Source: Candidatus Gastranaerophilales bacterium (lineage in GTDB: Bacteria > Cyanobacteriota > Vampirovibrionia > Gastranaerophilales > Gastranaerophilaceae). From it: DNA of 64,000 nucleotides. The stretch is taken from assembly GCA_944323695.1 (NCBI GenBank), contig CALUTI010000001.1:124001-188000 (forward strand), given 5' to 3'. How positions within the stretch are numbered: the first letter of the stretch is position 1; each line of letters begins with the position of its first letter. Shown here piece after piece: positions 1 through 64,000 of the stretch. Both the position numbers and the translations under genes were made by a program. Below the pieces are notes generated by a model, which did not search any database, was not told the DNA's origin, and saw only the letters and a program-made list of their open reading frames with translations.

Positions 1-60
1 ATTATAATGAGATTGCGACGGTCGCTTCGCTCCCTCGCAATGACATATGTTCTCAAAACC
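1..60. repeat. REP-like palindromic repeat at the window edge
   Basis: About positions 10-42 form an imperfect palindrome: attgcga at one end pairs with tcgcaat at the other, around a GC-rich core containing gcttcgct. This is the look of the short dispersed extragenic palindromes common in bacterial chromosomes. It lies where the downstream part of the adjoining minus-strand leader ORF would be. Only one copy is visible here, so its repetitive nature is inferred from its form. Confidence 0.5.
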
Positions 61-185
61 CTTGCTATTTTTTTCGCCAACTTCCGGTATATTCTCACCA
101 ACAACCCGTGTGTCGGGTCCAGCGGCACGCTGGCTACTTAGGAGAGACGCCCCACCCCGTTTTTGATTTTTTTCATCATTTCCAT
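1..185 (-). pseudogene. 5' end of a G-tract prepilin-type leader ORF, out of frame, cut by the window edge
   Basis: An ATG at 183-185 (minus strand) follows a good Shine-Dalgarno sequence (aaaggag, 8 nt spacer). The ORF reads MEMMKKIKNGVGRLS and stops at 138. Adding one base in the GGGGTGGGG tract opens the alternative frame, which continues as NGVGASLLSS and stays open to position 1. The tract and the bases after it match the start of the prepilin gene at 31655 (G-run, then gcgtctc and ctaagtag). No hydrophobic prepilin segment is seen before the edge; the frame runs into the REP-like repeat. It could be a decayed prepilin gene or a switchable one whose body lies outside the window. Confidence 0.45.
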
Positions 186-239
186 TTGCTTTTCTCCTTT
201 CCTTAAGTTAATTATAGCAATTTTGAAAAAGTTTAGCAA

Positions 240-1868
240 CTATTTATTGCGCTTTAGTTTTTTCTTCAAAGAATTTTTAGCAAAATCAATTGCATCAATT
301 TCTGAATAGAATATGTGATGCTCGCCGATTTCCTTGATGATAGAATGTTTTTCGAGCTGTTCATACAATCTTTTATCATGGATTACCAGAAGTATTTTTA
401 TATGCTGGCCTTTTAATCTTAAAACAATATCTTCAAAGGCAAATATTGCTGAAATATCCAGCAAATCATTCACATCATAATTAAGAATAAGGTATTTTGT
501 TCCTAAAAGTTCATCAAACTGCGCAATCAACTGCGTTGCAGAGCCGAAGAAAAATTGACCGTCTATATGCACAACTCGAATTTTGTGGTGATAATCGTGC
601 TCAAGACTTCTTTCAAGCTCGATAATTTCCTTATCATAAACCGTTTTCTGAACCAATTTAGCGCTATCAGCAGTCTTTTTAGCATATAAAAGTGCAGCAA
701 GAACAATTCCCGCACCGACCGCAACTATAAGGTTATAAAACACAGTTAAAATAAATACAACAGCTAAAACGCACAAATCATCTTTTGAAGCGTACTTAAT
801 AACCTTAAGTAACTTCATATCAATTATATCGTAACCGATTTTGATTAAGATACCGGCAAGGACTGCAAGCGGGATTTCTGCAACAAACCCGGAAAACTTA
901 AAAAGCAGAAGTAAAAGTACAATCGGACTTACAATTGCAGCAATTTTTGTTGTGGCACCGGCTTTTAAAGCTGCAACAGTTCGCATTGTTGCAGCAGCAC
1001 CCGGGACACAACCCGTCAAGGCACAGCAAATATTTCCTATGCCTTGCGCAGCGATTAAATGTTTCGGATTATTTTTTGATTTTGTTAAAGAGTCGCACAC
1101 CAACCCTGTTAATAAACTTTCCGATGATAAGATTACCGCAAGCGTGATTGCGTATTGCAAATTATTTATTATTTGTGCAAAAGTTGCATGCGGTAAAATA
1201 AATTTAGGAAAATCAATAGAAATCGCATTTATTTTATCGACATTAAACCCGAAGTTTATTGAAATAAAGGTACAAATTATTAATGCAATTACAGTTGAAG
1301 GTATGAATTTATTCACTCTTTTAGGCATTAAAAATACAATTAAAAGAGTCAACACACCCAAAATCAAAGCATCATAATTTATTGCCCCTAAATTAACAAA
1401 TAATTTTTGAATGCTTTCGATAGTGCTGGACAAAGTAGGATGCCCGATTAAAGGGTTTATCTGCAGAATTATAATAATAACGCCGACACCGTTCATAAAG
1501 CCTGATATAACAGGATAAGGAACATATTTAACTATACTCAATAGCTGTGTCAATGAAAGTATTATCTGGAAAATACCCGCAAGCGCAATAATTAAAATAA
1601 CGGAATTTATATCCTGCCCCATGGCGTGCATAATTGACGCCGTAACAATTGCGGCAGGGCCTGTAATTCCTGAAATCATTGGAGTTTTCGTTCCTAAAAT
1701 CCCGGCGATAAAACACAAAATTATAGCGCCCCAAAGTCCTGCGCCTGCCCCGAATCCTGTTGCGACACCAAAAGCTAACGCCTGAGGTAAGGCAATTATT
1801 GCCGAATTTAGACCGCCTAAAATATCTCCGAGAAAAATTTCCGCTTTTGTCTTTAATGTTGAAATCAT
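240..1868 (-). CDS. SulP family inorganic anion transporter with STAS domain
   Basis: A 542-aa polytopic inner-membrane protein. Residues of about 10-400 are a run of hydrophobic segments with the N-terminal SulP signature near residue 14 (DILGGLNSAIIALPQALAFG). Residues of about 415-530 form a soluble STAS domain. SulP proteins move sulfate, bicarbonate or other anions; the substrate cannot be read from the sequence. Length is normal for the family. No clear SD precedes the ATG. It is divergent from deoC, sharing a short AT-rich intergenic region, and is followed on the same strand by the leader ORF at 185. Confidence 0.92.
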   Translation of the reverse strand: MISTLKTKAEIFLGDILGGLNSAIIALPQALAFGVATGFGAGAGLWGAIILCFIAGILGTKTPMISGITGPAAIVTASIMHAMGQDINSVILIIALAGIFQIILSLTQLLSIVKYVPYPVISGFMNGVGVIIIILQINPLIGHPTLSSTIESIQKLFVNLGAINYDALILGVLTLLIVFLMPKRVNKFIPSTVIALIICTFISINFGFNVDKINAISIDFPKFILPHATFAQIINNLQYAITLAVILSSESLLTGLVCDSLTKSKNNPKHLIAAQGIGNICCALTGCVPGAAATMRTVAALKAGATTKIAAIVSPIVLLLLLFKFSGFVAEIPLAVLAGILIKIGYDIIDMKLLKVIKYASKDDLCVLAVVFILTVFYNLIVAVGAGIVLAALLYAKKTADSAKLVQKTVYDKEIIELERSLEHDYHHKIRVVHIDGQFFFGSATQLIAQFDELLGTKYLILNYDVNDLLDISAIFAFEDIVLRLKGQHIKILLVIHDKRLYEQLEKHSIIKEIGEHHIFYSEIDAIDFAKNSLKKKLKRNK

Positions 1869-1898
1869 ATTCAGAATTTTAACATAAAAATTATATGC

Positions 1899-1921
1899 TA
1901 TAATTAAATATTATAAGGAGA
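1899..1921 (+). promoter_or_regulatory. -10 box and SD of the deoC-flhB operon
   Basis: A consensus TATAAT lies at 1899-1904 and the SD aaggaga sits just before the deoC ATG at 1926. The -35 region (around 1877) is a poor match. The site lies in the short gap shared with the divergent SulP gene. Confidence 0.5.
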
Positions 1922-1925
1922 GATT

Positions 1926-2567
1926 ATGGAAAAATATATTGAACACACACTTTTAAAACAAGATGCAACAGAAAAAGATTTCATCAATTTATTTGAAGAA
2001 GCAAAAAAATATCACTTCTTAGGAGTTTGCGTAAATCCTTGCTATGTAAAATTTGCAAAAGAACATTTAAAAGATTCTGACGTAAAAATCGTAACTGTTA
2101 TAGGATTTCCACTCGGTGCCAATAAAACAGAAGTCAAAGTTTACGAAACAAAATGCGCAATTGAAGACGGCGCAGATGAAATTGATATGGTAATCAACGT
2201 GACCTGGCTTAAAGATAAAAAATATGACTTTATAATAAATGAAATTAAAAAGATAAAAGAAGCTGCCGGTTCTCACATTTTGAAAGTAATCCTTGAAACA
2301 GACCTTTTGACAAAAGACGAAATCAAAAAAGCATGCGAATTATGCATAGAAGCCAAAGCTGATATCGTAAAAACATCAACAGGATTTGTTAAAAACGGTG
2401 TCGGTGCAAAAGAAGAAGATGTTAAGCTAATGTACGAAACAGTTTCACCGTACGGATTACAAGTCAAAGCCTCAGGCGGAATACGCGATAAAGAAACCGC
2501 AGAAAAAATGATTAAAGCAGGCGCAGCACGACTCGGAACGAGTTCAGGCGTAAAGATTGTACAATAA
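1926..2567 (+). CDS. deoC: Deoxyribose-phosphate aldolase
   Basis: A 213-aa class I aldolase that splits 2-deoxyribose 5-phosphate into glyceraldehyde 3-phosphate and acetaldehyde in deoxynucleoside salvage. Visible active-site residues are Asp87 in DEIDMVINV, the Schiff-base Lys149 in VKTSTGF and the partner Lys181 in VKASGG. Length is typical of bacterial DeoC. The start has a strong SD (aaggaga). flhB begins 10 bp downstream, so the two are probably co-transcribed although their functions are unrelated. Confidence 0.96.
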
Positions 2568-2576
2568 AGGTAACCA

Positions 2577-3638
2577 ATGGCAGATGAAGATAAACAGTTT
2601 GATGCCACTCCCCGAAAACTGGAGCAGGCAAGAAAAGAAGGTCAGGTCGTAAAATCCAAAGACTTTTCGACCGCTATCTCACTGTTGATTCTTTTCTCGG
2701 CAATAGTAGGACTTGCGCCTTTTATCTGGAACCAGATTGTTCAATTATATACACTTTTATATGAGCAAATTCCAAACGGACATCTGTCAAACATAGGTAT
2801 GACATATATTCTTACCGTAACCCTAAAATCTGCGGTTTTAATTATCGGCCCGATACTTTTTCTTGCATGGTTTGTTGCGATAATGGCTGATTTTATTCAG
2901 GTAGGACCGCTGGTTGCAACAGCGCCTCTGGTTCCGAAGCTTGATAAACTTAACCCGACAAAGTATTTTAAAAATATAATGTCTATAAAAACATTATTTG
3001 AACTATTCAAAAACATTCTTAAAGTTGTAATTTTGGGCTACATTGGCTGGAGTGTCTATATGTCACACATTGAAAATATTTTAATGCTTGCGGCAATAGA
3101 TAACAATTTTGCGGTAATGATTGAGTTCGGAAAATTAATAACAGAATTCATTTTCAAAGCATGCATTGCCTTCCTGGTAATTTCAGCTGCCGATTACGGG
3201 GTTACAAAATGGAAATTTCTTAAAGATCAGAAAATGTCCTTTAAAGAGATTAAAGATGAATATAAAAACACGGAAGGCGACCCAAATGTAAAAGCCGCAT
3301 TAAGGCAAAGACGTATGCAAATGCTTCAGCAGGGCATGATGGATGCGGTACCGGAAGCGGATTTTGTTGTGACAAACCCGACACACATTGCCTGCGCTTT
3401 AAAATACAATGCAGAAGAAATGTCTTCACCAATGCTTATTGCAAAGGGAACAGAGCTGATTGCAAAAAAAATAATCAATATTGCAAAAGAACACAATGTT
3501 CCGGTCATAGAAAATGCGCCGGTTGCAAGGGCTTTATTTAAAATGGTCGAGCTAAACCACATGATTCCGCCCGAATTGTACAAAGCAATTGCCGAAATTC
3601 TGCTTTTTGTTTATAATATGAAAAAATCCACCAAATAA
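2577..3638 (+). CDS. flhB: Flagellar/type III export switch protein FlhB
   Basis: A 353-aa protein with four hydrophobic segments in residues 30-210 and a cytoplasmic C-terminal domain. The autocleavage motif NPTH is at residues 267-270, and the N-terminus has the usual ATPRKLEQARKEGQV form. FlhB sits in the export gate and switches substrate specificity between hook and filament proteins. The injectisome homologue SctU is built the same way. The flagellar-type sigma factor directly downstream favours FlhB. No other flagellar gene is in the window. Confidence 0.92.
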   Translation: MADEDKQFDATPRKLEQARKEGQVVKSKDFSTAISLLILFSAIVGLAPFIWNQIVQLYTLLYEQIPNGHLSNIGMTYILTVTLKSAVLIIGPILFLAWFVAIMADFIQVGPLVATAPLVPKLDKLNPTKYFKNIMSIKTLFELFKNILKVVILGYIGWSVYMSHIENILMLAAIDNNFAVMIEFGKLITEFIFKACIAFLVISAADYGVTKWKFLKDQKMSFKEIKDEYKNTEGDPNVKAALRQRRMQMLQQGMMDAVPEADFVVTNPTHIACALKYNAEEMSSPMLIAKGTELIAKKIINIAKEHNVPVIENAPVARALFKMVELNHMIPPELYKAIAEILLFVYNMKKSTK

Positions 3639-3682
3639 ATGGGTTAAATAAATTTAAACTGTAATAATATAATTCTGTAATC

Positions 3683-4345
3683 ATGGTTATGCAAGATAAA
3701 AATAAGTTACAAGAATATATAGAAATCGTCCAAAAAGTAGCGAGGGTTGAGCACAGAAGGATTCCTTCGCACATGGTCGAGTACGAAGAATTGCTTTCTA
3801 TAGGGATAATTGCCGTTCAGGTTTTGATTAAAAATAAGACTCCGGAACAGTTAGAAAAATATAATGCCGCATATATCGCAACTGCAGTCCGCTGGGCAAT
3901 CAGGAACGAATTAAGGATTCGCTATAAATGGTATGCAATGAAGCATAAAGCTGAAGGTGAATATGAAGAAGAGGAAGCAGTAGAAGGAATGGATATGCAG
4001 CATGCAAAAGTCCGCGAAGCCGTATACGAAACAATTCTTTCAATCGACGGACTGGCAGCAGCCGCAAGTGACAACGATTCACCGTTTGATTTTGTAAAAG
4101 ATCCTCATGCACTTCCTGATGAAAATGCAGAGATTACGGAAATGGGAAGAATGATTAGAGAAGCAATCTCTAAACTTCCGCCGAAGGAAAGAACCGTTGT
4201 TGAATACAGATTCTACAGAAACATGCAGGTAAAAGATATCGCAAAACAGGTTGGACTTTCATCTTCAAGAGTTACGCGTATCGTTCAGGCGTCACTGAAT
4301 ACCGTCCGTGAATACCTTAATTCAAAAGAACAATACGGATTTTAG
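3683..4345 (+). CDS. Sigma-70 family factor, probably flagellar (sigma-28/FliA-like)
   Basis: A 220-aa sigma factor. Region 2 lies at about residues 25-95 (YEELLSIGIIAV, then AAYIATAVRWAIRNELR) and region 4 at about 155-212 (KLPPKERTVVEYRFYRNMQV followed by an HTH). No region 1.1 is present. Its size and position after flhB suggest the flagellar class, but region 3 is poorly conserved, so the assignment is an inference. No SD is seen; a TATAAT at 3668-3673 lies 9 nt before the ATG, giving a very short leader. A second in-frame ATG lies at 3689. The end overlaps the convergent nucleotidase gene by 4 bp. Confidence 0.85.
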   Translation: MVMQDKNKLQEYIEIVQKVARVEHRRIPSHMVEYEELLSIGIIAVQVLIKNKTPEQLEKYNAAYIATAVRWAIRNELRIRYKWYAMKHKAEGEYEEEEAVEGMDMQHAKVREAVYETILSIDGLAAAASDNDSPFDFVKDPHALPDENAEITEMGRMIREAISKLPPKERTVVEYRFYRNMQVKDIAKQVGLSSSRVTRIVQASLNTVREYLNSKEQYGF

Positions 4346-5844
4346 TTTGATTTAACTATATTAATTCTTTTGTCATCAACAATGTCAACCGGTCCGTCTT
4401 GTTTCTTGATATAGTCACAGGCAAGTTTATCTTTGTCAAAATTATAGACAGCTTCTGCTTCATGTTTTTTATTCAGCATTGAAAATCCGTCTCCGCCTGT
4501 TGCGTAAAAATCATCCATTGCAACTCTTAAAATCTTATTCGGATTTGGATTATTAATATCAATAGGGGTTTCTTTGCCGTTATCATCAACATAATCAAGC
4601 TTTAACAACTCACCTTTATCATTCATAGTATATTTAAGTCCGGACACCATAACAATTCCCGGCTTGTTATCAGGGTGTACAAAAGAACGTCCGCCGAGTT
4701 TTATGGCTTCAACAAGTTCTTTTTCATTTATTTTTGCGACAACAAGATTATTTTTGAACGGGGTTATTTCTGAAACTTTTCTTGTATCGACCTTTCCTGT
4801 TTCAAAATTTCCGCGGATATTTGCAGCATTCAATAATGCAACATCAACACCCAGCTCTTTTCTCATAGCATCCACCAGAAAATTTCCGTGCGGATTGTTT
4901 TCAATAAGCCTGTTTGCCGGCGCCGGCGGAGCAGAATTAATTTCTCCCACATGTTCAGGTTTGCCGATAATTTGTTCAACTGCGAATTTTGCAGGTAATG
5001 TACGATTGAATAAAGCCGTCGGTATAACGTTATTTTGTACAGATTTAATGACACCGTTTTCGTCAAAATCAACATTTAAGACGCCGAAATATTCACCGTC
5101 TTTGCCCGCTTGAGTAATAACAACAGGTTCATTATCGAGGTTATAAAATAAATTTTTACCTTCTTGAACATCTCTAATCAAATCATGCGAATGCCCGCCT
5201 AAAATAACATCGATTCCTCTGGTCTGCTGTGCTATTTGAATATCATTAGTATAGCCGCTATGAGAAAGGAGGAATATTTTATTTACGCCTTGAGCTTTCA
5301 ATTTATCAACTTCTTTTTGCAAATTAGCGATTGTAGTCGGCAAATCATCAACAGTCAAATCACCTTTTGAAACACCATCTTTCAATCTTTTAAACATATC
5401 GGAAGGGCCAATGCCGACGATACCGTATTTATTACCGTTATGTACCTCTATAGCGGAGTTTACCATAACATCTTTCAGCGCACTTGTATCCTTTGTATGA
5501 ACATTTATGGCACCAAGTTCCTGATATTTTGCACTTTTAGCATTTTCCGCATGGACAGAAGGCATAACATCAAATTCGTGGTTGCCGTTCTGGCGTTTGG
5601 TAATTCCAATCATATCAAGCATTTTGCTGACTGCTCTGCTCAATACAGGATCTTCACCAAGACCGTCATCACCGGAGGAAAGTTTCAACTTGTCCGCAGA
5701 GGTTTCAAAACTGTCAAACATTTGAGATGCTGTATACATACGCTCCAAATTAGGAAGCTTTGCATGGAAATCGTTCATGTGTAAAATACTTACACTTGCT
5801 GGTTTATTATTATTCGGTTGTGATGGTTGAACCGGTTGTATCAT
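4342..5844 (-). CDS. UshA/5'-nucleotidase family metallophosphoesterase, no signal peptide
   Basis: A 500-aa protein with both domains of the family. The N-terminal metallophosphatase (about residues 18-260) has HMNDFHAKL, SSGDDGLGED, GNHEFD and GGHSHD. The C-terminal substrate domain (about 295-460) has NAANIRGNF and the stacking segment FYATGGDGFSML. Such enzymes hydrolyse nucleotides, UDP-sugars or cyclic nucleotides, usually in the periplasm. The N-terminus here is a polar linker (QPVQPSQPNNNKP) and not a signal peptide. Only 1 bp separates it from the upstream cysteine peptidase, so the two should be co-translated. Confidence 0.9.
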   Translation of the reverse strand: MIQPVQPSQPNNNKPASVSILHMNDFHAKLPNLERMYTASQMFDSFETSADKLKLSSGDDGLGEDPVLSRAVSKMLDMIGITKRQNGNHEFDVMPSVHAENAKSAKYQELGAINVHTKDTSALKDVMVNSAIEVHNGNKYGIVGIGPSDMFKRLKDGVSKGDLTVDDLPTTIANLQKEVDKLKAQGVNKIFLLSHSGYTNDIQIAQQTRGIDVILGGHSHDLIRDVQEGKNLFYNLDNEPVVITQAGKDGEYFGVLNVDFDENGVIKSVQNNVIPTALFNRTLPAKFAVEQIIGKPEHVGEINSAPPAPANRLIENNPHGNFLVDAMRKELGVDVALLNAANIRGNFETGKVDTRKVSEITPFKNNLVVAKINEKELVEAIKLGGRSFVHPDNKPGIVMVSGLKYTMNDKGELLKLDYVDDNGKETPIDINNPNPNKILRVAMDDFYATGGDGFSMLNKKHEAEAVYNFDKDKLACDYIKKQDGPVDIVDDKRINIVKSN

Positions 5845-5845
5845 T

Positions 5846-7222
5846 TTATGCCGCCTTATTTTTCATGTCTTTATATATATTTAAACCTTCTACCCAATTA
5901 GGAGTAACAGTTAAGTCATCCGCAACAATACTTTCAGGTAAAGCTGCATGGTGAACTTTTGGGAGAAGATAATCTTCACTGTATTCAACAGGTTTTGTCT
6001 GATTATCATCCGTATCATTGCAAATAAAGGTTAATTTACCCTCAGGACTGCGTTTATAGCCGATAATAGTAATTTCATGCCCGTTAATTATAATATTATT
6101 TTGATCTACCTGAGTATAGCCGATTATTACATTTTCACCCATATCAAGTGCTGACAAAAGATGCCTTTTCATTGTGTCAAAATCTGTTTCGTAGCCGACA
6201 AGTCTAGCATTTTCATCAACAGTTTGATAAGTAACGGAAAGCTTACTTTTATCTTCGACAACAGATTCAGTAAAAGTTTTTTCAAATTCAATCAAGCCTT
6301 TGTCGTTCTGGTTAAATTTACCGAGACGTCTGTCGGTTAATGTATTATAAGACTGCTGTGAACCTACCTGCATAAATGTAGACTGCATCAAAACATCCAG
6401 AGGGGAGCGTTCCAAAGGATCTTTGTTAGTTGTTTGAATTTGAGCTCGGATGATTGCATTTTTATCCGGTGCAAAAGTTAAAACCGCGCTGTCAAAATTG
6501 TCAGCCTCAAACGGGATTTCAAATGCATTCAAAAGCCAGATAGCATCAAGCGCATTATCCGCAAGGTTGCGCAGTTTTATTTCTTTTTGAACCGACATTG
6601 AAGGTGATGACAAGCCTTCCGCAAAACGTGCGAATTCAGCCGGCATTTTTTCTGCAAGGTTAAACTCAATACTTGCTGCAACACAAGTTCCGGAATGTTC
6701 AACGTCAATATCCTGCCCTTCCTTAAAACGTTTCACAAGATTTGTTTCACCATCAGTATTTGCAGCCAAAGCCCTTTGCCTGTATGATTGAGGAATATCG
6801 CCAAACTGCTGGGTAATAACAAACGGATAAGAAATTGTTGCGATTGTATCTTTTAATATGCCTTCCTGGCTCAAACCTTCAGCACGCGGAGTAGTCGCCA
6901 TTTTATAAAGATTATCTAATACAGTGGAATGGTCATTTGATTCGCTGTTTAAAAGAATTCCGCTTTTCAAAAGCAATTCAAGCTGTTTTTTGGTATTTTT
7001 GTCTACCATTTTTAAAAGCTCTGTGTATTTTTGCTTTTCTTCAGAAGACGCAAGAGTTGTACGTTTATTTAATACTCTGTTAGAAGAATTAAACGGAAGA
7101 GAACTTATAGGATTAGAAACAGTTGAAGCAGAAAAAGATGTTGCATTCTTTGCATTATTAAGCTTAACATTTGCAACTGTGCTATAATTATATTGTTGAA
7201 TATTATTAACTGAATCTACCAT
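5846..7222 (-). CDS. Papain-like cysteine peptidase candidate, no signal peptide
   Basis: A 458-aa protein of a family I cannot name. Residues 1-60 are Ser/Asn/Thr-rich and look disordered. Cys180 lies in HSGTCVAAS at a helix start, His382 in NGHEITIIGY and Asn402/Asp403 in ICNDTDDN. That Cys-His-Asn order and spacing match a papain-like fold (transglutaminase or C39-like enzymes are alternatives). The start follows tggagtagga. There is no signal peptide or membrane segment. It is the first gene of a pair with the nucleotidase. The catalytic assignment is an inference from motif order. Confidence 0.65.
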   Translation of the reverse strand: MVDSVNNIQQYNYSTVANVKLNNAKNATSFSASTVSNPISSLPFNSSNRVLNKRTTLASSEEKQKYTELLKMVDKNTKKQLELLLKSGILLNSESNDHSTVLDNLYKMATTPRAEGLSQEGILKDTIATISYPFVITQQFGDIPQSYRQRALAANTDGETNLVKRFKEGQDIDVEHSGTCVAASIEFNLAEKMPAEFARFAEGLSSPSMSVQKEIKLRNLADNALDAIWLLNAFEIPFEADNFDSAVLTFAPDKNAIIRAQIQTTNKDPLERSPLDVLMQSTFMQVGSQQSYNTLTDRRLGKFNQNDKGLIEFEKTFTESVVEDKSKLSVTYQTVDENARLVGYETDFDTMKRHLLSALDMGENVIIGYTQVDQNNIIINGHEITIIGYKRSPEGKLTFICNDTDDNQTKPVEYSEDYLLPKVHHAALPESIVADDLTVTPNWVEGLNIYKDMKNKAA

Positions 7223-7312
7223 TCCTACTCCACATTAATATTAAAAATGAAACACAACAAAAATTGCTAAAATAATAATCCATTTATAAAAAAATGTAAC
7301 AATGAGGGAAAT

Positions 7313-8320
7313 TTGCTAAAGATAAAACCGCTTACAAAAGAACAAATATTAATATCAATAGACAGACTAACAAGATTCAAAAATCCTGAGACTAAATATC
7401 TTAGAGTGTTTAAGGATATTATTACAAACAATCTTACAAGCCCGAAATACAAAAAATCCCAGCTTGATATTATGGATTACTATGAAATAAAGAATATAGC
7501 GGAAGAAATTATAAATTTTTCACTTGAACAGCTGGGTTTTCAGTTAGAAGATGATTATTTGATTAACCAAAGACTTTTGGAGTATGAAAAATCAATATAC
7601 AACATAGATAAAAATACCGAAAATTTATTGAAAAACAGAATAAATTATAAGGCATGCCTGAAACTTATTGATGATAACAGTCCTTTCAATTTAAAATGGC
7701 TGAAAAATCTTGCAGAGTCAAAAGATTTAGTAAAAGACAGAAAAGCATTCGGACTAAAATTCCCGCTTGAAAAAATTGTGATTTCCGAAGGCATAACGGA
7801 AGAAACACTTCTCCCTGAATTTGCGAGGATTTACGGCTATGATTTTGATAAAAACGGAGTTTATATAATATCAGCAGGCGGCAAAAATCAGGTGGTAAAA
7901 CTTTTTTATAAACTGTCAGAGGAGTTAAAAATACCGATTTTTGTTTTGCTTGATAATGATGCACAGGAAAATTACAAAGAAATACAGCCCAGACTAAGAG
8001 ATTTTGACAAGGTGCATGTTCTTAAATGCGGAGAATTTGAAGACGCGCTGCCTGTTGAATTAATCAAAAGAACACTGTCTTACGGACTAAAAAACATATC
8101 CATGATAGAGCTTGAGGCGGTAAATCAGGATATGCGCATGGTAAAAATATTAGAAGAAATATTCAAACACCGCGGAATGCATGAATTTAAAAAGTCAGAA
8201 TTTGCTTTAATGGTTAAAGAAAACCTCAAAGACGAGAAAGATATTTCGTCCGAAATTGCAGATATAATCAAGGAATTAGAAAAAACTTCATTGAACTCAA
8301 AAGTTATGGTTGACAATTAA
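7313..8320 (+). CDS. Stand-alone TOPRIM-domain protein related to OLD-family nucleases
   Basis: A 335-aa protein. The second half carries a TOPRIM core: Glu159 in VISEGITEETLLP and a DxD pair at Asp214/Asp216 in FVLLDNDAQ, the form seen in the nuclease half of OLD (overcoming lysogenization defect) proteins. The usual N-terminal ABC-type ATPase is absent; residues 1-150 are helical and contain no Walker motif. The start is TTG, with gaggg 4 nt upstream, because ATG in that region runs into a stop. It is divergent from the peptidase gene. The promoter of tRNA-Glu overlaps its 3' end. Nuclease activity is an inference. Confidence 0.72.
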   Translation: MLKIKPLTKEQILISIDRLTRFKNPETKYLRVFKDIITNNLTSPKYKKSQLDIMDYYEIKNIAEEIINFSLEQLGFQLEDDYLINQRLLEYEKSIYNIDKNTENLLKNRINYKACLKLIDDNSPFNLKWLKNLAESKDLVKDRKAFGLKFPLEKIVISEGITEETLLPEFARIYGYDFDKNGVYIISAGGKNQVVKLFYKLSEELKIPIFVLLDNDAQENYKEIQPRLRDFDKVHVLKCGEFEDALPVELIKRTLSYGLKNISMIELEAVNQDMRMVKILEEIFKHRGMHEFKKSEFALMVKENLKDEKDISSEIADIIKELEKTSLNSKVMVDN

Positions 8321-8338
8321 TTATGCTTCGGTTATTAT
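8310..8338 (+). promoter_or_regulatory. Promoter of tRNA-Glu
   Basis: TTGACA at 8310-8315, a 17-bp spacer and TATTAT at 8333-8338 give a near-consensus promoter. It overlaps the stop codon of the TOPRIM gene and predicts a start about 13 nt before the tRNA. Confidence 0.7.
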
Positions 8339-8357
8339 AAAAAACGTGAATACACTT

Positions 8358-8430
8358 GCTCCCATCGTCTAGAGGCCTAGGACAACACCCTTTCACGGTG
8401 TAGACGGGGATTCGAATTCCCCTGGGAGTA
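8358..8430 (+). tRNA. tRNA-Glu (TTC)
   Basis: A full cloverleaf can be drawn: acceptor GCTCCCA with TGGGAGT, anticodon stem ACACC/GGTGT with loop CTTTCAC (anticodon TTC), T-arm GGGGA-TTCGAAT-TCCCC, discriminator A. The CCA end is not encoded. Confidence 0.97.
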
Positions 8431-8538
8431 ATTTTTTAGGGAAATACAATGTCAAAACAATTACGACGATTAGCAAATAACTTTAAAAAGGGCTTGTTTA
8501 TATAACGAGAACATTGTTATTTGTTGAAAAAATATACA

Positions 8539-8573
8539 CAAGACCTTTTATAATAGAAGGTCTTGTTTTTTGT
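8539..8573 (+). terminator. Rho-independent terminator after tRNA-Glu
   Basis: Inverted repeat caagacctt / gaaggtcttg with a short A/T loop, followed by TTTTTTG. It lies about 110 bp beyond the tRNA; the stretch between holds only an 18-codon ORF (8449-8505) that I do not trust. Confidence 0.75.
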
Positions 8574-8651
8574 TAAAAAAAGTAAAATTCACATACTAAC
8601 AAAGCAATAAAAATATTTTACGAATTTAAATAAAAAGTGAAAGGAATATAC

Positions 8652-8735
8652 ATGATTTATAATCTGCGACGAAATTCAATAAAAAAGGCGAATGCCCCGA
8701 TCGTCAAATTAATGAACTTAATTTGGGGCTTGTAG
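8652..8735 (+). CDS. Possible 27-aa small protein or leader peptide
   Basis: ATG at 8652 follows gaaagga with 7 nt spacing. The product starts MIYNLRRNSIKKANAP and ends VKLMNLIWGL: a basic start and a hydrophobic end. It ends 27 bp before the membrane-protein gene at 8763. An inverted repeat (aaattaa/ttaattt, flanked by gcccc/ggggc) overlaps its 3' half, so it may be a leader peptide controlling the next gene. No homologue is recognised. Confidence 0.35.
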   Translation: MIYNLRRNSIKKANAPIVKLMNLIWGL

Positions 8736-8762
8736 TAGGTTATAAAATAAGGAAATAATAAG

Positions 8763-10121
8763 ATGATACCCGCAATTAATGCAAGCAAAATATATTCAAC
8801 ATTAGGAAATAACAGTTCACTTGTCCCGTTAGCGGTAAAAGATGTCGCAAACAGCTTAGGACTAACAACGGGTTCATACATTGTAGGAGACAAGTTAGAA
8901 GGCAAAGACAGATTTTTAGATGAATTCGGTACACAGGCAATTTGGCTTTTCGGATTACCCGTATTTAAAAAAATGACCGATTTAACTTTATACAAAGCTC
9001 TCAAAATCGACCCGAAAGTCGACGTAAGACTTCTGGATAATCCTGAAATTTTAAATAAAGCTATTGAAATAGAAAAAGATGCAAAAATTAAAAAAAGCCT
9101 TGAAAACTTAAAACTTAATCCCAAATTTTCAAAATCGCTTGCACTGACAAAATTCGGGATAGCAACTGCATTAACGATTACATCATACACTCTGCTTACA
9201 AAATACAGACACAAGCAAACCAAAGAAGCTGCTAAAAAAGAAATTCTGGCAGAACACGCAAAGTTACAAAAAAAACAAACCAAATTTAACAATACAAGAA
9301 CATCCTTCGGTGAATTTATTAAAAACGCCGAAGATAACGACGAAAAACAACAAAATAATTCAAATAAAAAAGTCTCATTTACAGGTAATGGAACACTTGT
9401 TTCAAAACTTCAGGATTTCATGTTTGATCCTGTTAAAAATCTTATGATAGTTGACGGCTCAATAACAGCAGAAAGACTGTCCCAATCAAGAAACGGACAG
9501 GAATTTATAGGCTATGCAATTAAAGAAGGCGCGACTTGGGGCTTTATGTATTTTGCAAGCAAACCTATCCAAAAATTCTTGGAGAAACAAGCTGTTGCAA
9601 AACACAACAAATCAATTGATTTGGATGCAAGAGTAATTGAAAGTGAAGAACTCAAAAATGCCTTTAAAAATAAAAATATAGTTGAAGAAAGCCTTAAAAA
9701 TTTCCCGAAAAATGCAAAAGACGTTGAGATTTTTGAATATTTACACAAAAATCCTGACGATTTCATTGTAAAAATGGCTAAAAAATGCGACGAAATTCCG
9801 ACACTTCCGAAATCAAATTTAATAGATAACAGAAAATTTATTGATTTTGGAAGCTATGAAAAGAAAACCGGCGTCAAAGGTGTCTATGCAAAAATCGAAA
9901 ATCTTTTAAAACAATACAACGATTCCGGTGAAACTTTAGACGCATTTTTAGGTAAAGTAAAAAATCTGAAAAGAAAATCCGTACTTAAAAACCTCGGCGC
10001 ATGTATCGCAGCCTTAGGCGTTGCAGTACCGGCTATAATGATAGCTGTTAGATATTTAAGCGGCAACAAAGATTTTCAGGTAAAAGAAGATTTGGAAAAA
10101 GAACTTGCACTAGACGCTTAA
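8763..10121 (+). CDS. Uncharacterised membrane protein (lineage-specific family)
   Basis: A 452-aa protein of no family I recognise. Hydrophobic segments are seen around residues 65-80, 135-155 and near the C-terminus (ACIAALGVAVPAIMIAVRYL). A Lys-rich coiled stretch fills about 150-205, ending in KKVSFTGNG. The segment LDEFGTQAIWLFGLPVFKKM near residue 58 looks conserved in character. It is similar in general build (multi-pass, Lys/Asn-rich soluble inserts) to the proteins at 19828 and 62234. A good SD (aagga) precedes the ATG. The end overlaps the convergent flavoprotein gene by 12 bp. Confidence 0.7.
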   Translation: MIPAINASKIYSTLGNNSSLVPLAVKDVANSLGLTTGSYIVGDKLEGKDRFLDEFGTQAIWLFGLPVFKKMTDLTLYKALKIDPKVDVRLLDNPEILNKAIEIEKDAKIKKSLENLKLNPKFSKSLALTKFGIATALTITSYTLLTKYRHKQTKEAAKKEILAEHAKLQKKQTKFNNTRTSFGEFIKNAEDNDEKQQNNSNKKVSFTGNGTLVSKLQDFMFDPVKNLMIVDGSITAERLSQSRNGQEFIGYAIKEGATWGFMYFASKPIQKFLEKQAVAKHNKSIDLDARVIESEELKNAFKNKNIVEESLKNFPKNAKDVEIFEYLHKNPDDFIVKMAKKCDEIPTLPKSNLIDNRKFIDFGSYEKKTGVKGVYAKIENLLKQYNDSGETLDAFLGKVKNLKRKSVLKNLGACIAALGVAVPAIMIAVRYLSGNKDFQVKEDLEKELALDA

Positions 10122-11225
10122 TTTTTCAATAATACTTTGTGCGGCGACATAAGCGGTTGCCCAGCAGTTTTGCAGGTTAAATCCGCCGCAAAATCCGTCT
10201 ATATCCAAGACTTCTCCGCAAAAATACAAATTCGGAACTATTTTCGACTGCATTGTTTTTGAATCAACCTCTTTCAAATCCACACCGCCCGAGGTTACAA
10301 CTTCTCCGCCCTTCGCAGTTCCGGTAACTTCCACCTCAAAACTATTTAATAACTGCAGAACCCTATCGCGCATTTTTGCATTTATATTGTGGCATTTTTC
10401 GTCTTTGTCAATACCTGCTTTTACCGTAATATATTCCGCGAAAGATTTTGGCACGAAATCTGCCAGAAGATTTTTTAAAATTTTATGCGGATTTTTATTC
10501 AAATAGTCTTGTAAATCAAATTCACCGGTAAAATCAAGATTAATAGTATAAGGAAATTCACGCCGTGCATAAATTGAGGATATCTTATAAATCAAAGGGC
10601 CGGATATTCCCTCATGAGTAAACAGTAAATCGTCCTCAAATCCACACGATTTAACATGCTTTATAACAACACCGGGAGGGAATTTTTCTTCAGTTTTCAA
10701 ACCTACAAGCGCAGGTTTTGGAGATATAATATTATGTCCGGCATTTTTCAGCATTGCATAAGATGAATGCCCGCCTGTCGCAACAATTATGTAATCGTAT
10801 TTATTAAAATCCAATTCGGATATCATTTCTTTTTTAAGCTTAACCTTTTTTAAGGCGCCCAAAAGCTTTTCACGTACATCCTTAGAGCTGTTTGAGACGG
10901 GAAAAATTCTTAAATCATCCTGAACATAGGTTTTTACCCCGATTTTTTCAAAATATTCAATAGTATCTGCCACCCCAAATCTTGAAAAAACCGAATACAA
11001 AAACTTTTCACCGCGCGGGTAATTTCCGGCAAGCTCCCTAAAATCGTATTCAGCAAAAGAAATATTACATCTGCCGCCGCCGGTAGGCAAAAGAGTTCTC
11101 AGGGGACTAGCGTAATCAAATAACGTCACATCACAAAAATCCTGCAAAAAGTATGCACAAAAACATCCAGCAGGCCCAGCCCCTATTATTGCGGTTTTAG
11201 AAATTGAATTCAACTCTTGTACCAT
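10110..11225 (-). CDS. BaiN/HI0933-like NAD(P)/FAD-dependent oxidoreductase
   Basis: A 371-aa flavoprotein. The dinucleotide-binding motif IIGAGPAGCFCAYFL is at about residues 13-27, TGGGRCN near 69, IVATGG near 147 and the C-terminal FAD-binding signature GEVLDIDGFCGGFNLQNCWA near 338. Members of this family are cytosolic FAD enzymes; some reduce 3-oxo-4-ene bile acids, but most have no known substrate. The start overlaps folK by 29 bp; an in-frame TTG a few codons later would shorten the overlap. It is probably co-transcribed with folK. Confidence 0.9.
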   Translation of the reverse strand: MVQELNSISKTAIIGAGPAGCFCAYFLQDFCDVTLFDYASPLRTLLPTGGGRCNISFAEYDFRELAGNYPRGEKFLYSVFSRFGVADTIEYFEKIGVKTYVQDDLRIFPVSNSSKDVREKLLGALKKVKLKKEMISELDFNKYDYIIVATGGHSSYAMLKNAGHNIISPKPALVGLKTEEKFPPGVVIKHVKSCGFEDDLLFTHEGISGPLIYKISSIYARREFPYTINLDFTGEFDLQDYLNKNPHKILKNLLADFVPKSFAEYITVKAGIDKDEKCHNINAKMRDRVLQLLNSFEVEVTGTAKGGEVVTSGGVDLKEVDSKTMQSKIVPNLYFCGEVLDIDGFCGGFNLQNCWATAYVAAQSIIEKLSV

Positions 11226-11709
11226 ATAAAAACACCATCTCAGGGTTTTCTAAATCACTATGCAATTCGGATATAGTTTTATGCAGAACAGGATGCACAA
11301 AATCCGGTGCCAATTCCAACAGCGGGACCAGCGTAAATGCACGTAAATGAGCGTATTTGTGCGGGATTATCAAATCTTTTTCGTTAATTATTTCCTGATT
11401 ATAAAATAATATATCAATATCTATTGTCCTGTCGTCATAAGCATCTTCTCTTTCACGCTCACGTCCTAATTGTTTTTCAATTCTCTGGCATTCTTTCAAC
11501 AAATCTTCCGGCTTAAGCGTAGTTTTAATTTCAACAACAGCATTAACAAACCACGTCTCAGACGTCATATTCCAGGGCTCAGTTTCGTAAAAAGCAGAGG
11601 TCCTTATTATATTAATTCCGTCAACAGCACCGAGAAGGCTTGTTGCCTGCTGCACATAGCCTATCCTGTCACCTTTGTTTGACCCCAAACTTAAATATAC
11701 TATTGCCAT
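11197..11709 (-). CDS. folK: 2-amino-4-hydroxy-6-hydroxymethyldihydropteridine pyrophosphokinase
   Basis: A 170-aa HPPK that transfers pyrophosphate from ATP to the pterin precursor of folate. Visible motifs: YLSLGSNKGDR at the start, YETEPW near 43, and the metal/substrate-binding DDRTIDIDIL followed by IIPHKYAHLRAFTLVPL. Length matches single-domain FolK. No folP or folB is nearby; the flavoprotein gene overlaps its end. Confidence 0.96.
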   Translation of the reverse strand: MAIVYLSLGSNKGDRIGYVQQATSLLGAVDGINIIRTSAFYETEPWNMTSETWFVNAVVEIKTTLKPEDLLKECQRIEKQLGREREREDAYDDRTIDIDILFYNQEIINEKDLIIPHKYAHLRAFTLVPLLELAPDFVHPVLHKTISELHSDLENPEMVFLYGTRVEFNF

Positions 11710-11779
11710 AATTACATTCTATAGATTTTTCAAATCATTGTCAATATACATTCATGTTTGATATATAATAATAATTGAA

Positions 11780-13018
11780 ATGTTTATTTATGGAATTTTA
11801 TCAACACTTTTATTTTCAATATTGTTGCCGGTATATTATATCGTAAGAGTTTTCAATGGAAAATTTTTATATGGCTGGAGAGAAAAACTGGGATTTTTTA
11901 GACATCCTCATCTTGGTAAAAAAGTAATTATGTATCATGGTGTCTCTGTCGGAGAGATTATCGCATTGGAAAATCTTATAAAAAAGACTAAAGAAACTTT
12001 TCCAGATTACAAAATTGTTGTTACAACAGGAACGAAAACAGGACAGGAAACCGCAAAGAAGAAATTTTCAGATATTGCAGATTACATAACATATTTTCCG
12101 TTTGATATACCATCTTGCGTTTATAGATTTTTGAGAAAGATAAACCCGAATGTTGTTCTGATTGCAGAAACAGAGATTTGGCCAATATTTGCAGACTATT
12201 GTAAAAAAAGGAATATACCGTTATTTACAATTAACGGGAGAATGTCCGATAGTACTTATAAGCTTTACAGATTATTCAAAAGATTTTTTAAACATGTCCT
12301 TGCAAATTATACAGAAATCCTTACCCAGAGTAACGAAGACCGAGAAAAATTAATATCAATCGGGGCGCCTGAAGAATGCACCCATGTTATGAAAAACCTG
12401 AAATTTGATGTTAAAAAATCTGATGAAATCGTACCTATTGATAAAAATGGCAAACGCATTATAATAGCAGGAAGCACACATAAAGGTGAAGATAAAATCA
12501 TTACAGATATATTTTTGAAATTAAAAAAAGAATTTCCGGACATAAAACTTCTCATTGCTCCCCGCCACATTCAAAGAGTTCCCCAAATAAAAGAGCTATT
12601 AAAGAAAACCGGCCTGCCATTTGGAACACGCTCTAACAATGACAAATTTAAAGAAAAAGATATACTAATCCTTGACACGATTGGCGAATTGAGTAAAATG
12701 TATTCAATTTGTGATTTCGCATTTATAGGCGGGAGTTTTAACAAAACAGGCGGTCATAATCCTTTGGAAGCAATTGTATATTCAAAACCGGCTATTTCCG
12801 GTCCTTCTATACACAACTTTAGAGATATTTACTGTATTTTAGGAAAAACTAACGCAGGAAAAGTCGTAAAAACTCCACACGAATTGGAAGACTATATGAG
12901 ACTCCTGTTATCTGATAATAAATTTTATAACCAGGCATGCCAGGATTGTGAAACTGTATTTAGGGATCAACAAGGTGCCCTAAATGTCGTCATTGAACGG
13001 TTAAAGCAAATTTTATAA
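11780..13018 (+). CDS. waaA: 3-deoxy-D-manno-octulosonic acid (Kdo) transferase
   Basis: A 412-aa GT-B glycosyltransferase (GT30) that adds Kdo from CMP-Kdo to the lipid A precursor on the inner-membrane face. It has an N-terminal membrane anchor (residues 1-22), the acceptor motif YHGVSVGEIIALENLI, the AETEIWP motif near 130, AGSTHKGED in the donor domain and GGSFNKTGGHNPLEA near the end. A TATAAT at 11764-11769 lies 10 nt before the ATG and there is no SD, so the leader is nearly absent. Single gene, far from lpxB in this window. Confidence 0.95.
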   Translation: MFIYGILSTLLFSILLPVYYIVRVFNGKFLYGWREKLGFFRHPHLGKKVIMYHGVSVGEIIALENLIKKTKETFPDYKIVVTTGTKTGQETAKKKFSDIADYITYFPFDIPSCVYRFLRKINPNVVLIAETEIWPIFADYCKKRNIPLFTINGRMSDSTYKLYRLFKRFFKHVLANYTEILTQSNEDREKLISIGAPEECTHVMKNLKFDVKKSDEIVPIDKNGKRIIIAGSTHKGEDKIITDIFLKLKKEFPDIKLLIAPRHIQRVPQIKELLKKTGLPFGTRSNNDKFKEKDILILDTIGELSKMYSICDFAFIGGSFNKTGGHNPLEAIVYSKPAISGPSIHNFRDIYCILGKTNAGKVVKTPHELEDYMRLLLSDNKFYNQACQDCETVFRDQQGALNVVIERLKQIL

Positions 13019-13024
13019 TTTTTC

Positions 13025-13054
13025 TTGACATCCTCCATTGTAACGAAATATTAA
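13025..13054 (+). promoter_or_regulatory. Strong promoter of the 344-aa protein gene
   Basis: TTGACA at 13025-13030, an 18-bp spacer and TATTAA at 13049-13054. The gene also has a good SD (aaaggg) before the ATG at 13136. The predicted 5' UTR of about 75 nt is long for this genome. Confidence 0.7.
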
Positions 13055-13135
13055 GAGAATTAATTTAAAAATTAAAGAAAAAAATAAAAATGCCGTAAAC
13101 ATGATCACAAGGAAAAAAACGAAAGGGAACAAGTC

Positions 13136-14170
13136 ATGGGTATGGCAGCATCACAGGCTAGATTTTTAGGCCTTACAGCAAGAAAGACAAACGTAGAATA
13201 TGAAGGACAGCAGGTTAACCAACAGAGAACCACACTGTCTAATCAATCAGCTAACTACTATAATCAGTTGCTTGGTATGACTGTTCCTGTGCCTCCTTCT
13301 ACAGCAGATTACACAAAAACCGTTTATACATTCGAAGACGGTAACTTATCTAACTCAATTACCTCTTTGATTGCGCAAGCAAACGGAGAATACTTAGTAA
13401 GTTATGTGTCTTCTTGGACAAACGACTTTGCACCGGTTTCAGCAGGTTCAGCAATCATTACAAAAGATAATGCCGGTAATCATTATGTAGGCTCAACAGA
13501 ATTAAGAGTACTAGGTGAAGATATACAAGCTGACGGCACATATACCGGCGATGATGAATATCTTAATTCTTTGTCACAAGAACAACGTAAAAATTTATTG
13601 GAAGAAGAAAAACAATATATAAAAATGTTGAATGACAAGTACTGCGGCGGTACAGATGAAGACTGGTACGTAAGATATGTACTTAATACATCAACTGAAA
13701 CCTGGACACCAATGTTCTATAGAAAAGATCAGGTTGACGACGCAATATATTCTGATGAAGGAACTTCTCAATCTAATATTAATGCCTATACTATTGGTTC
13801 TGCACAAGAAACTGAAGAAATCAAAGGCGTTACTGCAAGATTGGAAAAAGATACTACTGGTCGTTATACAAGCATTACACTGTATTCTGACACAGATCAT
13901 CCTGTAACTTATGCTTTAACCACTAATACCTTGACAGATCAGGATGCTTATGATGACGCGATGAATCAGTATGAATATGATAAATATCAATATGATCAAT
14001 CAATTCAAGAAATCAACGCTAAGATTGAAATTATTCAAGCTCAAGATAAAAACTTAGAATTACGTTTGAAACAACTTGATACTGAACAGGATGCAATCCA
14101 GACAGAAATGGACGCTGTTCAAAAAGTTATCGAAAAGAATACAGAATCTACATTCAAAACATTCGGTTAA
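13136..14170 (+). CDS. Uncharacterised protein with axial-protein-like architecture
   Basis: A 344-aa protein, not assigned to a family. The N-terminal 50 residues (MGMAASQARFLGLTARKTN onward, Gln/Asn-rich) and the C-terminal 65 (from YDQSIQEINAKIEI to the end) are predicted helices with coiled-coil character; the middle is Thr/Ser/Tyr/Asp-rich and beta-like, with one Cys. Conserved terminal helices around a variable core are typical of flagellar axial proteins and other type III export substrates. There is no signal peptide. It stands alone between a strong promoter and a strong terminator, which suggests high expression. The export idea is an inference. Confidence 0.7.
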   Translation: MGMAASQARFLGLTARKTNVEYEGQQVNQQRTTLSNQSANYYNQLLGMTVPVPPSTADYTKTVYTFEDGNLSNSITSLIAQANGEYLVSYVSSWTNDFAPVSAGSAIITKDNAGNHYVGSTELRVLGEDIQADGTYTGDDEYLNSLSQEQRKNLLEEEKQYIKMLNDKYCGGTDEDWYVRYVLNTSTETWTPMFYRKDQVDDAIYSDEGTSQSNINAYTIGSAQETEEIKGVTARLEKDTTGRYTSITLYSDTDHPVTYALTTNTLTDQDAYDDAMNQYEYDKYQYDQSIQEINAKIEIIQAQDKNLELRLKQLDTEQDAIQTEMDAVQKVIEKNTESTFKTFG

Positions 14171-14308
14171 TAAACACGGTCTTTCCGAAGTTTGGAAAGA
14201 CCTGCACAAATCCGATATGCAATTATTTGATTTATTACAAACGTACTTTAACAAATTTTGTAGATTTTTCCAATTAATTTGGAAATCTATGTTCCCCTTT
14301 TTTCCTTT

Positions 14309-14336
14309 AAACGACCGATTGGTCGTTTTTTTTTTT
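14309..14336 (+). terminator. Strong Rho-independent terminator
   Basis: AAACGACC / GGTCGTTT stem with a GATT loop, then 11 T. It closes the monocistronic unit at 13136. Two more hairpins lie between the stop codon and this site (14178-14202, 14261-14289). Confidence 0.9.
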
Positions 14337-14363
14337 GCATAATGAATATGAATACACCATAAA

Positions 14364-15143
14364 CTATTCTGAAATAATAGATAAATTAGCTATTTCGATG
14401 TCATCATAGTCCACATACGCGGTTTGCATAAGGTTTCTGCCGGCTTTTATAGTGACTTCATTCTGCTGATTAGCTCTGATCAAATTTTTTGGGATCTTAA
14501 TTTTTTGGTTATCACCATTCAAATGAATTTCTGCTATTTTAGCACCGTTAAAATATATTTCAGGAGGACTTGCATAAGAATTTACTATTTTATTCTGCCC
14601 CATTGAGCGTGCCATAAGTGTGTCCACACCTATAATAGAGCCTATAACAAGATAATTATTTGACGATATTGCATCTGAATTTAACATAAACGTTTTGCTA
14701 AAATATGGTCCATTTGAACGTAATCTAAATGTTCCGGCGCCGGATGAATGTTCCGAATAATTATCATCACCAAGATGAAATACATCTGAGGCAATAACTA
14801 TATCTGCAATATTACTTTTTTGTATACCTAAAACCATAGGCCGCGCTGCAATTGTGTCATTTATTGTCAACGAAAATGGCCTGTAGCCTTCTTTTTCAAC
14901 GGACATAATTGTCGGACCGTTCACATTTCCGATATTAAACCCACCATATTCATCAGTGTATGTACTGTAATTGTACTTTGGCAATGAAACTTTAGCATTT
15001 CCGATAGGGGCATTCGTTGCAGCGTCTACCACTCTGTTTGTATTAGTCAGATCAACCTTTGATATACCGCCTGATACGGTTGCGGCCTGGGATTGCAAAG
15101 CTAATAAAAATATGAACAATATTGCAGTAAATATTTTTTTCAT
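14364..15143 (-). CDS. Exported protein with carboxypeptidase-regulatory-like domain
   Basis: A 259-aa protein with a clear signal peptide (MKKIFTAILFIFLLALQSQA, cleavage after AQSQA-like site near 20). Residues of about 36-105 form a carboxypeptidase-regulatory-like beta sandwich (VVDAATNAPIGNAKV, then TDEYGGFNIGNV). The rest is beta-rich and ends IEIANLSIISE, like a carbohydrate- or surface-associated domain. SD is weak (tgagg). Convergent with the 344-aa protein gene; tRNA-Leu lies upstream on the other strand. Function unknown. Confidence 0.8.
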   Translation of the reverse strand: MKKIFTAILFIFLLALQSQAATVSGGISKVDLTNTNRVVDAATNAPIGNAKVSLPKYNYSTYTDEYGGFNIGNVNGPTIMSVEKEGYRPFSLTINDTIAARPMVLGIQKSNIADIVIASDVFHLGDDNYSEHSSGAGTFRLRSNGPYFSKTFMLNSDAISSNNYLVIGSIIGVDTLMARSMGQNKIVNSYASPPEIYFNGAKIAEIHLNGDNQKIKIPKNLIRANQQNEVTIKAGRNLMQTAYVDYDDIEIANLSIISE

Positions 15144-15291
15144 AAAACCTCAATACAAATTTAACTTTAAAATTTTCATTTTAAATTAGTATTTTGGTAA
15201 TATTTTAAGGATATTTTTAAAAAAGTAAAAATTTTATTTGATATTTGAAAATGTTTTTGTTATTATAATCTTACTGAAAAGTTAATAGCTT

Positions 15292-15377
15292 GCCGATGTG
15301 ATGAAATTGGTAGACGTGCCAGACTCAAAATCTGGTGTGGTTCACCCCACGTGCCGGTTCGACTCCGGCCATCGGCA
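15292..15377 (+). tRNA. tRNA-Leu (CAA)
   Basis: Acceptor GCCGATG with CATCGGC, anticodon stem CCAGA/TCTGG with loop CTCAAAA (anticodon CAA), long variable arm typical of class II tRNA, T-arm with GGTTCGACTCC, discriminator A. TATAAT at 15264-15269 is the likely -10 box. Confidence 0.97.
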
Positions 15378-15412
15378 AATAAAAAGAGACACTTTTGTGT
15401 CTCTTTTTATTT
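15378..15412 (+). terminator. Terminator after tRNA-Leu
   Basis: aaaaagagacac / gtgtctcttttt with a short T loop, starting at the base after the discriminator. The A- and T-rich flanks make it usable in both directions, so it may also serve the minus-strand YhcH-like gene. Confidence 0.85.
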
Positions 15413-15428
15413 GGCTTATAAACATTAA

Positions 15429-15878
15429 TCAATCATTTATTTTTATTTTAACTACTGCTTTTTTAACGACTGACGTTTTTCTAACGCATAATTGAGGCAT
15501 GTGAGCTTCATAAGGATAAAAAATAGCGAATTGCCCTTGTTTTAATACTACTCGCCCTGCATCCAAAGTTTCATGTTTATAAAATATAATATCCTTTTCC
15601 GCATTATAAGGGATATCAACAGACAATTCCGAAGTATTTATAAAATCAATACGTTCAACACCTGATAAAATTATTTGTATATCAATATATTTTTGATGAG
15701 ATTCAAAAACGCCTTTTTCAGGTATTTTTGTCTCATACATTTCAACATTCACATAGTCGTCTTCATTAATCTTATGTTTTTTGCATTCAATATCAAAAGG
15801 CATATTTTTTATAAATTCACAAATTTCTTTAGGAAATTCACTATATTTATCAATATTTTTTATACAATCATTAATCAT
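15429..15878 (-). CDS. YhcH/YjgK/YiaL family protein
   Basis: A 149-aa cupin-like protein. Family metal-site features are visible: ESHQKYIDIQ near residue 68, FYPYEAHMPQL near 125 and the terminal VKKAVVKI. Members are often linked to sialic acid or other sugar metabolism and may act as anomerases or beta-subunits of galactosidases. It is the last gene after a transketolase half and a glycosyltransferase, 12 bp downstream of the former, so probably part of one sugar-related operon. Confidence 0.88.
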   Translation of the reverse strand: MINDCIKNIDKYSEFPKEICEFIKNMPFDIECKKHKINEDDYVNVEMYETKIPEKGVFESHQKYIDIQIILSGVERIDFINTSELSVDIPYNAEKDIIFYKHETLDAGRVVLKQGQFAIFYPYEAHMPQLCVRKTSVVKKAVVKIKIND

Positions 15879-15890
15879 TGTTAAAGCCTC

Positions 15891-16736
15891 CTAAACATTA
15901 TTATTTAATTCTTTAATTGCCTTTTCATATTCTTCTTTATTAGGGGCTTTTCCATGCCAGCCTGCATTATTTTCCATAAAACTTACGCCTTTACCTTTTA
16001 TTGTATTTGCGATAATTGCAGTTGGCATATTATTTTGCTTAGCTTTTTGTATTGAATCATATATTTCTATTAAATTATGACCGTTAATTTCAATAACATC
16101 CCAATTAAACGCTTTTAATTTAGCATCCAAAGGATCGAGAGCCTTGATATTTTCCGTACAACCGTCTATCTGTAAGCGATTACGGTCAATTATAACTGTT
16201 AAGTTATCTAAGCCTCTTTGGGGCGCTTGCATAAATGCTTCCCATACATTGCCTTCCTGAAGTTCGCCATCGCCCATTAACGCAAAAACATGAGCCGGAT
16301 TTTTATCCAATTTTAGAGCAAGAGCGATTCCGCATGCTATTGAAAGTCCCTGCCCGAGAGATCCTGTACAAACCTCAACCCCCGGACAAAATAATGAAGG
16401 ATGTCCCTGTAATCTTGTACCGAGTTTTCTAAAAGTCATCAATTCTTCTTTCGGGAAAAATCCTAATTGAGACAAAACGGAATAATAAACCGGCGAAACA
16501 TGACCTTTTGATAAAACAAATCTGTCTCTTGAATTATATTCTTTTGATTCAAAACATTCAGGAACAGTTTTCATACACTTATGGAATAAAACTGTCATGA
16601 TATCAGCAGCGGATAATGAACCGCCTATGTGCCCTGATTTTGCATTATAAACCATTTTTATTACATTTTGACGGTTTTCATTTGCCAACTTTTCTAACTC
16701 TTTTACTTCATTATCAGATAACATAACTAACTCCAT
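15891..16736 (-). CDS. Transketolase, N-terminal (thiamine-binding) subunit
   Basis: A 281-aa protein equal to the first half of a transketolase. SGHIGGSLSAADI near residue 34, SKGHVSPVYY near 76, the thiamine-diphosphate motif GDGELQEGNVWE at 155-166 and KGKGVSFMEN near 247 are all present. Split transketolases work as a heteromer with a C-terminal subunit gene that is usually next door; here the next gene is YhcH-like and no second half is in the window. The start overlaps the glycosyltransferase gene by 10 bp. Confidence 0.93.
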   Translation of the reverse strand: MELVMLSDNEVKELEKLANENRQNVIKMVYNAKSGHIGGSLSAADIMTVLFHKCMKTVPECFESKEYNSRDRFVLSKGHVSPVYYSVLSQLGFFPKEELMTFRKLGTRLQGHPSLFCPGVEVCTGSLGQGLSIACGIALALKLDKNPAHVFALMGDGELQEGNVWEAFMQAPQRGLDNLTVIIDRNRLQIDGCTENIKALDPLDAKLKAFNWDVIEINGHNLIEIYDSIQKAKQNNMPTAIIANTIKGKGVSFMENNAGWHGKAPNKEEYEKAIKELNNNV

Positions 16737-17425
16737 TTTTCTTTCAAAACTTTTAAAACAAACAAGGGCAGCACAGGAAAAATACGCTTAAATCTTTTAG
16801 GCTCTTTAATTGTTCTGTATAACCATTCAAGACCTAATTTTTGATAAATTTCGGGAGCTCTTTCAACAACACCCGACCAAACATCGAAACTGCCGCCAAC
16901 TCCGACCATTACAGCATTAGGAAGTAATGGCTTTAGGCTATATATAAATTCTTCCTGTTTTGGAGAACCCAATGCAACAAGTATAAGTTCAGGTTTTTTA
17001 GCTGATACTTCGCTCAAAATCAGCTCTGTGTCCTTAAAATATCCATCGTGAACGTACACCAAATTCAAGTTTGGCAATTCACTTTTTAAATTTTCGACTG
17101 TCTTAGATAAAATTTCCGGCTTTGCACCTATTAAAGCAACAGGACGGCCTTGAAATTCAGTAAGTAATCTTTTGGCAAATTCAATTCCGGGAATGCGCTT
17201 GATGTTATGTCCCATAAGCATTAACCCCAGCTGTACACCAATACCGTCAGGTATGACCAATTCAGCATTTTTTATTATATTGGCAAAATCAGGATGTTTC
17301 TGAGCATAATCAAGCATCTCCGGGTTAATTGTTACAACCTGCCCGGGATTTGCTTTAGCATAATCTATAGCATCATCAAATCTATATGTATCTATTTCAG
17401 AACCTAAAAGCTTTACTCGTTCCAT
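16727..17425 (-). CDS. WecG/TagA/CpsF family glycosyltransferase
   Basis: A 232-aa GT26 enzyme. Motifs VVTINPEMLDYAQ near 30, IPDGIGVQLG near 57, VALGSPKQEEFI near 150 and VGVGGSFDVWSGVVERAPE near 174 mark the family, which transfers ManNAc-type sugars to undecaprenyl-linked intermediates of surface polysaccharides. No SD is present; the TATAAT on this strand lies exactly 6 nt before the ATG, predicting a leaderless mRNA. It heads the wecG-like/transketolase/YhcH unit. Confidence 0.93.
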   Translation of the reverse strand: MERVKLLGSEIDTYRFDDAIDYAKANPGQVVTINPEMLDYAQKHPDFANIIKNAELVIPDGIGVQLGLMLMGHNIKRIPGIEFAKRLLTEFQGRPVALIGAKPEILSKTVENLKSELPNLNLVYVHDGYFKDTELILSEVSAKKPELILVALGSPKQEEFIYSLKPLLPNAVMVGVGGSFDVWSGVVERAPEIYQKLGLEWLYRTIKEPKRFKRIFPVLPLFVLKVLKEKWS

Positions 17426-17431
17426 AATTTG

Positions 17432-17460
17432 ATTATAGCCTATTATAGAATTTTGGTAAA
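17432..17460 (-). promoter_or_regulatory. Leaderless-type promoter of the WecG-like gene
   Basis: On the minus strand: TTTACC (17455-17460), 17-bp spacer, TATAAT (17432-17437), then 6 nt and the ATG. Transcription should start on or next to the A of the start codon. Confidence 0.6.
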
Positions 17461-17473
17461 TACTTAATATATA

Positions 17474-18762
17474 TTAAAATATTTTAATAGGTTCTTTAAC
17501 TATCATCCTGCAATCTTTTGCCATATCCTTGCACAAATCATACTGAACCTTATCTCCGCAATACTTTTCGCTCTTTATATAGCCTATTGCGCATGCGGCA
17601 CTCCTAAAATTTGCATCTGTCATCAACAATTTCACTTCTCTTTTTTGTCCGCTATAAGTATCATATAATACATTTACGCTAAGGTGATCTTTTGTATTTC
17701 CGCCTGAAGGACTCTCCTCGTTATAGGCAGGCAATACTTTTCCGGAACCTAACAAATAATACGGAAATACATCTTCCCATAATTCCCCCGCTCCTGAATC
17801 ACCATTTACGTCTATATATATAACAAATCCCGTTCTGTCATCATCCGATTCCGCGTCAGATAATTCTTCTATATATTCGTAATCTGAGCCGATATATAAT
17901 TTTAATCCGTTTAAAAGAACAATATTTGGTGTAACCTCTGCGAAATTTCCCGATGTTGCAGCACTTTGAATAATATCGTCGGATATAGTGCAATCATATG
18001 ACTCTATATTGTACCAATCTTTAATTTTTTCGCATATAGAGGGCGGTAATGATAATAGACAAATAACTTGACGCAGTTCTGCATTCCAATCACCATGTGT
18101 TGCCCCATCAATCGAAAAAACATATTCAATAGCATTACTACTCTTAAAAAATTGCTCCGGTGTCTGATTAAAAGGAATAACTGGCGGCATGTAAGCTATC
18201 AACGCAGAATTAAGTATTATTTCATGTAAATACAACTTATTGGAGTTAGAAAGATTAAAACCAGCCTTACTTATTTTTTCGTCATCCAATACATAGTCCC
18301 CAGATGTTTTATCAAACTTATAAAAATATGAAAAAAAATCGTAACTAAAATCCGCCTTAGACGGCAAATTTTTATTACAAGCTTTGAATGCCCCCAGCCA
18401 GTAATCCGGGTATCCAGAATAATTGCAAATATCCCCAAAACATTCTTCATGTGCAATCGGTTCAGGATAAAAAGCTTTACTATAACGTCTGCCATTTACT
18501 TCTATAGCATAATCCTCAGGAAGTGTAGCTTTAACTTCAGGCAATACATTCGCGGATATATCCTTCATTAACGAATAACCCATATAATAGGAGTCGTAAT
18601 CTACCTTCTTCATCTTGCTAATTGTTATCGGCAAGGTTACAATTACTACAATCGTTATTACTATTAATGTTATAGTTAACTCGCCCAGCGTAAACCCTTG
18701 TCTTATGCGGTTAAGAGTGTCGCCCCCCCCCGCTCCTTCCTTACCAAATCAAGCTTTTCCAT
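17474..18762 (-). CDS. Type IV prepilin-like protein, frame broken at a G9 tract
   Basis: A strong SD (ggaggg) precedes ATG 18760-18762. Nine codons later a run of nine G (18723-18731) puts the reading frame out by one base and the zero frame stops after 19 codons. One extra G joins it to a long frame that reads GFTLGELTITLIVITIVVIV, a textbook prepilin cleavage site (Gly before Phe, Glu at +5) with hydrophobic helix. The body (about 400 aa, open from 18634 with a TTG as first candidate start) is soluble, Tyr/Asp-rich and contains IYIDVNGDSGAGE. Nine bp downstream of dgt. Either phase-variable, recoded by slippage, a pseudogene, or an assembly error. Confidence 0.75.
18723..18731 (-). repeat. 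G9 homopolymer controlling a prepilin frame
   Basis: Nine consecutive G on the coding (minus) strand in codons 11-14 of the prepilin ORF. Ten would restore the frame. Such tracts slip during replication and are the usual basis of phase variation. Confidence 0.75.
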
Positions 18763-18770
18763 ATACCCTC

Positions 18771-19802
18771 CTAATCTATAACTTTTGCAAGTTTAAACAA
18801 ATAATCATCTTTTGTGGTCAGTTTTAAGCCTTCGGGTACAAAATGATCTTTAAACCTTTCCACAGCAAATCTATCTGTCATACCGGAAATATAATCCGTC
18901 ACTATTCTTTCAATTTTACTTTCTTCGCAAACGGGTTTCAACATCTCACAATACAAAAAGAATAATTCTCTAATAACTTTACGCGCTTTTTCTTCTTCAA
19001 GCTTTGCCGGAGAATCTATGTAAACGTTATCAAACATCCATTGTCTGAGTTTTGTTGTATAATGCCAGCCTTCTTCACTCATCGCGACATTAGGTTTGCC
19101 GAGAGAATTTGTAATAATTTCCGTAATCATTTTATTCAAACGCTTTGACTGAATAGAAGAAAAATACTTTATACAATCTTTAGGAAGATCATTTTCAACT
19201 ATAATTCCTGCCCTTACAGAATCCTCAATGTCATGATTAATATACGCAATTTTATCTGCGAGTTGCACAACTTGAGCTTCCGGAGTTTTCGGGGTATAGC
19301 CCCAGGTGTGTGTCAAAATCCCGTCGATAGTTTCCTGACATAAATTCAAATTTTCCAGAACTTCCACAACTCTTACGCTCTGTATATTATGATGGAATCC
19401 GCCTTTTACAAGCTCATCCAAAACTCCTTCTCCGCAGTGACCAAATGGTGTATGCCCTAAGTCATGACCAAGCGAAATTGCTTCCACCAAATCTTCATTC
19501 AAATCCAATGCACGGGCAATTGTTCTGCCAATTTGTGAAACTTCCAGAGTATGTGTCAGACGTGTTCTAAAATGATCATCAAACGGAGATAAAAATACCT
19601 GTGTTTTATGTTTTAAACGTCGAAAAGCCTTTGAATGCAGAATTCTGTCGCGATCTCTTTGAAAACAAGTTCTCAGGCTGCATTCTTCAATCGGTCTTTT
19701 TCTGCCCTTTGAAAATCTGCTTTTTGTGGCATATTCGCTTAAATTATCAATTTCACGCTGCTCAAGCTTATATCTTATAGTTTCTTCATTTACAATATTC
19801 AT
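18771..19802 (-). CDS. dgt: dGTPase-like HD-domain phosphohydrolase
   Basis: A 343-aa HD-superfamily enzyme that removes triphosphate from dNTPs. The N-terminal signature (RTCFQRDRDRILHSKAFRRL) is at about 43-62 and the HD metal-site residues lie in RTRLTHTLEV and LGHDLGHTPFGHCGE. It matches the deoxyguanosinetriphosphate triphosphohydrolase-like subfamily of normal length. A TATAGT lies 6 nt before the ATG and no SD is seen, so the transcript is probably leaderless. The broken prepilin gene follows 8 bp downstream. Confidence 0.93.
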   Translation of the reverse strand: MNIVNEETIRYKLEQREIDNLSEYATKSRFSKGRKRPIEECSLRTCFQRDRDRILHSKAFRRLKHKTQVFLSPFDDHFRTRLTHTLEVSQIGRTIARALDLNEDLVEAISLGHDLGHTPFGHCGEGVLDELVKGGFHHNIQSVRVVEVLENLNLCQETIDGILTHTWGYTPKTPEAQVVQLADKIAYINHDIEDSVRAGIIVENDLPKDCIKYFSSIQSKRLNKMITEIITNSLGKPNVAMSEEGWHYTTKLRQWMFDNVYIDSPAKLEEEKARKVIRELFFLYCEMLKPVCEESKIERIVTDYISGMTDRFAVERFKDHFVPEGLKLTTKDDYLFKLAKVID

Positions 19803-19827
19803 ATTAACACTATATCACAAACAAAAA

Positions 19828-21519
19828 CTATGATTTTGCAGTATTTATTTCCGCCTTAACATTCTGGGCATGTTTTAAATCTTCTTGCTGTTTTGTAAAT
19901 TGTTTTCTGGATTTATCGACTTTTGAACCAATAATATTCATTGCCATACCGGACAAACCGCTTATTACCATTGCTTTAATACCTGCGACCAAACCGACAG
20001 TTAAAGCAATTGACGTTGCCACACTGCCTATAATCGGAATACCGTAAACAAGCATTGCGGAGATTCTTTCATCACGGTTGTCTGCAGCAGTAAGCCCTAA
20101 ACCTACACCGCCTATCGAACCTAATAAAGAAAGCACATCCGTCGGACCGGATCCGAGAGTTAAATCTCTCAGTTTATCATAGAATAAATCATTTTCCGTT
20201 TTTATTGCTTTATCCAGTGAAGCAAGTGTTTTGTTTGTTTTTCCGCGTAATTTTACATATTCTTCCGTTGGCAAAAGACGTTTATAAATAGTAAGGATTT
20301 CCTGTATTTCACCTTTTGAACTTTTCCCAAGAATATTTTCAATTTCATCAATATAAGCAGATACCTGCGTTACTGTAGATTTATTATAATCAAATTTATC
20401 GGAAGATTTGGCAAGTCTTTCTGATATTGATTTTAAACCTGTCAAAATTTCTTCATTAACCTTTTCACGCAATTGTTTTTCGTTTGGTCCGGAAAGCTTT
20501 TTATAAGTAACAAGTTGAGAACGTAATTTTCTTAACAAATCATAAGATTTTTTGTCGCTTGGATCAATGAATGAGGCGATATTATCAAGAGTCTTAGATG
20601 AAGCATTATAATTATCCAAAATACTGTGAGTTATTTTATTTCTGGATAAATCCACCCCGCGCATTATGGCGATTTTATCCGCTGCTATAGCATCTTCAGC
20701 GATAAATGTTGTAAGAACCTTATTAGTGCGCTGCTTGTCGGATTTATCAACAAGGACATCCCAAACTTTCTCGTCAAGACCTGCTGTGGCATTTTTCATT
20801 TTTTTGTATCTGCCCATACGTGCGGTTTGCCCAAACCCTTCTTTTAATCCTAATTTAACCTTATTTTGTCTCAAAACAAGATCATCTATCCATTCGGAAG
20901 CTTTTTTAGTTACATTATTAATTGTAACTAATTTGTCAGGATTGCTCTGTAAAATTTCCTTATTTACATCAGAGTAAGTGCTAAAAAGTTTTGCAAATTT
21001 TTTATCTGAAGATTTATACGCATTCACAACAGAGCGTCTTGCCAAACGTTCAAATACTGATGTTATTTTAAGGTGAATTTTTTTAGTAAAGTTGTTTTTA
21101 TGCATAAGTTTTGTAAATAACAAGTCCTTAAATGAGCCTATGTTATTTACACCCTTAGATTTTTCCGCCCAAACAGTTACGTTTTTGAAAAGTTTGTTAT
21201 AAAAAGAGGTAACAGGACCGCTCTTTCCGGCTTCTTTACGGCTGTTGACATTATTTTCAAGTCTCTGGCCCCACTTTTGCAGCCATTTGTAAGTGTTCTT
21301 TGGCAAGCCTTTTACCACAGCAAAAATACCTAATGCTGCGGCTAATGCACTTGTAACTATTATAAGACCTGTTCTTTTACGTTTTTTTTCTTTGCTTTTT
21401 TCGCTCGTCTCAAATATATCCTGTGCCGTTTTTGTTGTAATGTAATAATTACTTTGACCTTTGGCAAAAGGATTTTGAGTTTGAATATTTATAAAACTAT
21501 TTTGAACACTGCTAACCAT
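19828..21519 (-). CDS. Uncharacterised membrane protein (lineage-specific)
   Basis: A 563-aa protein of no recognised family. Residues 1-45 are polar and Ser/Gln/Asn-rich, a hydrophobic segment lies at about 51-68 (LIIVTSALAAALGIFAVVKG), a long Lys-rich helical region fills 70-450, and a C-terminal hydrophobic region runs from about 455 to 535 (LLGSIGGVGLGLTAADN, then IPIIGSVATSIALTVGLVAG). The end is again charged and helical. The Ser/Asn head resembles that of the peptidase at 7222 (MVSSVQNSF versus MVDSVNNIQ), without clear homology. The stop lies 26 bp before dgt's start. Confidence 0.7.
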   Translation of the reverse strand: MVSSVQNSFINIQTQNPFAKGQSNYYITTKTAQDIFETSEKSKEKKRKRTGLIIVTSALAAALGIFAVVKGLPKNTYKWLQKWGQRLENNVNSRKEAGKSGPVTSFYNKLFKNVTVWAEKSKGVNNIGSFKDLLFTKLMHKNNFTKKIHLKITSVFERLARRSVVNAYKSSDKKFAKLFSTYSDVNKEILQSNPDKLVTINNVTKKASEWIDDLVLRQNKVKLGLKEGFGQTARMGRYKKMKNATAGLDEKVWDVLVDKSDKQRTNKVLTTFIAEDAIAADKIAIMRGVDLSRNKITHSILDNYNASSKTLDNIASFIDPSDKKSYDLLRKLRSQLVTYKKLSGPNEKQLREKVNEEILTGLKSISERLAKSSDKFDYNKSTVTQVSAYIDEIENILGKSSKGEIQEILTIYKRLLPTEEYVKLRGKTNKTLASLDKAIKTENDLFYDKLRDLTLGSGPTDVLSLLGSIGGVGLGLTAADNRDERISAMLVYGIPIIGSVATSIALTVGLVAGIKAMVISGLSGMAMNIIGSKVDKSRKQFTKQQEDLKHAQNVKAEINTAKS

Positions 21520-21581
21520 AACACTTACTATATATAATAAATGCTAAAATACCTCTAAAATTGCGTGGTTAAAATACAAAA

Positions 21582-22712
21582 TTAAGATTTATTACAAAAT
21601 TCATCTGCGATAATTTTTGCGGCTTCTTGTGATGAATTTTTATCAGAAAGCAGTTCTTTAACTTCTCCCAACTGTTTTATATAATCTTCTCGATATGAAT
21701 TGTTGTATAAAATCTTTTCTATCTGATAAGAAATATTTTGCACAGTCACATCTTTTTGAATAATTTCGGGAACAATCATTCTGTCAGCAATAATGTTTGG
21801 CAGCGAAACTTTTTTTATACATCTGACCATTAAATATATAAAATAGAAAATCCATGGGCCTCTATATGCAATAATCATCGGCACCTGATATAAACAAGCT
21901 TCCAGCGCAACCGTACCTGATGCGAGGATTAACGCGTCAGAACAGCTTAAAAGTGCCTGATTTTCACCTTTTATAACCTTAAAATCCGTATCCTTTAAAT
22001 ATTTATTATAAACATCATCGGATAAATTCGGCGCATGAGAGATGCAAAACTGCAAGTCCGGATGATTTTTTTGAAGATTTTTAGCGGATTTTATAAATAT
22101 CTTCATCAGCTGCTTTAACTCAAACACTCTTGATCCCGGGAATACCGATACCAATTTTTTATTCACATCAAAACCATGTTTTTTAAAAAACATTTCTTTA
22201 TCAACTTTAGGCTCCAATTGAGACACGAGAGGGTGCCCGCAATAATGTGTATCAATACCGTAATGCTCATACATAGGCTTTTCAAACGGAAATATACAAA
22301 GCACCTTATCAATGTATTTTTTTATGGTGTTAATACGCCATTTTCTGCTTGCCCAAACCTGCGGCGGAATATAATAAAAAACTTTTATTCCTGCTTTTTT
22401 CAAAAACTTTGAAACATTCAGATTAAATGCGCCGTAATCAATGCACAAGACTAAATCCGGCTTGAATACGTTTTCCAGATAATCCACAACCCGCTTGCCC
22501 AATTGAATATGATTCCAAATAATGGCAGGAGAAATTCCGACTGCTGACATTTTTTTGTGGTCAGAAAAAAGTTTTACGCCGGCATTTTTTAAATTTTCTC
22601 CGCCAATACCCTCAATAACCACATCAGGGCAAAGTTTTTTCAACTCTGTTACGACATGAGCGGCATGGATGTCTCCTGAATATTCACCTGTTATGATAAA
22701 AAGCTTTTTCAT
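21582..22712 (-). CDS. lpxB: Lipid-A-disaccharide synthase
   Basis: A 376-aa GT19 enzyme that joins UDP-2,3-diacylglucosamine and lipid X to make the lipid A disaccharide at the inner membrane. Motifs ITGEYSGDIHAAHVV at the N-terminus, IDYGAFNLN near 111, YYIPPQVWASRKWR near 130, VFPGSRVFEL near 190 and ASGTVALEACLYQVPM near 265 are all present. Last gene of an envelope operon; it begins 2 nt after lpxI ends. Confidence 0.96.
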   Translation of the reverse strand: MKKLFIITGEYSGDIHAAHVVTELKKLCPDVVIEGIGGENLKNAGVKLFSDHKKMSAVGISPAIIWNHIQLGKRVVDYLENVFKPDLVLCIDYGAFNLNVSKFLKKAGIKVFYYIPPQVWASRKWRINTIKKYIDKVLCIFPFEKPMYEHYGIDTHYCGHPLVSQLEPKVDKEMFFKKHGFDVNKKLVSVFPGSRVFELKQLMKIFIKSAKNLQKNHPDLQFCISHAPNLSDDVYNKYLKDTDFKVIKGENQALLSCSDALILASGTVALEACLYQVPMIIAYRGPWIFYFIYLMVRCIKKVSLPNIIADRMIVPEIIQKDVTVQNISYQIEKILYNNSYREDYIKQLGEVKELLSDKNSSQEAAKIIADEFCNKS

Positions 22713-22714
22713 AA

Positions 22715-23530
22715 TTAAACTGCCATAATTACTATATTGTTTTCATCCGCAAATTTAATAACTTTTTCCTGATCTACAATAATTGTCTCATTAGCTTCCA
22801 CAGCAAGCAATGACGCCTTATATCTTTTCATGGTTTTTAAAGTTCTTAACCCGACTGCCGGAATATCAAAACGTTTATCCTGCTTCGGCTTGGAAACCTT
22901 AATAACAGAAGCGTTTTTCTTGGCAAGTTTTGCTCCTCTCTTAATACAAGCATCAGTTCCTTCTATTGCTTCAACTGCCATAATCATTTTATCTTTAATG
23001 ACGACAGATTGGCCGACATCAACCCCGCCCATTTCTTTTGCAAGCCAGAAGCCGTAATTTACATCTTCAAGCTGCTCTGCAGTAGGTTTATGCTTGCCGA
23101 GAACTCCTGCCGGAATCATAAGATTCTTAATAAATATAGTCTGGTCTAAAACCTTTATGCCTGCTTTTTCAAACTCACGGACAATTAAAAGCATAACTTC
23201 ATCATCATTAAGACGCTTGACTTCTTTTAAAAGCTCGATAGCTCTGGCATCAAATTTGTAAAGCTGCAACAAAACGCGCTTGTGAACCTTACCCAAAAAA
23301 GTTGCCTGCTTAATTTCTTCTTCCTTTAAAATCTTTTCTATCTTGTTAATTTCTCCCGGATGGCATGAATATACTTTTGAACAGTATTTCTTTAACTGTT
23401 TAACATTATCGTTTGCAAGAGAAATACAAACCACATCAAAACCATTCTCTTTTGCATACTGCGCCATTTTTACCGGTAAGATACCGTCTCCTGCTATTAA
23501 TCCCTGTTTACTTTCCAACATTACTGACAC
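22715..23530 (-). CDS. lpxI: UDP-2,3-diacylglucosamine pyrophosphatase LpxI
   Basis: A 271-aa protein of the LpxI (DUF1009) family, which hydrolyses UDP-2,3-diacylglucosamine to lipid X in lineages lacking LpxH. Signature stretches: GLIAGDGILPVKMAQYAKE at the start, FLGKVHKR near 100, DDEVMLLIV near 128 and the C-terminal DIPAVGLRTLKTM. The start is GTG with gagagg 9 nt upstream. It supplies the substrate of LpxB, encoded directly downstream. Confidence 0.95.
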   Translation of the reverse strand: MSVMLESKQGLIAGDGILPVKMAQYAKENGFDVVCISLANDNVKQLKKYCSKVYSCHPGEINKIEKILKEEEIKQATFLGKVHKRVLLQLYKFDARAIELLKEVKRLNDDEVMLLIVREFEKAGIKVLDQTIFIKNLMIPAGVLGKHKPTAEQLEDVNYGFWLAKEMGGVDVGQSVVIKDKMIMAVEAIEGTDACIKRGAKLAKKNASVIKVSKPKQDKRFDIPAVGLRTLKTMKRYKASLLAVEANETIIVDQEKVIKFADENNIVIMAV

Positions 23531-23532
23531 TT

Positions 23533-24162
23533 TTATTTACCTCTCAATAAATTTATTTCTTCTACCTGTTTTTCGTTTAATAAAACCGCTCCGCCGAGCA
23601 TTTTTGTATTAAAAACAACCTGTGCATAAGATTCGGCAAGCTCCAGTTTTAAATATGCTTCCTCTATAGTCTTGCCGCCAGTTATAAATCCATGATTTGC
23701 CATTAAAACCGCATCAAAATCCTTAAAATATTTAGATGTTTTTTCAACCAAATCCATAGATGAAGGCATTCCGTATTCTGCAAGCGGTATGTGACCAAAA
23801 TAAAATACATTTTCCGCCATTATAGGTTCATCCAATGCCATACCGCATGACGCAAATGAGCTTAAATACGGAGAATGAACATGCACAATATAATTTACAT
23901 CAGGTCTTATTTTATAAAATTCCACATGCAGCATTTTTTCACTTGAAGGCTTTTTATCACCTTCGACAACATTACCTTGAAAATCAATTACTACAAAATC
24001 ATCTTCTTTCAAGTAACCATTTGCAGATCCGGACACCGTAATTACAATATTATCGCCGTATCTTGCAGACAAATTTCCGGAGACACCGGGTGTAAAATTC
24101 TTTTGCCCTGCAATTGCACCGTATTTTATTAACTCTCTTTTTATATCTGCCAATTCTTTCAT
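23533..24162 (-). CDS. Class II aldolase/adducin family protein
   Basis: A 209-aa protein of the fuculose/ribulose-phosphate aldolase family. GVSGNLSARYGDNIVIT near residue 26, the general base region PSSEKMLHVEFYK and the Zn ligands HVHSP and ANHGF (third His) are visible. These enzymes act on sugar phosphates or on methylthioribulose phosphate. It sits inside an LPS operon: start codon overlapping the lptD stop by one base and its stop 2 nt before lpxI. The substrate is unknown; a link to envelope sugar supply is only suggested by position. Confidence 0.9.
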   Translation of the reverse strand: MKELADIKRELIKYGAIAGQKNFTPGVSGNLSARYGDNIVITVSGSANGYLKEDDFVVIDFQGNVVEGDKKPSSEKMLHVEFYKIRPDVNYIVHVHSPYLSSFASCGMALDEPIMAENVFYFGHIPLAEYGMPSSMDLVEKTSKYFKDFDAVLMANHGFITGGKTIEEAYLKLELAESYAQVVFNTKMLGGAVLLNEKQVEEINLLRGK

Positions 24163-26348
24163 TATATACTTTCCTTATCAGGATCTTCTATATCAATTAC
24201 CTCTGCATATTGAAGCTTTTTAGTCACAGGATTAACCGATCCCTGCTCAAATGCGACATTATCATCCTTTTTCCTGTCAGACTGCCCCAGACGTTCCGGA
24301 TTTTTTATTTCCATTTTATCAAACTCTACTGTCGTACCTTTTGTATCTATCATCATTGCAACAGTAAAATAAGTTGTCTGGCGCATAAAGTCATATCCCA
24401 AATTTATTTTAAAATCATCCGGCCCTAAAGACACTATAAACGCATTTTCCTGGAACAATTCACCGTTTGGAGAGTCATTTGTCAATGTAACAGAACCCCA
24501 CCACCCTACTGTAAGATATTTATTTAATCGCAAAGCTTCTCTTACATAGAGGTTGGAATGACCGTAACGGTACATATCATAAACCGGCATCGGTGTATGA
24601 TCAGAATATCCGGATATAAAATACCCTATATCCTGCATCCAATATTTATACTGGGTATGAAGTCTTGGCCCGATACGAGCAACAAACTGAGTATCGCCCG
24701 TACCATATACAGCGGCAGATCCTTGCATTACCATACTTAATTCCAGAGAACGTCTGTTCTCTTTGTCCTTATATTTATAAAGTGACTGATCTGCTTCTGC
24801 CATATATCTGAAACGCATTGTTGAAATTCCGCTGCTTTGAATACTTTCCGTATGCATATTATATTCACCGTCTTGTGCAAACGCAGCTGATGCACGGTGT
24901 CTGAAACGTAAATCACGCCCCTCGGTAAGAAAATCGCTGACAACATTGTCTTTATCATATACCAATTCAGCCAAGTATTTAGGCATTCTTCGTCCCATAA
25001 ACCAGTCATCCATATAAGCATTTGATCCATATTGCAAGAACAAATTATCATCAAGCTGCTGCTTACCGCGTAAGACAAATACATCTGCACCAGATCCGTA
25101 CATAAACTGAGTCTGATTAAATGCAGACCTATATTTAATTGCACCGCCTATACCAAAATTATCTTTGTAATTGACAAGAGGTATAAGTTTAATTATAGAG
25201 CCAAACGGAGCATCAAATACAAAACCCGGACCGGCAAACATACCAAATCTTGATATTGAACCAAATTCAGGATAATTTGCCTCCACATATTCTTGATTTT
25301 TATTGGTATGTGCAGTAAATGAAGGCATTGTAAATAAATATCTGTCATTATAAAAAACCTCAGCATCTTTGACCTGCACTGTATCATGCTCTTTTCTCGA
25401 ATTGACATAGATATCTGATGCAGAAAGTTTCCATTTCGCATTTTCGCCTGTCATAAGAAGATTTTTATCTTCATCACTTATAATCATTTGTCTAAAATCC
25501 GGACCTATCATTCTTGAAACAAATTCAAATTTATTAGAGGTTTCGGAGTACATTTTTCCTTTATCAAGAATAATTTTATTATTTTCGCTTGTAGCTTTTT
25601 TGGCACGGATTTTCATTGCAGTAGGCGCGGTTTCGATATTATCCATAAATATGTTTTCTTCATTCATATTTACCTGAATATAATCACCGTAAACCGGCAT
25701 ATTGTCTTTTGTCAAAACAACATTACCCATAGCCTTCAAAATATTGGAATCCCTGTTGTAGGTCATCTTATCTGCGGTCAGTTTAACTTTTTGAGGCGGG
25801 AATATAAGAATTGGGTTACCAATAGCTTCTATATCTCCGGTATCTTCATTATAAACCATATCATCACAGTCTAATACCATCTCGTTTTCAGTAGACTGTT
25901 CTTTTACTCCGCCGGCTAATTCAATAGTTTCATCCGGCTTTTTATTTTGCTTTATATCAGAAACAGGAATTTCATTATCAGAAGCAGTTTCTTCTTCCAT
26001 TTCCAACAAATCAGCATCTATATCTTTTAACTCGCTTTCACCGCTGAGCCAGTCCGGTTCTTTTAATTCTTTTTTTGGGGAATCCGCGTTTTTATTACGA
26101 GCTTGCCACGCACGTTGAATTTTCAACCTTGTTTTTTTGAAAAAAGGCATGTGATCCTTATATTTTTCTTCAGAGACTGTACTTTGGGAAGACTCAACTT
26201 TAACTTCAGGTTCAGGTATTACAGCTGATTGAAAAAATTGTTTATCAATATTGTTAAGATCCTGATACATTGTTTCTACTTGCTCTGCAGCAAATATTTC
26301 AGAACAGGATAAAAATATTATTAAAATTGTAATTAATGCCTTTTTCAA
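24162..26348 (-). CDS. lptD: LPS-assembly protein LptD (OstA) homologue
   Basis: A 728-aa exported protein. A signal peptide covers residues 1-20 (start codon TTG with SD agaaggt). An acidic, poorly conserved region (about 40-150) precedes an OstA-like periplasmic domain (150-300: DDMVYNEDTGDIEAIGNP, then GNVVLTKDNMPVYGDYI), and a beta-strand-rich C-terminal barrel runs from about 370 to 700. LptD inserts LPS into the outer leaflet of the outer membrane. The acidic insert is unusual. Gene order lptD-aldolase-lpxI-lpxB agrees with the role. Confidence 0.88.
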   Translation of the reverse strand: MKKALITILIIFLSCSEIFAAEQVETMYQDLNNIDKQFFQSAVIPEPEVKVESSQSTVSEEKYKDHMPFFKKTRLKIQRAWQARNKNADSPKKELKEPDWLSGESELKDIDADLLEMEEETASDNEIPVSDIKQNKKPDETIELAGGVKEQSTENEMVLDCDDMVYNEDTGDIEAIGNPILIFPPQKVKLTADKMTYNRDSNILKAMGNVVLTKDNMPVYGDYIQVNMNEENIFMDNIETAPTAMKIRAKKATSENNKIILDKGKMYSETSNKFEFVSRMIGPDFRQMIISDEDKNLLMTGENAKWKLSASDIYVNSRKEHDTVQVKDAEVFYNDRYLFTMPSFTAHTNKNQEYVEANYPEFGSISRFGMFAGPGFVFDAPFGSIIKLIPLVNYKDNFGIGGAIKYRSAFNQTQFMYGSGADVFVLRGKQQLDDNLFLQYGSNAYMDDWFMGRRMPKYLAELVYDKDNVVSDFLTEGRDLRFRHRASAAFAQDGEYNMHTESIQSSGISTMRFRYMAEADQSLYKYKDKENRRSLELSMVMQGSAAVYGTGDTQFVARIGPRLHTQYKYWMQDIGYFISGYSDHTPMPVYDMYRYGHSNLYVREALRLNKYLTVGWWGSVTLTNDSPNGELFQENAFIVSLGPDDFKINLGYDFMRQTTYFTVAMMIDTKGTTVEFDKMEIKNPERLGQSDRKKDDNVAFEQGSVNPVTKKLQYAEVIDIEDPDKESI

Positions 26349-26359
26349 CTTCTACCTTC

Positions 26360-27484
26360 TTATATATAGTTCAATGGATTATTAGGTTTTCCGTTTATTC
26401 TTACCTCAAAATGGCAGTGCGGTCCGGTACTGTAACCCGTAGTACCCTCAAGCCCGACGACCTGACCTTTTTTAACATAATCGCCTTGTTTTACCTTTAT
26501 AGTTGACATGTGTGCATATAAAGTTGTCATAGGATTACCATTTATTGTACCATGATCAATTATAACAACTTTACCATAACCGCCGTACCAGCCGGAATAT
26601 ATAACTTTACCCGCATTTGAAGCCATTATATTTCCGTAATTAGGTCCGCCTATATCAACACCGGAGTGGAAAGTTCTACTGTTAAATATCGGGTGGGTTC
26701 TCCAGCCAAATGGTGATGTTATACGACCGCCTATCGGTTTTATAAAACCGGAAGATGAAACTTTTACTGTTGTATCCTGCGGTTTTTTGCTTATCATTGT
26801 CTGAAGATTCTGTGATTGTCTTGCCAATTCTCTTTCGGTCTGCTCGTAATATCTTCTGTCTGTTTTAAGCTTATTAATCATGTTTTGATTTTGAGCAATT
26901 GCACGTTCAATGTCTCGCTGCTGCGAATTGATTGACTTAATAGATTGTGCAAGATATTTTTTCTTTGCTTCAACATCTTTTTTCATCTGTGCAATTTTGC
27001 CGGCTTTCTCTTTAACAGCCACCATGTGTTTATAATCATTTCTGATAATTAATCTTTCAAAGTATATTACATCCAAAAGTGAATTCAAATCTTTTGCTGA
27101 TAAAATAAGCTCAAACATACCCGTTCTTTGGGATTTAAAGACTTGTCTTATACGCTGTTTTAACTGGGCATCAATGGAATTAAACTCACTTGTCGCACTT
27201 GCAAGCTGGCTTTCAAGCTGATTAAGCTGGCTTTCAATATTGTTATATTGATTTTTGGAAGCTTGAAGGTCATTGGAAGTGGTTTCAAGTTTTCGTTGAT
27301 TTTTAACCAATTTACTTTTTTCAGCATTTTCAAGAAGCTTCAATTGTCTTATTTTTTCTTTAGTCTGTCTGTGTTTTTGCTCCACACTCGGGGCACAAAA
27401 AGCCATTGGTGCTATGATAAAATTAAACGTAAACACCAATAATACTGATATCGTAATTATTTTTAAAGTTCTTGTTATATTCAT
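26360..27484 (-). CDS. M23 family peptidase with coiled coil (EnvC/NlpD-like)
   Basis: A 374-aa exported protein: signal peptide/anchor at residues 1-31, two long coiled-coil stretches (about 33-120 and 155-240) and a C-terminal LytM domain (about 250-374). The zinc-site motifs HSGVDIG and HCHFEVRING are intact, so it may be an active endopeptidase cutting peptidoglycan, or an EnvC-type amidase activator. First large gene of the LPS operon, 11 bp upstream of lptD. A 34-aa ORF precedes it by 2 nt. Confidence 0.92.
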   Translation of the reverse strand: MNITRTLKIITISVLLVFTFNFIIAPMAFCAPSVEQKHRQTKEKIRQLKLLENAEKSKLVKNQRKLETTSNDLQASKNQYNNIESQLNQLESQLASATSEFNSIDAQLKQRIRQVFKSQRTGMFELILSAKDLNSLLDVIYFERLIIRNDYKHMVAVKEKAGKIAQMKKDVEAKKKYLAQSIKSINSQQRDIERAIAQNQNMINKLKTDRRYYEQTERELARQSQNLQTMISKKPQDTTVKVSSSGFIKPIGGRITSPFGWRTHPIFNSRTFHSGVDIGGPNYGNIMASNAGKVIYSGWYGGYGKVVIIDHGTINGNPMTTLYAHMSTIKVKQGDYVKKGQVVGLEGTTGYSTGPHCHFEVRINGKPNNPLNYI

Positions 27485-27486
27485 AA

Positions 27487-27591
27487 TTATTTAATTAAAA
27501 TCGGTAACAGCATTAAGCCTACAGTCCAGGCGATAAATGTTACTGCTATAATCGCAATTATAATTTTTTGATGTTTTCTGAAAAATTCCAT
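27487..27591 (-). CDS. 34-aa single-pass membrane protein heading the envelope operon
   Basis: ATG at 27589-27591 after tggggaaaat. The product begins MEFFRKHQK, then a single hydrophobic helix (IIIAIIAVTFIAWTVGLMLL), and ends PILIK. It stops 2 nt before the M23 peptidase start, an arrangement that suggests translational coupling. Basic residues before the helix predict the N-terminus stays in the cytoplasm. No homologue is recognised. Confidence 0.7.
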   Translation of the reverse strand: MEFFRKHQKIIIAIIAVTFIAWTVGLMLLPILIK

Positions 27592-27692
27592 ATTTTCCCC
27601 ATTTATTACTAATATAATACTATCAAAAAACTCAAAGTGCAATTATTTAAAATAAATTTGCAAAAAAATGTAAAATCATTTAATATAGCGAT

Positions 27693-30089
27693 ATGGAATA
27701 CAATTTTACAAGCAGAGAGTTTGATCAAAAGTCACTTTTAAAAAACGATTTAAGCGGCATAAATCCGTTTTTGCTGGAAAACAGCACAAAACAAATTGAC
27801 TGTATATTTAATTTTTTGCAAGGTAACACTTCTTTGCTTCTTGTGAACGGATTTTTAGGTACCGGAAAATCAAGTGTTGTTAATCACTGCCTTACAACAG
27901 CTCTGGCTGAAGATACGATTGTACTTGAATATAATTGTTTTGAGACAACGATTTTGGATGATATTCTGCTTGCTTTTTTTGAAGAATTCAAAAAACTTAC
28001 AGCACTTGAAAAAATCACTGTGCCAAAGATAAAAACCGAAAACTTTACACAAAAGATTAACGCATATTTCCAATCCGTAAATAAACCTGTGGTTGTGGTA
28101 ATAAATTCATTTGAAGAAGTTTTAAAATCCAACAAACCGGAAATTTTAGGGTTTATATTGCACCTTTGCGGAATGGAAAATATAAAAGTTGTCTTAATTT
28201 CCAGAAGTTTTGACTTTTCTGATTTTGAAGGGAAAATAAAATACGAAAAAACAACTGTTCTTGCGCTTCAAAAATCCGTATTTGAAAAGTATCTTCGCTC
28301 TGAAGATTTCAAGCAGATAGGGCCACTGTCCGACGAGTTATACAAATTAACCCGCGGATATTTTTTCTATACGACTTTGTCTTTAAAAATAATGAAGCTC
28401 AGGAATTTAGACTTGGGCAAATTTTTAGACGGATATTCAAAAAGCTTTCTAAGCTTTAATGATTTTATACTGCGGGAGGCGCTTGCGCTTGTGGATCCTG
28501 TAAGCGGTCACTTATTCAGATTTTTAACTGTAATAAGGCATCCTATCAGCATAAAACTTTTGAAAACAATCCACCTGTGGGATGAAGAAAAAATGTTATT
28601 CTTCACGAATAACCTTGTACTTTCAAGGTTAGGAGAATACGTATATTTGCAGGATTACTATAAAATAATTGCGGAAAACTCCATTCCGCCAAACGTTGCC
28701 ATAAAACTTCATCAGGGATGCGTGGATTTATATAACACCCAATTACCGCTAAAACCGCTTGAAAGAGATATAATTATTTCCAGACAGACTATGCGCAACG
28801 AAATTGAATATCACTCAATGTTCATTCCGCAAAAACGTTATATCCAATCTCATGACATAACTCAAAAGGCGGAAGCGGCAAAATACAGCGAAAAAGCAAT
28901 TGAGTTAAAAAATGAAACCGTTGAACAGCCTAAAGAAGAAAAAATCAAAAACATTTCATTTATTTTTGATGATGATGAAACAGGCGTTCTTGATAAAATT
29001 GCGGATTCAATAAAAAATTTCTTAAACTTCAGCGATGAGCGTGCAAAACAGGAGAAAGAAGAAAGCAAGCTATCTCTTACCGAGCTTATGAACAAAGCAA
29101 AGCAAGAGGAATCTTCTTTCAATTATAAACATGCAATTTCGCTATATCAAAAATGTCTGGCGCAGAAAAATGATGACGATTATTACACATATCTGCCGAC
29201 CATTTACACAAAACTTGCACAAAATTACCAGAACCTTTCCGACTGGTATGACGCCCAAAAATATTTTGAAATGGCAGGAGATTTTTACAGCTCAACCGGT
29301 GATACGGAAAAAATTAACGAAACAAAATATAATATTGCAAATATTTTCTATATGACATTTAAACGTGATAAAGCAAAGACTCTGCTTTTAGAAATAGAAA
29401 AAAATAATATTTCAGACGAATTGAGAATAAAAGTTTTGAATGCACTTGCGAATTTAAGCAATGACAGCAATATAATTTACAGTTATTACAAAAAAGCACT
29501 TGACATAAATCCGGTTAATATAAGTAAAAACGTCTTATCGGAATTATATTACAAATTTGCACTGGTAAATGAAGATAGAGGCGACGAAAAAACAGCCGTA
29601 GAATATTACAAAAAGTGCATAAGCCTTGATTCCAACCCGAAAAATAATCCAAATCTTTCAAATGCACTTTCCAACATTGCACTTTTATATGACGATATAG
29701 GGGAATCTGAAACTGCGGTTAAGTATTATCTTGAAAGTATAAAGCTTGATGAACAGATAAAAAATATAAACGGAATTTATAATTCGTCAATGAAACTTGC
29801 GGAGATCTATGCCGCAAAAACTCCTGAAAAAGCTGTTGAATACTACAATCAGGCACTGAATTATGCAAACGTTTTAAACGAACCGTTTTATATAATTTCT
29901 ACGGCAACAGCACTCGGTGATTTTTATTTCAACCGAAAAGAAAATGCGCTTGCGCTTAAAAATTACAAACATGCTTATAATTTTGCAAATGAAGGGATTT
30001 ACAAAGAAAACGCACCCAAAATTCTTCAGCGTATAGAAGATATTAAAATGCGGGTTGGGGAAGAAAGGTTTAAAGAGCTTGAAAAATAA
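27693..30089 (+). CDS. P-loop ATPase with C-terminal TPR repeats (STAND-like)
   Basis: A 798-aa protein. Walker A GFLGTGKSS is at 53-61 and a Walker B-like VVVVINSFEE near 132-141. ISRSF near 168 may be a sensor. A helical middle (200-400), a charged linker with FIFDDDETG (about 420-470) and at least seven TPR-like repeats (about 465-785: YKKCISLD, AVKYYLESIKLDEQ, AVEYYNQALNYANV) follow. STAND proteins switch on signal binding to the repeats. The target is unknown. TAATAT lies 6 nt before the ATG and TTGCAA 17 bp further up, so the mRNA is likely leaderless. It overlaps rsmG. Confidence 0.8.
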   Translation: MEYNFTSREFDQKSLLKNDLSGINPFLLENSTKQIDCIFNFLQGNTSLLLVNGFLGTGKSSVVNHCLTTALAEDTIVLEYNCFETTILDDILLAFFEEFKKLTALEKITVPKIKTENFTQKINAYFQSVNKPVVVVINSFEEVLKSNKPEILGFILHLCGMENIKVVLISRSFDFSDFEGKIKYEKTTVLALQKSVFEKYLRSEDFKQIGPLSDELYKLTRGYFFYTTLSLKIMKLRNLDLGKFLDGYSKSFLSFNDFILREALALVDPVSGHLFRFLTVIRHPISIKLLKTIHLWDEEKMLFFTNNLVLSRLGEYVYLQDYYKIIAENSIPPNVAIKLHQGCVDLYNTQLPLKPLERDIIISRQTMRNEIEYHSMFIPQKRYIQSHDITQKAEAAKYSEKAIELKNETVEQPKEEKIKNISFIFDDDETGVLDKIADSIKNFLNFSDERAKQEKEESKLSLTELMNKAKQEESSFNYKHAISLYQKCLAQKNDDDYYTYLPTIYTKLAQNYQNLSDWYDAQKYFEMAGDFYSSTGDTEKINETKYNIANIFYMTFKRDKAKTLLLEIEKNNISDELRIKVLNALANLSNDSNIIYSYYKKALDINPVNISKNVLSELYYKFALVNEDRGDEKTAVEYYKKCISLDSNPKNNPNLSNALSNIALLYDDIGESETAVKYYLESIKLDEQIKNINGIYNSSMKLAEIYAAKTPEKAVEYYNQALNYANVLNEPFYIISTATALGDFYFNRKENALALKNYKHAYNFANEGIYKENAPKILQRIEDIKMRVGEERFKELEK

Positions 30090-30678
30090 AGAAGTCTACA
30101 AAGATTATATGGATGCTTTTTTACGTCAAAATGCAGTCGTCAATTTGATTTCTAAAAATGACGAAAAATTTTTGTGGGAAAAACATGTTGTTGACAGCCT
30201 TTCTATAGAAAAATTCTTTGAGAAATATTACCCACTATTGGAAGAGGGTATAAAGCTGCTCGATATCGGAACAGGCGGCGGATTCCCCGCTGTTCCGATT
30301 GCATTAACATACCCAGGGCTGAATGTAACTGCTCTTGACAGCATAAGAAAAAAAATTAACGCAATAGAAAATATTAAACAGGAATTAAACATCAAAAACC
30401 TCACAACAGTTTGCGACAGGGCGGAAAATATTAAAGAAAAATTTGATATCATAACCTCACGCGCAGTAGCTTCACTTGATAAAATTTGCAGCTATGCGCT
30501 GCCCTTACTTAAAAAAGACGGATACTTTGTAGCATACAAATCACGCAAAACTCCTGAAGAACTGGATTCTGCCGAAAAAGTGCTGAAAAAATATAATTCA
30601 AAGGTAATTGATATTATTGAATATCAATTACCTCTTGAAGAAAATTATACACGGAATTTAATTATTATAAAAAATTAA
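30079..30678 (+). CDS. rsmG: 16S rRNA (guanine-527-N7)-methyltransferase
   Basis: A 199-aa SAM-dependent methyltransferase of the RsmG (GidB) family. It shows the N-terminal NAVVNLIS segment, motif I LLDIGTGGGFPAVPIAL near 60, the Asp after beta-2 (TALDS) and SRAVASLDKI near 130. I place the start at TTG 30079, preceded by agaaagg; a longer form from TTG 30055 is also open but has no SD. It overlaps the 3' end of the P-loop/TPR gene and, by 4 bp, the convergent prepilin gene. Confidence 0.93.
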   Translation: MKNKEVYKDYMDAFLRQNAVVNLISKNDEKFLWEKHVVDSLSIEKFFEKYYPLLEEGIKLLDIGTGGGFPAVPIALTYPGLNVTALDSIRKKINAIENIKQELNIKNLTTVCDRAENIKEKFDIITSRAVASLDKICSYALPLLKKDGYFVAYKSRKTPEELDSAEKVLKKYNSKVIDIIEYQLPLEENYTRNLIIIKN

Positions 30679-31655
30679 TTGCCTGCTTCTTTACAGCTAT
30701 GAGGTCCATCCCAGGCAAGATCTTCACGGCAGTGGAGATAATCCATATTTTTGTTATATATTACCCAGGCTGCACATCCCATACCGGCAGTTCTTTCTGT
30801 CGCTGCCGGATCACAACCGTAACCTTCAAAGGTATAAGAAGTAGCACCTTTCATCCCTGCAGGGAAAAGACCTTTGTCATTAAACACGAAATAAAATCTG
30901 TTTTTGCCTAATACTGCATCTTTTCCAAAAGGCAATATCACAAAAATTGATCCGCTCTTGCTATATGCATCATAATTTCCCATATGAACATAGGTACCGT
31001 CACTTAGGAAAAAACGTTCTTCCGGAGATGAATCGCTTGTATTACTGCCGGTAAGTACGCCCCCAGCGTCTTCAGTTTTCAGACCGCCTATCGTATACCA
31101 TGCTCCCGGAAAACAAACTTTTCCGGTTTCGCATGTTTTCGCAACTTTTAAATACTTTTTCAAACGTGAAACAATTAAAATATTTGCTGAATGGTCATAA
31201 ATAGGCTTGTCCTCGTCATTTACTTCGCCGGTGACAGTATTTTTTAATCCCCATGTGCTCAATTGCCCGTATTCAGCCTGCGTCATTTGATAGGCCTGGG
31301 AAAATGTAGAATAGACCTTTGTAAGACTTGACACAATCTGCTTTTCTTGATATTTAGTAATAAGTGTCGGTATTGTCATTGCCGCTACCACACCAATTAT
31401 CCCCAAGGTTATCAATACCTCAGCTAAAGTAAAGGCCAATTTACATTTACTTAACCCCATGCCTATTTGAGAATTGTAGTTTTTCTGTTTTACACGTTTT
31501 TTTATTAAACTATAATTTGCCATAATTGTATTATAGTTTGCATTTTTAAAAATGTCAAACCCTTCAAATACGGTTACAATACCGCTAAAACCCTTGTAAA
31601 ATCTACTTAGAGGAGACGCCCCCCCCCCGTTTCCAGAACTTTCAAATCTTATCAT
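30675..31655 (-). CDS. Type IV prepilin-like protein with long leader and G10 tract
   Basis: From ATG 31653-31655 (SD aaaggagg) the ORF reads MIRFESSGNGGGASPLSRFY and continues in frame through 69 leader residues to FTLAEVLITLGIIGVVAAM, a class III signal with Glu at +5 (Ala in place of the usual Gly before Phe). The pseudopilin body ends in a Cys-containing domain. An internal in-frame ATG at 31521-31523 has a consensus promoter 6 nt upstream and would give a 282-aa form with an ordinary short leader. Both starts are plausible. Its end overlaps rsmG by 4 bp. Function: minor pilin or pseudopilin of a type II/IV system. Confidence 0.85.
   Translation of the reverse strand: MIRFESSGNGGGASPLSRFYKGFSGIVTVFEGFDIFKNANYNTIMANYSLIKKRVKQKNYNSQIGMGLSKCKLAFTLAEVLITLGIIGVVAAMTIPTLITKYQEKQIVSSLTKVYSTFSQAYQMTQAEYGQLSTWGLKNTVTGEVNDEDKPIYDHSANILIVSRLKKYLKVAKTCETGKVCFPGAWYTIGGLKTEDAGGVLTGSNTSDSSPEERFFLSDGTYVHMGNYDAYSKSGSIFVILPFGKDAVLGKNRFYFVFNDKGLFPAGMKGATSYTFEGYGCDPAATERTAGMGCAAWVIYNKNMDYLHCREDLAWDGPHSCKEAGN
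31530..31558 (-). promoter_or_regulatory. Consensus promoter inside the prepilin leader
   Basis: On the minus strand TTGACA (31553-31558), 17-bp spacer, TATAAT (31530-31535), 6 nt, then in-frame ATG at 31521-31523. Both boxes are perfect, so a leaderless mRNA for the short prepilin form is likely. Confidence 0.75.
31619..31628 (-). repeat. G10 homopolymer in the prepilin leader
   Basis: Ten consecutive G on the coding strand, codons 10-13 of the long leader ORF. Here the tract keeps the prepilin in frame, in contrast to the G9 tract at 18723. Confidence 0.75.
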
Positions 31656-31687
31656 AACAACCTCCTTTTTCGGTCTTATTATAACAT

Positions 31688-31716
31688 AAAAAAAAACCAC
31701 TCAACAAGTGAGTGGG
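31688..31716 (-). terminator. Terminator-like hairpin upstream of the prepilin gene
   Basis: On the minus strand CCACTCA / TGAGTGG with a 5-nt loop is followed by nine T. It lies 33 nt before the long prepilin start, where no minus-strand gene ends nearby. It may be a transcription attenuator in a prepilin leader RNA or a stop for antisense transcription. Confidence 0.5.
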
Positions 31717-31769
31717 TCGTTTTCTGCATCCTAATGGTCTCTTTTAGTGTTTATTATTTAGGAGTTTAT

Positions 31770-31868
31770 ATGTTTTTGGGGTTAATGAATCTATTTATAT
31801 TTAGTGTTTCGACTACACTTAAATCTTACTCATTTATTATTGCATACACAATTTTAAATGTCAACTAA
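31770..31868 (+). CDS. Possible 32-aa hydrophobic small protein
   Basis: ATG at 31770 after taggag with 7 nt spacing. The product starts MFLGLMNLFIFSVS and ends AYTILNVN; it is hydrophobic with two Thr/Ser patches. The rest of 31656-32066 holds only AT-rich DNA and the hairpin at 31688. No homologue is recognised. Confidence 0.3.
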   Translation: MFLGLMNLFIFSVSTTLKSYSFIIAYTILNVN

Positions 31869-32066
31869 ATGTTTTAATATTTTTTTCATATACCCGAAAA
31901 GCTAATAATAGTGTATATTTTACACTTTACAAAACTTAACATTGTCCTAGAAAGTTGTCAAATCAGGGAATAATAGACATGGGGATAGTTATTTTTCTTA
32001 ACAAAAAGGCAATTATTTTCCCGATATATACTTTATATATATAAGAGTATAAAAAAAGGAAAGAGT

Positions 32067-32327
32067 ATGGCAAATTTTTTCGGTACAAAATTTGCGGCAT
32101 TAACACAGCCGACATACACACACTTTAAAGGCGCAGACAAGGAGACAACTCAATTTTTAAGAGATGCGAGATTGAACGACTTTTTTGCAGGAATAAGTGT
32201 TGGAACAAATACAATAACCGGTGATAAAATTGACGGACTGACAAACAGGAATATTTCATTTGCAGATCGTAAATTTTTCGAAGAAAACGGTTATTATGCA
32301 AGCCCGACAGCAGCTTGGATAGCATAA
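32067..32327 (+). CDS. Short orphan protein (86 aa)
   Basis: An 86-aa soluble protein of unknown family with a good SD (aaggaaaga). It is rich in Thr, Phe and Asn (FFGTKFAALTQPTYTHFKG; GISVGTNTITGDKIDG) and has no signal peptide or membrane helix. A second short gene starts 10 bp downstream with the same MAN start, and both probably form one transcript. Neither resembles a toxin or antitoxin that I know. Confidence 0.6.
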   Translation: MANFFGTKFAALTQPTYTHFKGADKETTQFLRDARLNDFFAGISVGTNTITGDKIDGLTNRNISFADRKFFEENGYYASPTAAWIA

Positions 32328-32337
32328 CGAGGACGAC

Positions 32338-32634
32338 ATGGCAAACGGTGACGATTTAAAAATAGGCGGTTTTAAAGACCTTAATATGCAAGTAATGGGT
32401 GCAGATAACGGAAGTATCGGCACAACACCTGTTACGCTGCCGAATAGTGATTACAATTCATTCAGGCCAAACAGGATCAATAATCAAACACAATTTTTAA
32501 GCCTTACCGCACAGCATACAACTACCAAATTCAATTCACAAAATTTTGATTTTCAATTTGGCACGACAACGGGATTAAATCCATATCAAAAGCTTACGCA
32601 GGATCAAGGGAAATTACTCCACACCATAGGATAA
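32338..32634 (+). CDS. Short orphan protein (98 aa)
   Basis: A 98-aa soluble protein, Asn/Thr/Gln/Phe-rich, starting MANGDDLKIGGFKDLNMQ and with NFDFQFGTTTGLNPYQKL near the end. The SD (cgaggac) is acceptable. No signal peptide, no Cys and no known domain. Composition recalls type III export substrates or surface repeats, but that is a guess. The inverted-repeat element starts 30 bp downstream. Confidence 0.58.
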   Translation: MANGDDLKIGGFKDLNMQVMGADNGSIGTTPVTLPNSDYNSFRPNRINNQTQFLSLTAQHTTTKFNSQNFDFQFGTTTGLNPYQKLTQDQGKLLHTIG

Positions 32635-32664
32635 TAAACGCGTCCGAGCCGGATATCAAATTGT

Positions 32665-33027
32665 CTTTACATAAAAACTATTATAGGAAGCTATCAGCAT
32701 TTTCTTTCTCTTTGTTGCGAAGCAAAGAGAAAGAAAACGCTGGCAAAAGAAAGAGAAACACGCGATTGAAATGACCGAGTGAGCAGGGGACACCCCTGCC
32801 ACCCCGTTAAAGCCGGCATAGCCGGCTCCGCGCCGTGATTATAGGCGCGGTAAACGATTGCAAGCGTCAGCTTGCAACGGCACGGATGTGCGCCCGTTAG
32901 GGCTTGAGCAATCCGTAGGATTGCAAGTAAACACGCGTGTTTTTCTTTTTCGGTTCACTTTTTCTTTTTGCATCGCAACAAAAAGAAAAAGTGAACAAAA
33001 GATTCCGATAATAGTTTTTATGTAAAG
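32665..33027. mobile_element. 363-bp MITE-like element with 20-bp perfect terminal inverted repeats and eight hairpins
   Basis: The ends ctttacataaaaactattat (32665-32684) and its exact reverse complement (33008-33027) bound the unit; four more bases match after one mismatch. Inside are perfect stems: 32700-32737 (15 bp, 8-nt loop), 32783-32799 (7 bp), 32811-32827 (7 bp), 32828-32850 (7 bp), 32858-32877 (8 bp), 32908-32924 (7 bp), a 14-bp palindrome at 32929-32942, and 32953-32996 (18 bp, 8-nt loop). The core is much GC-richer than its surroundings and carries no credible ORF. It fits a non-autonomous mobile element or a structured RNA gene. No transposase is nearby. Confidence 0.65.
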
Positions 33028-33105
33028 CGCCTTACCAATGTTGGCACAATATGTTGTCCTGCCTCAGGCAGATAATAGTTTTTATGTATAACACTGTTGG
33101 TACAG
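33028..33105. repeat. Partial third copy of the element end
   Basis: Positions 33072-33088 repeat 17 bases of the right terminal repeat (ataatagtttttatgta) in the same orientation. The following bases (acactgttggtacag) resemble those after the first copy (accaatgttggcaca). It looks like a tandem duplication of the end plus flank. Confidence 0.55.
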
Positions 33106-33140
33106 TAAAAAAAAACGCCCCTTTTCAGGGGCGTTTTAAA
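33106..33140 (-). terminator. Terminator of the aminotransferase gene
   Basis: aacgcccc / ggggcgtt stem with a TTTTCA loop; on the minus strand it is followed by nine T. It lies just past the stop codon at 33146. Confidence 0.9.
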
Positions 33141-33145
33141 ATTAA

Positions 33146-34270
33146 TTAAACACCAACTTTTGATTTTGATTTATTGATACAATCAATCAAAGTTTTGGCA
33201 ACTGTTTGTTGTTCTTCTTCCGTAAGTTCGGGGAACATCGGAAGTGAAATAACCATTTCTGTATTTTTTTCGGAAACAGGTAAAGAACCTTTTCCTACGC
33301 CCAAATATTCATGAACCTTTTGCAAGTGCAACGGAATAGGATAATAAAGCATAGCACCTATACCGTTTTCCTGAAGCATTTTGTGAACTTCATCTCTGTT
33401 AGGAATTTTAACAGTATATTGGTGGTAAACACAATATGTATTATCCAATTCTTTCGGAGTTTGAATATCAGCACAGTCTTTGAACAATTCATTGTAATAA
33501 TAAGCATGTTTACGTCTCATTTCATTCCACTGTTTTACATGCGGAAGTTTTACGCGCAAAATTGCTGCCTGAATTTCATCAAGACGGCTGTTTACACCGA
33601 TTTCATCATGGTGATAACGGATTGCACCGCCATGGTTACGCAATGCGATAACTCTATCTTTTAATTTTTCATCATTTGTCATGATAAGACCACCGTCGCC
33701 CATGCCGCCAAGGTTTTTAGTCGGATAGAAGCTTAAGCAGCCAAAGTCACCGAATGTGCCGACCATTTTGCCTTTATACAAAGCACCGATTGCCTGGCAG
33801 CAGTCTTCTATTACGTGTAAATTATGGCGTTTTGCAACATCCATAATAACATCCATATCACATGGCTGACCGTAAAGGTGAACCGGAATAATTGCTTTTG
33901 TTCTCGGGGTAATTGCTGCCTCTAATTTTGAAGCATCCATGTTGAATGTATCTTTATCAATATCTACAAAAACAGGTTTTGCACCAACAATTCCTATAGC
34001 CTCAGTTGTAGCAACAAATGTAAATGCAACAGTAATAACTTCATCACCCGCGCCGATATCTAATGCACGTAAAGCCAAATGCAATGCATCTGTTCCTGAG
34101 TTTAAACCGACAGTATATTTACAGCCGATAAAATCAGCCAATTCCTGCTCCAAAGCCTTTGTATTAGGTCCCAAAATATAAGAACCTGAACGTAAAACTT
34201 CGCATACTGCTTTTTCAACTTCCGCACCAATTGTTGCGTACTGACGTTTTGAATCTAAAATAGGTATCAT
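33146..34270 (-). CDS. DegT/DnrJ/EryC1/StrS family sugar aminotransferase
   Basis: A 374-aa PLP enzyme of the sugar-nucleotide aminotransferase family. Visible: GLNSGTDALHLAL near 55, VIEDCCQAIGALYKGK near 155 and the PLP Lys in SFYPTKNLGGMGDGG near 185. It aminates a UDP- or dTDP-keto sugar, probably for a surface glycan. Start ATG has ggagata upstream. A REP-like repeat (34297-34365) separates it from the O-antigen-ligase gene. Confidence 0.93.
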   Translation of the reverse strand: MIPILDSKRQYATIGAEVEKAVCEVLRSGSYILGPNTKALEQELADFIGCKYTVGLNSGTDALHLALRALDIGAGDEVITVAFTFVATTEAIGIVGAKPVFVDIDKDTFNMDASKLEAAITPRTKAIIPVHLYGQPCDMDVIMDVAKRHNLHVIEDCCQAIGALYKGKMVGTFGDFGCLSFYPTKNLGGMGDGGLIMTNDEKLKDRVIALRNHGGAIRYHHDEIGVNSRLDEIQAAILRVKLPHVKQWNEMRRKHAYYYNELFKDCADIQTPKELDNTYCVYHQYTVKIPNRDEVHKMLQENGIGAMLYYPIPLHLQKVHEYLGVGKGSLPVSEKNTEMVISLPMFPELTEEEQQTVAKTLIDCINKSKSKVGV

Positions 34271-34296
34271 ATATATCTCCTTCTCTTATGAGCGCC

Positions 34297-34365
34297 ATGA
34301 GATTCTTCAGCCGGCAGTCATTCTGAGCAAAGCGAAGAATCTCATAAATCCGGCCTCAGAATGAC
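34297..34365. repeat. REP-like repeat with interleaved inverted arms
   Basis: Two perfect inverted repeats are interleaved: ATGAGATTCTTC (34297-34308) with GAAGAATCTCAT (34334-34345), and GTCATTCTGAG (34317-34327) with CTCAGAATGAC (34355-34365). In RNA the A-B-A'-B' order gives either two exclusive hairpins or a pseudoknot. Form and content are typical of dispersed extragenic palindromes. Confidence 0.7.
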
Positions 34366-34430
34366 GGAAATTATCTTCCTATATATTTAAGTTTACCACA
34401 GGTTTTTCATGCCTTTATAAAAGCTTTATA

Positions 34431-35759
34431 TTAAACATTTAATTTATCAACATTTTTATAGCTGTATGCAGAAACAACAGCCACCATAATCCAGAAAATA
34501 AATTGTATCTGAGGTCTGAAAAATACCGTATCAACAAGCCCGTGAAACATTACACCAAGAATTGATATAACCGCAGCAGAAATAAAAATTACTTTTTCCG
34601 TATCAATTGAAATTAATATAATTTTCACGGCATCTTTAACCAAAAGTATTAAAAATCCTAAAAATGCAATGAGTGCAAAAATTCCGCTTTCAACCGCGAT
34701 TTCCAGAAAAATATTATACGCACTTAAAGCATCAAATCCTGTTTTCATATAAAGGCCGTAAATTTCTCTGAAATTTCTGTTACCCACGCCAATTCCCAAA
34801 AGCCAATTATCCTTAAACATTTCCAAAGATGATTGATAAACATTAAATCTGAAAGAATTTGATGAATCTTTTCTCATTGCGAAAATAGATAAAAACCTTG
34901 CCCTAAGCGACGTCACAAATATCAAAGCAGCAGTAAACAAAGCGACAGCACCGCCGATTATAGATAAATAAACTTTTTTATAAGTATTCCAGAAAAATTT
35001 TGCAGAAACCAAAAATGTTAATGCCAAAATTAAAAGTAATGCCAGATAAGCTCCGCGGCATCCGGTTGCAAAAAGTGCCAATACCGACAAAAGCGAAAGT
35101 ACAACAAAAACAGATGCACGTTTGTAATTGTTATGGAAAACAAAATACGCACACATCCCAAAAATTGCAGGGATACCGGAAACAAAATACCCGCCCAAAA
35201 GATTCGGGTTAAAAGGTTTTAAAGTTCCGTACACGCGCGTCATAATTTCTTCAGGGTTATGACCTGATGTATCCTGCCAGCCTGATATAGCCTCTACATG
35301 TTCAAAATTTTGCAATAAAGCAACAATACTTTCAAAACTTACGCACAAGGCAATTGTTAATATAATATAAGGCAGCTTTGATAAATTATTTTTCAAATAA
35401 TGTGCAGTTGAAAAATAAAATCCAATATATATGAAGGTTTTTAAAAATCCCTTCAAACTCAACGCAAACAGACTTGAACCTGCAAGACTTATCACAACAA
35501 GCATGAAATATGCGGCTAAAAACAATTCAAAATGATTGAATGTGAATTTATCGCCCTTTTTAGTAAGAATTTTTACCAGCGACAAAAACATTGTAACAAG
35601 TGCGATAAAGCCTATGTAATCCGACGATAAAAACACTGATACAACAATTACAGCCAGAATAGATATAAAGATAAATGTATCTATATTCTGCAAAAACAAG
35701 CTGTTATCATAAAAATATTTCAGTTTATCCTGAATTTTAAATATTACTTTACTGAACAT
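34431..35759 (-). CDS. O-antigen ligase/polymerase-like membrane protein
   Basis: A 442-aa protein with about twelve hydrophobic segments and a large loop (about 175-330) with the Wzy_C-type features: GHNPEEIMTRVYG near 180, FATGCRGAYLALLLILAL near 227 and LLGIGVGNRNF near 315. Proteins of this family ligate or polymerise undecaprenyl-linked glycans on the periplasmic face. It overlaps DUF4330 by 11 bp and is part of the heptose kinase-DUF4330-ligase unit. Confidence 0.87.
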   Translation of the reverse strand: MFSKVIFKIQDKLKYFYDNSLFLQNIDTFIFISILAVIVVSVFLSSDYIGFIALVTMFLSLVKILTKKGDKFTFNHFELFLAAYFMLVVISLAGSSLFALSLKGFLKTFIYIGFYFSTAHYLKNNLSKLPYIILTIALCVSFESIVALLQNFEHVEAISGWQDTSGHNPEEIMTRVYGTLKPFNPNLLGGYFVSGIPAIFGMCAYFVFHNNYKRASVFVVLSLLSVLALFATGCRGAYLALLLILALTFLVSAKFFWNTYKKVYLSIIGGAVALFTAALIFVTSLRARFLSIFAMRKDSSNSFRFNVYQSSLEMFKDNWLLGIGVGNRNFREIYGLYMKTGFDALSAYNIFLEIAVESGIFALIAFLGFLILLVKDAVKIILISIDTEKVIFISAAVISILGVMFHGLVDTVFFRPQIQFIFWIMVAVVSAYSYKNVDKLNV

Positions 35760-36315
35760 CGTATGCTGTACTTTGATTATTAATTACGTCATGGCTGTCC
35801 GGAACGGGCATAAGCTGTATATCAGAAACTATTCCGTTAAACTTGTAATCTTCGCCTTCCAAAGTTATCGGCAACCCCATTTTAATCTTATTTCCGCCAA
35901 CAACCGCACCGTCTTTTGTAATTTTAGCGGTATCTTCTAAAGTGACTATAATATCATAAAGGCTTGCCTGCGAAACATCTTCAACCACAACAACCTTTTT
36001 GGAATTAAATGTAGGCAGAACTATTTTTTTTCTGTCAGACTGCACATCAACTATATCCAGATCGGAATAAGGAACATTTCTAATGCTTATAAATGTTTTT
36101 TCGCCTTTTGCCATAGGAATTTGATTACTTGTCAGGGTTACACTTCTTATATAAACCTGAAATCTGATTTTAGAAGTTGCTTCAATCTGTTTATCAGCAG
36201 TTTGTCTAAAGTTAGTAAACGTAAAAAAGCCGACTATTAATGCAATAATAACACCGACTATGATAATTATATCAATAGGTCTGATTTTTTTTAATAAATC
36301 CAAAAACTTTTGCAT
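35749..36315 (-). CDS. DUF4330 family membrane-anchored protein
   Basis: A 188-aa protein with a single N-terminal membrane helix (IIIIVGVIIALIVGFFTFT at about 16-34) and a beta-rich extracytoplasmic domain. The build and the RPIDIIIIVG start match DUF4330, known mainly from cyanobacteria and their relatives; its function is unknown. It sits between the heptose kinase and the O-antigen-ligase-like gene, which suggests an envelope glycan role. Confidence 0.8.
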   Translation of the reverse strand: MQKFLDLLKKIRPIDIIIIVGVIIALIVGFFTFTNFRQTADKQIEATSKIRFQVYIRSVTLTSNQIPMAKGEKTFISIRNVPYSDLDIVDVQSDRKKIVLPTFNSKKVVVVEDVSQASLYDIIVTLEDTAKITKDGAVVGGNKIKMGLPITLEGEDYKFNGIVSDIQLMPVPDSHDVINNQSTAYDVQ

Positions 36316-36324
36316 ACATTTCTC

Positions 36325-37329
36325 CTATAATTTTTGAGCAGCTTCCAACAACTCATTAATAGTTGTTGTTGCGCATCCAAATTGCCGTACAACAAGGCTT
36401 GCTGCTATATTTCCGATAATTGCGGCATGGACAAAATCCGCACCGGCAGCTAATGCCAAAGTGTAAACAGCCGTAACAGTGTCACCGGCACCGGTTACAT
36501 CAAAAACTTCTGATTTATTAAATACCGGAATTTTTGTGTATTGCTTTTTAGGTTCAGTCACAAACATACCATCAGCACCACAGGTTATAAGTATCGCACC
36601 GGCTTTTGTTTCGGATAACAATTTGTCGCCTGCCTTTTTCAAATCTTCATCATTGTTTAGTGCAAAACCCACAGCTTTTTCAGTATCCGGAAGATTTGGG
36701 GTCATAGATGTAACATTTTTATACATACCCAAATCTTTTTGGGCATCAACAACAACAATTTTGTTATATTTATTCGCTAATTTGATAGTTGTTTCTATAA
36801 TTCTTTTTGTCAATGTTCCTATATGATAGTTTGATAAAATAATCGCATCGTATTCAGGAATTGCTTTTTCAATATTATCAATAATTTTATTTTCGGTTTC
36901 AGCACATACAGGCTGATTTGTTTGTCTGTCAACACGAACTATCTGCTGTGTAATTGACGTTGTAATAGAGCCGGAAATACGGGTTTTTGTAGTAGTTTTT
37001 CTTGCCGGATCTTTTACAATATATTTACAGTCAATATTAGCTTTTTCGAAGGCATCAATCATTTGCCCTGATTGATAATCCTCACCGCAAGCACCAATTA
37101 CACCGACTTTTCCTCCATTCAAGGTTGAAGCATTATGTGCGGCATTTGACGCTCCCCCCAAAATAATTCTGGTTCTTGTATGCTGTAATATAAGAACGGG
37201 CGCCTCGCGGGAAATGCGCTCTGCATCACCGTAAATCATTTCATCTATAGCTAAATCACCAATAACTAATATTTTAGGTTCGGTTAGTTTCTTAATGTAA
37301 GAAACGAGTTTTTCTTTATCCATATTCAT
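36325..37329 (-). CDS. rfaE1: D-glycero-beta-D-manno-heptose-7-phosphate kinase
   Basis: A 334-aa PfkB-type kinase matching the kinase half of HldE: KILVIGDLAIDEMIYGD near 18, GGASNAAHN near 58, NYHIGTLTKR near 166 and the anion hole/catalytic motif DVTGAGDTVTAVYTLAL near 279. It phosphorylates heptose 7-phosphate at C1 for ADP-heptose synthesis. The nucleotidyltransferase half is absent and must be a separate gene elsewhere. Gene context (DUF4330, ligase) supports an LPS-core role. Confidence 0.92.
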   Translation of the reverse strand: MNMDKEKLVSYIKKLTEPKILVIGDLAIDEMIYGDAERISREAPVLILQHTRTRIILGGASNAAHNASTLNGGKVGVIGACGEDYQSGQMIDAFEKANIDCKYIVKDPARKTTTKTRISGSITTSITQQIVRVDRQTNQPVCAETENKIIDNIEKAIPEYDAIILSNYHIGTLTKRIIETTIKLANKYNKIVVVDAQKDLGMYKNVTSMTPNLPDTEKAVGFALNNDEDLKKAGDKLLSETKAGAILITCGADGMFVTEPKKQYTKIPVFNKSEVFDVTGAGDTVTAVYTLALAAGADFVHAAIIGNIAASLVVRQFGCATTTINELLEAAQKL

Positions 37330-37389
37330 AAAATCTGCTTTCTAAAAAAATCCTCGTATCTAAACTATACCACAAAAATAAAATTACAA

Positions 37390-38121
37390 CTATACATGTC
37401 TTACAACAGGATTAATAAGTAATTCAGCCAGTTTATCCGCGCCTTCAAAACTTCTTGCGCGAACCTGTTCAGCTGCCTTTTCTCTATCGTAATCCACAAA
37501 TTTATGTCTGATGTTAAATCCACCATTTTCAAAATCAATTACCGCATAACAAGCAAGAGGTGTCGGCGTCATCGGGCGCCCCACACTCCCGACATTAACA
37601 ACTGTTTGTTTATTAGTTGTTTGATATCCGCAAGGAATATGTGTATGACCGCACAAAATTAAATCAGCCTCCACGCCCTCAACAATCTCTTCAATTTCTT
37701 CCAAGGGTCTATTGGGCAAAATATCTTCATTGTTTGCTCGCGGAGAACCGTGAACAAAAAGCACCTTTACACCTTCAATATCAGCTTCAAGCTGTGCAGG
37801 AAGATCTTGTAAATATTTTTGATTTTCTTCGGTAACATAATTCATGTCATCAACAATGGCATTTGCCATAACCGGATATTTTTCTTTTAACATTTCTAAT
37901 ATTTCAGGGCTGTATTCCGCTATCAATTTATCGGTGTTTCCCTGAATAATAGTCCAGTTTTGCTGTCCTATAAAATCCATAATACTTATAGGCTGAGGCC
38001 CTGCAAGGATTAAATCTCCCAGACAAATTATATGCTCGCATTTTTCATTTTCAATATCTTTTAAAACTTCCTGTAAAGCAATAAGATTGGCATGGATATC
38101 AGATATAACAGCAATTCTCAT
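37390..38121 (-). CDS. YfcE/MJ0936-type metallophosphoesterase
   Basis: A 243-aa calcineurin-like phosphoesterase. Metal-site motifs: ISDIHANLIAL at the start, LGDLILAGP near 36, GNTDK near 60, FVHGSPR near 125 and GHTHIPC near 159. Such proteins hydrolyse phosphodiesters; substrates are mostly unknown. Start has a good SD (aaggag). Divergent from ispG. Confidence 0.92.
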   Translation of the reverse strand: MRIAVISDIHANLIALQEVLKDIENEKCEHIICLGDLILAGPQPISIMDFIGQQNWTIIQGNTDKLIAEYSPEILEMLKEKYPVMANAIVDDMNYVTEENQKYLQDLPAQLEADIEGVKVLFVHGSPRANNEDILPNRPLEEIEEIVEGVEADLILCGHTHIPCGYQTTNKQTVVNVGSVGRPMTPTPLACYAVIDFENGGFNIRHKFVDYDREKAAEQVRARSFEGADKLAELLINPVVRHV

Positions 38122-38199
38122 AAAACTTCTCCTTATTATAAAGTTAGTATAACATAAAATATTATTTATTAATTATTTTATTTATAATAAAATATAATT

Positions 38200-39255
38200 A
38201 TGATAAATAGACGACAATCAAAACAAATTTCAATAGGTAACGTAAAAATCGGCGGGAGTGCTCCAATCAGCGTGCAATCAATGTGTAATACCGATACACG
38301 TGATGTAAAAGCAACACTTTCACAAATCAATGAACTGGCAGATAAAGGCTGTGAAATCGTAAGACTTGCCGTATTAAATAAAGATGCAGCAGAAGCGATT
38401 AAGGAAATTGTAAAAGCTTCCCCCGTTCCACTCGTTGCAGATATTCACTTTGATTACCGGCTTGCGATACAATGCATAGACAACGGAATAAATGCGCTCA
38501 GGCTTAATCCGGGCAACATTGGCAAACGTGAAAATGTTGAAAAAGTAGTAAATCTTGCAAAACAACAGCAAATTCCCATCAGAATAGGCGTTAATGCAGG
38601 GTCTTTAGAAAAAGAACTTTTGGAAGAAAATATTCCGCTATCCGAAAAAATGGTCAAAAGTGCCATGAAACACATACAAATTCTTGAAGATTTAGATTTT
38701 GATTTAATAAAAGTGTCTTTGAAATCATCAGATGTGCTGACAACAATAGAAGCATATCGCTCAATTGCCGAAAAAATCCCCTATCCATTACATTTGGGTG
38801 TAACAGAAGCAGGTACCCTCAGGGGCGGCTTAATAAAATCATCCGTGGGCTTGGGCACATTGCTTGCAGAGGGCATAGGCGACACAATAAGGGTTTCTTT
38901 AACAGAAAATCCGACTGAAGAAGTTACAGCAGGTTTTGATATTTTAAAAAGTTTAGGCTTAAGACAAGGCGGCGTTAATTTTATATCTTGTCCGACATGC
39001 GGAAGAACCCAAATTGATTTAATCAGCCTTGCAAAACGTGTTGAAGAAAAATTTAAGGACTTAGACAAAAATATTACAATTGCAACTATGGGCTGCGCAG
39101 TGAACGGCCCGGGAGAAGCAAAACACGCTGATTTTGGTATTGCCGGCGGTATAAATGAAGGTTATATATTTAAAAAGGGCGAAATAGTCGCCAAGGTCTC
39201 AGAAGATAAACTTTTAGAAAAACTGGAAGAAATTATAATAAAATCATACGAATAA
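38200..39255 (+). CDS. ispG: (E)-4-hydroxy-3-methylbut-2-enyl-diphosphate synthase
   Basis: A 351-aa IspG (GcpE), the [4Fe-4S] enzyme of the MEP isoprenoid pathway. The TIM barrel starts with KIGGSAPISVQSMCNTDTRD, and the cluster Cys are seen in SCPTCGRTQ near 264 and MGCAVNGPGEAKHAD near 299. No SD precedes the ATG; TATAAT copies lie at 38183-38188 and 38193-38198, so the mRNA has little or no leader. Divergent from the phosphoesterase gene. Confidence 0.96.
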   Translation: MINRRQSKQISIGNVKIGGSAPISVQSMCNTDTRDVKATLSQINELADKGCEIVRLAVLNKDAAEAIKEIVKASPVPLVADIHFDYRLAIQCIDNGINALRLNPGNIGKRENVEKVVNLAKQQQIPIRIGVNAGSLEKELLEENIPLSEKMVKSAMKHIQILEDLDFDLIKVSLKSSDVLTTIEAYRSIAEKIPYPLHLGVTEAGTLRGGLIKSSVGLGTLLAEGIGDTIRVSLTENPTEEVTAGFDILKSLGLRQGGVNFISCPTCGRTQIDLISLAKRVEEKFKDLDKNITIATMGCAVNGPGEAKHADFGIAGGINEGYIFKKGEIVAKVSEDKLLEKLEEIIIKSYE

Positions 39256-39331
39256 TACAGGAAAGTGTAACAAAAATATAATATATTTGAATTAAAGATA
39301 ATAAATAAATATAATGTTACATGAGGTATAT

Positions 39332-39655
39332 ATGAAAATCAAACTTTTATTAACAGTTTTAATTTTTACATTTATGATTACTCCTGTTTTTGCGGAAATA
39401 GTTGTTGATGAAACTACGTCACCTGAATATCTTTACACACACGGCCACTCTGAAGCTGTTGTTGATATTGTACAAATGACAAAGGCAGGAATTAACGGTG
39501 AAGAATATATTACTGCTAATGAGGCTAAACATGCAAATGATCCAAAATTTGTAAAATGGATCAGGAATATTTTTATCTATCTTGATCCTGCACTGGATGA
39601 CGGGAAATTTATGCACCATGATATAAAAACATCTCCAAATTATGAAGATCTGTAA
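39332..39655 (+). CDS. Small exported protein (107 aa)
   Basis: I start this at ATG 39332 (SD tgaggta), not at the upstream in-frame ATG 39314. A signal peptide covers residues 1-22 (MKIKLLLTVLIFTFMITPVF). The mature part is acidic and His-rich in places (YTHGHSEAVVDIVQ, KFMHHDIKT) with EEYITANEAKHANDPKFVK. No family recognised. The next gene overlaps by 14 bp, so it belongs to a unit of exported proteins. Confidence 0.75.
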   Translation: MKIKLLLTVLIFTFMITPVFAEIVVDETTSPEYLYTHGHSEAVVDIVQMTKAGINGEEYITANEAKHANDPKFVKWIRNIFIYLDPALDDGKFMHHDIKTSPNYEDL

Positions 39656-40283
39656 AAAAATATTAAATTTAGCAGTTTGTTTATTAATCTTCGTACTTCC
39701 ATGCTTTGCTGTTGAAAAAGGTTCTGTGAAGTACGAAGATAATTTAATGGATTATTCTGTCTTAGACGGTCAAAAAATTTTACAGGAAGCTGACAGTTTT
39801 TTTGAACAATACGAAACTACAAAGAACCCCAATTATTTAAGTACTGCAATGGGCAAATATTATATAGTGACAAAAATTTACCCGATCGAAATTTATCCTA
39901 TGGTACAACTTGCACGCACTTATGATGAAAAAAAATTAGACAAATTTGCAAAAGAATATTTTAGTATTTGTTACGATATAAATAAAAAAGATCCTTATCT
40001 TAATTATTATATGGGGGATTTTTATTATAAAAGAAATGATTTTAAAAGGGCATTAAGATATTTTAAACGTGCATATGATAACGGTTACAGCGAATATTAC
40101 GATTTGAATGTTAAAATTGCTACGATATATGAAAAATTTGCCGATCTCTTGACAGCAAAGTATTATTATGAAAAGGCTTTTTCTTTAGATCAATCAAATA
40201 CAAATCTGAAAGATAAAACCTTACAAATTGAATCATTAAATTATTATGATTCGGGATATTATAAAAATTCTATCAGGGAATAG
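39642..40283 (+). CDS. Exported TPR protein
   Basis: A 213-aa protein with signal peptide (residues 1-23, LAVCLLIFVLPCFA) and about four TPR-like helical pairs in 70-195 (YLNYYMGDFYYKRNDFKRAL, then AKYYYEKAFSLDQSN). It probably acts as a periplasmic scaffold. It overlaps the 107-aa protein gene and ends 2 nt before the glycosidase-like gene, so all three are likely translated together. Confidence 0.85.
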   Translation: MKICKKILNLAVCLLIFVLPCFAVEKGSVKYEDNLMDYSVLDGQKILQEADSFFEQYETTKNPNYLSTAMGKYYIVTKIYPIEIYPMVQLARTYDEKKLDKFAKEYFSICYDINKKDPYLNYYMGDFYYKRNDFKRALRYFKRAYDNGYSEYYDLNVKIATIYEKFADLLTAKYYYEKAFSLDQSNTNLKDKTLQIESLNYYDSGYYKNSIRE

Positions 40284-40285
40284 AG

Positions 40286-42097
40286 ATGAAAATTAAAACT
40301 ATTGCGATTATAATTTCAATTTTATTAGTGACATCAAACGTTTATGCATCTGATGAGGTTTATAACCCGGTAAAATTTTCGCGGAATGAAGTCATTTTTT
40401 CAAACTCCGCATTACCTATAAGCGTAACCGACCCGACACCAAAAAACAATGCATCGGGCAGCATATTCCCGGGCGGCAGAGGCTCAAATCAGCTTGTAAT
40501 CTACACATCTGCCTTTGGTGACAGAACAAACACGAATGAATATGGCACCGAAGCCATCGTTCAAAATAACATTGTGACAATGATAAGCGGAGCGAATTCG
40601 TTCATTCCGCTTGACGGAATCGTAATAAGCGGACACGGTACCGCAAAAAACTGGATGAATAAAAATATTACAGTAGGCACAAAAGTCTTTATTGATAAAG
40701 AAAAAAACACATTAAACGTCTATACAACTTCCGAAAGCTACATGTTCGAAGCCGAAAATAAAATTAATGAAGCCAAGGATATGATGGATTATTATAAAGG
40801 TAAAATTCAAAATTACAAAACAAAAACACCAAACAGCCACATAACTGAAGCAGAAAATTGTCTTAAAAAAGCAAAAAAAGATATAGAAGACCAAGAACAT
40901 GTAAAAAAATATTCAAAACTTGCTGTCGAAGAAGCAAATGATGCAATAATATCTGTTCTTCCATATATGCAGAACGAATTAAAAGGCATCTGGATAAGAC
41001 CCACGGAAACTACCGAATCTCAAATTATTTCCACACTTAATAAAATGAAAGATATCGGTATAGATAACGTATTTTTGGAAACTTTTTACCACGGTAAAAC
41101 AATTTTTCCGAGCAAAACAATGAAGGAATACGGCTTTATTGTTCAAAATGAACAATTTAACACATTTGACCCGCTAAAAGTCTGGATAAAAGAAGCACAC
41201 AAAAGAAATATGAAAGTCCATATTTGGTTCCAGTCTTTTTATGTAGGAAATACGCCGCCTCTAAATAACCCGAAAAGTATTCTGGCCGTTCATCCTGAAT
41301 GGGGTAACAAAATCAAAGCTGATTATATTTCAAAAACACCAACCAGCTCAAAATCAGAACATAACGGATATTTTCTGGATCCGGCAAATCCGGCGGTTCA
41401 GGACTTCTTACTTAAACTTCTGAATGAAATAATAACCGTCTACTGTCCGGATGGGATTAATCTTGATTATATCAGATACCCTCAGGCCATTTCAAAATAT
41501 GAAACCGGAAGCTGGGGATTCACGGAATATGCAAGAAAAGATTTCAAGGATATGTATAAAACTGATCCTGTTAACCTCAAATGTGATGACGATTTATGGA
41601 AGGATTGGGAAAACTACCGCAGAGAACAGATAACAAACTTTGTGGCAAAAGTCGGAACTCTTGGCAGGCAGAATTGCGTTTATATAAGTACCGTAATTTT
41701 CCCTGACGTTGAGCATGCCCTTAATACAAAACAGCAAGATTGGAGAACCTGGTCAAAACGTGATTTTGTCGACGGATTTACACCTTTATTTTTAACCTAT
41801 GACCCCAAAATGGTTTCCTCAATGATGAATGATGTAATGAAAATTAAAGGCGGAAAAACAAATATTTACGCCGGTATTTTTGTAACATTTATGGGCGGCA
41901 CAAATGAAGATTTGATAAGACAAATTCACGAGACGAGAAAACTGAAAGCAGACGGGGTTATACTTTTTGATTATGCACATACAAAAGGAGAATATGCGCA
42001 AACGCTTTCTCAAGGTGCATTCAAGCAGGTAAAACAACCCGAACCCAAACAACCTAAAAAGAAAAAATGGTTCTCATTCTTCCGCAAAAAGAAATAA
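40286..42097 (+). CDS. Exported family 10-like glycosyl hydrolase (GHL10/YngK type)
   Basis: A 603-aa protein. Signal peptide 1-22; an N-terminal domain (about 60-150) with GDRTNTNEYGTEAIVQNN; a helical linker (about 155-232); and a GHL10 TIM-barrel domain (about 235-545) with KGIWIRPTETTESQI, HIWFQSFYVG, the likely catalytic strand DGINLDYIRYPQ near 393 and ILFDYAHTKG. The last 20 residues are basic. Such enzymes are thought to cut peptidoglycan or other glycans. Last gene of the exported trio. Confidence 0.86.
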   Translation: MKIKTIAIIISILLVTSNVYASDEVYNPVKFSRNEVIFSNSALPISVTDPTPKNNASGSIFPGGRGSNQLVIYTSAFGDRTNTNEYGTEAIVQNNIVTMISGANSFIPLDGIVISGHGTAKNWMNKNITVGTKVFIDKEKNTLNVYTTSESYMFEAENKINEAKDMMDYYKGKIQNYKTKTPNSHITEAENCLKKAKKDIEDQEHVKKYSKLAVEEANDAIISVLPYMQNELKGIWIRPTETTESQIISTLNKMKDIGIDNVFLETFYHGKTIFPSKTMKEYGFIVQNEQFNTFDPLKVWIKEAHKRNMKVHIWFQSFYVGNTPPLNNPKSILAVHPEWGNKIKADYISKTPTSSKSEHNGYFLDPANPAVQDFLLKLLNEIITVYCPDGINLDYIRYPQAISKYETGSWGFTEYARKDFKDMYKTDPVNLKCDDDLWKDWENYRREQITNFVAKVGTLGRQNCVYISTVIFPDVEHALNTKQQDWRTWSKRDFVDGFTPLFLTYDPKMVSSMMNDVMKIKGGKTNIYAGIFVTFMGGTNEDLIRQIHETRKLKADGVILFDYAHTKGEYAQTLSQGAFKQVKQPEPKQPKKKKWFSFFRKKK

Positions 42098-42124
42098 TTT
42101 CTATGTTATAATTCCCTTGTTGGA

Positions 42125-44518
42125 ATGATTATAGAATATATAAATTCAAAATTACAGAGCAAAAATGCTGTAATGTTTATAACGTCTATTATGTTTATGG
42201 CAGGGATACTGTCATATTTTAACAACTGTGAACTTGTAGCTTCCGCGATTTTAACAATAATAGGCATAGTTTTAATTCTCCAACGGAAGTTATCTGTAAA
42301 ATATGTAATTTTCTGGATAATAATTTTTTATTGCGGATTTTTTAATTCTTATTTCAGAATTAATACAAGCGATCAATTATATGATATAGCACCTGTTGAT
42401 ACAAAAATCACCGGACAAATTGTATCAATACCGAATACAACAGCAGATAAAACGAGTTTTTTCTTTGAAGTTTTTCAGGCAGGAGACTCTAAGATTAACG
42501 CCAAAAGCTACGTAACTTTATACAACAATGAAAATATTGATGCTGATTTTAATATAGGAGATAATCTTGTAATAGACGGTAAAGTAAGACGTCCTTTCAA
42601 GGCAGGAAATCCGTCGCAGTTTGATTACGGAAAATATCTTCAAAACTTCAATGCATTTACAACGGTTTATGCTGATTATAAAGATTGCCAAACAATCAAT
42701 TCAAAACTTTCTTTCAGATGGGAATTTTTAAGACGGTTAAACGAAGTCAGAAACGGTATTTTAGAAAGCCATGCAAAGTATCTCAAATCGCCGAATCTGG
42801 AAATTTTGGGCGGAGTAGTTTTCGGAGATGATGCTGTTGCGCCGCCGGATTACATAAAAACAAACTTTATTAATTCAGGATTGCTGCACATACTTGCCGC
42901 ATCAGGGATGAACGTTGCATTTATTTTCGGATTCTGGTTTTTCATAATGCGATTTTTCCGCGTGCCTTACAAAATCAATGTAACCGGCGGAATGATTATG
43001 GTAATTCTTTATACTTTAATGACAGGACTTGGCGCATCAGTATTAAGGGCAGCATTAATGCTTTTATTCATACAAATAGGTAAATTAATTGACCGCGATG
43101 CACACAGCGTATCTTTATTATCTTTTGTCGCGTTTTTAATGCTTTTATATAATCCTGCATATATAAATAACGTAGGCTTTCAGCTTTCATTTATTGTCAC
43201 GTTCGGACTTTTGACCACCGGAATGGTTATTTTTGACAAATGTAAGGATATAAAATTACCGGAATGGATTAAAGGCGGAATTTTAATCCCGATTATTGCA
43301 CAGTTTTGGGTGGCACCTTTGCAGATGTTTTATTTTAACACCTTCAGCACATATTCAATTATTGCGAATATTGCAACAGTACCGTTTTTAAGTGTAATAA
43401 GTTTCGGCGGATTTGTAAGCTCAATACTTGCGACCATAAGACCAATTGCAGACTTTGTATGTATGGTATTTGACAGTGTTTTGAAATACATGCTGGATAT
43501 GATTGTAATTATTTCAAAATACTTTGCAGGACTTCCAAATTCAATATTGCAAACAACTCACCCGAGCGTTTTTCAGATTTTGATTTTTTACGGAATAATC
43601 CTGATGATAACAATTCTTATTGAAAAAGGATTTGACAAAAAACTTTTCAAAACTGTTGTAATAACATCAATAATCCTGCTTTTGACAACAATAAGCCTGC
43701 CAAACAGAAGACTTGAAATAATAACATTTGATGTAGGAAACGCAGACGCATTTCTTATAAAAACACCTGACAACAAATATTTTATTATAGATACGGCAAA
43801 AATGAGCTATAAAAGTTCTTCGTCAACAGCAAAACTTGTAATTGCAAAATACTTAAAAGATCGAGGAATAAAAAATATTGAAGGAATGATTTTAACCCAC
43901 TTTGACCTTGACCATGCAGGAGGTGCCGTTGATCTCATACATGAATTAAACATTAAAAATATTTATGTAAATTCGTTAAAACGCGATACTTATACCGTAA
44001 TCAATATTTTCAAGGCAATTGATGAAGCAGGAATAAACACACACCTTGCCGAAAACAACAAACAAATCTATGAAGAACGTGATTTTGAGATAAAAACATT
44101 TATCGCAAACATTCCTGATAATGACAACGAAAATTCCATAATAACAATGTTGACCTTCAGCGATTTTGATATGCTTTTTATGGGGGACGCCGGAATAGTA
44201 GCTTTTGAAAAAATAAAAAAAGATTTACCGCGCAATATAGAAGTCTTAAAAGTCGGCCACCACGGCGGAAAAAATGTAGTTAATAAAGAAATGACAGACT
44301 ATCTGAGATCAGCAGTTTCAATAATTTCAACAGGACCGAATAATTTCGGGCATCCAAATAGAACAACTCTTGATACTTTGCGCCATACAAAGATTTACAG
44401 AACAGACATCAACAATTCAATTAAAATTTCTACAAGCGGATATCTATACAACATCAATACATATAACCGAACAACAAAAAAATATCAAAGAATCGAAGAA
44501 TTAAAACCGGTTAACTGA
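42125..44518 (+). CDS. comEC: ComEC/Rec2 competence protein
   Basis: A 797-aa DNA-uptake channel protein with all parts: N-terminal DUF4131-like segment (about 20-180), the membrane competence domain (about 215-500; ASGMNVAFIFGFWFF near 260) and a C-terminal metallo-beta-lactamase domain with THFDLDHAGGAVD near 598 and GHHGGKN near 712. It moves single-stranded DNA across the inner membrane. A TATAAT at 42107-42112 lies 12 nt before the ATG. Together with the prepilin genes here it suggests natural transformation. Overlaps rmuC by 8 bp, convergent. Confidence 0.95.
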   Translation: MIIEYINSKLQSKNAVMFITSIMFMAGILSYFNNCELVASAILTIIGIVLILQRKLSVKYVIFWIIIFYCGFFNSYFRINTSDQLYDIAPVDTKITGQIVSIPNTTADKTSFFFEVFQAGDSKINAKSYVTLYNNENIDADFNIGDNLVIDGKVRRPFKAGNPSQFDYGKYLQNFNAFTTVYADYKDCQTINSKLSFRWEFLRRLNEVRNGILESHAKYLKSPNLEILGGVVFGDDAVAPPDYIKTNFINSGLLHILAASGMNVAFIFGFWFFIMRFFRVPYKINVTGGMIMVILYTLMTGLGASVLRAALMLLFIQIGKLIDRDAHSVSLLSFVAFLMLLYNPAYINNVGFQLSFIVTFGLLTTGMVIFDKCKDIKLPEWIKGGILIPIIAQFWVAPLQMFYFNTFSTYSIIANIATVPFLSVISFGGFVSSILATIRPIADFVCMVFDSVLKYMLDMIVIISKYFAGLPNSILQTTHPSVFQILIFYGIILMITILIEKGFDKKLFKTVVITSIILLLTTISLPNRRLEIITFDVGNADAFLIKTPDNKYFIIDTAKMSYKSSSSTAKLVIAKYLKDRGIKNIEGMILTHFDLDHAGGAVDLIHELNIKNIYVNSLKRDTYTVINIFKAIDEAGINTHLAENNKQIYEERDFEIKTFIANIPDNDNENSIITMLTFSDFDMLFMGDAGIVAFEKIKKDLPRNIEVLKVGHHGGKNVVNKEMTDYLRSAVSIISTGPNNFGHPNRTTLDTLRHTKIYRTDINNSIKISTSGYLYNINTYNRTTKKYQRIEELKPVN

Positions 44519-45548
44519 TTTCTTCAGGGATTTCCGGCATATTTTTTGAACCTTTTACACCCAATTCTTCAATACGATTCAATTGATTAATTATATTATC
44601 TTTTCCGCTGAGCTTTGTAATAACTGAGTTATAAGCATTTTTCATTTTACCTAAATCCGTCAAAAGATCCGAGAATTTATCAATCATACGAGAACAGATT
44701 CTGGAAATTTCAAGCGCATTTTTATTTTGTCTGTCCACAATATGGAAAGAATTTATAATCTTCAAAGCTGCAAGAAGGGTAGACGGAGAAACGGGCATAA
44801 CCTTATTTTTCCAGGCGAAATCCCAGAGCGCGCAATTTTCGCAAAACATCATTGCATAACAGCTTTCAATAGGAATAAACATTAAAACGTAATCCGGAGA
44901 TTTTTCATCCGCGGCATAATCACGCTTTGCAAGCCCTGTGATATGTGCTTTTGTGGATTCAATAAACTGTTTAAGATGAACATCCTTTTCATATTCATTA
45001 TCAGAGTTTACATAGCCTTCAAAAGATGCAAAAGATGTTTTTGAATCTATATAAATACATCTGTTATCCGGAAGATAAACAGTTGCATCGGGACGTCCTT
45101 CAACTGCACCTGCCTGAACCTTGTATTCTTCATCTTTTCTTAGACCTGAAGCTTCAAGTACCCTTTCAAGAACAATCTCTCCCCATTTGCCGGAAGTACG
45201 GTTATCGGATTTCATAACATTAACAAGAGCATTTGCATCCATGGATATTTTTTTGCCTGTTTCAAGGAAATTTTTAATATTCAAATCAAAAACAGTAAAA
45301 TTTTCTTTTTCCTGCTTAAAATTATCCTCCGTTCTTTTTTCAAAATCTTCAATACGCTCTTTGAAAAGTTTAAAAAATTCATCCAGCCGTTCACGATTTT
45401 GTACGGAAAGCTCGTTAGAGTTTTCTTTAAAAATTCTGTTTGCAAGATTTTCAAAATCCGCTCTGTTGTTTTTTTGCGCCACATAAAACGGAATATAAAC
45501 ACAAACCGCTCCGAATACAAATCCCCCGATAAATATTAATATCTCCAT
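44511..45548 (-). CDS. rmuC: DNA recombination protein RmuC
   Basis: A 345-aa protein from ATG 45546-45548 (SD aaggag); the longer in-frame start at 45644 lacks an SD. N-terminal membrane anchor (ILIFIGGFVFGAVCVYIPFY), coiled coil (about 20-110) and a RmuC nuclease-like domain (about 115-310) with GKWGEIVLERVLEASGL, RPDATVYLPDNRCIYIDSK and DYVLMFIPIESCYA. RmuC restricts DNA inversion at short repeats. Length is on the short side of normal. Confidence 0.93.
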   Translation of the reverse strand: MEILIFIGGFVFGAVCVYIPFYVAQKNNRADFENLANRIFKENSNELSVQNRERLDEFFKLFKERIEDFEKRTEDNFKQEKENFTVFDLNIKNFLETGKKISMDANALVNVMKSDNRTSGKWGEIVLERVLEASGLRKDEEYKVQAGAVEGRPDATVYLPDNRCIYIDSKTSFASFEGYVNSDNEYEKDVHLKQFIESTKAHITGLAKRDYAADEKSPDYVLMFIPIESCYAMMFCENCALWDFAWKNKVMPVSPSTLLAALKIINSFHIVDRQNKNALEISRICSRMIDKFSDLLTDLGKMKNAYNSVITKLSGKDNIINQLNRIEELGVKGSKNMPEIPEEIS

Positions 45549-45625
45549 TACATTCTCCTTGTCAAAAATTATACCACAATTGTTGTACATCAAAAAATGT
45601 AACGAAAAATAATTTACAAAAAAAT

Positions 45626-45661
45626 CAACCATGCCGCCAATCATGGTCTAGAGCATGGTTG
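45626..45661. other. Palindromic leader element upstream of the response regulator
   Basis: CAACCATGC (45626-45634) is the exact reverse complement of GCATGGTTG (45653-45661), with ccaatcatgg between them. More catgg/ccatg copies occur at about 45712 and 45744 in the 261-bp gap. It could be a regulator binding site or a structured leader. Nothing else is recognised in 45549-45809. Confidence 0.4.
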
Positions 45662-45809
45662 AGGCATTTTATCAATCCAAAGATGTACGCCAATTTCTCA
45701 AACTGCCATGACTACAATATCAATCGGGGCATGGATGAATTATCCCCTCTAAAAATAGTAGTATATAAAGTGTAGTTGAAGGTTACTAAAAAAATAAAGG
45801 GGAGATAAA

Positions 45810-46508
45810 ATGAGAGAGTTTAGAGGTAAATTAAGAGTATTATTAATTGATGACAACGCAGACCATTTAAGAGGCGTAAAAGAATTAATCACTCTTGAAA
45901 GCAGTTATGATGTAGTTGGAGCAACAACAAGTGCAAATATCGGCATAAACCTCATAAAAAAATATCATCCTGATATCGTGTTAATGGACATAAATATGCC
46001 GGAAAAAGACGGCTTGCAGGCAATTCAAGAAATCGAAAGACTTGGTCTTGACACAAGAGTAATTGCATTGAGCGGCTATGACGATTCAGATTTAATATTC
46101 CGTGCAATGAAGCTTGGTGCAAAAGGTTATATTTTAAAAACCATGGCATCTGCGCAATTAATTTATGCAATAGATGAAGTTGCAGCAGGTAAAATTTATC
46201 TTCCGTCAGCACTTTCTTCAAGATTCTTTGAATATTTCCAAAGCTCTTTCAAAGAAGAAGCAAAATCATCAGATGCAGAAAACCTTCTTACATACTTAAC
46301 AGCACGTGAAGAAGAAGTTCTTGATCTTTTAACACAGGGTAATAACTATAAGGGTATTGCAGGAAAATTATTTATTTCGGAAACTACAGTTAAAACACAC
46401 GTAAATAATATTTTCCAAAAACTTCAGGTTAACGACAGAACACAAGCAGTTTTATACGCATTAAATAACGGTTTTGCAAATAAAAGACGTGCTAAATTAG
46501 CTGTATAA
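45810..46508 (+). CDS. NarL/FixJ-type response regulator
   Basis: A 232-aa protein with a receiver domain (residues 8-125; LLIDDNADH, phospho-acceptor Asp in IVLMDINMPEKDGL, KGYILKTM) and a LuxR-type HTH (about 163-225; LTAREEEVLDLLTQG, ISETTVKTHVNNIF). SD aaagggg is strong. It is probably phosphorylated by the soluble histidine kinase encoded 75 bp downstream. Confidence 0.95.
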   Translation: MREFRGKLRVLLIDDNADHLRGVKELITLESSYDVVGATTSANIGINLIKKYHPDIVLMDINMPEKDGLQAIQEIERLGLDTRVIALSGYDDSDLIFRAMKLGAKGYILKTMASAQLIYAIDEVAAGKIYLPSALSSRFFEYFQSSFKEEAKSSDAENLLTYLTAREEEVLDLLTQGNNYKGIAGKLFISETTVKTHVNNIFQKLQVNDRTQAVLYALNNGFANKRRAKLAV

Positions 46509-46531
46509 AACGGGACAAAAGTAAAGAGGTT

Positions 46532-46568
46532 TTATAAGGTTCAGCTGGTATATGGCTGAACCTTATAA
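46532..46568 (+). other. Perfect 14-bp hairpin between response regulator and kinase
   Basis: TTATAAGGTTCAGC (46532-46545), loop of 9 nt, GCTGAACCTTATAA (46555-46568). No T-run follows, so it is not a standard terminator. The SD of the kinase gene (aagaaagg) lies 3 nt after it. It may set the ratio of regulator to kinase or bind a protein. Confidence 0.7.
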
Positions 46569-46583
46569 CTAAGAAAGGCATCA

Positions 46584-47246
46584 ATGAACGATACGGAAAT
46601 AATAAAACTTCAGGCAAGATGTGTTTCTCATGAAATAAGAAACCACGTTTCAATATGCGAAATGTACACGGAAATTTTGCGCAAAAATCTGGAACGCGAC
46701 GGATATAAAAATCCATCTGCAGAAAATGCGCTTGAATGTATAAAAAAATCCTTAAAAATCATAGGTAATTCTCTTTTAGACCTCAAGTCAATCAACAACT
46801 TATCACCGCAAAACTGCGACTTTAAATTTTTGGTTGAAGAAGGCGTAAGGCTTTCGCAAGCCTACATTCTCGGGAAAAATATAACAATAAACTGTTTTGT
46901 AAAAAATACAGCAACAATTTTTGTTGATGACAACAAATTTCTTGCCTGCGTCGTAAATATTATCAAAAACGGTATTGAAGCCATAGATGCCAAAGGAGAA
47001 ATAAACGTTATCGGAGAAGTTAAAAACAATATCGCACATCTGAGGATTTCAAATAACGGCAAAATGATCTCAAAAGAAAAACAACGAGAAATATTTGAAC
47101 AGGGATTTACCACAAAACCGACCGGCAGCGGACTGGGTTTACATATTTGTAAATCCAATTTAAAGGCACAAAAAGCCGAATTAAAACTGAATAAATCCAC
47201 CAAGTCCGTCACTGAATTTGAAATAACTATACCGGTAATAGTTTGA
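46584..47246 (+). CDS. Soluble sensor histidine kinase
   Basis: A 220-aa kinase without membrane helices or sensor domain. The H-box is VSHEIRNHVSICE with His16; the ATP lid has NIIKNGIEAID, FSTNKP-like FTTKPTGSGLGLHICKSN. The N-terminus lacks room for a PAS or GAF domain, so input must come from a partner protein or from the cytosol directly. It probably pairs with the NarL-type regulator upstream. Confidence 0.92.
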   Translation: MNDTEIIKLQARCVSHEIRNHVSICEMYTEILRKNLERDGYKNPSAENALECIKKSLKIIGNSLLDLKSINNLSPQNCDFKFLVEEGVRLSQAYILGKNITINCFVKNTATIFVDDNKFLACVVNIIKNGIEAIDAKGEINVIGEVKNNIAHLRISNNGKMISKEKQREIFEQGFTTKPTGSGLGLHICKSNLKAQKAELKLNKSTKSVTEFEITIPVIV

Positions 47247-47303
47247 AATATATTTTTTTTATAATAAAATAATTACAGGTAAAAATCTCTAAAAGGAGAA
47301 ACT

Positions 47304-47543
47304 ATGGATAATATTTCTTTATTGGAAGACGGAATAATAATCTTATGTATCGGTATGGGATTTGTATTTTTATTTTTGGTAATAATGGTATATTCTATGA
47401 ATATTATGGCTTTTGCTATCAAAAAAATAAATACTATTTTCCCTGAAGAACTCCCTTCTGAAAATAAATACTCAAAGAAAAATAAGGTTTCTTCAGACAG
47501 TGAAATAGCTCTTGCAGTTGCTCTTGCTTATTCCAAAAGATAA
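47304..47543 (+). CDS. OadG family small membrane protein
   Basis: A 79-aa protein with one membrane helix (IILCIGMGFVFLFLVIMVYS at about 12-31) and a C-terminal tail SEIALAVALAYSKR. The build (helix, PEELP linker, Ala-rich final helix) matches the gamma subunit of oxaloacetate/methylmalonyl-CoA decarboxylase sodium pumps. No alpha or beta subunit is in the window. SD aaaggag is strong. The GH13 gene starts 17 bp downstream. Confidence 0.8.
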   Translation: MDNISLLEDGIIILCIGMGFVFLFLVIMVYSMNIMAFAIKKINTIFPEELPSENKYSKKNKVSSDSEIALAVALAYSKR

Positions 47544-47560
47544 GTATCAGGTTTATATTT

Positions 47561-49615
47561 ATGGGAAATGTATCTTTAAAGAAATTTATTGTTCTTTTGC
47601 TTACACTAATATTTTCATTCAATTATGCGGGTGTATATAATATTGCATCGGCAAAAAACGAATTAAACACACTTATTATCCAGCAGAAAAAACTTTCCGA
47701 ACCGGTAATTCCGCAAAAAATTGAAAAGGAAATAAAGACATCTTTAGCAAAGGTTTACGGTCAGCAAAATGTAGACATAATTTATGCAAACATTGAACGT
47801 ATTGCCCTAAAGACAAAACTTACGCGTTCACAAAGCTTAAAGGATGAGGATTTACAAAGAGCTGACGACTGGTACAAAGACGAAGTAATTTATATATTTT
47901 ACGCCGATCAATTCGGAGTAAAAAATGCCTTTACACCTAACACTTTTAAAGATGACATAAAAATGCTTGATTATTTAAAAGAATTGGGAGTAACGACAAT
48001 TTATATTCTGCCATTTGCAGATTCCCCGATGAAAGATGCTGGCTTTGACGTGCGGGATCCGCGAGATGTCAGGGCAGACCTCGGCGGGATGAAAGAATTC
48101 AAAGAATTTTTAACTGCAGCAAGAGAAAAGGGATTTAAAATAAAAGCAGATTTAGTTCTAAACCACTTTTCAGATGAACACATATGGTTTAAGCAGGCAC
48201 AAAACGGCGACTTAGAGAAGCTAAACTATTTTGTCGTCCGAGAACAAATTCCTGAGTACAAAAGTTATAAAGATGAAAAACTCGGACAAGTTGTAGAATA
48301 CAAAGAACCAAGCGGTAAGATTTCAAAACGACGTCTGATATTCCCTGAAATTACCGAAAACCACTACCGTAAAGTAACAATTAATAATAAAGATTACTAT
48401 TTATACCACACATTTTACCCATTCCAGCTTGATATCAACTGGCAAAACCCGCAGGTGCTTTATTATAACCTTGAAACAATAAGCTTCTGGGCAAACCTTG
48501 GAATAGATATTTTCAGGATGGACGCAATCCCTTACTTGATAAAAGAAGAAGGAACAGACGCGGAAAATCTTGCAAATACACATCGTATAATAAAAATATT
48601 AAGTTTATACCTGCAAGCAGTTGCGCCCCGCTCTGTAATCCAAGCGGAAGCATGCCAGCATCCGAATAAAATTCTTCCATACTTTGGCACAGAACAAAAA
48701 AACAAACAGTCAATAAACGGTCAAGAACGCGAAATAACAAGAACTGATGAAGTTCAAATAGCATATCATTTCCCGTATATGCCGGCGATTTGGGCATCTT
48801 TGGTAGCAGAAGACAACAGCTATTTCTGGAAAGCTTATAAACAAACCCCGCAGATTCCGAATTCCGCAGCATGGGGAATTTTCCTGAGAGTACACGATGA
48901 ATTAACGTTGGAAATGGTAAATGAAAAGACACGTGAACTGTTATTTGAAGGTCTTGCGCCAAAAGGTGCGACATTTAGAAAAGGTTTTGGCGTCAGCGGA
49001 AGAATGGCAAGCTTTTTAGACTATGATCCCGAAAGAATTGGCATGGCATTTTCAATCCTTTTGTCACTTCCCGGTGTCCCGATAATTTACTACGGGGATG
49101 AAATCGGTGCGCAAAATAATTACGCAAACGCAAGACGCAGTGCAAGAATACGCGAATATAAACAAAAGCACAGTAAAAATAAAGTCAAAATGCTAAGCTA
49201 CTTTGACAGCCGTGACATAAACCGCGGACCGATTACGGAAGAAACATTTAAAAAAGCCGTTGAAGAAAAGGGTTCTTATAACAATATAGTTTATGAACGC
49301 GTCAAAAAGCTTATACGCTTAAGAAAATACTATCCTGTAATGACACGCGGCTCATTTGTCGAAATTAAGACGGAATCACCCGAAGTTTTTGCATACGTGA
49401 GAGCATTGGATGATACACGTGTCGTGGTAATAAACAACCTTACTAATAGCAGAATAAAAGCAACTATCAACCTTACCGATGACGATTTCGGCAAAAAAGC
49501 TAAAGAAGTATATTTTTATGATCTTTTGACAGATAAAATGACAAAAGCACAGGTTAAAAACAAACAATTAACCGTTCGCCTAAAGCCTTATGATGCAATG
49601 TGGCTAAAGATGTAA
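47561..49615 (+). CDS. Exported GH13 alpha-amylase family enzyme (trehalose synthase/amylosucrase-like)
   Basis: A 684-aa protein with an N-terminal signal peptide (about residues 1-31). Helical region 33-100; GH13 barrel about 105-560 with YILPFADSPMKDAGFDV, ADLVLNHFSDEH (region I), the nucleophile Asp in IFRMDAIPY (region II), Glu in IQAEACQHP (region III) and FLRVHDELTLE (region IV); C-terminal beta domain 595-684. The region I-IV set resembles trehalose synthase and amylosucrase more than classical amylase. The exported location is unusual for trehalose synthase. Its end overlaps the acyltransferase gene by 28 bp. Confidence 0.88.
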   Translation: MGNVSLKKFIVLLLTLIFSFNYAGVYNIASAKNELNTLIIQQKKLSEPVIPQKIEKEIKTSLAKVYGQQNVDIIYANIERIALKTKLTRSQSLKDEDLQRADDWYKDEVIYIFYADQFGVKNAFTPNTFKDDIKMLDYLKELGVTTIYILPFADSPMKDAGFDVRDPRDVRADLGGMKEFKEFLTAAREKGFKIKADLVLNHFSDEHIWFKQAQNGDLEKLNYFVVREQIPEYKSYKDEKLGQVVEYKEPSGKISKRRLIFPEITENHYRKVTINNKDYYLYHTFYPFQLDINWQNPQVLYYNLETISFWANLGIDIFRMDAIPYLIKEEGTDAENLANTHRIIKILSLYLQAVAPRSVIQAEACQHPNKILPYFGTEQKNKQSINGQEREITRTDEVQIAYHFPYMPAIWASLVAEDNSYFWKAYKQTPQIPNSAAWGIFLRVHDELTLEMVNEKTRELLFEGLAPKGATFRKGFGVSGRMASFLDYDPERIGMAFSILLSLPGVPIIYYGDEIGAQNNYANARRSARIREYKQKHSKNKVKMLSYFDSRDINRGPITEETFKKAVEEKGSYNNIVYERVKKLIRLRKYYPVMTRGSFVEIKTESPEVFAYVRALDDTRVVVINNLTNSRIKATINLTDDDFGKKAKEVYFYDLLTDKMTKAQVKNKQLTVRLKPYDAMWLKM

Positions 49616-50676
49616 GACTTAAGCTTTTTTAAACCTAGGCCGATATAAGTTGTTACAACCATTGTTATAACAAAATACAAATATGTATTTTTAACGGGAT
49701 CATAAATCCAGTATATATCATGGTTTGCTTTTTCTGCGATCGGAATACCGTTGATAAATAAGAAAAATGCTGTTAAAAGATACATAACAAACAAATGATT
49801 TGCCATAATATGGTAGGTCACATTTCCCATATCCTGTAAAAATCTTACATTTTTAAGGTAAGGATAAAGAATTTTAACTGTAAACAAAGACGCCCAGATT
49901 CCGGTCAGACTTGTAAGAATAGGAACAATTCCCCACGTATTAAACTGTCCCCAAACAAGTATATAGCTTAACCCGATTCCCTGCATAGGATCGTAATCCG
50001 TATTAAATAACCACAAAACAGCCTGCAAACCTACTATAAAACCCAGCCACTTTACGGTAAAGATATCATACCTGTCTTTAATATAATTTGTATAAAAATA
50101 ACCGATATATACAAAAAACATTGAAAATACTGTTCTTATAACAACAAGCATAACCGGCGTTTTAGGCAAAAATTCCGCCATAGGTATTGCAATCAGCGCA
50201 AACATCAAAAATGTTGCAAGGTGGAAAAATTTGTTATCCTTCAAGTTTTTCAACTGCCTGAAAACAAATAAAAATACAATAAGCGTCATAAATAACTGTG
50301 TTACGAACCACAAAGGACATGTCAAATCCAGTTCATGCCCGTTTAAAAACGGGGTCAGCAAATAATTTTTAAAAGTAACCGGCATTCCCCAAAATTTCCC
50401 GGTCAACTTTGCAATTATAACCGTAACAATCAAATAAAATACCGTGTAAAGATAATACGGAACCAAAAGACTTTTAACCCTCTTTTTTAAATATAATGCA
50501 GGCTCATTAAGATATTTTTCCTTAAACAAACAACCTGAAATAAAGAAAAATAGCGCAATCTGAAATGAATAAGGCGGGAAAATTCCCAATAGCGAAAATT
50601 CCAAATGCCCCGATACCACAAGCATAATAGCAAGTGCTTTTAATAAAGTCATCTCATTTGTGAAAAATTTGTCCAT
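49588..50676 (-). CDS. Acyltransferase 3 family membrane protein
   Basis: A 362-aa protein from ATG 50674-50676 (MDKFFTNEMTLLKALAIMLV); an upstream TTG would add six residues. About ten membrane helices and the family's N-terminal VVSGHLEFS (His of the catalytic pair) and FFFISGCLFKEKYL are visible. These proteins O-acetylate surface sugars. No SD is seen. Confidence 0.88.
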   Translation of the reverse strand: MDKFFTNEMTLLKALAIMLVVSGHLEFSLLGIFPPYSFQIALFFFISGCLFKEKYLNEPALYLKKRVKSLLVPYYLYTVFYLIVTVIIAKLTGKFWGMPVTFKNYLLTPFLNGHELDLTCPLWFVTQLFMTLIVFLFVFRQLKNLKDNKFFHLATFLMFALIAIPMAEFLPKTPVMLVVIRTVFSMFFVYIGYFYTNYIKDRYDIFTVKWLGFIVGLQAVLWLFNTDYDPMQGIGLSYILVWGQFNTWGIVPILTSLTGIWASLFTVKILYPYLKNVRFLQDMGNVTYHIMANHLFVMYLLTAFFLFINGIPIAEKANHDIYWIYDPVKNTYLYFVITMVVTTYIGLGLKKLKSYIFSHIAS

Positions 50677-50716
50677 AAAATAATTAAAACACAAAAATTT
50701 GTTTTATAATTTAAAT

Positions 50717-51160
50717 ATGAAAACAAAATCCGAAAAAGCAGTTGAACTATTCCATACCGGCTACAATTGTGCACAGTCAGTATTTTGTGCATTCTGCGAG
50801 GACTTCGGGATGGATTTTGAAACGGGATTAAAGCTTTCATCCTCCTTTGGCGGCGGAATGGGAAGATTAAGAGAAGTCTGCGGTGCCGTCAGCGCAATGT
50901 TTATGATAGCAGGACTCAAATACGGCTACATTGAGCCCAATAATGATGTCATTAAACAAGCACACTATGAACGTATTCAAAACTTAGCCGCCAAATTTGA
51001 AGAAAAACACAAAACAATTATCTGCCGTGAAATTCTTGGTCTGCCAAAAGGCAAAGACACACCCGTCCCTTCCAAACGTACAGACGAATACTACCAAACC
51101 CGCCCCTGCGAAAAATGTATTGCTGATGCAGCCCGAATAATTGCTGATTTTATCGCATAA
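50717..51160 (+). CDS. C_GCAxxG_C_C family protein
   Basis: A 147-aa protein with the family Cys pattern: YNCAQSVFCAFC near 14-25, SSFGGGMGRLREVCGAVSA near 42-60 and a terminal CEKCIADAA. The conserved Cys suggest a redox or metal cofactor; its function is unknown. TATAAT at 50705-50710 lies exactly 6 nt before the ATG and no SD is present, so the mRNA should be leaderless. Confidence 0.93.
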   Translation: MKTKSEKAVELFHTGYNCAQSVFCAFCEDFGMDFETGLKLSSSFGGGMGRLREVCGAVSAMFMIAGLKYGYIEPNNDVIKQAHYERIQNLAAKFEEKHKTIICREILGLPKGKDTPVPSKRTDEYYQTRPCEKCIADAARIIADFIA

Positions 51161-51511
51161 CTATTCACATACATGCTCTAATGCTTTTTCTAAAATCAGC
51201 TTAACATGGTGGTCATTTAAAGAATAATATACATTTTTACCTTTTTTCTCTGCTCTGACAAGTTTTGCGACCCTCAAAACCTTCAACTGATGCGATACAG
51301 CCGATTTTGTCATATTCAACAAAACAGCCAGATCCCCCACGCACATCTCACTTTCTTCCAATGCCCACAAAAGCTGAATCCGCGTGCCGTCCCCCATTAC
51401 CTTGAAAAAATCCGACAACTCATACAACAAATTCATCTCCGGCATCTTTGGTCTGACTTTTTCAACAATATCAATATTTATCGCTTCACAATCCGTTCTT
51501 CTGTTCTCCAT
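51161..51511 (-). CDS. ArsR/SmtB family metal-responsive repressor
   Basis: A 116-aa winged-helix regulator from ATG at 51511 (MENRRTD). EMCVGDLAVLLNMTKSAVSH forms helix 3 to the recognition helix; only one Cys remains of the CxC site. The terminal NDHHVKLILEKALEHVCE has the Asp-His...His-Glu set of the alpha5 zinc site of SmtB/CzrA. It is divergent from the metal ATPase gene and two TTGAA-type palindromes lie between them, so it most likely represses both. Confidence 0.93.
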   Translation of the reverse strand: MENRRTDCEAINIDIVEKVRPKMPEMNLLYELSDFFKVMGDGTRIQLLWALEESEMCVGDLAVLLNMTKSAVSHQLKVLRVAKLVRAEKKGKNVYYSLNDHHVKLILEKALEHVCE

Positions 51512-51516
51512 ATTTA

Positions 51517-51612
51517 TATTATACCACAATTGAATAATTGTTCAACTATTGTAAACTTTTATTAATTTCTCGCAATGTGCACTTGACAATTGAACAGTTG
51601 TTCAATTATAAT
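51517..51612. promoter_or_regulatory. Divergent promoters with two ArsR/SmtB operators
   Basis: For the ATPase: TTGACA 51583-51588, 18-bp spacer, TATAAT 51607-51612, with the palindrome attgaacagttgttcaat in the spacer. For the repressor (minus strand): TATAAT at 51518-51523 and TTGAAC 16 bp upstream, with the palindrome ttgaataattgttcaa between them. The operators share TTGAA-N6-TTCAA and overlap the promoters, so binding should block RNA polymerase. Confidence 0.8.
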
Positions 51613-51635
51613 ATTAATAGAATATGAGGTAAAAA

Positions 51636-53513
51636 ATGTGTGACCATCATCATCACGAACATAAACAGGATAGCAAAGAAGTAATAAAGATATCTGCAGC
51701 AGTTGTTGTAATGTTAATAGCCATTTTTTCAGGATTGACGGGCGTAAGCAGACTTTTAATTTTTCTTGCTGCATATTTAATTGCAGGCGGAAAAATTTTA
51801 GTAACAGCTTTTAAAAACATATTAAGGGGCGAAATATTTGACGAAAACTTTTTGATGTGCGCGGCAACACTTGGTGCAATGGCGATAGGTGAATATCCTG
51901 AAGCTGTAATGGTAATGGTTTTGTACAGGTTAGGCGAGTATTTTCAGGACAAAGCCGTTGAAAAATCCCGCAAATCCATTACAGAATTAATGGATATAAG
52001 ACCTGATCATGCAAATGTTGAAGAAAACGGAGAAATTGTAACAAAATCACCTGACAAAGTGAAAATTAACGACATAATAATCGTAAAGGCAGGCGAAAAA
52101 ATCCCGCTTGACGGAACCGTTACGGAAGGGAAAGCTGTTGTAGATACATCAGCCTTAACAGGAGAATCCGTTCCTCAAGAAATAACGGCAGGTGACACAG
52201 CATTAAGCGGATGCATAAATACAAACGGACTTATTAAAATCCGTGTTACAAAAGAATTCACAGAATCAACCGTTTCTAAAATTCTTGAGCTTGTAGAACA
52301 CGCAAATTCAAAGAAGGCAAAAACCGAAAATTTCATCACAAAATTTGCACACTACTACACGCCTGTTGTAGTTTTTGGCGCACTACTTCTTGCGATAATC
52401 CCTCCGCTGCTAACGGGTGATGACTTCAATATATGGATAGAACGCGCGCTGACATTTCTGGTAATTTCATGCCCGTGTGCACTTGTAATTTCAGTACCTC
52501 TTGGATTTTTTGCAGGTATTGGCGGTGCCTCAAGGAACGGCATATTAATTAAGGGAAGCAATTACCTTGAACTTTTATCAAAACCTGACAGCGTTGTTTT
52601 TGACAAAACAGGAACACTTACCAAAGGCAGCTTTAATGTAACAAAAATTGTTCCGCTAAACGATTTTACAAAAGAAGAAGTACTTGAGCTTACAGCATTT
52701 GCAGAAAACTTTTCAAACCACCCGATTGCGCTTTCAATTAAAAAGGCTTACGGGAAAGTAATACCCCCTGACATTATAAAAGATGTTGAAGAAATAGCCG
52801 GAAATGGTGTATCTGCAAACGTAAAAGGCTTTAATATACTTGCAGGGAACTCCAAATTAATGGGAAAATTCAATATAAACTACAAAACTGCTGACGAAGC
52901 AGGAACAATTATTTATACGGCAAAAGACAAGCAATTAATGGGTTATATAGTAATATCAGATGAAATAAAATCCGATTCAAAAGCTGCAATTAGTGAGTTG
53001 AAAAAAGTTGCAAATAATGTTGTAATGCTCACAGGCGACAACGAAAAAACAGCACTCGCAGTTGGAAAAGAACTCGGGATAGAAAAAGTTTATGCACAAT
53101 TACTCCCTGCGGATAAAGTAGAAAAGCTTGAAGAACTTATCCAAAACAAAGAGAAAAATAAGAATGTAATCTTTGCCGGCGACGGAATAAATGATGCACC
53201 GGTTCTTGCAAGAGCAGACATAGGAATTGCAATGGGCGCATTGGGTTCAGATGCAGCAATTGAAGCCGCGGATGTCGTAATTATGGACGACAAACCGTCA
53301 AAAATCCCTGCAGCTGTTAAAATTGCACAAAAAACAATGGCAATAGTAAAACAAAACATTATCTTTGCAATCGGAATTAAGATTCTTTTCTTAATTTTGG
53401 GTGCATTCGGGCATATGACGATGTGGGGAGCTGTTTTTGCAGATGTCGGTGTAACCCTTTTGGCTGTATTGAATTCTCTTAGAGCTTTAAGCAATAAAAA
53501 ACCTCCGGCATAA
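51636..53513 (+). CDS. Heavy-metal-translocating P1B-type ATPase (Zn/Cd/Co class)
   Basis: A 625-aa P-type ATPase. The N-terminus has a metal-binding CDHHHHEH run and no CxxC domain. Landmarks: TGES near 176, the transport motif CPC at 279-281, phosphorylation motif DKTGT at 323-327, HP in NHPIALS, GDGIND in the hinge and an Asp in the last helix region (FADVGVTLLAVLNSLRAL). The set fits ZntA/CadA exporters. It is controlled by the adjacent ArsR-type repressor. Confidence 0.95.
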   Translation: MCDHHHHEHKQDSKEVIKISAAVVVMLIAIFSGLTGVSRLLIFLAAYLIAGGKILVTAFKNILRGEIFDENFLMCAATLGAMAIGEYPEAVMVMVLYRLGEYFQDKAVEKSRKSITELMDIRPDHANVEENGEIVTKSPDKVKINDIIIVKAGEKIPLDGTVTEGKAVVDTSALTGESVPQEITAGDTALSGCINTNGLIKIRVTKEFTESTVSKILELVEHANSKKAKTENFITKFAHYYTPVVVFGALLLAIIPPLLTGDDFNIWIERALTFLVISCPCALVISVPLGFFAGIGGASRNGILIKGSNYLELLSKPDSVVFDKTGTLTKGSFNVTKIVPLNDFTKEEVLELTAFAENFSNHPIALSIKKAYGKVIPPDIIKDVEEIAGNGVSANVKGFNILAGNSKLMGKFNINYKTADEAGTIIYTAKDKQLMGYIVISDEIKSDSKAAISELKKVANNVVMLTGDNEKTALAVGKELGIEKVYAQLLPADKVEKLEELIQNKEKNKNVIFAGDGINDAPVLARADIGIAMGALGSDAAIEAADVVIMDDKPSKIPAAVKIAQKTMAIVKQNIIFAIGIKILFLILGAFGHMTMWGAVFADVGVTLLAVLNSLRALSNKKPPA

Positions 53514-53527
53514 TGTCAGAGGTTTTT
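53496..53527. terminator. Bidirectional terminator between the ATPase and ilvE
   Basis: aaaaaacctc / gaggttttt with a 13-nt loop, overlapping the end of the ATPase gene. A- and T-runs on either side let it serve both convergent genes. Confidence 0.8.
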
Positions 53528-53536
53528 AACAGATAT

Positions 53537-54559
53537 TTATTCAATAACTTTAATCCAACCTTCAGGAGCTTCAATTCTGCCCATTTGAATGCCGGTTAAA
53601 GTATCATAAAGTTTCTGTGTAATTACACCCATTCTGTCTTTTCCAGACGGAAGATAAATATGTTCCCCGTGGTTTACGATTTCGCCGACCGGTGAAAGCA
53701 CCGCAGCTGTCCCGCAAAGCGCGCATTCGGTAAAGTCTTTTAATTCTTCAACATGAATTTCTCTTTCTTCCGTTTTCAAGCCCAAATAATGTTCTGCAAC
53801 ATATAAAAGAGATCTGCGGGTAATAGACGGCAAAATAGTATTTGATTTAGGTGTTACAACAACATTATCCGGTGTAACAAATATAATATTAGCACCGCCT
53901 GTTTCCTCAACTTTTGTGCGAGTTGCAGAATCCAGATACATGTTTTCGTTGTACCCTTGCTTATGAGCATCAACTATAGCGTGCAAGCTCATTGCGTAGT
54001 TCAGACCTGCCTTAACATGTCCTGTGCCTCTCGGAGCTGCTCTGTCAAAATCAGGGACCCTTAAGGTGATAGGCTTGACACCGCCTTTAAAGTATGGTCC
54101 TACAGGTGTTGCAAATATTCTGAACTGATATTCATCAGCCGGTTTAACACCTATAACAGGGTTGCTGCCAAACATATAAGGTCTTAAATACAATGTCGCA
54201 CCCGTACCATACGGCGGAACCCAATCAATATTAGCTTTTACAACTTTTTCAACAGCTTCTACAAATTTATCTTCCGGATAAACAGGCATTTCTAATCTTT
54301 CACAGCTATCAGCCATTCTTTTTGCGTTCAAATCAGGTCTGAAACATACAACATGCCCGTCAACCGTTGTATATGCCTTTAAGCCTTCAAAACATGTCTG
54401 TGCATACTGCAGCACACCTGCACTTTCGTTCATTGTGATTTCCGAATCAGTTGAAAGCTCGCCTTCATCCCATTTGCCGTCTTTATAGTTTGATACAAAA
54501 CGGTAATCTGTTTTGATATAACCAAATCCTAAATTCTTCCAGTCAATATTTTTTTTCAT
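53537..54559 (-). CDS. ilvE: Branched-chain amino acid aminotransferase
   Basis: A 340-aa fold-type IV PLP enzyme that catalyses the last step of Leu, Ile and Val synthesis. The PLP Lys is in GHVKAGLNYA near 180; LDSATRTKVEETGGANI, PSITRRSLL and ECALCGTAAVLSPVG are typical of the long IlvE subgroup. The start has a good SD (aggaga). Monocistronic. Confidence 0.96.
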   Translation of the reverse strand: MKKNIDWKNLGFGYIKTDYRFVSNYKDGKWDEGELSTDSEITMNESAGVLQYAQTCFEGLKAYTTVDGHVVCFRPDLNAKRMADSCERLEMPVYPEDKFVEAVEKVVKANIDWVPPYGTGATLYLRPYMFGSNPVIGVKPADEYQFRIFATPVGPYFKGGVKPITLRVPDFDRAAPRGTGHVKAGLNYAMSLHAIVDAHKQGYNENMYLDSATRTKVEETGGANIIFVTPDNVVVTPKSNTILPSITRRSLLYVAEHYLGLKTEEREIHVEELKDFTECALCGTAAVLSPVGEIVNHGEHIYLPSGKDRMGVITQKLYDTLTGIQMGRIEAPEGWIKVIE

Positions 54560-54614
54560 AATCTTCTCTCCTATTAGTTTTTTATCACATAAATACTTAC
54601 ATGTCGAGAAAAGA

Positions 54615-55511
54615 TTACAAAATATTCAACTCTTTACAATAAATATTAAAAAAATGACTTTTTAAACAATCAAGAATAGTTTCAGCATATTCATCATGTT
54701 TTCCGTAAAAAATGTGCGAAGCCTCAGGCACAACAATGACCTGATTTTTTTCAGGGAATTTACAATAAGAATTAATCTTTTCCATAAAAGCTTTAGGATC
54801 TTTGCCGCCCATACTGTCTTTTGAACCTATTATAAAAGAGCCGGGAATTTTTATTGAGGCAAGTGACATTGTTTCACCGTCACCGCTTAATACAGGACAG
54901 TTCTTGAGATTAAATGCGTTATAAAAGCTCAAAACAGTTTCCGCTGACATAGGAGAAAATCCGCCGAACAAATACGGCAAAATATCTTTTCCTCTGCCTT
55001 TATTTACAAATTCTTGTGCAAGTTCAAGACACTTATCTATATTTGGCATAACTTTCCACCAATAAGCCAAATCAACAGGCGCGCTTACTATAAAATAATC
55101 AACAAACTCATCGGAAGTATTCCCCAGATAATTAATTATTCTGTTTGAACCGAGCGAATGCCCGGCAAGAATTATATTTTTAAAACCAAGGTCTTTTGCA
55201 TATTTTACGTAAGCCTCTACATCTTCATAAGAAAAACTAAAATCGTCATAAACAACACCCGTGTACTTTTGCTTACCAGTTGAAAAATCAGAGTATGCAA
55301 TACACGAAAATGCATCCATAGCATGACCTGCAATAAATGCTATATTATTTGAACTTAAAAGTTCACCTGTCACAGGTAACAAATCATTCTGGAATACATT
55401 ACTGCAGATCCCTGACATCATTACGACAACAGTATCCATGGCATAACTATCTCCCCACATTGCACCTTTAAGTTCAATGCCTCTCGGGGTATTTACTCGT
55501 ATTATTTTCAT
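54615..55511 (-). CDS. Alpha/beta hydrolase
   Basis: A 298-aa hydrolase. The nucleophile Ser is in LAGHSLGSNR near 120, an Asp lies in IIGSKDSMGGKDP near 228 and the His in PEASHIFYGKHDEY near 268. No signal peptide. It resembles the DUF1749-type esterases. The substrate is unknown. Divergent from a LysR regulator that may control it. Confidence 0.88.
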   Translation of the reverse strand: MKIIRVNTPRGIELKGAMWGDSYAMDTVVVMMSGICSNVFQNDLLPVTGELLSSNNIAFIAGHAMDAFSCIAYSDFSTGKQKYTGVVYDDFSFSYEDVEAYVKYAKDLGFKNIILAGHSLGSNRIINYLGNTSDEFVDYFIVSAPVDLAYWWKVMPNIDKCLELAQEFVNKGRGKDILPYLFGGFSPMSAETVLSFYNAFNLKNCPVLSGDGETMSLASIKIPGSFIIGSKDSMGGKDPKAFMEKINSYCKFPEKNQVIVVPEASHIFYGKHDEYAETILDCLKSHFFNIYCKELNIL

Positions 55512-55593
55512 AAATTCTCCATTTTTCTATATATATTTATTATTTACCATTTTTTAAAAATAGCAAATACTTATATTAAATAACAATAAATGC

Positions 55594-55622
55594 TTGACAG
55601 GCATAGTTAAAAATTTTATAAT
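55594..55622 (+). promoter_or_regulatory. Perfect consensus promoter of the LysR gene
   Basis: TTGACA 55594-55599, 17-bp spacer, TATAAT 55617-55622, then 6 nt and the ATG at 55629. The predicted start base is the A of the start codon. Confidence 0.85.
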
Positions 55623-55628
55623 AAAAAT

Positions 55629-56531
55629 ATGGAATTACGTGTACTGAAATACTTTTTAACAGTTGCAAGAGAGGGCAGTATAACAGGAGCAGCAAACTCA
55701 CTTCACCTTACACAGCCTACACTTTCAAGACAATTAATGGATCTTGAAAAAGAACTCGGGCATAAATTATTAATCAGAGGAAAATCTAATATAACGCTGA
55801 CTTCTGAAGGGATAATGCTTAAGAAGCGTGCCGAAGAAATAATTGATATGGTTGAAAAAACAGAAGCTGAATTTGAAGCAATTAATGAAATAATTGGCGG
55901 AGATATCTATATTGGATGCGGCGAAACAGATTCAATGCGGCATATTGCAGAAATCATGAAAGAACTGCAATCCGAATATCCCGACATAAAATTTCATATC
56001 CATAGCGGCAATGCAGAAGACGTAACCGAAAAATTGGATAAAGGCTTACTGGATTTTGGTGTATTAATTCAACCAATTGATCTGTCAAAATATGATTATA
56101 TTTCATTGCCGGACAAAGATGTTTGGGGTGTAATTATGCGTAAAGACAGCCCATTAGCAGCTAAAAAGGTTATTAAACTGGATGATTTAATAGGTGTGCC
56201 TATTATAGCATCACGCCAAATGTCAAAAAAATATTCAGCTCAAAGCGGATTTTTAGACTGGTTTGGGGGAGAATTCGACAAATTAAATATTACTGCCACC
56301 TACAACCTTGTTTATAACGCGGCAATAATGGTGGAAGCAGGTCTTGGTTATGCAGTCACTCTTGACAAATTAATCAATACAAGCAGAAATAACAATTTGG
56401 TATTCAGACCACTTGAGCCCAAACTTGAATCCGGTCTTGATATTGTTTGGAAAAAGTATCAGGTATTTTCACCTGCAGCAAAACTATTTTTGGACAAACT
56501 GCAAAATAAATTCGGACAAAATAATTTGTGA
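55629..56531 (+). CDS. LysR family transcriptional regulator
   Basis: A 300-aa regulator with an N-terminal winged HTH (residues 1-60; FLTVAREGSITGAANSLHLT and QPTLSRQLMDLE) and a LysR substrate-binding domain (about 90-295). It is divergent from the hydrolase gene at 55511, its likely target. The mRNA is probably leaderless (TATAAT-N6-ATG). Confidence 0.95.
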   Translation: MELRVLKYFLTVAREGSITGAANSLHLTQPTLSRQLMDLEKELGHKLLIRGKSNITLTSEGIMLKKRAEEIIDMVEKTEAEFEAINEIIGGDIYIGCGETDSMRHIAEIMKELQSEYPDIKFHIHSGNAEDVTEKLDKGLLDFGVLIQPIDLSKYDYISLPDKDVWGVIMRKDSPLAAKKVIKLDDLIGVPIIASRQMSKKYSAQSGFLDWFGGEFDKLNITATYNLVYNAAIMVEAGLGYAVTLDKLINTSRNNNLVFRPLEPKLESGLDIVWKKYQVFSPAAKLFLDKLQNKFGQNNL

Positions 56532-56619
56532 TATAATTAGATAAGAAATAAGCACAATTTGATATTCACAAATATTTGAAAAATAATATCATTATAATGG
56601 TAGATTATCTGGAACTCAC

Positions 56620-57252
56620 ATGCTTGAAAATTATTTAACATATCTGGTATTTTTAAACAACAAATTAACAAAATTTTTCACATCCCAAAAACAATTTATT
56701 TTTTGCAAAAAAGGATGCGCAAGATGCTGTAAAAATGCAGAATTTCCTTATTCCGAGATAGAACTGAAATATCTTTTATACGGTTTTTTGCAGCTGGATA
56801 AAGAAACACAAAATAAAATAGAAGAGAATATAAAAAGAATAGTTGAAGAAAAAAGTAAATTTAAAGGAAGTACATTTTTATATGACTGCCCGTTTTTAAT
56901 AGATGACGTGTGTTCTGTATATGATTACCGCGGTATTGTATGTCGAACATTCGGACTTTTAACAAAAGGTATGGATGACAGAGTTAAAGTACCATTTTGT
57001 TGTTACCAGGGTTTAAACTACTCTAATATTCTTAATAAAAAAACTAAAAAACTTTCTCAAGCCAAAATAAAAAAACTTAAACTTGTTGATGAACCATTAG
57101 GGTTCAATATCAGCTACCAATTTTTGACAGATCCTGATTTTGAAAACAGCTTTGGTTTTAAATTTGGGGAAAAACGTCCAATGATAGACTGGTTCTACGA
57201 TATGAATGATAATGTTCAGGAAGCTGCTGCCGCGCATACAAATCAATCATAA
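56620..57252 (+). CDS. YkgJ family cysteine cluster protein
   Basis: A 210-aa protein with the CxxCC...C...C pattern: KGCARCCKNAEFPYS near 33, then DCPFLIDDVCSVYDYRGIVC near 89 and RTFG. The family is thought to bind a metal or Fe-S cluster; function unknown. No SD is evident. Followed after 52 bp by the exported DUF1893-DUF362 protein. Confidence 0.9.
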   Translation: MLENYLTYLVFLNNKLTKFFTSQKQFIFCKKGCARCCKNAEFPYSEIELKYLLYGFLQLDKETQNKIEENIKRIVEEKSKFKGSTFLYDCPFLIDDVCSVYDYRGIVCRTFGLLTKGMDDRVKVPFCCYQGLNYSNILNKKTKKLSQAKIKKLKLVDEPLGFNISYQFLTDPDFENSFGFKFGEKRPMIDWFYDMNDNVQEAAAAHTNQS

Positions 57253-57304
57253 AATTTTGACAAAACTCTATTAAAATTTTAAACTTATTACAGGGGGTAT
57301 TAGT

Positions 57305-58651
57305 ATGAAAAAATTTATAAAGTTAGTTTTATCATTTATTTTAATTGTCCCGCTGATATTTACAACTGCTTACGGAAACGGGCTGTCTAAAGAAACTAAA
57401 AATATGCTTATTGAAAAATTAGCGGAGTCCTCACTTGTTATCTATAGAGACGGACAAACTCAAACATATACAGAGCATAATCTGGATCCGCTGTTGAAAT
57501 ATCTTGATGATAATACGTTTGAAGGCACATACGCTTTTGATAAAACAGTCGGCAGAGCCGCAGCTTATTTATACGTTTATGGCAATGCAGATTACGTATA
57601 TGCGGACACTCTCTCCAAGCCTGCCCGCAAAATCTTAAAAGACAACAATATTAAATACGAATACAAACATCTTGTAAATGAAATCCAAAATAAATCAAAA
57701 ACAGGTATGTGTCCGTTTGAAGAATTAACCAAAAATGCGGCTAATCCAGCTCAGGCTTATGGACTTATTTATAAAAAAATGCATCCCGATACGGCTATAG
57801 TTTATTTTACACCGGATATTACACCGGAAAATCTTGTTAATATCTACGAAACAACAGGGAAAAAACTCACCGGCAATGTCGCCGTAAAACTTCACTCCGG
57901 AGAACCCGGCGGACATAACTTTTTACAGCCGGACTTTGTAAAACCTCTTGTTGATCACGTAAACGGTACTATTGTAGAATGTAATACCGCATACGAAGGC
58001 AGACGAACAACTACGGAAGAACATCTTAAGGTAATGACCGAACACGGATTTGATAAAATTGCAAAAGTTGATATTATGGATTCCGAAGGTCAAATGGAAA
58101 TTCCTGTCTTTGGCTACAAACAAATCAAAATCAATTATGTAGGTACTCACTTAAGAAATTATGATTCTATGCTGGTTCTATCTCATTTTAAAGGTCACCA
58201 GATGGGCGGTTTTGGCGGAGCACTAAAAAATCTTTCAATAGGCGTCGCATCTTCTTATGGCAAAGCATATATCCATGGTGCCGGAAAACCTGAAAACATG
58301 TGGACATGTGAGCAGGATAAATTCCTTGAATCAATGGCAGATGCGGATAAATCAGTTATTGATTATTTAAAAGGAAATCTTACATATATAAACGTTATGA
58401 GGAGAATGTCCATTGACTGTGACTGCAACAATAACCCTGCAGAACCAGAAATTGCCGATATAGGAATTTTATCCTCAACAGATCCGGTTGCACTTGATCA
58501 GGCTTGTGTTGATTTAATATACAATTCAAAAGATCCCGGGAAAGCCTCACTAATTAAGCGTATGGAAGAGAAGCACGGCATCCATACTGTTGAAGCTGCT
58601 GCTGATTTGGGTATAGGAACACGTAATTACAAATTAATCCAAATGAAATAA
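57305..58651 (+). CDS. Exported DUF1893-DUF362 fusion protein
   Basis: A 448-aa protein. The signal peptide covers residues 1-24. Residues of about 28-135 match the DUF1893 pattern (SSLVIYRDGQTQTYTE, KTVGRAAAYLYVYG, then CPFEELTKN). Residues of about 150-440 match DUF362, a domain often linked with Fe-S centres (KLHSGEPGGHNFLQPDFVKP, SHFKGHQMGGFGGALKNLSI). Cys near 380 (DCDCNNNP) may bind metal. SD aggggg is strong. The order signal-DUF1893-DUF362 is unusual because both domains are normally cytosolic. Confidence 0.82.
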   Translation: MKKFIKLVLSFILIVPLIFTTAYGNGLSKETKNMLIEKLAESSLVIYRDGQTQTYTEHNLDPLLKYLDDNTFEGTYAFDKTVGRAAAYLYVYGNADYVYADTLSKPARKILKDNNIKYEYKHLVNEIQNKSKTGMCPFEELTKNAANPAQAYGLIYKKMHPDTAIVYFTPDITPENLVNIYETTGKKLTGNVAVKLHSGEPGGHNFLQPDFVKPLVDHVNGTIVECNTAYEGRRTTTEEHLKVMTEHGFDKIAKVDIMDSEGQMEIPVFGYKQIKINYVGTHLRNYDSMLVLSHFKGHQMGGFGGALKNLSIGVASSYGKAYIHGAGKPENMWTCEQDKFLESMADADKSVIDYLKGNLTYINVMRRMSIDCDCNNNPAEPEIADIGILSSTDPVALDQACVDLIYNSKDPGKASLIKRMEEKHGIHTVEAAADLGIGTRNYKLIQMK

Positions 58652-58652
58652 A

Positions 58653-59594
58653 TTATACACAGTAAAGAAGTACATTATTATAGTGTACTTCTTTTACTAT
58701 ATCCAGAACTTTATTTATAAAATTCTTATAAGCCTGTCTGTCAGCTTCACCTGACAAAATAATATCAGCATTATTAACCGTCGGATAGATATGAATTTTC
58801 GCTTTATCGGATGCATTTTTGTAAACATCATCAACGGAAGAGCCCAAATCACGTTCTGCAGCACGTCTGTAGAAGCGTTCTTTTTGAACTTCTGTTGACA
58901 CATCAACATAAATTTTGAAATCAAAAGCGTCAACGACATCTTCCGTTAAAGTAAACAGCCCTTCGGAAATAATAATCTTTGAAGGTTTTGCAAGAGTAAC
59001 ATTATCTTCTCTTTTGGCAGTGCCTGACATATCATATTTGGGAAGATAAACATTTTCCCCACCCAAAAGTGCCTGTATATGCTCTTTCATCAACGAAAGT
59101 TCCAATGCCTGCGGAATATCAAGATCATAATGCTTTGCAAATTCCGCAAAACTTCCGGCAGCCTTTACCATATCAGATCTGTCATAATAATAATCGTCTG
59201 TGTTAATTCTTGTAATCAAATCAGATATACCAAATTCAATAGCAAAAGCCTCAAGGGTATTTATAATATCATAAGCAATTGTTGATTTGCCGCTTGCAGT
59301 TTCACCGGCAATACCGATTGAACAGGAACGTTTTGTAATACCGGTCAAAAACATTGCCATTTTATGAATTACATTAGATGACACACTCTTAAAAATAGAA
59401 TTTTCAGATTCCATTTCGTCTTTAAAAACCTTTGCCAATCTTTTTTCAATAAAATAAAAAGAATTATTAATACCTCTATCCATATAGGATATTTTCTTGT
59501 CAGATTTAAAGGTTTTAGTAATAGTATTTTGCAATTTTTCAAACCTCTTTTCAGCTTTATACCAATAAACCACAAACAAAGTCAAATTTGTCAA
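58653..59594 (-). CDS. Uridine kinase-like P-loop protein
   Basis: A 313-aa protein of the uridine kinase/phosphoribulokinase family. Walker A GIAGETASGKSTIAYDI is near 93-109, DDYYYDRSD near 131, PKYDMSGTAKRED near 183 and IISEGLFTL near 208. The N-terminal 90 residues are helical and unlike typical Udk. The first candidate start is TTG at 59594; the ATG at 59483 (MDRGINN) is an alternative. The real substrate may differ from uridine. Confidence 0.85.
   Translation of the reverse strand: MTNLTLFVVYWYKAEKRFEKLQNTITKTFKSDKKISYMDRGINNSFYFIEKRLAKVFKDEMESENSIFKSVSSNVIHKMAMFLTGITKRSCSIGIAGETASGKSTIAYDIINTLEAFAIEFGISDLITRINTDDYYYDRSDMVKAAGSFAEFAKHYDLDIPQALELSLMKEHIQALLGGENVYLPKYDMSGTAKREDNVTLAKPSKIIISEGLFTLTEDVVDAFDFKIYVDVSTEVQKERFYRRAAERDLGSSVDDVYKNASDKAKIHIYPTVNNADIILSGEADRQAYKNFINKVLDIVKEVHYNNVLLYCV
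58661..58697 (+). terminator. Terminator of the DUF362 gene
   Basis: gtaaagaagtaca pairs with tgtacttcttttac (one extra base) across an A/T loop, ending in a short T-run. It overlaps the 3' end of the convergent kinase gene. Confidence 0.65.
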
Positions 59595-59980
59595 AAATGT
59601 TACAAAATTTTCAAAATTCTTTACAGCTTACATATTGCTATTAATAAATAATAGCAATATTCGTTCAAAATCGGTTTTATAACAAATATGGTCACAGTTA
59701 AAGAAAATTTTCCACAATTTTATTGTGTATTTTCACTTGCAATATTTACTGGTACGCGTTTAGAAGAATAATCTGCAATATGTATTGAAGATAACAATTT
59801 CAAAAAAATCAAATATTGATAACCAATCAGAACACATCAAACACAAATGATATTTATTCAGCAATAATGAGCAACAGAAATATAACGCAAAAGATGCAAT
59901 AGAAAAAAATATTTTGTGAGCATTTAAGAAATTAAGAGGGACGTCCCAAAAAAATAAAAAGCTCGAAAGCCTTTTAAAAA
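59595..59980. other. 386-bp intergenic region with one perfect hairpin
   Basis: AT-rich, no credible ORF. An 11-bp perfect inverted repeat ATATTGCTATT / AATAGCAATAT with a 7-nt loop lies at 59632-59660, about 40 bp upstream of the kinase start on the minus strand. TTGACA occurs on the minus strand near 59589. Nothing else is recognised; the right end is the region 3' of tRNA-Ser. Confidence 0.6.
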
Positions 59981-60070
59981 CGGAGCAAGAGGGATTTGAA
60001 CCCTCGAGGCAGGTTAGACCCACCTAACACCTTAGCAGGGTGCCGCCTTCAGCCACTCGGCCATTACTCC
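59981..60070 (-). tRNA. tRNA-Ser (GCT)
   Basis: On the minus strand: acceptor GGAGTAA with TTGCTCC, anticodon loop CTGCTAA (anticodon GCT) on stem CACC/GGTG, long variable arm as in class II tRNA, T-arm with GGTTCAAATCC, discriminator G. 90 nt. Confidence 0.96.
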
Positions 60071-60174
60071 GCACCATGTATTATCTATAAGACAAGTATA
60101 GCATAAATATTTTTTTTTGAAAGAGGTTAAAAATTATTTTTTAGTTTATAATAGTGTATATAGGAGAGAAAATT

Positions 60175-60948
60175 ATGACAATAAAAATTGCAGACAAAGA
60201 ATTTACTTCAAGATTAATGGTTGGAACAGGGAAATTTGATGATTTTGAAACAATGGAAAAAGCGCATAGAGCAAGCGGAGCCGAAATTGTTACCGTTGCA
60301 ATAAGACGTGTTGATATGAAAGCCCCCGGACATGTCGGCTTGATGGATCATATTGATCTTAATAAATACTGGCTTTTACCAAATACAGCAGGCTGTGCGA
60401 CCGCAGAAGAAGCAATTCGTGTTGCAAGACTTTCAAAAGCTATGGGTATAAATAACTGGATTAAGTTGGAAGTTATTCCGGATCCAACATATTTAATGCC
60501 TGACCCGATTGCGACTTTAGAAGCTGCAAATGTTCTTGTTGATGAAGGCTTCACAGTATTGCCATATATAAATGCAGACCCGATTTTAGCAAAAAGGCTT
60601 GAAGAAATCGGCTGTGCGACAATTATGCCTCTGGCATCTCCTATAGGCTCAGGTCAGGGAGTAAAAACACTTGAAAATATTAAAATTATTATTGAACAGG
60701 CAAATGTTCCTGTTGTAGTTGACGCAGGAATAGGTGTTCCGTCTGATGCCGCAACCGTTATGGAATGCGGTGCCGATTTTTGTCTGATAAATACCGCTAT
60801 TGCAAAAGCAAAAGATCCCGTTAAAATGGCAGAAGCGTTTAAATACGGTGTAATGGCAGGACGTGCGGCATACGAAGCAGGCAGAATGCCTAAAAAAGAA
60901 ATTGCCTCAGCATCTTCACCGCTTGTTGGTGTTGTAGGTAAAAATTAA
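60175..60948 (+). CDS. thiG: Thiazole synthase
   Basis: A 257-aa TIM-barrel enzyme that makes the thiazole phosphate of thiamine from DXP, dehydroglycine and the ThiS thiocarboxylate. It starts [20 protein letters not shown], with the catalytic Lys region [20 protein letters not shown] near 100, and ends [13 protein letters not shown] use the inner ATG (SD aggagaga), not the upstream GTG that covers the SD. thiS, thiF and thiH are not nearby. No TPP riboswitch is seen upstream. Confidence 0.95.
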
Positions 60949-60963
60949 CGAAAGGTTTATAAT

Positions 60964-61479
60964 ATGATAGAAATGAAAGTTATGGGCATAGCCCTTGATA
61001 CAAGAACAGGTTCCCCTATAGTTGTCTTGCATGATAAAGACAACCGCAAGGCTTTGCCTATCTGGATTGGTTCAGCAGAAGCCAGCGCAATTATAAGAAA
61101 GATTGAAAATCTTACTGTGGCACGTCCAATGACTCATGACCTTATAATAAATATTATTGAAAAAACCGGTTACACACTTGATAGAGTCGAAATTAACGAT
61201 GTGGAAAAAGAAACTTATTTTGCAACATTATTTTTAAAAGACGATAATGACAACTTTATTGAAATAGATTCACGCCCGTCCGACGCGATTGCTATTGCAA
61301 TAAGAGTTGATGCGCCTATCTTTGTAACGGCAAATGTTCTTTCTAACGGTTCGGTTTCTACCGATACCGCAAAAGACGAAGAAGAAGCTCAGGAGTTCAA
61401 AAACTTTATCCAAAGCATTAAGCCGTCAGATTTTGCTAAACTAATGAAAGACAACGAACGTCACGAAAGCGATCAGTAA
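60964..61479 (+). CDS. Bifunctional nuclease family protein (DUF151)
   Basis: A 171-aa protein of the BFN/DUF151 family: VVLHDKDNRKALPIWIGSAE near 20 and SRPSDAIAIAIRVDAPIFV near 102. Plant and bacterial members are reported to have RNase/DNase activity. SD aaagg. It follows thiG by 15 bp, so the two are co-transcribed. The C-terminus is a short acidic helix. Confidence 0.92.
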   Translation: MIEMKVMGIALDTRTGSPIVVLHDKDNRKALPIWIGSAEASAIIRKIENLTVARPMTHDLIINIIEKTGYTLDRVEINDVEKETYFATLFLKDDNDNFIEIDSRPSDAIAIAIRVDAPIFVTANVLSNGSVSTDTAKDEEEAQEFKNFIQSIKPSDFAKLMKDNERHESDQ

Positions 61480-61480
61480 A

Positions 61481-61672
61481 TTAAACCAGTAAATCTAATT
61501 TGTTCGCAAAAGGTGTACTGCATAATTCTGTACTGCTCATTGCAGGATGTAATTCTCTGTCTTTTACTGAATTAACACCTGATGCCGCACCCCTGTCAAA
61601 ATGTGCCTGTGCAAATTTTATGTTATTAACGCTGTATAAATTCCCGATTTTTGATAGTGCATTAATTGCCAT
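61481..61672 (-). CDS. 63-aa orphan protein
   Basis: A small soluble protein (MAINALSKIGNLYSVNNIKF onward; Ser/Asn-rich, one Cys). Minus-strand TATAAT about 25 nt and TTTACA about 47 nt upstream of the ATG form a good promoter with a 16-bp spacer, and gggga lies before the start. It is convergent with the BFN gene by 1 bp. The head resembles those of other orphan proteins here in composition. No family recognised. Confidence 0.55.
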   Translation of the reverse strand: MAINALSKIGNLYSVNNIKFAQAHFDRGAASGVNSVKDRELHPAMSSTELCSTPFANKLDLLV

Positions 61673-61747
61673 ATTAAATCCCCAATTTTTCCCTATATTA
61701 TAATAAAGTAATCGGGGATGTAAAAATTGCCTGAATGTAAAGAAATA

Positions 61748-61909
61748 TTACATCAGAAAAAAGTTTTTTTGATAGTTAAAATTATAGATTGGTTTTGCAG
61801 GGCTAAACTTTGGTATAAAAACCCCTAACTGCTCCTCTTCTTCTTTTTTAAAACCGCATAAGCCTATTACTCTGTCCTCATCTTTAAACAGTTTTTTTAT
61901 AAATTCCAT
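61748..61909 (-). CDS. 53-aa orphan protein
   Basis: ATG at 61907-61909 with a good SD (agaaggtga). The product begins MEFIKKLFKDEDRVIGLCGF, has a KKEEEEQ acidic-basic stretch and ends YQKNFFLM. No signal peptide or membrane helix. It is divergent from the DUF1858 gene and lies upstream of the 63-aa gene on the same strand. Function unknown. Confidence 0.6.
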   Translation of the reverse strand: MEFIKKLFKDEDRVIGLCGFKKEEEEQLGVFIPKFSPAKPIYNFNYQKNFFLM

Positions 61910-61983
61910 ATATTCACCTTCTTTTTTTAGTGTATAATGTTATTAATAATGAACTTTAAAAAGTCAAATAAGGAGAAAAAATT

Positions 61984-62187
61984 ATGGCACAAAAAGTAAC
62001 AAAAGAAATGAACATTATGGATATAGTTCAAGCTTATCCTCAAAGCATAGAAATCTTCCAAAAATACGGATTAGGCTGCATAGGCTGCGCCGCTGCCCGT
62101 TTTGAAAATCTTGAAGCAGGCGCAAAAGTTCACGGTTTTGACCCTGATGCTATGGTTGCAGATATCAATGCTTTGATTGAAGAATAA
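61984..62187 (+). CDS. DUF1858 domain protein
   Basis: A 67-aa protein: MNIMDIVQAYPQSIEIFQKY, then LGCIGCAAARFENLEAGAKV. The CxxC follows the usual DUF1858 order. These small proteins are often linked with hybrid-cluster or disulfide chemistry; function unproven. SD aaggaga. It ends in a strong bidirectional terminator. Confidence 0.92.
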   Translation: MAQKVTKEMNIMDIVQAYPQSIEIFQKYGLGCIGCAAARFENLEAGAKVHGFDPDAMVADINALIEE

Positions 62188-62201
62188 TTTTTCAATCTAA
62201 T

Positions 62202-62236
62202 AAAAAAAGAGGTTCAAATGAACCTCTTTTTTTTTA
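62202..62236. terminator. Bidirectional terminator between DUF1858 and the membrane-protein gene
   Basis: aaaaaaagaggttca / tgaacctcttttttt around a tiny loop. It covers the region between the two convergent genes and overlaps the stop of the second. Confidence 0.92.
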
Positions 62237-64000
62237 ATCTTTATTTAAAAAGCCTGCCATAGTCGGCTTATTTGTAACAACCCTCATTGAATCGGGGATT
62301 TGAGTCTGTTTAGCCATATTTTGCATTGACTGTTCTTTTTGTTCTGCAATACGTTGTTTTGTCATTTTTTCGCAGTGTTTTGAAATCCATATCATCAATG
62401 CCGGAACAAGGAATATTGTTGAGGCAAAGCCAAACAAGCTGTTATATGTTTTTGCTTTTTTAACAAGAGTATTGCTTTCATCGGCAAGCTTTTTGATAAT
62501 AGTTTTATATGCATCGGTATCTTTTGCATTATCAAAAGCTTTTATGATATCATTGAGCTTCATATTTTTATCCGGCGTTTTACCTAGGATTGTAGTTGCT
62601 GCAGACTTAATATCTTTATCAATATTAAGCATTTTACCAACGTTGCCGCCATTATTATCTACAAAACGGAACATATCATTTATACCGTCTTTGTATGAAG
62701 CAACATTACTGTAGTTTGCTCTGATTCTTGTATCATCAAGAACCTGAACTCCGCCTGACGGATATACATAATGCCATATTTTCTTGAATATAGATTCATT
62801 ATGGTTTTGCGGCTTAGTATTCAAAGCAAGACCTGAAGTTTTTGCAAATACGTCAGAGAAGCCTCTTGTAAGAAGTTTCGCCCCAAACAAAATGGATAAG
62901 AAACTTGTAACGTCTCTAAATAAAATCTCTTTTCTGTCTGTACTGCTTTGCGCGTGCTTTAATCTCGGAGGCAAACAAAAACCGAATAACAATGTCAGCA
63001 TAGCAGGCATTGACATAGTTGCACCGTCAAATTCAAATCCGTCTGAAATGCCTTTAAGTGCCTTATTATTTGTAACCGTTTTACCGACTTTTGCCATTGC
63101 GCCGCCCAATCCTGTGAATGAAGGATCAGCCTTTACAACATTGTCAGCTTTTTCTTCCTTATTGCCAGAATTATCCTTTGAGAAAGTCGGATTTGCTGTT
63201 TTATTTACATTCTGCTCCTGTACACCAAGACCGTCCAAACCGGGGTCACGACCTTTTGTTACGTGGTTGTAAAGTTTTGGAATTATTGTATAGAAACCTA
63301 CAACAGCCAGCCACATACTTATATTTGACAAGAATCTTGTACCTGAACGGCGTTTACTCAAAGTTTCAACAAATTTTTCAACAGATTCCGGCTGAATATT
63401 TTTAACATCTTTGAATTTTTTATTTACAGTTTTTATTGCATCATTAGCATAATCATTCATGTGACCGACAACAGATTTAAATGATGATGCAATCTTCTTG
63501 CCATTTTGTCCTGTATATTCTGCAACGACCTTGTCACTATCCGCGCCGAGATATTTTTTACGAATATCAACAAACTCTTTCAACAAGTCATGCTGCAAGT
63601 CTTGAGCGGAACCTTCCACACGTTTTCCTGTCAAATGTTTCCAGAAGCCTTTTTTCGGTGCCTTTTCAGCATTTATCAACTTATCAGCAAATGTTTTGGC
63701 CGTAGCATCAAGTTCATCGCCCTGCAAAAGATTATTTGTAGAAGTTGCCAACATGTTTTTGAATACATTTTCATAAAAACCATGTTTTGCAACAGCAGCA
63801 TCCCCAAGGGCTGCAACATTATCTTTTGCATAATTCTTAAATGTTTCACCTAGTCCGTTTATAAAGTCAACAGGAACATTATTGGCGCTGCCGGAAATCC
63901 TTTTAATACCTGCCATCAAAAAAGCCGGAATTATAAATGCACTCGGGCCGCTCAATATTTCACGCGTACCTTCTTTTTTAGCGAAATCCCAGTTCAATTG
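62234..64000 (-). CDS. Large uncharacterised membrane protein, N-terminus beyond the window
   Basis: At least 587 aa; the frame is open to the window end and the first in-window start is only a TTG, so the true start lies outside. Hydrophobic segments are seen near residues 23-33, 225-245, 330-350 and near the end (FASTIFLVPALMIWISKH). Long Lys/Asp-rich helical stretches lie between. A low-complexity linker with NKEEKADNVVKAD is near 285. It is similar in build to the proteins at 8763 and 19828. Function unknown. Confidence 0.72.
   Translation of the reverse strand, partial: QLNWDFAKKEGTREILSGPSAFIIPAFLMAGIKRISGSANNVPVDFINGLGETFKNYAKDNVAALGDAAVAKHGFYENVFKNMLATSTNNLLQGDELDATAKTFADKLINAEKAPKKGFWKHLTGKRVEGSAQDLQHDLLKEFVDIRKKYLGADSDKVVAEYTGQNGKKIASSFKSVVGHMNDYANDAIKTVNKKFKDVKNIQPESVEKFVETLSKRRSGTRFLSNISMWLAVVGFYTIIPKLYNHVTKGRDPGLDGLGVQEQNVNKTANPTFSKDNSGNKEEKADNVVKADPSFTGLGGAMAKVGKTVTNNKALKGISDGFEFDGATMSMPAMLTLLFGFCLPPRLKHAQSSTDRKEILFRDVTSFLSILFGAKLLTRGFSDVFAKTSGLALNTKPQNHNESIFKKIWHYVYPSGGVQVLDDTRIRANYSNVASYKDGINDMFRFVDNNGGNVGKMLNIDKDIKSAATTILGKTPDKNMKLNDIIKAFDNAKDTDAYKTIIKKLADESNTLVKKAKTYNSLFGFASTIFLVPALMIWISKHCEKMTKQRIAEQKEQSMQNMAKQTQIPDSMRVVTNKPTMAGFLNKD

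What the first reader, a model, noticed from the sequence alone, without database searches (positions are those of the whole stretch)
4342..7222. Peptidase-nucleotidase pair, both without signal peptides
UshA-type nucleotidases are almost always periplasmic. Here both the nucleotidase and its partner lack signal sequences, start with flexible Ser/Gln/Asn/Pro heads and are 1 bp apart. Either both act in the cytosol, or both leave by a non-Sec path, for example the FlhB-type apparatus encoded nearby. Joint delivery of a protease and a nucleotidase to another cell would be new.
Basis: inference. Interest (0 to 1): 0.65.

Follow-up and report, generated by a model that had tools for sequence, protein, structure and literature searches.

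The report
Signal-less enzyme pair beside export gene
Gut bacteria related to cyanobacteria carry a nucleotide-cutting enzyme and a protein-cutting enzyme that lack the usual export tags and may instead leave the cell through a flagellum-like channel that has lost its tail.

Summary
NT (4342-5844, UshA-type 5'-nucleotidase) and PEP (5846-7222, papain-like cysteine protease by fold and conserved Q-C-H-D) lie 1 bp apart; in-frame stops just upstream rule out missed signal peptides. 53 of 54 distinct PEP homologues lack a hydrophobic head (the exception has a doubtful start). On the NT tree, signal-less and signal-bearing proteins separate by one change (99/93); a family without FlhA keeps Sec-type NTs, and signal-less NTs were sampled only from families with PEP and FlhA. 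The pair is adjacent in 16/16 genus genomes but 5/20 in the rest of the family and 0/23 beyond, so each gene, not the pair, is the conserved unit. NT sits beside flhB-sigma in 21/30 loci. The genome has no flagellin yet keeps a divergent FliE/F/H/P, FlhA/B, FlgB/C/F/G set. Flagellated relatives carry a second FlhA of this type besides the flagellar one (own FlhA 78% identical to such a copy, 38% to the flagellar), so it is an independent apparatus, not decay. Most likely both enzymes are exported by it; no secretion data exist, and a cytosolic location remains open. Evidence that the polar heads are a common signal is suggestive only.

The parts
4342..5844 (-). NT: UshA/CD73-type 5'-nucleotidase (PF00149 + PF02872), no signal peptide
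5791..5844 (-). NT head (residues 1-18), Q/P/N-rich, variable between species
5846..7222 (-). PEP: papain-like cysteine protease, no signal peptide
7079..7222 (-). PEP head (residues 1-48), predicted disordered, starts MVDSVNNIQQYNY
6683..6685 (-). PEP Cys180, invariant in 38 homologues
6077..6079 (-). PEP His382, invariant in 38 homologues
6014..6016 (-). PEP Asp403, invariant in 38 homologues
2577..3638 (+). FlhB/SctU-type export switch protein with NPTH; below both the flagellar and the injectisome equivalog cut-offs
3683..4345 (+). FliA/WhiG-like sigma factor, convergent with NT, 4-base overlap of the 3' ends
7313..8320 (+). OLD-like TOPRIM protein divergent from PEP; context only

Best explanation
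NT and PEP are soluble hydrolases exported from the cytosol, without Sec, by a flagellum-derived type III export apparatus that keeps the inner ring, export gate and rod but has no filament. The polar, disordered heads act as the export signal. The apparatus is a second machine beside the flagellum in flagellated relatives and the only one found in this genome. Steps: (1) no Sec signal, shown; (2) intact catalytic residues and folds, shown by sequence and model; (3) a conserved second apparatus, shown by gene content and identity; (4) NT and PEP as its substrates, inferred; (5) destination (gut lumen, cell surface or another cell), unknown.
For: Starts cannot be extended. Signal-less and signal-bearing NTs separate by one change (99/93; 0 of 500 shuffles). 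Eight of eight sampled NTs from family f8 have Sec signals, and f8 has no FlhA (0 of 35 genomes) and no PEP match. Eight of eight sampled NTs from PEP+ genomes of f9, f14 and f15 are signal-less, and five genomes (G038, G040, G045, G047, G096) have one sampled NT with a signal and one without. PEP+ implies FlhA+ in 17 of 17 out-of-order genomes, and FlhA- implies PEP- in 38 of 38. NT is beside flhB-sigma in 21 of 30 loci. Heads rank 4th and 8th of 299; PEP residues 1-48 are disordered. Apparatus: FliE, FliF, FliH, FlhA, FliP, FlgB/C/F/G and FlhB present; flagellin absent. FlhA is 78% identical to the second FlhA of a flagellated relative and 38% to its flagellar FlhA. 29 of 30 flagellin-less genomes keep this FlhA type.
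Against: No secretion data. FlhA+ families f10, f11 and f12 lack PEP and gave almost no NT match. The distribution follows phylogeny, so co-occurrence is not independent. G019 has a signal-less NT although neither PEP nor a full second FlhA was found in it (75% complete). The head score was built after the heads were seen. A broad head motif was not enriched (19 vs 15 expected); a narrower one was (12/47 vs 13/173, p=0.0015), after several patterns. One PEP+ relative (G021) showed no excess of polar heads (1/55). Some head-bearing proteins look like membrane proteins. An outer-membrane exit was not identified: the one secretin gene found may belong to type IV pili. FliI, FliQ and FliR were not searched for in the own genome.
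Confidence: 0.5

Rival explanations
1. Both are cytosolic enzymes. NT recycles nucleotides and PEP is a housekeeping or regulatory papain-like protease; the heads are functionless disordered tails.
For: No Sec signal; no secretion evidence; outside the genus the two are mostly unlinked. G021 has no excess of polar heads.
Against: The closest solved relatives are 5'-nucleotidases known as extracytoplasmic (location recalled). A signal-less clade cleanly separated from Sec-type NTs and sampled only from families with PEP and FlhA is not predicted by this view. NT-flhB linkage.
Confidence: 0.32
2. The heads are targeting signals, but for another destination: a protein compartment, an outer-membrane or surface route, or vesicles, unrelated to the FlhA/FlhB apparatus.
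For: Heads of similar style occur on unrelated proteins, including an M16-type peptidase, an F-x-[AG] patch is enriched in them, and some head-bearing proteins look membrane-bound by eye.
Against: No shell or compartment gene was looked for or noticed. The sampled genomes without FlhA show no excess of such heads (2/134, against 33/330 in PEP+ genomes), which points to the apparatus, though composition may confound this.
Confidence: 0.13
3. The remaining flagellar genes are a decaying flagellum (the published reading for gut Gastranaerophilales), so there is no working exporter.
For: Flagellin is absent in the own genome and in 14 of the 15 other genus genomes. Di Rienzi 2013 and Soo 2014 read incomplete sets as loss (passages).
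Against: Flagellated relatives carry both FlhA types; G045 has the two clusters converging on one contig. All 26 genomes with the high-scoring flagellar FlhA have flagellin, while the second type is in 54 of 59 genomes, flagellin or not. 78% FlhA identity between families is not decay.
Confidence: 0.05

Closest known systems
UshA / CD73 family 5'-nucleotidases (PF00149 + PF02872)
   Same: Two-domain architecture, metal ligands and NHE motif conserved
   Different: No Sec signal; scores far below the UshA equivalog cut-off (71 vs 600 bits)
Papain-like cysteine proteases (staphopain, SpeB, C39, bleomycin hydrolase)
   Same: Q-C-H-D order and fold, Z about 11
   Different: No sequence family match; a disordered head and no signal peptide
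Filament-less flagellar basal bodies of Buchnera (PMC8109811, passages read)
   Same: FliE, FliF, FlgB/C/F/G, FlhA, FlhB, FliP kept without flagellin; export function proposed by its authors
   Different: Many Buchnera lineages keep part of a hook, and there the set remains from the only flagellum; here it is a second system coexisting with a flagellar one in relatives, and candidate substrates exist
Non-flagellar T3SS as defined by Abby and Rocha 2012, including the secretin-less Myxococcales type (PMC3459982, passages read)
   Same: Export core without a filament
   Different: Keeps FliE, FlgB and FlgC, which that definition excludes; FlhA fails both the flagellar and the SctV cut-offs

Membership tests
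UshA/5'-nucleotidase family | Metallophos plus 5_nucleotid_C domains | tested here: met
   both above cut-off
UshA/5'-nucleotidase family | Metal ligands and catalytic His-Asp (positions recalled from UshA) | tested here: met
   kept in 47-50 of 50 signal-less homologues (3 rows gapped at D25/H27)
UshA (NCBIfam equivalog) | Score above curated cut-off | tested here: not met
   71.2 vs 600
UshA-type periplasmic enzymes | Sec signal peptide | tested here: not met
Papain-like cysteine proteases | Conserved Q, C, H, D/N in that order | tested here: met
   invariant in 38
Papain-like cysteine proteases | Fold | tested here: met
   staphopain C Z 11.4, 153 residues, 3.0 A; Foldseek alone weak, best E 2.3e-3
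Papain-like cysteine proteases | Proteolytic activity | not testable with these tools
   needs an enzyme assay
Type III export substrate | No Sec signal, disordered polar N-terminus | tested here: met
   (disorder modelled for PEP only)
Type III export substrate | Export depends on the apparatus | not testable with these tools
   needs a secretion assay
Bacterial flagellum | Flagellin | tested here: not met
   none in own genome (97.8% complete)
Bacterial flagellum | FlhA above the flagellar equivalog cut-off | tested here: not met
   696.6 vs 772.1
Bacterial flagellum | Hook protein FlgE | tested here: inconclusive
   only two short PF00460 rod proteins in own genome; FlgE itself was not searched separately
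Non-flagellar T3SS (Abby and Rocha) | No flgB, flgC, fliE | tested here: not met
   FliE, FlgB and FlgC present
Non-flagellar T3SS (Abby and Rocha) | Dedicated secretin | tested here: inconclusive
   one secretin in the genome, on another contig

The most novel reading that the evidence does not exclude
Gastranaerophilales and related families carry a third kind of type III system: a rod-bearing, filament-less export machine, separate from their flagellum, with its own FlhA, FlhB and FliP and a family of enzyme substrates (nucleotidases, a papain-like protease, possibly an M16 peptidase and others) marked by polar disordered heads. It may act on host or neighbouring cells in the gut.
Probability: 0.35. 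Interest if true: 0.82.

Novelty: new variant of a known kind. Interest (0 to 1): 0.6.

Why it matters
Gut Melainabacteria were described as having complete or incomplete flagella. If the second set is an exporter, a common gut lineage has a protein secretion system that genome surveys read as a broken flagellum, and NT and PEP give concrete proteins to test. It would also be another example of how a flagellum turns into a secretion machine.

Tried and rejected
Misannotated starts: rejected, the frames open 4-6 codons before the ATG. Pair as conserved unit: rejected outside the genus. Broad head motif [STNA]F[KGTRSQ][AGSN]: 19 observed vs 15 expected, not enriched. The narrower F[KQTGRSE][AG] was enriched (12/47 vs 13/173, p=0.0015), but five patterns, three thresholds and two windows were tried, and one control (Y instead of F) reached p=0.045 and 0.014. 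Head excess across nine genomes: PEP+ 33/330, FlhA+PEP- 5/84, f8 2/134; p=0.0008 for PEP+ vs f8, 0.017 without G059. G059 hits include doubtful starts, G021 is negative, and base composition differs between genomes. Upstream of PEP the genus shares a block and ribosome site, but I saw no FliA-type promoter by eye. PDB sequence search with the PEP profile gave only chance-level hits. The 16 'SP' labels in the tree were set by hand from the best start; L020, L127 and L128 were left out of that tree, and L129 stayed in as a very long branch. Literature searches listed no paper whose title or shown abstract describes type III secretion or secreted effectors of this group; papers were read only as passages.

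Full report
Observation. NT (4342-5844) and PEP (5846-7222) are minus-strand ORFs one base apart. NT has both UshA-family domains, its closest solved relatives are 5'-nucleotidases, and its metal and catalytic residues are kept. PEP has no family match, but 38 homologues share invariant Q138, C180, H382 and D403/D405/D406, and the model (pLDDT 84) aligns with staphopain, SpeB and C39-type proteases at Z 10-11; Foldseek alone was weak (best E 2.3e-3). The reading frames open only 18 and 12 bases upstream of the starts, so no signal peptide was missed.

Distribution. NT homologues occur in 59 of 59 near relatives including the own genome, PEP in 54 of 59. Record titles that name an organism mostly say Candidatus Gastranaerophilales or Melainabacteria, with a few such as Muribaculaceae and Fusobacterium sp. 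CAG:439. PEP occurs in 159 of 240 class genomes. NT and PEP are adjacent in 16 of 16 genus genomes, 5 of 20 others in the family, and 0 of 23 outside it (contig ends may hide some). NT is next to the sigma and flhB genes in 21 of 30 loci, and a divergent TOPRIM gene is near PEP in 29 of 30 PEP loci (none seen for L056).

Signals. One of 54 distinct complete PEP homologues has a hydrophobic head, with a doubtful start; for NT it is 13 of 66 with one mechanical start each, or 16 when all starts are considered. These 16 form one side of a single branch (support 99/93) in a 67-row tree: eight come from family f8, which has no FlhA (0 of 35 genomes), and eight are ordinary UshA-type copies from f3, f4, f6, f9 and f14. 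Five genomes (G038, G040, G045, G047, G096) have one sampled copy of each kind. Among 80 of the 96 out-of-order class genomes, all 17 with PEP have FlhA and all 38 without FlhA lack PEP, but 25 FlhA+ genomes (f10, f11, f12 and one f14) also lack PEP. G019 has a signal-less NT without PEP or a full second FlhA in its 75%-complete assembly. Phylogeny is not controlled for.

Apparatus. The own genome encodes FlhB (window), FlhA, FliE, FliF, FliH and a protein in the place of FliG on C12, FlgB, FlgC and two FlgF/G-like proteins on C5 and FliP on C6, but no flagellin. Its FlhA scores 696.6 against a flagellar cut-off of 772.1 and 581.1 against a SctV cut-off of 692.25; FlhB is 343.3 vs 349.25 and 320.1 vs 358. 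A flagellated relative, G045, has a flagellar fliP-fliR-flhB-flhA run and, converging on it, a second set: FlgF/G-like, FlgB, FlgC, transglycosylase, FliE, FliF, FliG-place protein, FliH, FlhA (FliP, the two FlhA and the transglycosylase were scanned, FlhB, the others identified by similarity to the own genes or by eye; FliR, FliE and FliH by eye). Own FlhA is 77.7% identical to the second copy and 38.1% to the flagellar one. The second FlhA type (about 665-735 bits, near full length) is in 54 of 59 relatives; the five without are G058 and four genomes 75-88% complete. The flagellar type (over 850 bits) is in 26, all with flagellin. Of 30 flagellin-less genomes 29 keep the second type. FliP shows the same two classes: a lower-scoring one in all 58 FliP+ genomes and a longer, higher-scoring one only in flagellin+ genomes. 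This argues against the published reading of simple flagellar loss (Di Rienzi 2013, Soo 2014; passages).

Heads. PEP and NT rank 4th and 8th of 299 called ORFs for polar, acid-poor heads; the score was made after seeing them. Others near the top include an M16-type peptidase. A narrow F-x-[AG] patch is enriched in polar heads (12/47 vs 13/173); a broader one is not enriched over internal segments. Polar heads exceed the 2.5% expected in three of four PEP+ genomes and, less, in two FlhA+PEP- genomes (3/46, 2/38), and not in three f8 genomes (2/134).

Conclusion. Absence of Sec signals, intact enzymes, a second conserved apparatus and flhB linkage make export by that apparatus the best single reading (0.5). 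Export is inferred, not shown; cytosolic location (0.32) is the main rival. Under the published definition the apparatus is not a non-flagellar T3SS, and without flagellin it is not a working flagellum; it most resembles Buchnera's filament-less basal bodies but is not a remnant of the only flagellum.

Noticed in passing
L066:9626-11122 (-), G000:C9: A 498-aa protein with only the cytoplasmic domain of FlhA (PF00771 positions 320-654) and a different N-terminal part; partial FHIPEP matches of this kind occur in most genomes of the order. Could be a soluble docking platform.
   Followed up: partly
window 13136-14170 and L065:16-1134: Paralogous proteins (59% identity over 110 aa) sharing an N-terminal block MGMAASQAR(F/Y)LGLTARKTNVEYEGQQVNQ; no Pfam family; look like rod/hook-type helices by eye.
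   Followed up: partly
L143:15253-18051 (+): 932-aa M16-type peptidase with a polar head and no signal peptide.
   Followed up: no
L066:7590-9593 (-): GH77 glucanotransferase-type protein with a head MRILGVNSVVNFQRRP.
   Followed up: no
L127-L129: A third metallophosphoesterase family in the genus with heads such as MITKIQGYNPAFKAAQ and no signal peptide.
   Followed up: no
window 8763-10121, 19828-21519, 62234-63997; L066:4932-6572: Large proteins without a clear Pfam or NCBIfam match where scanned, some with hydrophobic stretches and SF(T/G)(G/N) patches.
   Followed up: no
L020 (G006:C3): Two NT domains in tandem in one open frame of about 1020 aa.
   Followed up: no
L148:11746-12324 (-): A lytic transglycosylase inside the second apparatus cluster of G045; no counterpart was seen in the own-genome clusters read.
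   Followed up: partly

Follow-up and report, generated by a model that had tools for sequence, protein, structure and literature searches.

Homopolymeric tracts in Campylobacter jejuni sit in unrelated surface and glycan genes. These G or C tracts, 7–13 bases long, lie within reading frames and turn genes ON or OFF by frameshift; G7–G13 is the known hypermutable range, with approximately 1e-3 changes per division at G9–G10 (PMC8224891). The contingency loci of C. jejuni amount to 12–29 genes per strain (PMC8224891; PMC4965091). In Neisseria, the pilus gene pilC is switched by a G/C tract within its frame, and poly-G tracts have a modal length of 9, with approximately 15–19 tracts per genome in the main species. 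The Neisseria pilin itself is varied by recombination between pilE and pilS (PMC5953494). In Moraxella, inversion provides an ON/OFF choice between pilins, and the 2025 review that describes it raises the question of why genomes rich in phase-variable loci appear to be confined to pathogens (PMC11868660). The bacterium studied here belongs to the Gastranaerophilales, and a termite-gut relative was reported to possess pilA, pilB, pilC, pilT, and pilD (PMC5877343). The genome described below very probably carries SSR phase variation (contingency loci) of its whole tract-bearing pilin repertoire, approximately 60 prepilins, through a modular leader.

A G10 tract at the start of a prepilin gene

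The window is the whole stretch of DNA that was analyzed, 64 kb in length. An earlier note had described in it a Shine-Dalgarno (SD) sequence, an ATG at 31655, and ten G's in frame with a prepilin, and this description was borne out on the minus strand (Table 1). The open reading frame of this gene (the G10 gene) extends from 31655 to a stop at 30675, encodes 326 aa, and includes AFTLAEVLITLGIIGVVAAMT and the prepilin processing motif KLAFTLAEVLITLGIIGVVAAMT. Its leader before the tract consists of nine codons, MIRFESSGN. The gene product has the prepilin N-terminal motif, FTLxE followed by a hydrophobic helix, with a TIGR02532 score of 17.6 bits (cutoff 16.3). PF07963 was above cutoff in the genome scan and reached 20.8 bits, compared with a cutoff of 21.2, in the protein scan. 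The model of the pilin (mean pLDDT 73.5) contains a helix at residues 3–55, followed by strands. Foldseek with this model gave no match at E under 0.9, the pilin FimA of D. nodosus appeared among unrelated rows (Z 4.1, rmsd 4.3, 121 aligned), and fold searches with the model revealed no clear structural relative.

G8 was found in five overlapping matches in the window, compared with 0.31 expected, and 0 of 100 shuffles reached five; therefore, the tracts of the window are not the product of chance. GGG represents only 9.8% of the Gly codons in the window, so coding alone would not keep a pure GGG run.

Two further leaders of this kind lie in the window. The tract had been said to occupy the same place in the G10 gene and in a second prepilin gene with G9 (the G9 gene), which is approximately correct: the leader of the G9 gene differs, and its tract starts slightly later, at nt 32 of the ORF instead of nt 28. 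The claim of three SD-headed leaders with a G-rich tract also holds for the presence of all three, but the tract of the copy at 1–185 is interrupted and not a long pure run. The prepilin of this copy lies to the left of the window, and its downstream frame is open. This copy looks locked OFF and is probably no longer a switch.

Table 1. Coordinates of the leader and prepilin features in the window
Feature	Position	Strand	Basis or remark
TATAAT upstream of the SD of the G10 gene	31678-31683	-	sequence
Shine-Dalgarno AAAGGAGG of the leader start, G10 gene	31661-31668	-	sequence
ATG, tract leader start of the G10 gene	31653-31655	-	sequence and open frame
G10 tract, codons 10-13 (GGG GGG GGG GCG)	31619-31628	-	in frame with prepilin (ON)
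Post-tract motif CGTCTCCTCTAAGTAG, repeated	31603-31618	-	both wrong frames hit stops in it
Open-frame spacer, tract to prepilin motif	31434-31618	-	61 codons
TTGACA-N17-TATAAT-N6-ATG in the spacer	31521-31558	-	ATG in pilin frame; might start a leaderless mRNA whatever the tract length
Predicted mature pilin from FTLAEV, plus stop	30675-31433	-	252 aa
G9 tract, second prepilin, leader family B (ATG 18760-18762)	18723-18731	-	needs G10; OFF in this assembly
Prepilin frame (GFTLGELTI) 3' of the G9 tract	17474-18722	-	open; out of frame with its own start
Third leader copy, same leader family as the G10 gene (ATG 183-185)	134-185	-	post-tract motif present
Interrupted tract GGGGTGGGG of the third copy	150-158	-	one base short

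Tract leaders and prepilins across the genome

The 1.73 Mb genome contains 72 tracts of eight or more G's, and the sequence around all 72 was retrieved and examined. It also contains 86 prepilin N-termini (Pfam N_methyl), 60 of which have a G or C tract of 8–12 just past the start (within 700 bp upstream of the prepilin motif). Prepilins account for 60 of the 72 tracts, compared with approximately 2.5 expected by position. The remaining 12 comprise four family A leaders truncated at contig ends, three leader remnants, and five tracts on contig C5.

The leaders fall into families. Family A has approximately 48 copies of one SD-ATG-27 nt-tract leader, and the ATG is 27 nt before the tract in nearly all of them. 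Family B has three copies, including the G9 gene of the window. Family C is formed by seven prepilins with poly-C on the sense strand, and family D reads GGAGGTT...ATG, 36–37 nt ahead of the tract. The 20-mer GGGGCGTCTCCTCTAAGTAG matches 37 places in the genome when up to 3 mismatches are allowed (0 for the control), and an SD-ATG was found approximately 25–30 nt before the motif in 30 of the 30 copies read. A mobile element bearing the motif was considered as the main reading and dropped, because all of these copies follow an SD-ATG.

It had been suggested that a slip-switch module is joined to different prepilin genes. This arrangement holds genome-wide: approximately 48 copies share the leader, whereas the mature bodies have a median identity of 83% over the first 30 positions and approximately 20% beyond. 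Switching itself is the inferred part.

The five tracts on contig C5 (L069–L073, at C5:8860, 12708, 51421, 52750, and 59312) are G9–G10, and four of them lie in or next to genes like those of sugar or glycan enzymes. The likenesses are to a glycosyltransferase, an epimerase, a CMP-sugar synthetase fused to a KdsB-like part, and an acyltransferase. These tracts represent a candidate second set of phase-variable surface genes.

Reading frames and the stops of the wrong frames

The anatomy, frames, stops, repertoire, and distribution of these genes, and the length differences between paralogues and orthologues, can be read directly from the sequence. At 51 poly-G loci, the stretch of 6–180 codons between the tract and the pilin motif is free of stops in one frame. 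Summed over these loci, the pilin frame has 0 stops in 3,295 codons, the other two frames have 214 and 391, and in 51 of 51 each of the wrong frames reaches a stop within 7 codons. The sequence that supplies these stops varies (CTCTAAGTAG, CTCTCCTAGGTAG, and others). Tract length thus separates an intact protein from an early stop at every one of the 51 loci, as in a contingency locus. In addition, the homopolymer within the reading frame is of hypermutable length, G8–G12 in this genome (within 41 nt after the start) and 7–13 overall. The poly-C prepilins obey the same frame rule. The 51 loci were counted on possessing an open frame (few complete tract leaders are without one) and, as paralogues of shared ancestry, are not fully independent; the agreement among families A, B, C, and D and other genera is a stronger point than the locus counts.

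The same frames bear on the idea that G9 is a sequencing or assembly error or that the OFF genes are pseudogenes. The data are metagenome assemblies, in which several contigs end at or near leaders. However, the tract is the sole frame error and the pilin frames 3' of OFF tracts are intact, which does not fit pseudogene decay. The stops in both wrong frames are systematic, and related assemblies with the same pattern bear NODE/k127 contig names, typical of short-read assemblers, making sequencing error unlikely. Artefact and decay together are regarded as extremely improbable.

ON and OFF states

Among the 51 loci of this genome, 9 are in frame (the G10 gene included), 38 are one base short (mostly G9), and 4 are one base long. 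The 59 loci of other genomes are divided into 10 in frame, 38 short, and 11 long, and the poly-C set contains six C9 (OFF) and one C10 (ON). In-frame tracts (20 of 117) are rarer than one third (binomial p ~7e-5, with loci treated as independent). Published slippage rates of C. jejuni predict approximately 43% G9 and 24% G10 (PMC8224891). Family A is 80% G9 and more uniform than these rates predict, indicating either a preference for OFF or a different slippage bias.

As an alternative to DNA switching, recoding at the tract, through ribosomal -1 frameshifting or slippage of RNA polymerase, could yield some in-frame product at every locus irrespective of tract length. This would agree with the 38 of 51 loci that are exactly one base short and with the very uniform G9 of family A. 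However, errors occur in both signs, with tracts one base too long in 4 loci of this genome and 11 of other genomes, and these, together with lengths of 7–13, do not fit one fixed, programmed ribosomal shift. Some loci are also in frame already. RNA polymerase slippage in both directions would be compatible with errors of both signs, but recoding as a whole is considered very unlikely.

Replication slippage of the tract remains the preferred reading, and comparisons of related genes bear on it. The G10 gene is ON, whereas its closest relatives in two sister species (74–75% identity) are G9 and OFF. One other locus, with 95–98% identity across three genomes, has G9 in all three; this constancy, like the uniformity of family A, counts against the reading. 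A search for near-identical paralogues differing in tract length yielded a single pair, 90% identical, with G10 and G9. Two further prepilins were observed, one whose leader looks as if the tract was lost in frame (L290, C3:44857) and one with G7 in frame (L291, C4:124167). Both look like stabilised ON derivatives.

Spacers, repeats, and a putative internal start

Tract-free prepilins mostly have ordinary short leaders (MTKKAFTLAEV, MKIRAFTLAEV, MNKKAFTLAEV), whereas tract prepilins have long leaders in most cases. The spacers of the latter hold interspersed repeats in either orientation, and the pilin frame is always open. Twenty-three of the 28 genome copies of the repeat CCTCCGGCTCCGCTATGGTCTC are within 180 bp of a tract (e.g., L041, L045, L059, and L068), and the remaining five lie close to other genes or between them. 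This repeat looks palindromic.

Eight tract prepilins, the G10 gene among them, carry TTGACA-N17-TATAAT-N6-ATG within their spacers (one has TATAAC), and this ATG shares the frame of the pilin. The exact pattern has 11 sites in the genome (L265–L275), 7 of which are in such spacers (control 0), and these sites would give leaderless mRNAs. At these eight loci, the pilin might be produced from a leaderless spacer transcript, independently of the tract. A consensus match, however, is no proof of a promoter, and the pattern is confined to a subset of loci. Moreover, the spacer above the internal ATG is still stop-free in the pilin frame back to the tract, although an internal start would not require this. 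A tract-independent start is therefore judged unlikely. A second perfect site of this pattern was observed in the window at 55594–55631.

Distribution in the family and beyond

Of the 146 family species scanned, 59 have the SD-ATG-N18-36-G8 layout in their genomes; they represent 21 of the 41 genera, and the controls were near zero. The earlier note had named two outcomes that would speak against its proposal, namely, related genomes without the tract on other prepilins and an invariant length of exactly ten; neither was found, since the layout is shared and the lengths vary. Leaders look alike within one genome and differ between genera. One design recurs in several leader families of this genome, which are unrelated to one another, and in many leaders of other genera. 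A scan of the phylum found no such layout in the one genome of a second family of the order or in the five genomes of a third family of the class, and photosynthetic cyanobacteria had matches at background level only.

In one relative (G068), at least seven contigs (C3, C15, C31, C44, C45, C69, and C76) end within approximately 50 bp of a tract. Reads of mixed tract length could account for these ends, but so could the repetition of the leaders alone. In leaders of genus g1 (e.g., L042, L157, and L138), the SD is complementary to the post-tract sequence (GGAGGTTAA/TTAACCTCC, AGGAGTT/AACTCCT, and AGGAGA/TCTCCT), possibly forming an RBS hairpin. Such pairing was dropped as a general mechanism because it is mostly absent from other genera.

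Proposed mechanism

In the proposed mechanism, the leader would comprise an SD, an ATG, approximately nine codons, a pure G tract of approximately 9–10, and then stops for both wrong frames, and an open-frame spacer would fuse it to the prepilin. Replication slippage would alter the tract by one base. With 10 (or 7 or 13) G's, the ribosome would continue into the pilin (ON), and with other lengths it would meet a stop a few codons on (OFF). With most loci OFF, each cell would display a few members of a large pilin repertoire, switched on at random and differing from cell to cell. Prepilin peptidase should remove the long leader, since it lies ahead of the FTLAEV processing site, and the leader sequence may drift or acquire repeats while the frame remains open. 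Judging from peptidase action, all sequence ahead of the FTLAEV cleavage site would be lost and thereby free to vary, and the spacers and mature bodies show the pattern to be expected in that case. How often the tracts slip, which loci are expressed, how the leader is processed, and what purpose the tract prepilins serve are points that we infer.

A broader scheme of modular pilin display stands at an even balance. Here, a hypermutable start cassette and exchangeable repeat cassettes of either orientation would be combined with a constant prepilin N-terminus before dozens of divergent bodies. The result would be an uncommonly large collection of pilins, each with its own switch, and the cleaved leader would serve as a tolerated landing site.

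Comparison with known systems

In the open-access papers searched, neither phase variation nor a pilin with such a tract turned up for Gastranaerophilales. This uncultured gut lineage, a neighbour of the cyanobacteria, has more candidate loci than the cited Campylobacter and Neisseria counts, and they are aimed at pilins. This makes it testable how these gut bacteria vary attachment or evade phages and immunity. It is also a warning for annotation, as dozens of pilin genes will be called frameshifted or mis-started.

Rickettsia palindromic elements are interspersed repeats inserted in frame in genes, with the frame kept open. The repeat CCTCCGGCTCCGCTATGGTCTC differs in that 23 of 28 copies adjoin a tract, in the part of the leader that is expected to be cleaved. 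In Moraxella, pilins are likewise turned ON and OFF, but by DNA inversion and with few pilins, whereas tract slippage is proposed here. The Neisseria pilC is not a pilin, and it is recombination, not a tract on each of dozens of pilins, that varies the pilin there. The G/C tracts of 7–13 in frame resemble those of C. jejuni; unlike in that species, shared leaders place 60 of 72 of them on prepilins. The switching principle has been familiar from Campylobacter and Neisseria for a long time (PMC8224891, PMC4965091, PMC5953494), while the clade, the target (prepilins directly), the scale, and the modular cleavable leader appear to be new.

Follow-up and report, generated by a model that had tools for sequence, protein, structure and literature searches.

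Parts of the arrangement analysed here have been described in several systems. In the C-type dif modules of Acinetobacter (PMC13141974; chromosomal examples in PMC12907356), the borders are formed by inverse dif-like sites with 6-bp spacers and with the XerC arms inside. The attP(+) hairpin of CTXphi (PMC3089051) likewise comprises two opposite dif-like sites, which, when a single strand folds, can pair to form one XerCD site. XerC-mediated inversion in Ureaplasma provides a case in which a tyrosine recombinase of the Xer type flips DNA between short inverted repeats (PMC3599477). A hairpin with a mirror third strand constitutes an intrastrand triplex motif; such motifs are repeated within bacterial genomes and have been linked to genome instability and rearrangement (Holder et al. 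2015, PMC4666352). Finally, MITEs and REP-type palindromic repeats are short, non-coding, palindromic, multi-copy and intergenic.

The window (the whole stretch of 64,000 nucleotides that was analysed) carries a 363-bp element at 32665–33027, which we consider is probably a non-coding, non-autonomous chromosomal element that exploits the XerC/XerD system of its host, normally used for dimer resolution, for inversion. The features of the locus, with the strand where one is assigned, are as follows.

32338–32634, plus strand: small ORF of 98 aa from the ORF list, directed towards the element from its left side
32664–32691, plus strand: left dif-like site, with XerD-like outer arm TCTTTACATAA (32664–32674), spacer AAACTA (32675–32680) and XerC-like inner arm TTATAGGAAGC (32681–32691), from comparison with the host dif and the B. 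subtilis dif (PMC3025954)
32695–32742: terminal hairpin T1, with stem CAGCATTTTCTTTCTCTTTG and loop TTGCGAAG, from the folds
32743–32759: mirror-repeat third strand of T1 (GCAAAAGAAAGAGAAAC), a potential triplex partner, from the mirror test and co-variation
32760–32938: branched interior, richer in GC and with short palindromes, replaced by other hairpins in other copies, from folds and copy comparison
32939–32952: mirror-repeat third strand of T2 (GTTTTTCTTTTTCG), from the mirror test
32953–32996: terminal hairpin T2, with stem GTTCACTTTTTCTTTTTGC; relatives of T2 or T1 occur in 23 of the 41 sampled genera of the family
33001–33028, minus strand: right dif-like site, inverted, with XerC-like inner arm (33001–33011), spacer (33012–33017, AAACTA on the minus strand) and XerD-like outer arm (33018–33028)
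33029–33070: 'alpha' unit in shortened form (about 110 bp when complete; ...CTGCCTCAGGCAG), flanked by two directly oriented dif-like sites
33071–33092, minus strand: outer dif-like site, the third of the locus, with AAACTA as spacer (33076–33081) and XerD-like arm (33082–33092)
33146–34270, minus strand: DegT/PseC-like aminotransferase gene (ORF and homologues), converging on the element and used as anchor for the orthologous locus in relatives

The termini are exact inverted repeats of 20 bp (32665–32684 and 33008–33027), as described in the initial annotation, and the element as a whole is a single large imperfect palindrome. It folds far better than shuffled sequences both as DNA (z −18.3) and as RNA (z −18.0). 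At least eight stems are seen in the two folds, in agreement with the eight reported earlier, and both long perfect stems, of 15 and 18 bp, are present with their loops ttgcgaag and ttgcgatg. The G+C content, which had been called much higher than that outside, is indeed raised (44.6%, versus 35.2% in the window and 34–38% in the 1-kb flanks), but the rise is only moderate. The sole ORF within the element is a TTG-start frame of 55 codons, in keeping with the earlier remark that none is evident. Beyond that description, we observe that the end sequence recurs once more at 33071–33092, making three copies, that the ends resemble dif, and that mirror-repeat third strands lie beside the long hairpins. 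A run of about 10 C residues near 31619–31628 of the window, in AT-rich surroundings, lies within an ORF at 30675–31700.

The sequence TTACATAATATATATTATAGG is taken here as a candidate for the chromosomal dif of the genus, with the form TTACATAA-TATATA-TTATAGG. In a pattern search, 12 of the 16 genus genomes, element-free ones included, each gave a single exact copy (for example at G000:C2:75872-75892; L146, L223). A conserved continuation, TTATAGGTATCTATC, adjoins the pattern, so that the full form reads CTTCTTACATAA-TATATA-TTATAGGTATCTATC. The pattern has one mismatch in G002 and G013, the sole match in G003 (L221) resembles an element end, and no match within two mismatches is found in G001. 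The weak GC skew near the candidate gives no confirmation of its position. The dif of B. subtilis is similar to that of the genus as its reverse complement (AGTTTACATAA-TATATA-TTCTAGGAAGT; PMC3025954), and in the same survey dif prediction had failed in Cyanobacteria. The element ends and the host dif have both arms in common and differ in the 6-bp spacer, which is AAACTA in the element instead of TATATA; in the best copies, about 15 bp match on the inner side.

Two inverse dif-like sites, with the XerC arms internal, therefore border the element in the manner of a C-type dif module. Its copies are isolated, chromosomal and gene-free, not the dif modules of D-alternating arrays with genes, and only the alpha unit adjoins. 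This unit (CTGCCTGAGGCAG...TTGGTAAAGGCGCTTTA...TTACCG) is seen between direct dif-like sites in the window (33029–33092), at L005 (1395–1520) and at L341 (518–645), where it is apparently tandem; Xer would be expected to excise it.

The 6-bp spacers at the two ends were compared, both in the inward direction, in 47 loci with good arms. They are identical in inverted orientation in 39 loci, one base off in seven and two bases off in one. Most are AAACTA, and matched pairs are also seen at loci with ACAATA, TAAATA, AATATG, TGTATA, TATTTA and TATATT. Agreement is seen at 63 of 66 positions in the 11 loci whose spacers are not AAACTA, and none of 50,000 permutations of the partners reached this value; as some of these loci are orthologous, the number of independent cases is below 11. 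With a looser, blind selection of sites, none of 20,000 permutations reached the observed agreement. Visual inspection showed matched pairs in other genera as well, with CCCATG in L364 and TATATG in L366 and L367. In loci with an additional alpha unit beyond the hairpin module (L005, L305, L356), the matching pair is formed by the outermost sites. The spacers match even though the outer arms within one locus diverge beyond about 9 bp.

At three orthologous loci of two close relatives, recognised by their flanks, the same module is inverted between conserved flanking sequences. For two of these, base-by-base comparison of G010 and G014 (about 97% identity there) reveals modules in opposite orientation (L330/L358 and L325/L344), with the outer arms collinear with the flanks and the inner arms reversed along with the module. 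Both crossovers fall inside the dif-like sites, which points to site-specific recombination there and corresponds to the inversion at same-spacer sites of C-type dif modules. The third pair (L341/L357, 88% identity) is inverted as well, with an alpha unit in one of the two.

We infer that XerC/XerD would catalyse this inversion at the dif-like ends. The element's own genome encodes two full-length tyrosine recombinases of the XerC/XerD type (304 and 285 aa), and such a pair is present in nearly all genus genomes. The two proteins score as XerC/XerD and far below integron cut-offs, and the element is not assigned to the integron attC cassettes. Three small tyrosine recombinases of 176–179 aa, comprising the catalytic domain only, are also encoded in the own genome (L217, L218, L219; two at contig starts); such small enzymes occur in many of the genomes and could serve as catalyst instead. 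As partner genes they were rejected, the stretches fetched around the own-genome examples containing neither element sequence nor a dif-like site. Recombinases beyond the XerC/XerD pair are found in element-free and element-bearing genomes alike.

In the mechanism that we propose, a multi-hairpin module enclosed by two inverse dif-like sites, in the C-type layout, would be inverted through recombination of both ends by XerC/XerD, for which matching 6-bp spacers would be required. Repeated strand exchange, together with mismatch repair, may prevent the two spacers of a locus from diverging even as spacers drift between loci, and modules may spread between loci via Xer exchange or gene conversion. 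Empty sites in relatives, including those at the window locus in several of them, contain no dif-like site, and ordinary recombination between two dif sites therefore does not account for the first insertion. Since a folded strand unites both ends into one double-stranded site of the dif type, in the manner of the CTXphi attP hairpin, whose two inverted sites can anneal on one strand, the leading guess for new loci is a single-strand route, in which a folded single strand would be captured with its two ends annealed to one double-stranded dif-like site. The element does not itself resemble a phage that integrates at dif, as phage records gave no match and the loci are dispersed. Xer recombination at dif is normally FtsK-dependent and occurs near the terminus, whereas the sites described here are scattered, which speaks against our favoured explanation.

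A BLAST search for further copies, as had been suggested earlier, was positive in the own genome and in relatives. In the own genome (19 contigs, 1.73 Mb) there are 74 matches, including about 10 near-complete copies at 91–100% identity, mosaic copies and several matches at contig ends; copies so placed probably fragment the assemblies of these uncultured gut bacteria. Fifteen own loci could be read through. Copies are present in 11 of the 16 genus genomes, and a sample of the family gave a match in 50 of 117 genomes and 23 of 41 genera, beyond the genus mostly to one terminal hairpin unit. Orthologues of the neighbouring gene are mostly from gut Candidatus Gastranaerophilales MAGs. Plasmid collections and phage records contained no similar DNA, and in IMG/VR an 18-mer was found in 16 contigs, with one match apiece.

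Most loci are old and shared, and their contents change. At least 11 of the 15 own loci share one flank or more, most of them both, with an occupied locus of another species, and loci are mostly common to several species with differing hairpin contents. The window locus carries differing modules in G008, G010 (L065) and G014 (L067). Relatives have either no element or decayed traces of one at the L004 and L013 loci, and a solo dif-like relic (L279) is retained at the L021 locus of G015, a genome that gave no match to the element. Among the loci read (e.g. L009, L001), copies from one genome resemble each other in content more than they resemble their orthologues, implying that modules have been exchanged by gene conversion or Xer; gene conversion without Xer could be the cause.

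Two variants are noted in passing. The locus of a 391-bp element in G009 (L313) holds a 73-bp version in G010 and G014 (L326:521-593, L351:535-607), composed of two dif-like sites round one small hairpin, with the right spacer TACATA instead of TGTATA. In some copies (L007, L009, L010, L014, L017, L021), an insert of about 75 bp (GCTTGTTTGCTCGC...GCAATCCGC, with variants) resides in the loop of either terminal hairpin, so that hairpins are nested in hairpins.

On the inner side of each long hairpin there is a mirror copy of one arm (CAAAGAGAAAGAAAACG-CTG-GCAAAAGAAAGAGAAAC for T1 and GTTTTTCTTTTTCG-GTTC-ACTTTTTCTTTTTG for T2). Among the 15 distinct long-stem sequences with a pyrimidine arm that the search recovered, the third strand agrees at 10 of 10 positions in 13; the two stems that lack a matching third strand are in L089 and L096, outside the studied elements. 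The third strand changes together with the arm (CTCTTTC in L313, TTTCTTTTCTTTT in L177, and likewise in L364, L367, L370 and L371). Non-cognate pairs gave a mean of 7.9 of 10, a weak control because all arms are pyrimidine-rich, and the evidence resides in the exactness found in each variant. The combination of stem and adjacent mirror third strand in 13 stem sequences marks the terminal hairpins as potential intrastrand triplexes. Covariance modelling had been proposed as a check on the stems. RNAalifold on 12 copies identified 13 pairs changed on both sides, but its total covariation term was unfavourable (+2.67), an outcome probably due to the mixture of exchanged modules in the alignment. 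We regard the per-unit mirror test as more telling than this total. The initial annotation held that a single copy, with no empty sites and no covariation, would speak against it; the element is multi-copy, has empty orthologous sites and bears terminal hairpins that co-vary. An interior hairpin of some copies (CCCTCTCC...GGAGAGGG...GGGAGAGGG in L021; also L331 and L359) resembles the G/C-rich triplex motif TMECO (PMC4666352).

A broader scenario is conceivable, although we hold it only tentatively. Here, the elements would form a family-wide group in Gastranaerophilales that spreads through a folded single strand by hijacking the host XerCD; the ends would anneal to a double-stranded dif-like site, the triplex-capped hairpins would stabilise the fold, and hairpin cassettes would be swapped between fixed dif-like docking sites, much as in an integron but with no integrase of its own.

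Mobilisation as a classical MITE, the 20-bp ends being the TIRs bound by a transposase and their likeness to dif being accidental or a target preference, seems unlikely to us. The element shares with MITEs its TIRs, its lack of coding capacity and its multiple copies, and this part of the initial annotation stands, together with the copies in relatives and the orthologous sites that lack the element. Its proposal of a mobilising transposase is not supported, as both arms of the ends match the host dif, and the spacer varies between loci while being matched within each. No transposase or carrier was found, including among the end-sequence matches in the own genome; the genomic matches listed for the end sequence are at element copies or isolated single sites, and these ends were not encountered on any other element. 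Empty sites of relatives show no clear target duplication, the nearest empty site compared being only 84% identical. The age and sharing of most loci, and the inversion at the ends, are also at odds with this explanation.

We also judge it improbable that template switching during replication, or the annealing of single strands, within a long palindrome gave rise to the inversions and spacer matching in place of a recombinase, with the ends as dif relics. The strongly foldable, imperfectly palindromic element would lend itself to such events, and triplex and hairpin motifs have been linked with instability (PMC4666352). This would, however, leave unexplained why spacers match where the outer arms of the same locus differ beyond about 9 bp, why the breakpoints are within dif-like sites in both examined pairs, and why the arms are near the dif consensus throughout the loci read (128 sites). 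A primary role as a structured RNA or terminator module at 3' ends, with triple-helix hairpins and DNA mobility secondary, is very improbable: stop codons are often found within a few bases of copies (that of the window being between convergent genes), the hairpins co-vary, and the element has the order U-rich, U-rich, A-rich of known RNA triple helices, but no Rfam family matches it at gathering score, which indicates that it is not a known structured RNA family, and nothing at the RNA level accounts for the dif arms or for spacers specific to each locus, the 6-bp spacer constraint and the inversions being DNA-level signals.

Should inversion by the host XerC/XerD be correct, the element would represent a gene-free repeat family living off the chromosome dimer resolution system, and its matched spacers and inversions would serve as a natural archive of Xer acting at dispersed sites. 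A candidate dif is also offered for a cyanobacterial relative, and intrastrand triplex motifs are tied to a defined recombining element. Precedents exist for the parts, while the gene-free, multi-copy chromosomal combination is absent from the open-licence literature searched. In comparison to the dif modules of Acinetobacter, the element belongs to another phylum, has no plasmid match, and is isolated in chromosomes, gene-free and multi-copy, with nested hairpins and with spacers matched at nearly every locus. It differs from CTXphi in having no phage genes, in being at many loci and not at dif, and in a nearly perfect pairing that includes the spacer. In Ureaplasma, phase-variable genes are affected, whereas the element is gene-free and its ends copy dif. 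From MITEs and REP-type repeats it is distinguished by the dif-like ends, with neither transposase nor target duplication found. The motif examined in detail by Holder et al. (PMC4666352) is G/C-rich, whereas the A/T-rich T1 and T2, with 13 co-varying stems, are positioned at both ends of a dif-bounded element.
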